IMG/VR virus record: IMGVR_UViG_3300007735_000517
Span: 1 to 24,810 of that record
Length of the DNA stretch: 24,810 bases
From: a virus
Strand: one strand, 5' to 3'
Numbering within the stretch: the first letter of the stretch is position 1; each line of letters starts with the position of its first letter. Position numbers and translations under genes: made by a program. Shown here in pieces: positions 1 to 24,810 of this stretch. A model generated the notes under the pieces. It was not told where the DNA came from. It did no database searches and worked only from the letters and a program-made list of their open reading frames with translations.

Positions 1-1266
1 AACGACATCAACACCCACTGCTAGTATATTCGGTTCAGGTTGCTGAGTGCTTACCTCAGACTCAATAGCTGTTTCAACTGCACCTTGTGGAACTCTGAAC
101 TCGTCGGGCATTTCTGAGATGGGTGTAATCTTTAATTCGTTTTGGATAGCTTGAAATTCTTCCACTCTAGCTACCATGGGCTTTAAATCTTTGAAATGTA
201 CAAAAGGTTGTTGTAGATAAGCGTATCGGTCCACTGGTGGCTTATCCTCCACTGAAGGTTCTTGTTCAACCTGTGGTTGTTCGTACTCTAATGTATCTCG
301 CGGATGTTCTCCGGGATCTGTGAACATCCAACCGGGTGGATGCGGATCTTGACTAGTTACAGGTTCTCCTTCCGATTGCTCGGCCTGCGTATCTTTGGTG
401 ATCTCGCCAGATCTATGTTCCTCCTGTAACTGTAATTCTTCTGTGGTAGGAGGTTCTCCAACATCACGGTCTAAATCTGCTATAGTAGGGTAGGTTTGTT
501 GTTCTTGTTCTTCTCGTGCCCAACGTATGCTTTGCTGTGCGGCCAAAATTAGCACCAGCGCCAATGGATCAAACACAGCAACAATTAAGATAATGACCCA
601 ACGTACCGCCCGTTCAAGAATATTAGCATCAGGGTTGTCACCGTAAATAAGCGCCGCGATGTATTTAATTGGGCCCACTTCATTTTCGACTTTACGATAC
701 TCAGCCGCAAGTGGTGCTCGCTCTTCGGAAAGTTGGAAAACTTTTTTCTGCTCCACTTCAATCTCTGCCAGTATTCGGGTGCGCTCCTTGGTTTGACTAC
801 GTCTGATGGCAACTGCTTTGTCAGCACCTTTTTCATCATCGCTTCGAGCCATAACCTGGTCCACAGCCTCGTCCATTTGTTTGAGCGCACGACGATTGGC
901 TTCAATATTATCCTTGGCTGTTTTAATTTTTTCGTCATAGATTGCTACCCGGGCTACGCTGTCACCACTGACCAAACTTTGATCGCTGTGTGCTTTACTC
1001 AAAAAACCAAAGATACCCATGCTGGTTAGTAGCATTAAGAATGCCACTGCGGGCACCAAATATATCTTATAGGCTATACTAGCACGTTCCCAATTAAGTT
1101 TTAACCAAACTGCGGCGGTTACTTTACCAACTTCTAGACTGGCGCCCATGATAAGAATAGGTATCACTGCTCCAGAAAAGATTGCGGCCAAACCAGTTAC
1201 GCTATAGTACGCACCCACAGTTTCAATTATCAAGGCCACAAGTAAAGTAAAGTATCCAAAAAGCAT
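1..1266 (-). CDS. Large membrane protein with coiled coil and acidic tail, C-terminus cut by window edge
   Basis: The frame is open from an ATG at 1266 to base 1, giving 422 residues without a stop, so the C-terminus lies outside. Three hydrophobic segments come first (about residues 3-25, 26-45 and 70-92), then a charged, heptad-like helical stretch (about 100-200), a fourth membrane segment (about 224-244), and a long tail rich in Glu, Gln and Pro. I recall this architecture and N-terminus (AVIPILIMGASLEVGK) in marine T4-like phages, without an assigned role. It follows the fibre-like gene after a strong hairpin and has no clear Shine-Dalgarno before the ATG. A membrane role is visible; anything more specific, such as host envelope modification or lysis control, would be a guess. 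Confidence 0.8.
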   Translation of the reverse strand, partial: MLFGYFTLLVALIIETVGAYYSVTGLAAIFSGAVIPILIMGASLEVGKVTAAVWLKLNWERASIAYKIYLVPAVAFLMLLTSMGIFGFLSKAHSDQSLVSGDSVARVAIYDEKIKTAKDNIEANRRALKQMDEAVDQVMARSDDEKGADKAVAIRRSQTKERTRILAEIEVEQKKVFQLSEERAPLAAEYRKVENEVGPIKYIAALIYGDNPDANILERAVRWVIILIVAVFDPLALVLILAAQQSIRWAREEQEQQTYPTIADLDRDVGEPPTTEELQLQEEHRSGEITKDTQAEQSEGEPVTSQDPHPPGWMFTDPGEHPRDTLEYEQPQVEQEPSVEDKPPVDRYAYLQQPFVHFKDLKPMVARVEEFQAIQNELKITPISEMPDEFRVPQGAVETAIESEVSTQQPEPNILAVGVDVV

Positions 1267-1284
1267 AGTATATTTAAAAGAAAA

Positions 1285-1315
1285 TGTCCTATATTTTATA
1301 GTAAAACATAGGACA
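1285..1315 (-). terminator. Intrinsic terminator after the fibre-like gene
   Basis: Arms TGTCCTAT and ATAGGACA continue inward through one G-U pair and A-T pairs to a near-perfect 14 bp stem with a 3-nt loop. On the minus strand it is followed by TTTTCTTTT. It lies just after the stop of the 499-residue gene (1330) and before the ATG at 1266. Confidence 0.8.
1292..1300 (-). promoter_or_regulatory. Possible late promoter inside the terminator hairpin
   Basis: The inner part of the hairpin reads TATAAAATA on the minus strand, one inserted A away from the T4 late consensus TATAAATA, 25 nt before the ATG at 1266. It could drive the membrane protein gene late in infection. The AT-rich stem could produce it by chance. 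Confidence 0.35.
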
Positions 1316-1329
1316 AATCAAATCTAATC

Positions 1330-2829
1330 TTACCAAGTTGACAGATTAGCTCTGCGCCACGTGTTTGTGGCCACGCAGACATAAACATAATTACTATCGT
1401 AGGCAATTTGGCCTGCGCTACCAGCACTGCTGGCGGTAGACGGCACATAAGCATTGCCAACAATTACGTTGCCCGTAGCTGTAAATCTTTGGGCACTAAT
1501 GCTACTGAAACCACTAATAACAGGAGCAGGGCTAGCAATAATCGGGCCGGCAACAATGCCACCGCTTACTTGTATAATTCCGCCCATGGGCATTGATAGA
1601 TTACCTGTTTGATTGAATACAAAGTCGCCTAAGGTGGAGGCAATATTAACGCCAGTAGAATTGATAGTTGCGGCAATATTTGCATCTTCCGGCGGGCCAA
1701 TGAAGAATTTAATATTACCGTTGGTAGTACCTAAGATCAAGTTACCACTGTCACTGCTACCAGGGCCCGTGATATCGTCACTGACTGCAATCAAATAAAC
1801 GTCATTGGGTTTAATAATGCCGTAGCCAGGATAAGCATAAGTGTTACTGGCTATACCAAAATCACCAAAAAATGCACTGTCGTTACCATTACCAGCAGTG
1901 ACAATTAGATCGGTACTGGCCAATGCGCCGTTGTTTTTATTTTGTAATACTAGTTGACTGTATGAATTTACATTACTGTATGTTTGAATAAAAGCATTGG
2001 GAAATGAACCAAATATATTGCCTGTTTGGCTTACAACTAAGTTGCCAGATAAAATAGTAGTTAAGTTTTCGTAGAATCTAGCCACAGCATTGCTGTCGTG
2101 ACGTATTTTTATTAAGCTAATATTGCCCTGTGTAGTATCATAGCTATGACTAAAACCTGTGTCGCCCAACGGAGTCGTAAAACTGTAGCCCACCGGGAAA
2201 CTTTCTCGGGCATAGTAAGATCTGGCAGATATATCTCCGTCGAATGTGAAATCATATCCAGTAGAAGGATTAGTGTTAAAACCTATTTTATTGGACTGCC
2301 CGTTTAGTATGATTCTGGCTGAATTTGCAGACAGTTGAAGATTGCTGTTAGTCTGCTGAGTACTGATGGTAGATAAATTATTTTGAAAAGCACCAAAAAA
2401 CAGATTACCAAATGAGCCCGCTACGTTACTTTCTAAAATCATAGCCAGACCAGAATTCAAATAAGGACGTAACGCCATTGATCCCGTTGTTGTTCCTGTG
2501 ATAGTCTGATTAGTGGGCCCGTCTATTATTAAATTACCAAGGTTAGCAGTAACTTGCACACCAGTTAAATTTCTGCCATTGCCATTGAAATACGGCGCAG
2601 AGACATTGCCGCTGGAAATAATTTGGTATTGTACGTTTACATTACCAGTGTTGACATTACCATTGGTAGCCACGCCGTTTGCAGTTAAAATATTAACTGA
2701 AGTATTAGCTCTTACATTGCCTGCATATAACTGTGCAAAATTGTCATTTACTTTTGTAAATGCTGTTCTTAAGTTATCGCCAGTATAACTGTCTGGCCCA
2801 GTTCCGATATTAATAATTTGTCGAGTCAT
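1330..2829 (-). CDS. Fibre-like virion structural protein
   Basis: 499 residues. The N-terminus (INIGTGPDSYTGDNLRTAF, then KVNDNFAQLY) is a motif I recall at the start of many tail-fibre or other structural proteins of marine phages. The body is low in charge and rich in Gly, Asn, Ser and Thr, with repeated short TGN and GNL turns, as expected of a beta-rich, probably trimeric fibre. The C-terminus (AGQIAYDSNYVYVCVATNTW) is also a common ending of such proteins. No enzymatic motif is visible. The start is fixed by the motif, although the Shine-Dalgarno is poor and lies in a hairpin. It is flanked by hairpins on both sides, so it is probably a single-gene late transcript. Host-range function is an inference. 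Confidence 0.75.
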   Translation of the reverse strand: MTRQIINIGTGPDSYTGDNLRTAFTKVNDNFAQLYAGNVRANTSVNILTANGVATNGNVNTGNVNVQYQIISSGNVSAPYFNGNGRNLTGVQVTANLGNLIIDGPTNQTITGTTTGSMALRPYLNSGLAMILESNVAGSFGNLFFGAFQNNLSTISTQQTNSNLQLSANSARIILNGQSNKIGFNTNPSTGYDFTFDGDISARSYYARESFPVGYSFTTPLGDTGFSHSYDTTQGNISLIKIRHDSNAVARFYENLTTILSGNLVVSQTGNIFGSFPNAFIQTYSNVNSYSQLVLQNKNNGALASTDLIVTAGNGNDSAFFGDFGIASNTYAYPGYGIIKPNDVYLIAVSDDITGPGSSDSGNLILGTTNGNIKFFIGPPEDANIAATINSTGVNIASTLGDFVFNQTGNLSMPMGGIIQVSGGIVAGPIIASPAPVISGFSSISAQRFTATGNVIVGNAYVPSTASSAGSAGQIAYDSNYVYVCVATNTWRRANLSTW

Positions 2830-2832
2830 AAA

Positions 2833-2863
2833 AAATCCCGCTATAGCATATTTAGCGGGATTT
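2833..2863 (-). terminator. Intrinsic terminator overlapping the fibre-gene leader
   Basis: A perfect 10 bp stem (AAATCCCGCT with AGCGGGATTT) and an 11-nt loop, followed on the minus strand by a T run that ends directly at the ATG at 2829. It lies 11 nt after the stop of the 113-residue gene and would end that gene cluster. Confidence 0.8.
2849..2855 (-). promoter_or_regulatory. Candidate late promoter (CTAAATA) for the fibre-like gene
   Basis: CTAAATA on the minus strand, 19 nt before the ATG at 2829, lies in the loop and edge of the terminator hairpin. The same heptamer precedes the genes starting at 17595 and 20100. Confidence 0.45.
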
Positions 2864-2874
2864 GAATATAAGGC

Positions 2875-3216
2875 TCAGCGTATTTTTATGTTATCTTCTC
2901 TGCGTCTATCGCTATAAAGCTGGCGACCACGGACTCTGATTAAATCTGCACTAGACTGTGGATCGCTGTCAAACATCGCCTTGAGATCACTGTCAGTGAC
3001 GCTGTCATCGGTGTCTATGGCATAGATTTCGTAGTGTCTTTGATTGTTATATCTGGCTCTTAGAGTCAACATTGTGAGAATTTGATTTATGTCCGGATCT
3101 CTGGTGATGTCATTACCTTTGAGAACGGCCCATGTTTTACGTTTTTCTATTTCAGAAATGTTGATGCAGGCTTCTAGGCCGTGACAATCCCAGCTAACTA
3201 CGTAAGTGTGCGTCAT
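2875..3216 (-). CDS. Conserved hypothetical protein, 113 aa
   Basis: Soluble, mixed-charge protein with no membrane segment and no catalytic motif that I recognise. Its N-terminus (THTYVVSWDCHGLEACINI) and central NNQRHYEIYAID resemble a small protein family I recall from marine T4-like phages, of unknown function. The ATG overlaps the stop of the 50-residue gene upstream as ATGA, so translation is probably coupled. It is the last gene of a cluster that ends at the hairpin at 2833-2863. No function is assigned. Confidence 0.75.
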   Translation of the reverse strand: MTHTYVVSWDCHGLEACINISEIEKRKTWAVLKGNDITRDPDINQILTMLTLRARYNNQRHYEIYAIDTDDSVTDSDLKAMFDSDPQSSADLIRVRGRQLYSDRRREDNIKIR

Positions 3217-3365
3217 CGTAAATTTTTAATCTGTTCGATTACTCTACGAGCTTCACTGTAATCGCTGTCCAGTAAAGCTAATTCCACAGGATCTGCGAGT
3301 TCATTGTGCCAGTCTGTGTATTCCTGACGCCATGTAATAGTATAAAGTTCTTGTCGATTGTTCAT
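3213..3365 (-). CDS. Small conserved-type hypothetical protein, 50 aa
   Basis: A 50-residue frame (begins MNNRQELYTITWRQEYTDWH, ends EQIKNLR) fills the gap between its neighbours. An AAGGAA Shine-Dalgarno lies about 8 nt before the ATG, and the stop overlaps the next start as ATGA. The protein is acidic and apparently helical, with no Cys and no membrane segment. The ribosome binding site and exact fit in the gap make it a real gene; its function is unknown. Confidence 0.75.
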   Translation of the reverse strand: MNNRQELYTITWRQEYTDWHNELADPVELALLDSDYSEARRVIEQIKNLR

Positions 3366-3378
3366 TTCAGTTCCTTGG

Positions 3379-3642
3379 CTAGTTTTGGATAAGTGCTCTA
3401 ATAGTGCCCACAGCGTAGATCGTTAACAGACCTGCGTTTACTGCAATCATAGCACTATCTTTGATTCGCACAGCCCATACTAGAAAAATCAACGCACCTG
3501 TGTTCAGCAAATAAACATTATAAGGGTCTATGGCCAGGCTAGTCAAGATGGCACCAGCCAAGGTTACAATGGTTGCTACCCATTTTAGAAAATTATCAAT
3601 TTCCCTGTGTGTGAAGTGCAGATAACGATTAATCAAATTCAC
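3379..3642 (-). CDS. Small three-segment membrane protein, GTG start
   Basis: 87 residues with three hydrophobic segments (about 21-38, 43-58 and 63-84) after a short charged N-terminus, with conserved-looking turns (SLAIDPYNVYLLN, WAVRIKDSAMIAVNAGLL). I recall similar phage and alphaproteobacterial small membrane proteins of unknown function; the three-helix layout is loosely like half-transporters, which is not evidence of transport. I chose the GTG at 3642 because an AGGAG Shine-Dalgarno lies exactly 7 nt before it. An in-frame ATG at 3696 would have a much weaker site and overlap the upstream gene by 68 nt; the GTG overlaps it by 14 nt. Confidence 0.7.
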   Translation of the reverse strand: MNLINRYLHFTHREIDNFLKWVATIVTLAGAILTSLAIDPYNVYLLNTGALIFLVWAVRIKDSAMIAVNAGLLTIYAVGTIRALIQN

Positions 3643-3856
3643 AATATGTCTCCTGTCCGTGTCCATAATATTCGGCCATTTTATCGATTTCACCATCGGT
3701 CATCTCGGGGGAATCAGGCATGTCCTCAGTCAACTGTTCATAGACTTCGTAGACCCAGCTCACAGGTACTTCCAAAGTCTGTGCCGTCGCCCAGGGACTG
3801 TGGCCCTGTTCCAACATGTCTTGAATATCCATATGTAGATTGCTCATTACACTCAT
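3629..3856 (-). CDS. Small hypothetical protein with possible helix-turn-helix, 75 aa
   Basis: An acidic protein. The stretch DMLEQGHSPWATAQTLEVPV followed by SWVYEVYEQL resembles a short helix-turn-helix of the resolvase or sigma-like kind, but the protein is too small and acidic to call it a DNA-binding regulator with confidence. The ATG at 3856 overlaps the stop of the upstream zinc-ribbon gene as ATGA; a second ATG three codons in (3847) is also possible. I recall similar small proteins in marine phages, of unknown role. Confidence 0.65.
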   Translation of the reverse strand: MSVMSNLHMDIQDMLEQGHSPWATAQTLEVPVSWVYEVYEQLTEDMPDSPEMTDGEIDKMAEYYGHGQETYCEFD

Positions 3857-4017
3857 TTTTTATACACCAAACTTTTAGTAGTTTCACCTGTTACAGGACA
3901 AATAAAATATCCTACGTCACGACCTTCTTGGTCTTCTGCTACATCCACAAATTTTACTTCATCTGTGGTATGCTCTTCACCGCACTCACTGCATTTTACA
4001 AAAAACTCGTACCGCAT
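3853..4017 (-). CDS. Small zinc-ribbon-like protein, 54 aa
   Basis: Begins MRYEFFVKCSECGEEHTTDE, with a CxxC pair (Cys9, Cys12) and a later single Cys40 in FICPVTGE. Relatives that I recall have a second CxxC; here the fourth ligand is missing, so His16 or another residue may complete the site, or zinc binding may be lost. I prefer the ATG at 4017 to an in-frame ATG at 4089: it lies one base after the stop of the upstream gene (TAATATG), whereas the longer form would overlap that gene's zinc-finger coding region by 71 nt. Function unknown. Confidence 0.65.
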   Translation of the reverse strand: MRYEFFVKCSECGEEHTTDEVKFVDVAEDQEGRDVGYFICPVTGETTKSLVYKK

Positions 4018-4018
4018 A

Positions 4019-4651
4019 TTAACCCCATGCAAGATTAAATCGTTTTGCACAAACAGGACCATAACCAACGTCCAGACTGCGGTCATCATCTAACTTACGA
4101 TTGCAGAAACTGCAACCACCAGTGAGCTTGCCATACTTGCCTGCGACTTCGGCAGGATTGTCTGCAAACTCTTTGATCACAGATTCTACATCTGCTACCG
4201 CACTGCGGGTAGCATAAAAATCGCCGTTAACGTCAATACGACCAAAATACTTGTTAGCACCAAACGGCCCGCCGTCAGTAACAAGGATCTGGCCTGCGTA
4301 TTTGCTGGCAGGTCCCGCTTTACTGAACACAACCTTTTGACCCGCCACAGTCTGCACAGCCACTTTGACACGACGAAGTTTCTGTGCGGCCACTGCAAAA
4401 AGGTCTTGAATTTTTTGAACATTGACCTGCTGAGCAGGCTGGGGAGCCGGCGCATTGGCACGTTGGGTCAAAGTATCTACCCATTGGAGTTGCTTGTCAC
4501 TGAGTCGACCCCAAGTACGAAAATTGCCGGCGAGACTCTGCGCAAACTCTGCGTCATTGCGACCCAATTTGCTGACCAGGGCCAGCAAAGCATCAATACG
4601 CGGTTGTTGGACTGCATCAAGTTGAACAGGTTTACGGACACGATAGTACAT
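4019..4651 (-). CDS. DUF6011-like protein with C-terminal zinc finger, 210 aa
   Basis: The C-terminus carries a CxxC pair (Cys180, Cys183) and, after DVGYGPV, Cys201. This matches the short Cys-rich module DUF6011, whose hallmark is a CxxC followed by GxGPVC. The N-terminal half is helical, with a linker of Ala, Pro and Gln near residues 67-80; the middle (about 90-150) looks like a small beta domain. The role of this module is unknown; nucleic-acid or protein binding is the usual guess. The gene has the best early promoter in the window (4678-4706) and a clear AAAGGAG site, so it is probably made in quantity early in infection. It heads the cluster of small genes down to 2875. Confidence 0.75.
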   Translation of the reverse strand: MYYRVRKPVQLDAVQQPRIDALLALVSKLGRNDAEFAQSLAGNFRTWGRLSDKQLQWVDTLTQRANAPAPQPAQQVNVQKIQDLFAVAAQKLRRVKVAVQTVAGQKVVFSKAGPASKYAGQILVTDGGPFGANKYFGRIDVNGDFYATRSAVADVESVIKEFADNPAEVAGKYGKLTGGCSFCNRKLDDDRSLDVGYGPVCAKRFNLAWG

Positions 4652-4677
4652 GACAGCTCCTTTGTTACGATATCAAT

Positions 4678-4706
4678 ATTATAGCAAAATTGCGAATTTC
4701 AGTCAA
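4678..4706 (-). promoter_or_regulatory. Sigma70-type early promoter
   Basis: On the minus strand TTGACT (4701-4706) and TATAAT (4678-4683) are separated by exactly 17 bp, and the -10 is preceded by TGC (extended -10). The expected start is near 4671, about 20 nt before the ATG at 4651. Confidence 0.85.
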
Positions 4707-4723
4707 CCAAAATTTTGTAGTAC

Positions 4724-5038
4724 TTAATACTGATTCAGTGGGGGACACAATTCAGAAATCAAGCCACGTTCCATGTTATGTGCGGCTTTGCGGCCACGTA
4801 TAGTGGCAATAACTTCCATTTCGAAAGCTTCTGCACCGTGTTCGCGGATGTTGCGGCACAGGTTCCAGTCCTTGCCCTCTGTAAGGGCACGACGAACGTG
4901 CTTTTGCATACGAACTTTGATGGCTTTTTTGAGTTGCTGGCCGCAAACTGTAATACCAATGTAGTACTCGCCGGTGTTAGTGTTTGCTAACATATACACG
5001 GCATGTTTACGGTCACTGCGGGCTTTGCGTTTCATCAT
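4724..5038 (-). CDS. GIY-YIG family nuclease domain protein, 104 aa
   Basis: A stand-alone GIY-YIG-type domain: AVYML (Tyr15) is the GIY strand, EYYIGIT (26-28) the YIG strand, Arg43 in KVRMQKH fits the conserved helix Arg, Glu90 in NMERGLISEL the metal-binding Glu, and Asn102 in PPLNQY the usual terminal Asn. Members cut DNA as UvrC-like or homing (Seg-type) nucleases. There is no attached DNA-binding module, so it may be a minimal nuclease rather than a mobile homing enzyme. It has its own promoter, whose -10 box ends only 6 nt before the ATG, and lacks a Shine-Dalgarno. A second ATG follows directly (5035). Confidence 0.8.
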   Translation of the reverse strand: MMKRKARSDRKHAVYMLANTNTGEYYIGITVCGQQLKKAIKVRMQKHVRRALTEGKDWNLCRNIREHGAEAFEMEVIATIRGRKAAHNMERGLISELCPPLNQY

Positions 5039-5044
5039 AATGTT

Positions 5045-5073
5045 ATTATAACACCAAAATGAATAAAATGCAA
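5045..5073 (-). promoter_or_regulatory. Sigma70-type promoter for the GIY-YIG gene
   Basis: On the minus strand TTGCAT (5068-5073), 17 bp, then TATAAT (5045-5050) preceded by TGT (extended -10). The -35 is weak and overlaps the arm of the upstream terminator hairpin. The predicted start falls at or within a few bases of the ATG at 5038, so the transcript would be nearly leaderless. Confidence 0.65.
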
Positions 5074-5098
5074 TACCCCATCAATTTGGCGGGGTATT
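5072..5098 (-). terminator. Intrinsic terminator after the 71-aa gene
   Basis: Arms AATACCCC and GGGGTATT form a perfect 8 bp stem with an 11-nt loop, followed on the minus strand by GCATTTTATTCATTTT. It lies 18 nt after the stop of the gene ending at 5117 and just before the promoter of the GIY-YIG gene. Confidence 0.8.
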
Positions 5099-5116
5099 AA
5101 AGGTAGTACTAGAGTA

Positions 5117-5332
5117 TTACTTTTTACTAAATTCGCGTCCCATATAATATTCAATTAATTTATTATTAATCGAATATGGAACATCATGATGGTCGTCTTC
5201 TAAAATAAAACGATATTTGCTTGTTTTCCAACTTTTGTCTTTGAGAAAATTTAAGTAAGCCAATCTATGTTCTCGATTGGCTGGATCAAATATAGTTTCT
5301 GGTTTTTGTAAGGACCAAGTTTTAAGTTTCAT
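5117..5332 (-). CDS. Conserved hypothetical protein, 71 aa
   Basis: Begins MKLKTWSLQKPETIFDPANR; contains EHRLAYLNFL, KDKSWKTSKYRF and an acidic LEDDHHDVPYS. It resembles a short protein I recall from marine T4-like phages; no function is known. No membrane segment and no Cys. The start lies 1 nt after the stop of the upstream gene, so translation is probably coupled; it is the last gene before the terminator at 5072-5098. Confidence 0.7.
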   Translation of the reverse strand: MKLKTWSLQKPETIFDPANREHRLAYLNFLKDKSWKTSKYRFILEDDHHDVPYSINNKLIEYYMGREFSKK

Positions 5333-5333
5333 A

Positions 5334-5540
5334 TCAGTGAATTGTAGCAGAATGAACGGCGCTCACTTGAAAAATGCCTAGTATCTTTTCAACATTTTCA
5401 GGTGTGATTTGACTTTCAAATTCATCAGGTAGCAAAATACTTTTTAAGTTACCATCTTCTCCTACGACAAAAATATAGTCTGTGTCTTCGATATTATCGA
5501 ACAAGTCCTCATTGATAACCGGTTCAGTTGTATGTGTCAT
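5334..5540 (-). CDS. Small acidic hypothetical protein, 68 aa
   Basis: Strongly acidic, with a predicted strand (YIFVVGEDGNLKSILLP) and a helix (ITPENVEKILGIF). The start overlaps the end of the metallopeptidase-like gene by 17 nt, and a GGAG lies 12-13 nt before the ATG, which is rather far. The position within a tightly coupled run supports a real gene. Function unknown. Confidence 0.65.
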   Translation of the reverse strand: MTHTTEPVINEDLFDNIEDTDYIFVVGEDGNLKSILLPDEFESQITPENVEKILGIFQVSAVHSATIH

Positions 5541-6189
5541 AGTATTGTTGCTCCAAACGTTTATAATATTTTTTACTCAAGCGTTCTAATTTTAACATTA
5601 CTGGATCGCGCTTGTCAAATATTGCAGAATATATTTGATATACGCTGGTTTTTTTATAAGCCAGAGGTTTTTGATTTTTCCAAAGATTATAAGCCATGGC
5701 CGCGGCCGCTGTAAATGCATAAGCATCTACTTCGTCGGGTATACCAAAATATTCTTGATTTTCTTTTATGCTGGCATTTTTATGATTACTACGATAGTAT
5801 CTGCCATCTCTAAAGTCTCTGCGCCTGAATTGACTTTGATGAATATACTCGTGTCCCAGTACACTACAAACATCTACTACCATATAGTGCCAAGCATCTT
5901 TATTAAGATCCGTGTCACTAAATGTAAACTGTTTATGTTTACGACGGCGACGTGGGAATATCAGTTCTATGTCTATGGCTGTTTCCCCATCCTCGTCGCA
6001 GTCCGGGTCGTACTGTCCGCTAACATCAATTGATTTACTGATATTAATAGTGCTGACTGCCAATATATTACAGTTATCAAACGGAATAGCACGTTTAATT
6101 TTGCCAGCGATTTGATCAGCTGTAAGTTTCTTGCCTTCTAGACGGAGATACAGTCCGTCTAGCTTATCCAGTAACTGGAAATAGTTCAT
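5524..6189 (-). CDS. HExxH metallopeptidase-like protein, 221 aa
   Basis: The motif HEYIH (residues 113-117, in SVLGHEYIHQSQFRRRDF) is a classic zinc HExxH. Glu153 in IPDEVDAYAF, 40 residues later, is a good third ligand, so it reads as a gluzincin-like zinc protease core. The N-terminus holds a strand-rich domain with an acidic DPDCDEDGE and a basic PRRRRKHK. No signal peptide, so it would act in the cytoplasm or virion. I recall homologues in cyanophages and other marine T4-like phages, with no proven substrate. It follows the small membrane protein by 4 nt and the SleB hydrolase before it, so a role at the envelope or in lysis is possible, as is processing of a phage protein. No Shine-Dalgarno is obvious; it is probably translated by coupling. 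Confidence 0.75.
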   Translation of the reverse strand: MNYFQLLDKLDGLYLRLEGKKLTADQIAGKIKRAIPFDNCNILAVSTINISKSIDVSGQYDPDCDEDGETAIDIELIFPRRRRKHKQFTFSDTDLNKDAWHYMVVDVCSVLGHEYIHQSQFRRRDFRDGRYYRSNHKNASIKENQEYFGIPDEVDAYAFTAAAAMAYNLWKNQKPLAYKKTSVYQIYSAIFDKRDPVMLKLERLSKKYYKRLEQQYYDTYN

Positions 6190-6193
6190 AATA

Positions 6194-6511
6194 TTATTTA
6201 AACAGAATTAATGCCATAGCCGCCGATTGGCAGATAAAGCCCACACCTATTGTAATAATATTTAACTGATCTTTCATAATTATTGCTTTAGCAAATAACA
6301 AGATTAAACTTGCGTAGATAAACGCAATTACATCCAGTCCCGGCGTTTTATCGCTTAGTCCGGTCATCAGTGCCACTAAGGAAGGCACTGTGCTGAGATG
6401 TAGAGTAATTGCCGCTAGCCAACCCAGCGTTTCTGCTGTTAGTTTTTTAATATGTTCCAAAAAGAATTTTTTAAGTAACACAAAAAACTTTAGTTCTGTA
6501 AATGTAGTCAC
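6194..6511 (-). CDS. Small membrane protein, holin candidate, GTG start
   Basis: 105 residues with three hydrophobic segments (about 27-50, 60-73 and 82-103) after a basic N-terminus. The codon at 6511 is GTG, with AAGGA 6 nt before it, which settles the start. It sits 2 nt after the SleB-type hydrolase gene, the usual place for a holin, and its size and topology would fit. However, I recall similar proteins (LTAETLGWLAAITLHL) widely in marine phages without a holin assignment, so this is only a positional inference. Confidence 0.7.
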   Translation of the reverse strand: MTTFTELKFFVLLKKFFLEHIKKLTAETLGWLAAITLHLSTVPSLVALMTGLSDKTPGLDVIAFIYASLILLFAKAIIMKDQLNIITIGVGFICQSAAMALILFK

Positions 6512-6513
6512 TG

Positions 6514-7095
6514 TTAATCCTTATAAAAAACGTGTTGGCCGATTTGGGTAATCTTTTGTTTGCGCCAGCCAGGGTTAACATAGGTTGCGTGATAGTACAA
6601 TGCGCTGGTCAGCCCAGGCAGTCTAAAATTTTCAAACAATACTTTTTTTGCTACTTCTTGACTTTCTGCATAAAGTCTAGGACTCACGGGTTTTATTCGA
6701 TGTGTGTTTTCGCAGGCCCAACTAAATTGGCATACTACTTTTTCATAAAAAATATTTTTTTGATAAACAACTCCACAGACGCCGTTTCCGAATTTTCCTT
6801 CTTGAACTCTGTTCATTGTAACCTGAGCCACTGCTACCTTACCTTCAAAAGGCTCGCTGGCGGCTTCCCAATAAATGTTTTTTGTAAGACAATCCAATTG
6901 TTTCATTTTGTCAGACATTGGAACCATTCCTGTGTTCTGTTGTGCAATCTGTTCGCGTAGGCTGTCTATTTTATTTGTAGTAATAGACGTTACCATGGTT
7001 GCTGCCAAAATCAATGCTAGACCAATTAAAAGGGTTCTAGCCAGTACTATCACTCCAGTATAGTATCGATTTGATATAGCGTGTTCTATAGCCAT
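6514..7095 (-). CDS. SleB-type cell-wall hydrolase with N-terminal membrane anchor
   Basis: 193 residues. A single hydrophobic segment (about 13-36) acts as a signal anchor. From about residue 65 the sequence matches the Hydrolase_2/SleB family: LTKNIYWEAASEP with the probable catalytic Glu77, then GKVAVAQVTMNRV, VCGVVYQ and CQFSW. SleB-family enzymes cleave peptidoglycan as lytic transglycosylase-type enzymes. In a phage this is the likely endolysin, reaching the periplasm by its anchor (a SAR-like arrangement), although a virion-carried hydrolase is possible. A very good AAGGAGAAG Shine-Dalgarno precedes the ATG. The gene has both a sigma70-type promoter and a late-type motif upstream. Confidence 0.85.
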   Translation of the reverse strand: MAIEHAISNRYYTGVIVLARTLLIGLALILAATMVTSITTNKIDSLREQIAQQNTGMVPMSDKMKQLDCLTKNIYWEAASEPFEGKVAVAQVTMNRVQEGKFGNGVCGVVYQKNIFYEKVVCQFSWACENTHRIKPVSPRLYAESQEVAKKVLFENFRLPGLTSALYYHATYVNPGWRKQKITQIGQHVFYKD

Positions 7096-7120
7096 ATTTC
7101 TTCTCCTTCTTTAAGAGTGT

Positions 7121-7128
7121 AATTTATA
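7121..7128 (-). promoter_or_regulatory. Candidate late promoter for the hydrolase gene
   Basis: TATAAATT on the minus strand, seven of eight bases of the T4 late consensus, 25 nt before the ATG at 7095. Late expression would suit a lysis enzyme. Confidence 0.5.
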
Positions 7129-7179
7129 TACCTAAAGTCAATGGCTATTAAGTGCCCACTTTACGGTATAAAGTAGCTT

Positions 7180-7208
7180 ATTATACAGAATTTCTGGAAA
7201 AAAATCAA
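7180..7208 (-). promoter_or_regulatory. Sigma70-type promoter before the hydrolase gene
   Basis: TTGATT (7203-7208), 17 bp, TATAAT (7180-7185) on the minus strand. The spacer holds an 11-bp dyad (CAGAATTTCTG, 7186-7196). The expected start is near 7173, leaving a leader of about 80 nt. Confidence 0.75.
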
Positions 7209-7214
7209 ATTATA

Positions 7215-7229
7215 TGAGTAGTTTACTCA
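7215..7229 (-). terminator. Weak hairpin after the 622-aa structural gene
   Basis: TGAGTA and TACTCA form a 6 bp stem with a 3-nt loop that includes the stop codon, followed on the minus strand by an AT-rich stretch ending in TTTTTT. The low GC makes it a weak or partial terminator. Confidence 0.35.
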
Positions 7230-9095
7230 CACTGGACCGTTCAATTTGATACCTGCGTCGGTCAAACTTTGATCGTTTCTGGCCTGTATCAAAATGGTTT
7301 TTAGCAGGTTGCCTGCTTGGTTATCCTGTGCCATATTATACAGCATATAGGCTGTGCCTATATTGGCACTGTCGATTCCAAAGCCTGTGAGATTCTCCAC
7401 GAAGCTAAAAATTTGTCCATTAAAACCAAAAGGTGTTACCGAAATACCTGCTTTGGAATAATTTTTAATTTCTCGTCGCAATAGCTTACAGGCCTCGTAA
7501 TAATTTGAATTAATCTTATCTAGTATTGCCGGAATGTTTTCTGTTGTGTCTGCGGCGATAGTATTCAGTAAATCATAGTAGGCTTGTTTTTTTGCATTGC
7601 ACTGTACTTCCCAGTAACCAGGGCCACCGGCACCGACTTGATATGTTCCCGATTCGTCGGATGAATACTGCGGTGGGGGAACAGGAACATATCTTTCAGC
7701 GGCCCGTTCTTCTGCACTGTTTAGAGGTATGGCTGCACCGGTCCTGCTAATTTCCATAAGTGCATTTGCCAACTGTTGACCATATTTTGTTTTAGAAAGT
7801 TCATCTACGCCTTCAACTACTAATTTCATATAATCGTTTAAGTAGCCTGATGGCGTTCCGATTACGTTCATTAATGTAATAGGATCGTTGCCCTCGGCCA
7901 AGGGCAAATACTTTTTAAAATTATCAACAATTTCTTGTGTTAATAATGTGTTTGTGCCTGCAATATCTTCCACGGTTGAACTTGGAATGTTTTCAATTTC
8001 ATCTATTAGGTTAACTAATGCATCGCCAGTTTCAAATGCCACTCCGGGAAACTTAAGATAAAGATCTTTACCAACTTCTTCTAAGTTAGCAAAACTGCTG
8101 TCATTTTTTAGGCCGCTGACTGATTCAATTGAAGTATAGTCTATTAGATTTCTTAATGCCACACATTGACTACCTATAGTGTCTTGTATGACCTGTAAGT
8201 CTGCGGGATCTGCAATAGATAAAAGTATATTTGTTATAAACAATCTATAATCTTCATTATAGATATCATCATAGACTACACCGGCCAAATATAATTTTTT
8301 GCTTAAATCACCTATGTATCCAAGATTATTATCTATTAAGACTTTGGCCACTGCCGCGGGAGATCCGAAATGTCCTTCTCCAATGGCCTGGGTCATTTTA
8401 CCTATATTTTTAAAACACAGTCTCAGTGCTTGGCCGTTTTGATACTTGATCAAATCCTGTGTTACGTATTCTGCATAACTTTTAAATCCATAGTAGGCCA
8501 AGTTTCTTTGTTCTACCTGTCGCATCTGTAAGAGATACTTATTGCTGATATCCACCCACCCCAATAGTTGGCCGAATGCACTGTAAAAGAAATCAAAGTT
8601 AAAACCCCCAGATGGACCTAATAATCTAGATATCTGTTGATCAACGTAAAAAACAAAATTGCCTTGCATGTCACTGAATTCACTGGTCGCCGGCATTGCT
8701 CCAGTTAATGCAGGGATAGCAGTGTTAGCTCCAAATGTACAACTTGCCGGGTTTTTCCAGTACTGCCTAAAATACCCTAACAAGTATGGCTTGACCTGTA
8801 TTTGTATATTCTGTCTCAGCGGAAATCCAAAATTTACTTGATTGGGATCTGCATCCGCTCCGCTGATAGCATCATAGAACAGATAGGTATTAGATGTATT
8901 CAGTTGCATGTTTACCAAATTACCCAGACTGCTAAGACTGCCTGAATAAACACCGCTCTGTGAAGGTATGTCAAAGTTTTGTGGTAAGGCCACTGTGATT
9001 GCGCCTGCGCCACCTTCGGCATCAACCTGTCCGTTGGGCACTGATATATAGCTTGGTGTTTTTGCGCCACCAACATATCGGGAGTCAACTGTCAT
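7227..9095 (-). CDS. Large virion structural-type protein, 622 aa
   Basis: A long soluble protein with no membrane segment or catalytic motif. The N-terminal part has a Gly- and Ala-rich start (SVPNGQVDAEGGAGAITVAL), then aromatic-rich segments; the middle and C-terminal parts are helical. Near residues 470-500 lies a Pro-rich, flexible linker (YVPVPPPQYSSDESGTY). It is in one block with the PAAR tip protein and the 196-residue protein, and overlaps the latter as ATGA, which suggests a tail or baseplate component. I recall homologues in marine T4-like phages annotated as structural or hypothetical. It has no obvious relative among the standard T4 proteins by eye. Confidence 0.65.
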   Translation of the reverse strand: MTVDSRYVGGAKTPSYISVPNGQVDAEGGAGAITVALPQNFDIPSQSGVYSGSLSSLGNLVNMQLNTSNTYLFYDAISGADADPNQVNFGFPLRQNIQIQVKPYLLGYFRQYWKNPASCTFGANTAIPALTGAMPATSEFSDMQGNFVFYVDQQISRLLGPSGGFNFDFFYSAFGQLLGWVDISNKYLLQMRQVEQRNLAYYGFKSYAEYVTQDLIKYQNGQALRLCFKNIGKMTQAIGEGHFGSPAAVAKVLIDNNLGYIGDLSKKLYLAGVVYDDIYNEDYRLFITNILLSIADPADLQVIQDTIGSQCVALRNLIDYTSIESVSGLKNDSSFANLEEVGKDLYLKFPGVAFETGDALVNLIDEIENIPSSTVEDIAGTNTLLTQEIVDNFKKYLPLAEGNDPITLMNVIGTPSGYLNDYMKLVVEGVDELSKTKYGQQLANALMEISRTGAAIPLNSAEERAAERYVPVPPPQYSSDESGTYQVGAGGPGYWEVQCNAKKQAYYDLLNTIAADTTENIPAILDKINSNYYEACKLLRREIKNYSKAGISVTPFGFNGQIFSFVENLTGFGIDSANIGTAYMLYNMAQDNQAGNLLKTILIQARNDQSLTDAGIKLNGPV

Positions 9096-9682
9096 AGTAT
9101 GCCCCCGCGTGGACCTGGTACACCATATGGCACTGTGGTATTGCCTTGAAAACTATCGTAACTAGTAGAAACAGTGTCGGTGTTATAAGGACTACCATCT
9201 GACCCTGGATAAGGACTGGTTAGGCCGCCTGTGCCATAGGGTCCACCTGCGCCACTGGCTGCAGATCCTCCACGTACCAATGATCCATAATACGTAAATA
9301 ATATTCTACCTAACTGCGCACTAATTGAACTAATATTGCCTATTAAAACTTTTTCTGTTCTATTTTCATCTTCGCCACAGTCCGGAGCACGCCTATAAAG
9401 ATAAACATCCTGACCTTCAGCTACATAGCTATAGCCCTGTAGACCACTGGCTTCGAATGTCAGCTTTGTACTAGGTCTAGATTCATAGACTGTGGGACTG
9501 AGAACTCCACTGTCCACGTATACCGTCATAGTGTCTAAAAAGGCCTTGTTAACAAGAATAGGACTATTACTGGCATTAATTGGAGCACCTGTCATGGTAT
9601 TGGCCAAGGCAATATGCAGAGGAGTAATACCCGAATTATCGGCGCTGGGTACTACATTGGCATATGAAGATGGTACTCTCAT
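9092..9682 (-). CDS. Virion structural-type protein with Gly/Ser/Pro-rich tail, 196 aa
   Basis: The N-terminal 140 residues look like a beta-rich domain (PILVNKAFLDTMTVYVDSGV, then KLTFEASGLQGYSYV). The last 55 or so are low complexity, rich in Gly, Ser, Pro and Tyr, ending GVPGPRGGIL, typical of flexible virion tails. It starts 3 nt after the PAAR gene and overlaps the next structural gene by ATGA. The context suggests a tail, spike or baseplate part. No enzymatic motif. Confidence 0.65.
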   Translation of the reverse strand: MRVPSSYANVVPSADNSGITPLHIALANTMTGAPINASNSPILVNKAFLDTMTVYVDSGVLSPTVYESRPSTKLTFEASGLQGYSYVAEGQDVYLYRRAPDCGEDENRTEKVLIGNISSISAQLGRILFTYYGSLVRGGSAASGAGGPYGTGGLTSPYPGSDGSPYNTDTVSTSYDSFQGNTTVPYGVPGPRGGIL

Positions 9683-9685
9683 GAA

Positions 9686-9976
9686 TTATCGCAAAATTAT
9701 AACATTCTGACTACCACCGGACACACTATGTCCACAGGTACCCTTGCTACCCTGTATCAGTGGTGCCACCCCGTTGACTACTACACCGCTGACGCTACTG
9801 AATACTACGCCAAAACAGTGTTGTGGTGATTTTGGACTACACAAAATATGTGGTGTAAACATACTTCCATTCAAGGCCACTGGGCGGCCGTCTACCGTAA
9901 CATTGCTGGCGCTGTTTCCAAACACAACACCGCCCATTCCAAATAAGTCACCTTCCCTTGTTACTCCACCTGGCAT
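9686..9976 (-). CDS. PAAR-domain spike-tip protein
   Basis: 96 residues, the usual size of a lone PAAR protein. The N-terminal MPGGVTREGDLFGMGG, the repeated Gly-rich short strands, and the metal-binding type residues His43 (TPH), His53 (QHC), Cys81 and His83 (CGH) fit the family. PAAR proteins form a cone that caps the central tail spike, with a metal ion near the tip; in T4 this is gp5.4. The extra Cys46 and Cys54 are less usual. It opens the virion block and lies 8 nt after the Sm-like gene. Confidence 0.85.
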   Translation of the reverse strand: MPGGVTREGDLFGMGGVVFGNSASNVTVDGRPVALNGSMFTPHILCSPKSPQHCFGVVFSSVSGVVVNGVAPLIQGSKGTCGHSVSGGSQNVIILR

Positions 9977-9984
9977 ACGTTTCC

Positions 9985-10293
9985 TTATGTAATAATAGGA
10001 CCTTTACCCACACTAATACCAGTAGTAGTGGTAATATAATGATCCTCTAATGCTTTGAGCGTGATCGAATGCATAATTACATGCTCAGATTTAAGCTCTA
10101 CATTTTTATTTATATCCGCGGAAAACAGGGTCTGTACTAACCCCAGACCCTGATGACTGGGTACCACTGTGCAGGGCTTGTTTAACACCCACTTATTGGC
10201 AGTTGATTCAACGATTTTTGCTACGATTTCATCGCCATTGACCAATTTAAAACAGACTATTTCGCCTGCGCCATATCCATTATTAAACAGCAT
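9985..10293 (-). CDS. Small Sm-like fold protein, 102 aa
   Basis: The stretch IVCFKLVNGDEIVAKIVEST, followed by a second strand-rich half with INKNVELKSEHVIMHSIT, reads as a small Sm/LSm-type beta barrel. Proteins of this kind are known from marine phages. Whether it binds RNA like Hfq or acts as a structural piece is not known. It overlaps the end of the glutaredoxin gene by 11 nt, so it belongs to the nrd operon by position, but directly precedes the virion genes. No typical Hfq RNA-contact motif is obvious. Confidence 0.55.
   Translation of the reverse strand: MLFNNGYGAGEIVCFKLVNGDEIVAKIVESTANKWVLNKPCTVVPSHQGLGLVQTLFSADINKNVELKSEHVIMHSITLKALEDHYITTTTGISVGKGPIIT
10107..10114 (-). promoter_or_regulatory. 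Possible internal late promoter before the virion block
   Basis: A perfect T4-consensus TATAAATA on the minus strand, inside the Sm-like gene and 130 nt before the PAAR start. It sits where an early operon meets virion genes, but such an octamer can arise by chance in AT-rich coding DNA. Confidence 0.35.
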
Positions 10294-10534
10294 TCAATCT
10301 TTCCTTAAGTTGATCTTCAGTGAGTCTGGACAGTCCTTGAAATCCGCCCTCAACAAAAACTTTTCCATCTTTATAAATTTGTGGCACTGTGCGATGGCCT
10401 TCACTGACAATAAATTCTCTAGCTTCGGGCTGTAGGTCTACTCTGATTTCTTCGAATTCGATATTTTTTAATTTTAATAAATTTTTTGCTTGGTCGCAAA
10501 AAGGGCAATTGGCTTTACTATATACTGTTAGCAT
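10283..10534 (-). CDS. Glutaredoxin
   Basis: 83 residues, the standard size of a bacterial Grx3-type glutaredoxin. The active site is CPFC (Cys10, Cys13), the cis-Pro motif is TVPQI (Pro51), and the glutathione-binding GG(F) follows near residue 63. It reduces disulfides using glutathione, and in T4-like phages it delivers electrons to ribonucleotide reductase. It lies downstream of nrdA and nrdB, which fits. The CPFC site is dithiol, so it is not the iron-sulfur monothiol class. A Shine-Dalgarno (GAGGAAA) and a candidate promoter precede it. Confidence 0.9.
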   Translation of the reverse strand: MLTVYSKANCPFCDQAKNLLKLKNIEFEEIRVDLQPEAREFIVSEGHRTVPQIYKDGKVFVEGGFQGLSRLTEDQLKERLNAV

Positions 10535-11579
10535 GTTTTATTTCCTCTATCTTATTATATACCATTTTTTGCATGGTGTCTTTTATTTTATGTTCCAAAC
10601 TGTACAGATGATTAAAATTATGTTCAACTATATTTTCAATATTCTTTTTTACATCATTGTAATTCTGACTGCCAAGATATTTTATTTGTTCAAATGCTTT
10701 AGAAAACCGTCGAACAGGATCCTCTTCTAAATCGTATGATTCATCAATTACATTGTCAAATGTTCTAAATCCCAACTTATGTAAATTTTTCAAATAACCC
10801 TGCGGTGCAAAAACTATAAACAAGCGTTTTGCGAATAGAGCTTTGGTAGTTTTTTCTGTAAAGAAGAATGAGTACTGACATATAGTTTCGGAAATTACAC
10901 TGTATTTTGTTCTATTAAAAATTTGCCAAGGAACAATATCACTGATGTTATATGTAATTTCAGGTCTGACTTCCCACTGTGGATCTAAATTAGGACTAAC
11001 GTATGGGTAAAGTAATTCTTTGCCATCCAGTATTTTTTTGGTTTGCTCGTCTACCGCGGCTATTGCTCTATAATCGCCCCGAAATACATTTCTGTAGTTT
11101 ACTATACTTTTTTCTAATAGATTGTTGGCTTGAAAGTTAGCCATTATAAAATCTCTATGACATTTTCTTGCGCCCAATAAAACATCAAAATCATATAACG
11201 GTTCTATGTCAGAACATTGAAATTTATTTTTTTGTACAAGATTAAAACACCACCATGGTCTATAAATTTCGTTATCACCGTCCACAGGAGTTTCAATGCT
11301 TCCCGCGGCTATTAGATAATTTTTGATGCCCTGTTCCTGTGTCCACTGTCTTAGTTGCCTAATGTCCCAATTTTCTATCTCGGACAGTAATATTAAATCA
11401 AATAGTTCGTGATTAAACGTGTTGGTATGCAGATTATAAAATGCGGGTACACAAGCAATTTTGATCTCTTGTGATAAAACTTCTTGAATGTCGGTGGATT
11501 GTTGGAATGAGTTATTAGTAAAGCCAAACCAATCTGCAAAACAGTCTACAGTAATTTTTGGGTTATAAACTTTTATCAT
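10518..11579 (-). CDS. Glycosyltransferase-like protein (first of two), 353 aa
   Basis: The C-terminal half contains the pattern SETICQYSFFFTEKTTKALF, then FIVFAPQGYLKNL and GFRTFDNVIDESYD. This matches a C-terminal domain I know from phage and bacterial glycosyltransferase-like proteins with a fucosyltransferase-type (GT-B) nucleotide-sugar site. The N-terminal half has the strand-helix pattern of such a fold (DLILLSEIENW, GIKNYLIAAGS). Donor and acceptor are unknown. It overlaps the upstream glycosyltransferase gene as ATGA and the glutaredoxin gene by 17 nt, so it is locked into the nrd operon. Confidence 0.6.
   Translation of the reverse strand: MIKVYNPKITVDCFADWFGFTNNSFQQSTDIQEVLSQEIKIACVPAFYNLHTNTFNHELFDLILLSEIENWDIRQLRQWTQEQGIKNYLIAAGSIETPVDGDNEIYRPWWCFNLVQKNKFQCSDIEPLYDFDVLLGARKCHRDFIMANFQANNLLEKSIVNYRNVFRGDYRAIAAVDEQTKKILDGKELLYPYVSPNLDPQWEVRPEITYNISDIVPWQIFNRTKYSVISETICQYSFFFTEKTTKALFAKRLFIVFAPQGYLKNLHKLGFRTFDNVIDESYDLEEDPVRRFSKAFEQIKYLGSQNYNDVKKNIENIVEHNFNHLYSLEHKIKDTMQKMVYNKIEEIKHANSI
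10554..10582 (-). promoter_or_regulatory. Candidate sigma70-type promoter for glutaredoxin
   Basis: AAGACA (10577-10582), 17 bp, TATAAT (10554-10559) on the minus strand, inside the end of the glycosyltransferase gene and 20 nt before the ATG at 10534. A dyad ACCAT/ATGGT (10561-10577) overlaps the spacer. The -35 matches 4 of 6. Confidence 0.5.
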
Positions 11580-12415
11580 AAAAATTTACTGACCTTTGAA
11601 AGAATGTGGTCGAAATTTATGACTTTCTTAGTGTCCCAGTCTAACTGTAGACTATCTTCTAACTTGGGTATTGCATCGCAGACACAGTTATAGTCAGAAG
11701 TTAAATTATTCAATTCTTCAAGTGTACGATATTGAAATCTACGTTGCTGTACAAGTTCTACTGGGCGTCTTGTCAAAGTCCAGTTGGCCAAATATTCATA
11801 CTCACTGAACCATCTTAATCCATTTTCTATCGGTACATTGTTGATAATAGCATCAAATACGTCACAGCGATTTCTTGCTATCAATGCTTCTTTGAGACTC
11901 AACCAATCCTCTTTGAACGCGGGCATAAACTCAGTCACAAAGCAATGTGGACTTTGTCTTGGTATACCAAGACTGTTTTCAATGACCTTGTAGTAGCCGT
12001 AACTGTGAGTTTCGTTAGGCAGATAAAAAAACTTGGGTTGGCCTAGTTGATTAACGCAGGTATAAGGCACAATGCTGAATGTATCTGGATCCTGAATCAT
12101 GACGCAGTCGGCATCAATGTAATCAATGCTGGCCATTTTTAATGCCTGCTGATAAAGCCAACTGCCCCTGTAATCATCGTCGAACCACCAGTTCTTCATA
12201 GTGGGGTAAAGACTGTTCATCAGATCGTCTGATACGTAAGTAAATTTATCAGTAGCTATGCCGTGATTTCTTAGTATTAAATCTAAGAGTTCACCGTCTA
12301 TGGGACTAAAGACATAGGTTGCGTCTATGTCCTTGAGGTAATGATCGAATTGTAAACTTAGGCAGGCATGACTGATTCTGTAACTGCCCAGAAACAATGC
12401 TCTAACAATTTTCAT
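11576..12415 (-). CDS. Glycosyltransferase-like protein (DUF6492 type), 279 aa
   Basis: A GT-A-like pattern: an N-terminal strand (VRALFLGSYR), then GSWLYQQALKMASIDYIDAD with a DxD-like DADCVMI that usually binds the nucleotide-sugar metal, later SPHCFVTEFMPAF and a helical C-terminus. This fits the DUF6492 family of putative glycosyltransferases as I remember it. The sugar and target are unknown; modification of phage DNA, a virion protein or host surface glycans are all open. The start overlaps the nrdB stop by one base (TAATG) and the stop overlaps the next gene as ATGA. Confidence 0.65.
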   Translation of the reverse strand: MKIVRALFLGSYRISHACLSLQFDHYLKDIDATYVFSPIDGELLDLILRNHGIATDKFTYVSDDLMNSLYPTMKNWWFDDDYRGSWLYQQALKMASIDYIDADCVMIQDPDTFSIVPYTCVNQLGQPKFFYLPNETHSYGYYKVIENSLGIPRQSPHCFVTEFMPAFKEDWLSLKEALIARNRCDVFDAIINNVPIENGLRWFSEYEYLANWTLTRRPVELVQQRRFQYRTLEELNNLTSDYNCVCDAIPKLEDSLQLDWDTKKVINFDHILSKVSKFL

Positions 12416-13524
12416 TACAGCGCAGGCAGTTCGTCATAGTCTAAAGCGTCGCTCATTACACCGATAACATAGTTAGTGCTTTCGTTTTCTTGTAATGCTG
12501 TCTGCTTCTTGCTGGTGTCGCTGTGTTTGTTAAACCACGGAATAGGTGTACTCTTGGGTGCAGGTAACCAGTACTTAATACCAATATCTTTTAGTGCGCC
12601 AACTGCTGTATAGTCAACAAAGTCTTTGAGGATGTTTGCATTCAATCCAATCACAGGACCTTTCTTGAATAGATAGTCAGCCCAGGATTTTTCTTCTGCG
12701 ATAACATCTCTATAAATCTGTAATACTTCTTCTTGGCATTCTTGTGCCGCTTTTGCAAAACGCGGATCTTCTTTAACCACTTGATTGATCAAGAATGCTG
12801 TCCAACCTTTGTGTAGCAGTTCGTCTTGTAGAATCAGACTGATAATGTTACCGTTGCCGATAAAGATTTTATTCTCTACCATAGCAAGTGATGTAGCAAA
12901 CGAAACCATAAAGCGGAATGCTTCAAGTGCATAACTAGCGTGTAGTGCTAGATAAATTGCTTTGATATGGCTTTCTTCTGGACAGTTATTTGGGTCATCA
13001 TCTGTTTCTTTGATGCAGTTAAACTTATGCAAATCATCGTAGTATCGGCCAACACTGGATGCCATGTCCACTATTTCTTGTGTGTCGTGAATAGTGTTGA
13101 AAACTTCCTTGGGTACATTGTAGATGTTGCGAATGATATGGCTATAGCTACGACTGTGAATATTAGTTTCAAAGAATGTCCAGTTGTAGACCAGTGCTTC
13201 TAGTTCCGGTAGGCTTACGACCGGAGTAAAGATTTGACTTGGGCCGCGACCCTGCAAGCTGTCAAGAGCAGTTTGCCTAAGCAGGTTACTAGTGAAGATA
13301 TGTTTAACTGCATCGCTGGCTTCCTTGAAATCTTGACTGTCTTTGGTCAAGCTGATCTCTTCTGGCACCCAGAAGAAACCACGTGCAGTTTTTTCAAAAT
13401 CTGCAATCTTGTTATACTTAACTTCTTCAAAACGTTGGATGGTAACTGGACCAGCTGGATCCAAAAACATTTTGCGTGATAGATAGTCTGTCTTTGTATT
13501 TAAATTGTATTGTTGTCGGCTCAT
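12415..13524 (-). CDS. nrdB: Class Ia ribonucleotide reductase small subunit
   Basis: 369 residues, normal for NrdB. It carries the di-iron centre and tyrosyl radical needed by NrdA. By alignment from memory with E. coli, the iron ligands are Asp88 (LDSLQGRGP), Glu119 and His123 (FFETNIHSRSY), Glu201 (ALEAFRF), Glu235 and His238 (DELLH), and the radical Tyr is Tyr127. The C-terminal tail (DALDYDELPAL) is of the type that docks on NrdA. One oddity: Glu119 and His123 are separated by three residues, while the canonical spacing is two. The gene overlaps the upstream desaturase by ATGA and the downstream glycosyltransferase by one base. Confidence 0.95.
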   Translation of the reverse strand: MSRQQYNLNTKTDYLSRKMFLDPAGPVTIQRFEEVKYNKIADFEKTARGFFWVPEEISLTKDSQDFKEASDAVKHIFTSNLLRQTALDSLQGRGPSQIFTPVVSLPELEALVYNWTFFETNIHSRSYSHIIRNIYNVPKEVFNTIHDTQEIVDMASSVGRYYDDLHKFNCIKETDDDPNNCPEESHIKAIYLALHASYALEAFRFMVSFATSLAMVENKIFIGNGNIISLILQDELLHKGWTAFLINQVVKEDPRFAKAAQECQEEVLQIYRDVIAEEKSWADYLFKKGPVIGLNANILKDFVDYTAVGALKDIGIKYWLPAPKSTPIPWFNKHSDTSKKQTALQENESTNYVIGVMSDALDYDELPAL

Positions 13525-14252
13525 TTTTGTTCTTTCTTAATTTGTAACAGCCCTAGGTAGCATAGTATTTTAGCATAAACATATCCTAAGTCAAATTCAA
13601 ACCAGTATCTGCTGAATTTTGGTTCCTTGGGATAATTATGATGATTATTATGTAGTTCTTCTCCGGCTAGCAAGATACCCAATGGAAAAAGATTTTTGGA
13701 CTTATCAGTGGGATGTCTATGACCTGCATAGCTGAATCCATATTTATGATTAGCATAGTTTCCTAAAAACACTGCTAACCAATCTTTTGTCAAATAGCGC
13801 ATCAGTATAGATAGTGCAAGTCCAATGACTCCAAACAATGTTAATGCCACTAGATGCAAAAACCAAGGTCCATACTTGGCATATTTTTCGTGCATATTTC
13901 TCTGCATCCAGTCGTTGGGTGTACTGACTTCAGGGCAATATTTTTTTGCATCCTCTGGATCAACTTTCCACTGAGTACACATTTCACGTAGACTCATACT
14001 GTAAGGACTGTGAGGATCTTCCTCACCGTCACTGGTAGCGTGATGTTTTCTATGGCGTCCGGCATAAGTTTCAGCCCAACGTGGTCCTAGTTGGCCACCG
14101 GTCCATAGAATAAATCTAAACACATATTCCAAAGGTTTAGAAACTACAAAAAGTCCGTGACCAATGGTTCTATGTATGTAAATGGTGTGTACGGCTAGCT
14201 TAATATGCAAAACCAATAGATAAAAGGCGAAAAACCAGTACCAATCAAACAT
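13521..14252 (-). CDS. Membrane fatty-acid desaturase
   Basis: About 243 residues. Three His boxes of the acyl-CoA/acyl-lipid delta-9 class are intact: HRTIGH (27-32), HRKHH (67-71) and HNNHH (about 201-205), together binding a di-iron site. GRHRKHHATSDGEEDPHSP is typical of the class. Hydrophobic segments surround the boxes (about 3-22, 45-52, 125-150), as expected for an integral membrane enzyme. It would introduce a cis double bond into membrane fatty acids using O2 and host electron carriers. I prefer the ATG at 14252: a GGAG lies 6 nt before it, but only 3 nt before the in-frame GTG at 14255. It sits between nrdA and nrdB and overlaps nrdB by ATGA. Confidence 0.88.
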   Translation of the reverse strand: MFDWYWFFAFYLLVLHIKLAVHTIYIHRTIGHGLFVVSKPLEYVFRFILWTGGQLGPRWAETYAGRHRKHHATSDGEEDPHSPYSMSLREMCTQWKVDPEDAKKYCPEVSTPNDWMQRNMHEKYAKYGPWFLHLVALTLFGVIGLALSILMRYLTKDWLAVFLGNYANHKYGFSYAGHRHPTDKSKNLFPLGILLAGEELHNNHHNYPKEPKFSRYWFEFDLGYVYAKILCYLGLLQIKKEQK

Positions 14253-14264
14253 CACTGGCTCCGA

Positions 14265-16583
14265 TTATAGCTTACAAGATTCGCAGTCTTCGACGTCGTC
14301 GTAGTCAATGACTTCCAAAGGTACGTCTACTTCTTCCTGTTGCTTGCTACCTTGTTTGTTAATTAAACTATAGTAGAAAGTCTTGATGCCCCAAATTTGG
14401 CTTTGCATTAGATTTTTAGCAATCAGTGTAGTAGGAACTTTACGGCTTTCAAAGTGCGCAGGATTATAGAACGTATTTGTGCTGATACTTTGATCCACAT
14501 AGGCCTGCAATACCGCCGCTGTTTTTAAGTAGCCGTCGCAGTCACGTTGATCCCACATCAATTGATACTTGTTTTTTAATTTGTGATACTCTGGTACCAC
14601 TTGCACAAACGACCCGGCCTTGCTTTCTTTGACAGTAATCAAACTCATAGGCATTTCAATACCGTTAGTTGAATTGATTACTACGCTACTAGATTCCACA
14701 GGAGCAACGGCCATCAGTGTGGCATTTCGAACACCATAGGCTCGCATTTCTGCACGTAGGCCTTCCCAGTTTAATTCAGGTGTAAAATCAGTGAGCGTGT
14801 TGACTCCGGCGCTACGTCTTTCCCAGGGAAAGATACCCTTACCGTACCAAGTGTGATTACTATCTTTGCAACGGCCTCTCTCCTTAGCAAGTTCCACTGT
14901 TGCTTCGGTAAGATAGAAGGCTTGGTGTTCCATCCAAGACTTGACTTCCTGTAGTGCGTCCTTCTCTCCATACTTGATACCACGTTTGGCATGCCAGTAG
15001 GCTAAGTTGGTAACACCAATACCTAGTGGTTGAATTTCGTCATTGCTTAGTTTGCTCTGTATGCTTAGGAAGTCTTGATAATCAAGAATATTACATAGAG
15101 AACGCTGAAGTATGCGGCAAGCACGACGCATATCTTCTGGATTCCTGAAAGCTCCCCAGTTGATACTACCAAGTGTACACAAAGCAATGCGGCCAGTATC
15201 GTCATCGAGACGCTTAAAAGGTCGAGTAGGAAGAAGAATTTCACAGCAAAGGTTACTCTGATAAATGGTGTGATACTCGGGGTCAAACGGACCTTGATTC
15301 ATCACGTTGTCAATGAAAACTAGATAAATGCGACCAGTGTCTGTTCGCTCCTTGAGTATACCTGACTTGAAGACTTCTTCAGCAGACATAGTTTTTGTCC
15401 GGAGGTCAGTTCTAGCTTCATATCGTATATAAAGTTCTTCAAATAGCTTAGTGTCTTTGTAGAAGGCCTCGTATAGATCCGGTACTTGGTTAGGGTCAAA
15501 AAACGTGATATTTTCTTTGTTTCTAAATCGACGCCAGAAAAAAGCAGAAAGCACCACCCCATAGTCCATGTGTCGAACACGGGTTTCTTCGGTTCCTTGA
15601 TTGTTCTTGAGCACAATGAGATCATCGAATTGATGATGCCAGATGGGATAAAAAACAGTGGCACTTGCATTACGAATACCTCCTTGACTGCAACTACGTA
15701 AATCACCAAACCATTTCTTTAAAAAAGGTATCATGCCAGTGTGCATGATTTCGCCACCACGTATGGGCGATCCTAGTGGTCGTAAACGTCCAATCTCCAA
15801 GCCAATGCCAGCACGTTTGCTGGCATACTTGGCCATCATTTCTCCTGACGCAAAAATACTATCAAGGTCGTCATCACTGCGAATAAGAACGCAACTCGAA
15901 AATTGCTTAGTAGGAGTGCCCAGGCCAGCCAGAACGGGAGTAGCCAAAGTAAAAAGACCATCGCTTGCCGCATTGTAGTACTCCTTAATGTATCGCATAC
16001 GTGCCGTGTTAGGCTCTTCTTTGTGAAACACTGTTGCGGCAGCTATCATATAGCGGACCTGCGGTGTTTCATAAATTTCTTTAGTGGCGCGATTTCGCAC
16101 TAGATATTTTTCAATTAACTGTTCTATGGCCGCATAACTGTACTGTTCGTCTTTACTGTGGTCCAGCATGTCATTCATGCGGTTCCAATCATCTTCCGAG
16201 TACCATTCTAATAGTTCAGGAGTATATAAACCAGTGGCAACATTTTTCTTTACTATTTCATAAAGGTGAGGTGGTTCATAGTTGCCATAGACGTCTTTGC
16301 GTAGCATACTCAGTCGTTGCTTACCTGCCACGTACTGATAATTGACGTGACCAACATCGGGATTATTTTCAACGTCAATTAAATCTACTATGGCTCGTAG
16401 TGTAATCTCGTCGATTTCTCTGGTAGTCATACCGTTATAAAAATGCGGTTGACTTTTTATTTCAATCATACTCTGACTTACGTCAGCCGTTCCGTTGCAG
16501 ACCTTTGTGATCTGGGCTTGCCATTTTTCAATTGTTAGGGGTTCTTTTTTGCCGTTGCGTTTGATTACTTGAATTGCTGTCAT
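14265..16583 (-). CDS. nrdA: Class Ia ribonucleotide reductase large subunit
   Basis: 772 residues, close to the 761 of E. coli NrdA. It reduces ribonucleoside diphosphates for phage DNA synthesis. The N-terminal part (VIKRNGKKEPLTIEK to about residue 95) is an ATP-cone regulatory domain. Catalytic residues are in place: Cys231 (QFSSCVLI), Asn444, Cys446 and Glu448 (SNLCCEI), Cys469 (IALCTLGSIN), the Tyr pair in IKTFYYSLIN, and the C-terminal redox CESC (767, 770). Cys447 beside the radical Cys446 is unusual (Leu in E. coli). It is followed by the desaturase after 12 nt; no strong promoter is visible just upstream. Confidence 0.96.
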   Translation of the reverse strand: MTAIQVIKRNGKKEPLTIEKWQAQITKVCNGTADVSQSMIEIKSQPHFYNGMTTREIDEITLRAIVDLIDVENNPDVGHVNYQYVAGKQRLSMLRKDVYGNYEPPHLYEIVKKNVATGLYTPELLEWYSEDDWNRMNDMLDHSKDEQYSYAAIEQLIEKYLVRNRATKEIYETPQVRYMIAAATVFHKEEPNTARMRYIKEYYNAASDGLFTLATPVLAGLGTPTKQFSSCVLIRSDDDLDSIFASGEMMAKYASKRAGIGLEIGRLRPLGSPIRGGEIMHTGMIPFLKKWFGDLRSCSQGGIRNASATVFYPIWHHQFDDLIVLKNNQGTEETRVRHMDYGVVLSAFFWRRFRNKENITFFDPNQVPDLYEAFYKDTKLFEELYIRYEARTDLRTKTMSAEEVFKSGILKERTDTGRIYLVFIDNVMNQGPFDPEYHTIYQSNLCCEILLPTRPFKRLDDDTGRIALCTLGSINWGAFRNPEDMRRACRILQRSLCNILDYQDFLSIQSKLSNDEIQPLGIGVTNLAYWHAKRGIKYGEKDALQEVKSWMEHQAFYLTEATVELAKERGRCKDSNHTWYGKGIFPWERRSAGVNTLTDFTPELNWEGLRAEMRAYGVRNATLMAVAPVESSSVVINSTNGIEMPMSLITVKESKAGSFVQVVPEYHKLKNKYQLMWDQRDCDGYLKTAAVLQAYVDQSISTNTFYNPAHFESRKVPTTLIAKNLMQSQIWGIKTFYYSLINKQGSKQQEEVDVPLEVIDYDDVEDCESCKL

Positions 16584-16597
16584 TGATCTTGTTCTCT

Positions 16598-17044
16598 TTA
16601 TTGTATTTTGTCCAACCCCAAATCGAAGATAGATAGCGTCTTTGATAATTTAAGATTTTTTTCGATTTGTTCTTTATTTACAACTTCGTCATGGACTAAA
16701 TTAAGAACATATTTTCCTTGATTAACTAAGACTAAATTATACTGTTCCTTGGTCGATAAGTCATTATATACTCTTATTTCCATTTCTGGTCTATGGTCTG
16801 TAAGATACAAAGTATACACTATTCCCAATGCTTTTGCAAGATTGCAGTAGTAATTTTCATACAATAGTTCCCATGGGTTAGGCCATTCCGCAATGCGGTC
16901 AGTGGTCAAATAATGGGAAACATAAGGAGCATAACTCCAAAGATGTTGAACATCTTGCAATGCCTGCTCCAATGGTTTCTTATTAAGATCTTTTCGAAAA
17001 TTATGCCAATGGCGCAGACGCTCACTGGGTAATAGATTCCACAT
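16598..17044 (-). CDS. Conserved hypothetical protein, 148 aa
   Basis: Begins MWNLLPSERLRHWHNFR; contains LWSYAPYVSHYL, ELLYENYYCNLAKALGIVYT, QGKYVLNLVHDEVVN. I recall close relatives in marine T4-like phages, always as hypothetical. It is Trp- and Tyr-rich, soluble, mostly helical with a beta segment (EMEIRVYNDLS, YNLVLVNQGKYVLNL). It lies 14 nt before nrdA, in the same direction, so it may be transcribed with it. No catalytic motif is recognised. Confidence 0.75.
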   Translation of the reverse strand: MWNLLPSERLRHWHNFRKDLNKKPLEQALQDVQHLWSYAPYVSHYLTTDRIAEWPNPWELLYENYYCNLAKALGIVYTLYLTDHRPEMEIRVYNDLSTKEQYNLVLVNQGKYVLNLVHDEVVNKEQIEKNLKLSKTLSIFDLGLDKIQ

Positions 17045-17058
17045 TGATTTTTATAAAT

Positions 17059-17595
17059 TTAAGTGAATGAAAGGTTAGCGAAACTGTATTTAATGTTAGC
17101 GTTAATGCCTGCACTAACACCAGTATTGGCAGCGGTAGCACTGAGCTGTGCATAGGTATTGCCAATCTGCGTTACAGTTAACGTAAATGCAATATCTGCG
17201 GTTTCATTGTATTCCTCATCAAAGGACATCTGACTGAGATATTGACTGATTCTGATATAGCCTGACCTGACATTGGTTCCACGCTGTACCACATAGTTAA
17301 TAGTAGTGCCAGGATAAGAACTATCAAAGGCCGCAGATGCGATATTTGCTGTAGTATTAGATGTAATAGTCTGTGTGTATGTTGCAGGCAAGCCAGGAAT
17401 TTGACCACGGGTCGCACTGAGTTCTGTTAAAATTTCTGTGTTACCGACTTCGGGTGCGCCTTCGTCTAGCGTGCCGTTACCTATATATAACTGCTGTGTG
17501 TCTACGCTCCAGCCCAATTCTGCACTGCCTAGTTGTGGCAAGTTTTCATTGGTGCCCCTGCGATGCTTGATCTGCGATATCTGTACAATGGCCAT
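17059..17595 (-). CDS. Tail-fibre-like protein with tropism-determinant-type N-terminus
   Basis: 178 residues. The start (KHRRGTNENLPQLGSAELGW, then DTQQLYIGNGTLDEGAPEVG) matches the RRGT...aELG...lyIGnGt pattern found at the N-terminus of the phage major tropism determinant family (Mtd_N) and many marine phage fibre proteins, where it docks the protein on the virion. The rest is Thr-, Ser- and Asn-rich beta-type sequence ending in ANIKYSFANLSFT. It is a late-type gene placed in an early-gene region and has its own late-type motif at 17616-17622. The exact role (fibre, whisker or decoration) is not decided. Confidence 0.7.
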   Translation of the reverse strand: MAIVQISQIKHRRGTNENLPQLGSAELGWSVDTQQLYIGNGTLDEGAPEVGNTEILTELSATRGQIPGLPATYTQTITSNTTANIASAAFDSSYPGTTINYVVQRGTNVRSGYIRISQYLSQMSFDEEYNETADIAFTLTVTQIGNTYAQLSATAANTGVSAGINANIKYSFANLSFT

Positions 17596-17615
17596 ATTCT
17601 ACGTTCCTAATAATG

Positions 17616-17622
17616 TATTTAG
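17616..17622 (-). promoter_or_regulatory. Candidate late promoter (CTAAATA)
   Basis: CTAAATA on the minus strand, 20 nt before the ATG at 17595, overlapping the stop of the exonuclease gene. Confidence 0.5.
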
Positions 17623-18329
17623 TTACTTAGGTAGTATAGCTCCACACGTTTAGTCCATTCATCTGTCCAATGATCAAATTCTTCGCCCGAGACTTCAAAC
17701 TCTAGGTATTCGGGCTTAGAATAACTGTTATCTTCCAATAATTTGGGTTGCACTGCCATAAGAATAACACCGTCCCTTATGTCTGTGCCATAGGTATGAT
17801 TATGTGCCTGTGCATAGGCTGCTAACTGTAAAAAATAATCTTCAATCCACTCGCGCTTTTTGGGTTTGTTACTTTGCTTAAAATCTAAGATTGCTGGGCG
17901 GCCTTTCCAAAGCCCAATACAGTCAGTGGTTCCAGCATACAAACCACTGTAGTACAGTGGCACTTCACTGCCCCAAAACTCATCTACATGTGTTAAACCT
18001 TGTAGGATTACTTCAGCGGCCATGAACCAACTGGGATGTGCGAACGTATTACTGGGCAAAGGTTTCATGTCTCTACTCATTATATAATGCTCTAAATAGG
18101 CATGCATACGTGTGCCTCTATTTGCGGCCTCAGTAGTGATCTGTTGCGCCCGTTGTTCGCCCACCGACTTACGCCAATTAGCCAGTGCTTGTCGTTTTTC
18201 CTGCGGTTTAGTGTTGTCTAATATAGTTGTTACGCTGGGCACTTTTGTACCGTCGGGTAAACAGTAGTGACGTTTTCCATCCACTGATTCCCTGCTCAGC
18301 GGAGTATAATTATAAGGGGGATTAATCAT
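17619..18329 (-). CDS. PD-(D/E)XK family exonuclease
   Basis: 236 residues. The core motif is GTTDCIGLWKGRPAILDFKQ: Asp in GTTD, then Asp and Lys in LDFK, followed by QLAAYA, whose Gln is typical of the RecB/Cas4/lambda-exonuclease-like group. The upstream helix AANRGTRMHAYLEHYI supplies the conserved Glu/His region. Relatives in cyanophages and pelagiphages are annotated as exonuclease, probably for recombination or host DNA breakdown. Only two Cys are present, so it lacks the four-Cys iron-sulfur cluster of Cas4/AddB types. The start overlaps the iscA stop by one base (TAATG), a clear operon link. Confidence 0.8.
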   Translation of the reverse strand: MINPPYNYTPLSRESVDGKRHYCLPDGTKVPSVTTILDNTKPQEKRQALANWRKSVGEQRAQQITTEAANRGTRMHAYLEHYIMSRDMKPLPSNTFAHPSWFMAAEVILQGLTHVDEFWGSEVPLYYSGLYAGTTDCIGLWKGRPAILDFKQSNKPKKREWIEDYFLQLAAYAQAHNHTYGTDIRDGVILMAVQPKLLEDNSYSKPEYLEFEVSGEEFDHWTDEWTKRVELYYLSN

Positions 18330-18652
18330 TAAATTCTAAAACTTTCTCCGCAACCACAACGGTCACGTTCATTGGGATTTCGAAACTCAAATCCTTCGTT
18401 GAGACCCTGTCTTACATAGTCTATTGTAAGCCCACGAAGGTATACATCATCCTTGGCTCCGACCAGTACAACAAAGCCTTCCTGTGCATAGTTTGTTACA
18501 CCAACTTCAGATATGTATTCTTTGACATATTCTAACACATAAGCAAGTCCACTACAACCCGTGGTTTTAACGCCCAGTCGAATTCCAGCATAGCCTTTAG
18601 CAGTGATTAATTTAATTATTTTATTTCGTGCGGTATCAGTGAACGAGATCAT
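18329..18652 (-). CDS. iscA: IscA/ErpA-type iron-sulfur carrier protein
   Basis: 107 residues, the standard A-type carrier size. The three family cysteines are present: Cys33 (TTGCSGLAY) and Cys99 and Cys101 (CGCGESF). These proteins receive iron-sulfur clusters, or iron, and hand them to apo-proteins. The gene overlaps the end of iscU by 17 nt, so the pair is translated together, as in bacterial isc operons. I call it IscA by similarity and context; ErpA or HesB would be equally fair labels. Confidence 0.9.
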   Translation of the reverse strand: MISFTDTARNKIIKLITAKGYAGIRLGVKTTGCSGLAYVLEYVKEYISEVGVTNYAQEGFVVLVGAKDDVYLRGLTIDYVRQGLNEGFEFRNPNERDRCGCGESFRI

Positions 18653-19019
18653 GCTTTTTGCGATAGTCTTCTACAGCCGCTTTGATCGCATCTTCCGCAA
18701 GTATTGAACAGTGAATTTTAACAGGGGGGAGGGCAAGTTCATCAGCAATCTCGCTATTTTTGATTTTTTCCGCCTCGTCAAGTGTTCGTCCTTTAACCCA
18801 CTCAGTAACAAGCGAACTGCTTGCAATCGCTGAGCCGCAGCCATAAGTTTTAAATCTTGCATCTGTGATTACTCCGTCTTTTACTTTTATTTGCAACTTC
18901 ATCACATCACCACAAGCAGGTGCTCCTACCATGCCAGTACCAATTGAATCATCAATATCAAATTTACCCACGTTTCTTGGATTCTCGTAGTGATCCACAA
19001 CCTTGTCCGAATAGGCCAT
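18636..19019 (-). CDS. iscU: IscU iron-sulfur cluster scaffold
   Basis: 127 residues, normal length. The scaffold on which IscS sulfur and iron form a 2Fe-2S cluster. Ligands are Cys36 (APACGD, with Asp38), Cys61 (YGCGSAIASSS), His103 and Cys104 (KIHCSILAEDAIKA). The LPPVK motif (97-101), which binds the HscA chaperone, is intact. By eye it is very close to proteobacterial IscU (E. coli type) over its whole length, which points to fairly recent capture from a host with an ISC system. No IscS, HscA, HscB or ferredoxin is in the window. A good AAGGAG site and a sigma70-type promoter precede it. Confidence 0.95.
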   Translation of the reverse strand: MAYSDKVVDHYENPRNVGKFDIDDSIGTGMVGAPACGDVMKLQIKVKDGVITDARFKTYGCGSAIASSSLVTEWVKGRTLDEAEKIKNSEIADELALPPVKIHCSILAEDAIKAAVEDYRKKHDLVH

Positions 19020-19038
19020 ACATTAGTCTCCTTAGCTG

Positions 19039-19067
19039 ATTATACAGTATTTACTCAGTCTTGTCTA
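19039..19067 (-). promoter_or_regulatory. Sigma70-type promoter for iscU-iscA-exonuclease
   Basis: TAGACA (19062-19067, five of six consensus), 17 bp, TATAAT (19039-19044) on the minus strand. The -35 lies in the last codons of the upstream gene. The expected start is near 19032, 13 nt before the ATG, with AAGGAG between. Confidence 0.8.
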
Positions 19068-19432
19068 CGTTTCATGGCGCTTTTGGCCATGTTGCTGACA
19101 ACCTGTTCAGGATTATCCACTGCCTGAGTGTAATCCGAATCTATGTTAGACACTTGATCATCTGCACCGGTATTAAAGATAACAGAGTCTGGTGTAATTT
19201 TTTTGATAATAGTTTTAATGCTGTCTACGGCCGAATTAGCATCTACTAAGTCATCGTAGTCAAAAGATTGTAGTCCTGTATTCTGAACCAATCTTATAAT
19301 AAATTGAGTGGGTAATTCAGTGTTTAACTTACCAGTTTTGACTTTACCTGAAATCAATTCCAGTGCAGTGACGACATTTGCATATTCGTCACTGATTTCA
19401 CTGTCTTCAATAATAAAGTCCGAGGCTCGCAC
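19055..19432 (-). CDS. Conserved hypothetical protein, 125 aa, GTG start
   Basis: The codon at 19432 is GTG, giving MRASDFIIEDSEISDEYAN. This N-terminus (MRASxFI.E) is frequent among proteins in the head-morphogenesis and core region of marine T4-like phages, which supports the start. The protein is acidic and mostly helical, ending in a basic KSAMKRRQD. It begins 2 nt after the stop of the 221-residue gene and has no clear Shine-Dalgarno, so translation is probably coupled. Function unknown. Confidence 0.65.
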   Translation of the reverse strand: MRASDFIIEDSEISDEYANVVTALELISGKVKTGKLNTELPTQFIIRLVQNTGLQSFDYDDLVDANSAVDSIKTIIKKITPDSVIFNTGADDQVSNIDSDYTQAVDNPEQVVSNMAKSAMKRRQD

Positions 19433-19434
19433 AA

Positions 19435-20100
19435 TTAACGACGCTCTCTGCCAAGTTCTTCTTCGCCGCCAGCGGCAGCATCCACAGATGCAAATTCGTC
19501 TGACTCTAAGTCGTCTGCTGGTAGGTTTGCTTCTAAATCAGCACCTACCTCTGCGCCCATGGCCATTGGTTGAGCTACTTGTTCTCCGGCTAGCGCACGA
19601 CTGCCTTGATCTAAACTGTCTCTAGCAGTGTTTAATGCATCCATCAGACCCTGCAATGCGCCCTGTGCTGTATTTTTAAATGTATCAGCTTGTGCGGCAC
19701 CAAGTTGATCGCGAATACTATCCAATAATGGAGGAAGCTCTTCGTTCATCATCTTGCTAGCATCAGTGATCATGTCTTGGATACTATCAACCATGTCCTT
19801 GGCAGCTAGCACTGCTTCGGCAGTTTCCAATTCGCCTTCTGTAAGCACGGTATCTTGCTGTTGTAGCCAGGCTCTGAGACCTTCTTGAACCATCAGCATT
19901 TCCATATACTTAGGATTCTTTTCTGCTGTGTGAACGCCGTAGCTACGACGAATCTTGTTCAAGTTCTCATTGATGGCTGCGTTTAGACGCTGTGCCTTAC
20001 CATAGGACAAATTGTCGTAGTCAATAGCAAAACCAAAACGGCTTTCCATTACTTTATTCAGACGCTTTGTGGTTTGCGGTGTTAGTTCTTTAAGGTTCAT
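19435..20100 (-). CDS. Helical structural or core-type protein, 221 aa
   Basis: Begins MNLKELTPQTTKRLNKVMES; the N-terminal 70 residues are basic and helical, the centre (AEAVLAAKDMVDSIQDMI to about 170) is a long amphipathic helical region, and the C-terminus is very acidic and Ala/Gly-rich. I recall homologues in marine T4-like phages. The helical, acidic-tailed make-up resembles prohead core or scaffold proteins, but this is by composition only. A late-type motif at 20125-20131 supports late expression. The start overlaps the upstream stop as ATGA. Confidence 0.65.
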   Translation of the reverse strand: MNLKELTPQTTKRLNKVMESRFGFAIDYDNLSYGKAQRLNAAINENLNKIRRSYGVHTAEKNPKYMEMLMVQEGLRAWLQQQDTVLTEGELETAEAVLAAKDMVDSIQDMITDASKMMNEELPPLLDSIRDQLGAAQADTFKNTAQGALQGLMDALNTARDSLDQGSRALAGEQVAQPMAMGAEVGADLEANLPADDLESDEFASVDAAAGGEEELGRERR

Positions 20101-20612
20101 AAAATATTATCCCATACTTTCATATATTTAGCAGAGTGTATAGTTTTTGTTAATTCTGCCCGGGCGCATTTTAGTCTATTTTCGGCCTCGCTGAGCCTAT
20201 TCATATACAAATCGTACTTAAAACTGTCTAATTTCTTGTTTTTATAAAGTTTTGTTTTGAAAAGATCCACATCATCACTGAACTTTAAAACCTTAGAATC
20301 CTGTTTAAGAATATTGTCCCCTGTCTTAAAATAGCCTTTGGAATTAAAAACTGCGTAAAACACAGCACTTTGTTTCGAATAAAATGTGTGTACGTGATCG
20401 TCGTTTAACTTTAAGGTATATCTATTTTCTTGGACTTTTTTCAGTTCATAGTGCGCCACAATCCAACTGTTTGGTGTGATCTCTATGCACACCGGATACT
20501 GTGATTTATAACGTAGCTCATCAAATTGAATCTGGGCCCAGTGATCTATTTTATGAATAGCATGGGCTACCAAGCGTTTACCTAGTTCGCTTTTTGTATA
20601 CTGTGCGGCCAT
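20097..20612 (-). CDS. Conserved hypothetical protein, 171 aa
   Basis: A basic protein with many Lys and Tyr. The N-terminal part (KIDHWAQIQFDELRYKSQYP, then SWIVAHYELKKV) is beta-rich; the C-terminal part (RLSEAENRLKCARAELTKTI) is a long helix. No membrane segment or enzyme motif. It overlaps the upstream 70-residue gene by 35 nt and the next gene as ATGA. The family is known to me only as hypothetical in marine phages. Confidence 0.65.
   Translation of the reverse strand: MAAQYTKSELGKRLVAHAIHKIDHWAQIQFDELRYKSQYPVCIEITPNSWIVAHYELKKVQENRYTLKLNDDHVHTFYSKQSAVFYAVFNSKGYFKTGDNILKQDSKVLKFSDDVDLFKTKLYKNKKLDSFKYDLYMNRLSEAENRLKCARAELTKTIHSAKYMKVWDNIL
20125..20131 (-). promoter_or_regulatory. Candidate late promoter (CTAAATA)
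   Basis: CTAAATA on the minus strand, 24 nt before the ATG at 20100, inside the end of the 171-residue gene. Confidence 0.4.
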
Positions 20613-20790
20613 CTTCTTTTACCCTTTTCAAAAGGCTTTTGTTGACTAATTGATTTGCAATTAAAACTTGTCGATCTGAAAGATCTGCCCTGGCAATATT
20701 GGCAGTGTGCTCGTCAAACTGTAGCAGTAATTCTGCTTCTTCGTTATTAACTGCTACTCCGGGACGACCTGCTATTTCGATGATTTTCAT
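20578..20790 (-). CDS. Small hypothetical protein, possible winged helix, 70 aa
   Basis: The pattern RADLSDRQVLIANQLVNKSL followed by LKRVKEDGRTVYKK looks like a recognition helix and wing of a small winged-helix domain, and the C-terminus is strongly basic. This is a shape-based guess; no family is identified. It overlaps the upstream membrane-anchored gene as ATGA. Confidence 0.6.
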   Translation of the reverse strand: MKIIEIAGRPGVAVNNEEAELLLQFDEHTANIARADLSDRQVLIANQLVNKSLLKRVKEDGRTVYKKRTR

Positions 20791-21038
20791 TTAATATGTA
20801 CGACCAAAGTTACTATTGCGCCGATCATGGCACCCACTATAGTTGTACCAATGGCAATAATAGTTTTATTTGATTCATTGGGCTTGGATTCTATACTGCT
20901 TTTTATTTCTAGCATCAAAGACTCAATTTTGTGCATACGATCGTCGAGATTTTCTAACTTATCGTTAAGATTTTTATATCTTTCTGCACATAATTCTACG
21001 TGCGCTTCTAAATTTTCTTTTTCTATTGCTGATGACAT
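20787..21038 (-). CDS. Coiled-coil protein with C-terminal membrane anchor, 83 aa
   Basis: A charged helical N-terminal part with heptad-like spacing (NLNDKLENLDDRMHKIESLM) is followed by one hydrophobic segment (about residues 59-82, IIAIGTTIVGAMIGAIVTLV). This is a typical tail-anchored coiled-coil. Many phages carry such a protein; some similar ones are spanin or holin-like, but nothing here proves that. It follows a late-type motif and the strong terminator of the gene before it. Confidence 0.7.
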   Translation of the reverse strand: MSSAIEKENLEAHVELCAERYKNLNDKLENLDDRMHKIESLMLEIKSSIESKPNESNKTIIAIGTTIVGAMIGAIVTLVVHIK

Positions 21039-21060
21039 AGAATTAATTCCTAATATACGT

Positions 21061-21068
21061 TATTTATT
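21061..21068 (-). promoter_or_regulatory. Candidate late promoter (AATAAATA)
   Basis: AATAAATA on the minus strand, 22 nt before the ATG at 21038 and 3 nt after the outer arm of the terminator at 21071-21110. Confidence 0.6.
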
Positions 21069-21070
21069 GC

Positions 21071-21110
21071 GATCAAAAAGAAAGGCAGCTAAAAGCTGCC
21101 TTGCTTGATC
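21071..21110 (-). terminator. Strong intrinsic terminator after the 125-aa late gene
   Basis: AAGGCAGCT and AGCTGCCTT form a perfect 9 bp stem with a 3-nt loop (21082-21102), followed on the minus strand by TTCTTTTT. Outer arms GATCA and TGATC extend the fold. This is the strongest hairpin in the window. Confidence 0.9.
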
Positions 21111-21124
21111 TTAATTTTATAAAA

Positions 21125-21502
21125 TTAAGAAGTAGCTAGTTTCAAGCCAACGTCTGTGACGTTAACTGTGTATGTACCAGCTAGAGCTGTGTTACATGCT
21201 GTGCTGATGTCAGCGGCTGCAACGTTAGCTTCTTCAACAATAACGCTCAATAGAGTTGTGTTTAGTTGGTAAGCTAAAAGAGTAGTGTTCAAACCTACGG
21301 TACGTAGGATTGTTTCTACTGCTTCGCCTGTGCCCAATTGAGCAGCTAGAGTAGCGTTTGCTGTGATACCAAAGCACTGAATTGGCTTACCAATACCAGT
21401 AGAGATTGGCAAACCAGAAGATGCGGCTTCTGTGCTTAGAGCAATGTTACCAACGCTGACTACGTTTTGTGCATTACCATTTGTACGTGTAAATACTGCC
21501 AT
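21125..21502 (-). CDS. Small probable virion protein expressed as a single late gene, 125 aa
   Basis: Very low charge, rich in Ala, Thr, Val, Leu, Asn and Ser (AVFTRTNGNAQNVVSVGNIA at the start, TYTVNVTDVGLKLATS at the end). No Lys or Arg cluster, no membrane anchor. It has its own late-type motif (21544-21551), a clear AAGGA site and the strongest terminator of the window directly downstream, so it is insulated and probably very abundant. A capsid decoration, head or tail protein is the likely class; the exact role is not known. Confidence 0.65.
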   Translation of the reverse strand: MAVFTRTNGNAQNVVSVGNIALSTEAASSGLPISTGIGKPIQCFGITANATLAAQLGTGEAVETILRTVGLNTTLLAYQLNTTLLSVIVEEANVAAADISTACNTALAGTYTVNVTDVGLKLATS

Positions 21503-21543
21503 TTTATTTTCCTTTTAAAATTCTGCGAACTAACGCATGTAAT

Positions 21544-21551
21544 TATTTATG
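21544..21551 (-). promoter_or_regulatory. Candidate late promoter (CATAAATA)
   Basis: CATAAATA on the minus strand, overlapping the stop of the upstream gene and 41 nt before the ATG at 21502. Confidence 0.6.
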
Positions 21552-22941
21552 CTGTGCTTGGTTTTTTCCACTGTTTTGGAGCCAAAAAGTTTGCTCTACT
21601 GAATTCAATTCTATCTACGAGTTTAACTGCACCACCATCGTGTCCTATCGCAACAAAACCCTCGGGTGCTGTAACTTTGTAACCGTCGTCTGTTTTTATA
21701 AATGTGCCCATGTTTTCAACCTGTTGCATTTTTGCCAGTATTGCTAGTTTACATTCAATAATACGTTTATAAATTGCTAGAATTCCCAATAGTGTGTTGC
21801 TGTTGCTTTCCATGAATTCTTCATTGGCTATGATTTTTTCTATTCTACGTACCACAGCGGCTTTAACTCCGGACTTGAATAATTCTTGTTCGATTGTTTT
21901 TCTGGCGGCTTCATTGTTTGTGGCCATGTATCTGTGTATTAGTTCTTCTTGGGGATCTGTGAAATTTGCTTCTTTCATTAATTTGTCTATTTCCCCTTCC
22001 ATCTTACCACGATAAAAATTAATAAAATTCTGCAGAAATTGCGTGGGTTCCCCTACTTGTGTTCCTCCACGCACCATGTTGTTAACAAAAGGTTTAATGT
22101 AAGATCCAAATTCTGTGTATTCGTTTTTTTGTCTATCTGAAAAAATAATTCTATTAAATTCAGTTTCTTTAATTTTGCCTAAAGTTGTGGCCGCCGACAA
22201 TAATAAATTTTTGATTTTTTGATCTTCTTCGGGTGTTAGACTGGCTCTACCTGTAAGGTCTTTGTAAAATGCGTCGTCGAACCAAACGTCGTTGCTAGGG
22301 GCAAGACCCTCAACCGAAGCCCCAAAGCTGGCCTGCATGTCACTGATGCTAGTGCCTTCATACTTAGTGTGAAAAATAATGCCTAGTTTAGCCTTGGTAA
22401 TTTTGTTGGCCAATGCAGAGTCCACTGGAACGGCATAGGTAATTGTATTAGGTGTAAATGTTACGTAGTCTTGTCCGCTGATATTAATAGTTTCTAGATC
22501 GCCGGGAGTAAACATTAAGTCGCCTTGCAGTACTCCGCCAATGCCCAATTTACTAAGATATTTTAATGCTACTTCTAGTTTAGCTGCCAAGCCTTCTGCT
22601 TCTCCGTAGAATTTTTTAATATCTCCAGTAGACTTGCAGAGTTTGGGTTCAGTTTTACTGAATACGCTTTTTGTGCCTACAAAGAATTTTCCATCTGCAG
22701 GGTCTACGCCACAGATAATTGCAGGGGAGCCATCCCATTTTACTGTGACACGCACAGGACTACCTTCGCCTTGTGCAAACATTTTGCGAAGGCCCTCGCA
22801 GTAATTAAGTGCCTTCTGAGCTCCCATATATCCTTCATTGTATACAAGGTCCTCAACGTGTTCAAGGTGTACGTTTTTTCCCTCTGCGGCTTCGCAGAGC
22901 AGCCATAATTTTGGATTTTCTTTTATTTCAAATAATTTCAT
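21547..22941 (-). CDS. Ligase-like nucleotidyltransferase of unknown role (DUF6267 type), 464 aa
   Basis: RVTVKWDGSPAIICGVDP holds KxDG (Lys68 to Gly71), the lysine motif of covalent nucleotidyltransferases (DNA/RNA ligases and capping enzymes). FFVGTKSVF (87-94), GGVLQGDLMF (135-144) and KAKLGIIFHTKY (183-194) sit where ligase motifs III, IV and V are expected, although motif IV has QGD rather than EG. I recall this as the DUF6267 family of T4-like marine phages. The C-terminal half is helical (about 240-400) and unlike known ligase domains. Neighbours are virion-type genes rather than replication genes. It overlaps the upstream gene as ATGA. An active AMP- or GMP-transfer is inferred, not shown. 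Confidence 0.65.
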   Translation of the reverse strand: MKLFEIKENPKLWLLCEAAEGKNVHLEHVEDLVYNEGYMGAQKALNYCEGLRKMFAQGEGSPVRVTVKWDGSPAIICGVDPADGKFFVGTKSVFSKTEPKLCKSTGDIKKFYGEAEGLAAKLEVALKYLSKLGIGGVLQGDLMFTPGDLETINISGQDYVTFTPNTITYAVPVDSALANKITKAKLGIIFHTKYEGTSISDMQASFGASVEGLAPSNDVWFDDAFYKDLTGRASLTPEEDQKIKNLLLSAATTLGKIKETEFNRIIFSDRQKNEYTEFGSYIKPFVNNMVRGGTQVGEPTQFLQNFINFYRGKMEGEIDKLMKEANFTDPQEELIHRYMATNNEAARKTIEQELFKSGVKAAVVRRIEKIIANEEFMESNSNTLLGILAIYKRIIECKLAILAKMQQVENMGTFIKTDDGYKVTAPEGFVAIGHDGGAVKLVDRIEFSRANFLAPKQWKKPSTA

Positions 22942-23969
22942 GATCTACGTTTCTTTGGTGAACCAAAGGGTTCTTGTCTAAGTCTTCCATCTGCTACTTG
23001 TTTAGCAAGAAAATCCACTGTTGCATCATCTGTAACAGGTCTGCTTGTTTCTATCGCATTAGGCCAATCACTGCCAAGATATTCATACCATTGGTCACGT
23101 CTGTCAATAAAGAATTTTCTGGCCCCACCGCGTGTACCCACAGTGATAGTGTTTACCATGCCCGGTGCCGCTTTCGGCACTGTGGTATTTGCAGGCTCTG
23201 CTTGGGGTGTGTCTGCTAACATCTGATCGACGTAGTTTTGTAGATCTGTTCTTGCGGCTGAAGCTACACCTTGCCTATATAGTTCTTGCTGTAATTGTTC
23301 GGCATTTGTAAACTGTTTTATAAGATTGTCGGGCACCGTTTTGCCGGATCTGAGTTGGGCGATAATTACGCTGGCCAGTTGATTAATCTGTTGATTAATA
23401 TCGGCACTCTGTGCTTGCCTCGTGGTCGAAACAATATTAGTAAGTCCTATCTTTTTGGCATGACTTAGTGCAGTTAAGTAACTAGCCACAGTATTTCTAT
23501 TAATAGTGTTTGGCAAAGGCTCATCTTCAATTTTGTTGGCCATGTAACGATTCAGCGTTTTTGTCTGCGCATCGTAACCTGGATCAGCCGCATAAAATTC
23601 TTGTGCAAATGATCTTAATTGATTGAGTAGGTCCGACCTGTCAAAGGTTTTATCGTTGTTTATGTCTATACCCTGCTCTTTAAGTCTTGCTGTAAATTCC
23701 GCCAGTCCTTTGGTGGGCACTATTTTATCATAGGCCTGTAACTCTGCACCCATTTGCTTTTTTTGCTGTTTGGCCGCTCTTTCTGCACGTTGGGAAGCTG
23801 TGCCAACGTCGCCGCTGCCGCCACCTAATACATCCAGACCTTTAACTGCCCCAGTGGCGACACCGCCTAGTACGTTTCCAATGCCCATGGCCACAGATCC
23901 AAGTCCGCCTGCGGCCTGTTTGACACCGCTCCAAATTTGACCTTCTGCGGCAAAATCACTTAGATTCAT
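22938..23969 (-). CDS. Hypothetical virion-type protein, 343 aa
   Basis: The N-terminal 55 residues are Gly- and Ala-rich and weakly hydrophobic (GLGSVAMGIGNVLGGVATGA), like membrane-active or structural peptides. The middle is helical with many Gln and Asn (SADINQQINQLASVIIAQLR); a Pro/Ala linker lies near 255-275, and the C-terminus has a small Arg-rich domain (RGGARKFFIDRRDQWYEYLG) ending in KKRRS. No enzymatic motif. An AAGGA site precedes the ATG. Structural or ejected protein is a guess from composition. Confidence 0.65.
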   Translation of the reverse strand: MNLSDFAAEGQIWSGVKQAAGGLGSVAMGIGNVLGGVATGAVKGLDVLGGGSGDVGTASQRAERAAKQQKKQMGAELQAYDKIVPTKGLAEFTARLKEQGIDINNDKTFDRSDLLNQLRSFAQEFYAADPGYDAQTKTLNRYMANKIEDEPLPNTINRNTVASYLTALSHAKKIGLTNIVSTTRQAQSADINQQINQLASVIIAQLRSGKTVPDNLIKQFTNAEQLQQELYRQGVASAARTDLQNYVDQMLADTPQAEPANTTVPKAAPGMVNTITVGTRGGARKFFIDRRDQWYEYLGSDWPNAIETSRPVTDDATVDFLAKQVADGRLRQEPFGSPKKRRS

Positions 23970-24207
23970 TTTTTATCCTTTTAACGCCTCTAGTGAATTT
24001 AGAACCGTTCTGCGATCTTATACTATTAATAAGGCGACGTTCTAATTCTTCGGCTTGTTCGGGAGCATAGTTTTCGCGAATAAAATTAATTAAATTTATT
24101 GCGCCGGCAATAACATGATTTGCACGTGACTCTACTAGATTTTCTTTGTCTTTTTGTAGGCGTAAAGAATCTAACTCTTCTAGCAGACTGCGGGTCTTTT
24201 TTTGCAA
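23956..24207 (-). CDS. Small helical hypothetical protein, TTG start, 83 aa
   Basis: The only reasonable start is TTG at 24207, with GGAG 7 nt before it; there is no internal Met. The protein is helical and charged (SLLEELDSLRLQKDKENLVE), with a central weakly hydrophobic helix (VIAGAINLINFI) and a basic C-terminus. It overlaps the next gene by 14 nt. A late-type motif lies upstream. Function unknown. Confidence 0.65.
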   Translation of the reverse strand: MQKKTRSLLEELDSLRLQKDKENLVESRANHVIAGAINLINFIRENYAPEQAEELERRLINSIRSQNGSKFTRGVKRIKNESK

Positions 24208-24228
24208 GATAATGCTCCAGATTAAATG

Positions 24229-24236
24229 TATTTATT
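24229..24236 (-). promoter_or_regulatory. Candidate late promoter (AATAAATA)
   Basis: AATAAATA on the minus strand, 21 nt before the TTG at 24207, touching the stop of the helicase gene. Confidence 0.6.
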
Positions 24237-24810
24237 CAGTCTGCTTTTTTCAAACCAGCAATCATATTCTTAAGTTTTGTGCTGTTGATTTCTCCCGACC
24301 CAGATCCTGCTGGCTTTTCCCAAGCAGGTGTGCCTGTGGCACGTTGAAACTTGGGTTGTTCGTCGTTGTCTGCACCCGATGTCATGTTAACTTTGGGCTT
24401 GATACTACTAAGAATACTTCCAACCTGTGGTTTAACTGTGCCCGACGTACCCTGTGCATCTTCTCCGGGATCTGTGATGCGTAGTGTTTCGACGTCGAAG
24501 TCCAAGTCCACTTTCATGCCAACACCCGAACTACTACGAGTTTTCATTAGCTGTATCTGATAACGTCCACGTTCACGCATTGCACGGCTTGTAAAGATAC
24601 CAAACACGTTATCCGCTGTGTTAATTTTACTAATACCACCCGAGATATGACTGTGGTCGAATTCGACTTCGTCCACAGCACCGCGGTTCAACTGCGACGC
24701 AGTAATCATTAGAATACCAAACTCCTTGGCCAAGTTGCGCAGTTCTTCAGATACATATTTGTCTTTGACAAACAAGTCATTGGGACTGACCTTTGCGCTC
24801 ACAGGCATAA
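24236..24810 (-). CDS. DnaB/gp41-type replicative helicase, C-terminal part
   Basis: The frame is open to the window edge, so the N-terminal domain and Walker A lie outside; the ATG at 24808 is internal. The visible part has SEELRNLAKEFGILMITASQ followed by LNR (the SQLNR motif after Walker B), HISGGISKINTADNVFGI, and QLMKTRSSSGVG, which carries the basic residues that act as arginine finger. About 110 residues of low-complexity tail rich in Gly, Ser, Pro and Lys end in a helix (STKLKNMIAGLKKAD) that may contact a partner such as a primase. This is the hexameric 5-to-3 helicase of the phage replisome. Confidence 0.85.
   Translation of the reverse strand, partial: MPVSAKVSPNDLFVKDKYVSEELRNLAKEFGILMITASQLNRGAVDEVEFDHSHISGGISKINTADNVFGIFTSRAMRERGRYQIQLMKTRSSSGVGMKVDLDFDVETLRITDPGEDAQGTSGTVKPQVGSILSSIKPKVNMTSGADNDEQPKFQRATGTPAWEKPAGSGSGEINSTKLKNMIAGLKKAD

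Follow-up and report, generated by a model that had tools for sequence, protein, structure and literature searches.

The window, by which we mean the whole 24,810-base virus record analysed here, encodes a 369-residue ribonucleotide reductase (RNR) radical-generating subunit, NrdB, in which an earlier note on this DNA had claimed one residue too many between the Glu and His metal ligands of the first motif. In class I RNR the EXXH pair is described as belonging to the signature of the metal site (PMC8463856). This locus raises the question of whether the extra residue is real, where it arose, and whether a protein built in this way still works as a class Ia R2.

An extra residue between two metal ligands

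Bases 13173-13144 of the minus strand encode FETNIHSRSY (TTT GAA ACT AAT ATT CAC AGT CGT AGC TAT), which is the region that the earlier note gave as 13150-13180, although those ends were a few bases off and missed the Tyr codon. Comparison with solved structures using phmmer opened a one-residue gap exactly here (FFETNIHSRSY in the window and FSET-IHSRSY in E. coli), and residue counts likewise bore out the claim: D88 to E119 spans 31 residues and H123 to Y127 spans four, both as in E. coli, and E-H alone differs, at four versus three. The D-E, E-H and H-Y spacings were (31,4,4) in 164/164 sequences of the window's clade, a count that contains a few contigs fetched twice, and (31,3,4) in 104/104 standard phage and 30/30 measured cellular class Ia sequences, so that the insertion defines a phage clade, as the earlier note had proposed an alignment might show. 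Positions of the features are collected in Table 1.

Table 1. Features of the nrdA-nrdB region and of the window NrdB; E. coli equivalents are in brackets.
Feature	Position	Strand	Basis
nrdA, class Ia catalytic subunit, 772 aa, ATP-cone	14265..16583	-	Pfam PF02867, PF00317, PF03477
Fatty-acid-desaturase-like gene between nrdA and nrdB	13521-14255	-	
nrdB, class Ia ribonucleotide reductase radical-generating (R2/beta) subunit	12415..13524	-	Pfam PF00268, NCBIfam NF006576, E. coli R2
Glutaredoxin, downstream of nrdB	10283..10534	-	Pfam PF00462
W52 (W48), radical-transfer residue, kept	13369..13371	-	alignment count
D88 (D84), ligand, 31 residues ahead of E119 as usual	13261..13263	-	spacing count
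E119-T-N-I-H123, Glu and His metal ligands, three residues between (E. coli: two)	13156..13170	-	sequence, alignments, spacing counts
E119 codon	13170-13168	-	
T120-N121 codons, one of them the extra residue	13162..13167	-	
H123 codon	13158-13156	-	
Y127 (Y122), radical Tyr, H+4 as usual	13144..13146	-	spacing count
E201 (E204), ligand	12922..12924	-	invariant in alignment A3
M206 (at Y209 position)	12907..12909	-	Met 164/164 clade, Tyr in all others
Q233 (at R236 position)	12826..12828	-	Gln 164/164 clade, Arg in all others
D234 (D237), radical-transfer residue, kept	12823..12825	-	alignment count
E235-L-L-H238 (E238, H241), second E-x-x-H, normal spacing	12811..12822	-	alignment
Y352 (Y356), radical-transfer residue, kept	12469..12471	-	alignment count

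At T120-N121, members of the window's clade have TN, TS or GN, and a second group, the RaK2-like clade, has GA or GS. Across all insertion sequences Glu occupies H-4 in 172/172, with Thr, Gly or, once, Glu at H-3, and because H-4 is invariant while H-3 varies it must be the Glu at H-4 that serves as ligand. These comparisons confirm, at the level of sequence, that the extra residue is real and that its place is after the bridging Glu and before the site-1 His. We found no report of an extra residue at this place in the literature, in a search outside which subscription papers mostly fell, and no biochemistry for any insertion-bearing NrdB.

Class assignment of the window NrdB

The window NrdB matches PF00268 (Ribonuc_red_sm) at E=2e-42, its top PDB match both by sequence and by fold is E. 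coli R2, and this Pfam match and the E. coli R2-like predicted fold place it within the R2 ferritin-like fold. All six ligands (D, E, H, E, E, H) are present, and invariant in the 164 clade members; the radical Tyr lies at His+4 with the F208/F212/I234 pocket around it, and the radical-transfer residues W48, D237 and Y356 all have their equivalents. More broadly, sequence comparison found the equivalents of W111, D84, E204, E238, H241, Y122, F208, F212, I234, W48 and D237 to be invariant, with that of Y356 aligned in all but one sequence, and the earlier note was right that the rest of the site and the radical Tyr look normal. With Tyr and six ligands kept, the protein belongs neither to class Ic, where the radical Tyr is replaced, nor to class Ie, where metal ligands are lost. 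Class Id R2 proteins are recognised by a conserved Lys near the metals in an unwound core helix 1.

Departures from the class Ia pattern concern spacing and profile score. The D...EXXH...E...EXXH signature is broken in the window NrdB, where the first motif is EXXXH and the second a normal EXXH, and the best NCBIfam model, NF006576 for class Ia beta, scores 301.5 bits, below its cut-off of 346; RaK2-type NrdB passes this model with 518 bits. With its spacing signature broken, the window NrdB is, as far as its motifs tell, a variant and not a typical class Ia R2 member, and it most likely works like a class Ia R2 even though it departs from EXXH spacing and scores under the class Ia cut-off of NCBIfam.

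The NrdA partner and gene neighbourhood

The class Ia NrdA encoded in the window has a complete active site, keeping C225, N437, C439, E441, C462, Y730 and Y731, together with the interface residues N322, R411 and E623. Its C-terminal tail carries C-E-S-C, a CxxC arrangement also seen in phages X1 and Moby, versus C-x4-C in E. coli. The window glutaredoxin is likely the reductant of this NrdA, and most relatives also have a glutaredoxin-like gene downstream of nrdB.

Across the window's clade the interval between nrdA and nrdB is a variable cargo slot, with 74 measured gaps of -1 to 2104 bp (contigs L002-L081). Among the genes that it carries are 20 class II aldolase-like, 8 IscU-like, 7 IscA-like, 7 Fe/Mn superoxide dismutase-like, 2 isocitrate lyase-like and 2 FAD oxidoreductase-like ones. 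Elsewhere in the window, at 18329-19019, are mutually overlapping IscA-like (PF01521) and IscU-like (NifU_N, PF01592) genes, and a possible role for such phage genes is iron-sulphur supply in infection.

Distribution among phages

An NrdB match is present in 4,838 phage records. Searching viral contigs with the window protein gave 80 relatives of 85-94% identity, and ETNIHS(R/K)SY was found in 81/81 close sequences, the window included. A search from Stenotrophomonas phage Moby added 80 more, with ETNIH, ETSIH or ETNLH. Cultured members of the clade are Xanthomonas phage X1 (ETNLHSNSY) and Moby itself (ETNLHSTSY), and about 12 other Stenotrophomonas phage records, known by score alone, score like these two. 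The X1 and Moby/Mendera-type proteins share the insertion, Y209M and R236Q with the window NrdB at 54-63% identity, and differ from it in having Leu in place of Ile before the His and Asn or Thr in place of Arg after HS. A three-base sequencing or assembly error, which the earlier note had itself raised, or chance, is ruled out by these 164 relatives, which come from many metagenomes and include the cultured phages X1 and Moby; we found nothing in support of such an error, which can be taken as already refuted.

The same one-residue insertion in the identical place, as EGAIH or EGSIH, occurs in NrdB of RaK2-like jumbo phages (RaK2, 121Q, GAP32, Munch, BF). These proteins are ~45% identical to the window NrdB and differ from it in lying on a separate tree branch and in having E. 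coli-like Y209 and R236. Several NrdBs of the insertion clade are also encoded on phage contigs of very large size, among them contigs of 561,116 (L197), 360,683 (L159) and 251,693 (L053) bases. One further sequence (L209, 492-1550) reads E-E-N-I-H, combining the insertion with another Glu, placed at the usual H-3; this makes it a less than clean case, and it is perhaps an intermediate form.

Separate gains of the insertion

In the trees, RaK2-like NrdBs branch among standard E-T-I-H sequences, and forcing the window and RaK2 clades into one group lost 20 log units (AU p=0.04). This result and well-supported branches, which force at least 2-3 changes of state, led us to reject a single origin of all insertions; on this phylogeny the insertion is one that was gained separately, at least twice, in phages. 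A 239-kb phage contig (L201, EGSIH) was sister to the window's clade in one tree, with weak support, and lay elsewhere in another, and may represent a third gain, its placement being unstable. The stem branch of the window's clade is long, at 1.4-1.5 changes per site.

We also scanned 84,980 cellular genomes using a motif pattern (W-x-F-x-E followed by a small residue, with His at three-residue spacing) that could miss other contexts, and obtained one match (L188), a chance match antisense to a MiaB-like gene. Furthermore, of the cellular NrdBs in 398 Pseudomonadota genomes, the 30 closest had E-T-I-H in 30/30, and on these two results a cellular origin was rejected. One viral scan gave no match.

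Substitutions particular to the window's clade

Compared with class Ia R2 of E. coli (NrdB; PDB 1mxr, 1xik, 5ci4), to which it is ~38% identical, the window NrdB has a like fold, ligand set, radical Tyr, radical-transfer residues and C-terminal tail with its Tyr. Its clade differs in the one residue added between Glu and His in helix 2 and in the changes of Y209 to Met, A235 to Leu and R236 to Gln, Leu at A235 being present in 164/164 clade sequences and Ala being usual in the others. The changes at Y209 and R236, like the separate gain in a second phage lineage, go beyond what the earlier note had described. On the trees, Y209M, A235L and R236Q share one stem branch, so they do not count as separate lines of evidence for coupling. 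Nor does an insertion by itself require Y209 and R236 to change, because the RaK2-like clade has the insertion without these three changes and keeps Y209 and R236. In E. coli RNR, R236 and D237 help to keep the water network for proton-coupled radical transfer (PCET) in place (PMC11482829); R236Q loses an Arg that every comparison sequence has, and the radical-transfer step could differ.

Predicted structure and proposed working

AlphaFold2 predicted an unbroken helix at residues 106-134 in the window NrdB and 101-129 in the RaK2 type, in metal-free models with local pLDDT of 91-96. The models superposed on E. coli R2 with TM of 0.84-0.92 (~2.0 and 1.2 angstrom over ~340 columns), and because they match it so closely, the second half of the helix would not be grossly displaced. 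Since both flanks keep register, the extra residue is taken up inside core helix 2. The predicted helix, with one extra residue inside it and flanks in register, has the form of a pi-helix insertion, and a pi-bulge is most simply how we infer that core helix 2 absorbs the residue; the earlier note's expectation of a helix bulge gains support as the simplest fit to the unchanged D-E (31) and H-Y (4) distances.

Precedents for a distorted metal-site helix exist in other R2 proteins. In class Ib NrdF, a pi- and 3-10-helical distortion adjoining a metal ligand is attributed to an insertion, but it lies in another helix (E, with one ligand) rather than between the paired ligands of a single motif (PMC6754363). 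Class Id NrdB likewise has a distorted metal-site helix, but there it is core helix 1 that is unwound, with a Mn cofactor and without a tyrosyl radical (PMC8463856). Our literature search found no precedent for a helix distorted between the Glu and His ligands within an EXXH motif.

Our preferred reading, to which we give a probability of about 0.68, is that of a functional class Ia R2 with a pi-bulge in helix 2, its Fe2-tyrosyl centre kept and site 1 locally reshaped. With one residue inserted in core helix 2 after the bridging Glu (E115 in E. coli) and ahead of the site-1 His (H118), T120 or N121 would loop out as a local pi-bulge, leaving both ligands and the radical Tyr in register with the four-helix bundle. 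NrdB would then bind a two-metal centre (Fe2 being the most likely), activate O2 and form a tyrosyl radical at Y127, which would pass through W52/D234/Y352 to the residues of the phage NrdA that correspond to Y730/Y731/C439. On its site-1 side the cluster would be reshaped by the bulge, which in the window's clade is accompanied by Y209M and R236Q. The Fe2-Tyr cofactor and any effect on kinetics or stability are likewise what we infer.

Alternative readings

The altered metal choice or radical chemistry that the earlier note had envisaged is possible and so far unsupported, as the ligands, Tyr, hydrophobic pocket and NrdA active site are all intact. In its fuller form this reading would have the bulge, Y209M and R236Q together shift the site from Fe2-Tyr to, for example, Mn/Fe or Mn2, or to a radical assembled in another way, and so create a new R2 subclass. 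Known class I subclasses do differ by metal and second-sphere residues, core helix 1 is distorted in class Id (PMC8463856), and the long stem and the changes that the whole clade shares at Y209, A235 and R236 would fit such a shift; against these stand the complete ligand set with its Tyr and F208/F212/I234 pocket, the RaK2-like clade with its insertion and intact Y209 and R236, and the lack of a recognised NrdI-type flavoprotein gene among the selected window proteins scanned, and we consider the reading quite unlikely. We hold it distinctly unlikely that EXXXH, Met209 and Gln236 mark a phage-only R2 subclass whose cofactor or radical-transfer step is unlike Fe2-Tyr in kind.

A bulge that is simply tolerated, functionally silent and fixed through drift in a few phage lineages would agree with the complete ligand and pathway set and with the unchanged predicted fold. 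However, the absence of loss in 164 divergent members, at least two gains at one spot and no cellular sequence exceed what free tolerance would give, and we regard a neutral quirk as doubtful. It is very improbable that E119 is not a ligand and that T120, or no residue, replaces it at the normal i/i+3 spacing. The E-E-N-I-H sequence does offer a Glu at H-3, but all other insertion sequences have Thr or Gly there, so that the carboxylate would be lost; the D-E and W-E spacings are unchanged, and no other Glu of the window protein is placed to give the normal spacing that the earlier note had asked about. With H-4 Glu invariant and H-3 variable, this alternative ligand register was rejected.

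Meaning for class I RNR

An abundant phage clade and a separate phage lineage break the EXXH spacing with every ligand kept. As natural variants, they bear on the role that helix geometry between the bridging Glu and site-1 His has in O2 activation and radical stability, and Gln at R236 is likewise a natural variant for the weight of this Arg in radical transfer. They also call for caution in pattern-based annotation that requires EXXH.
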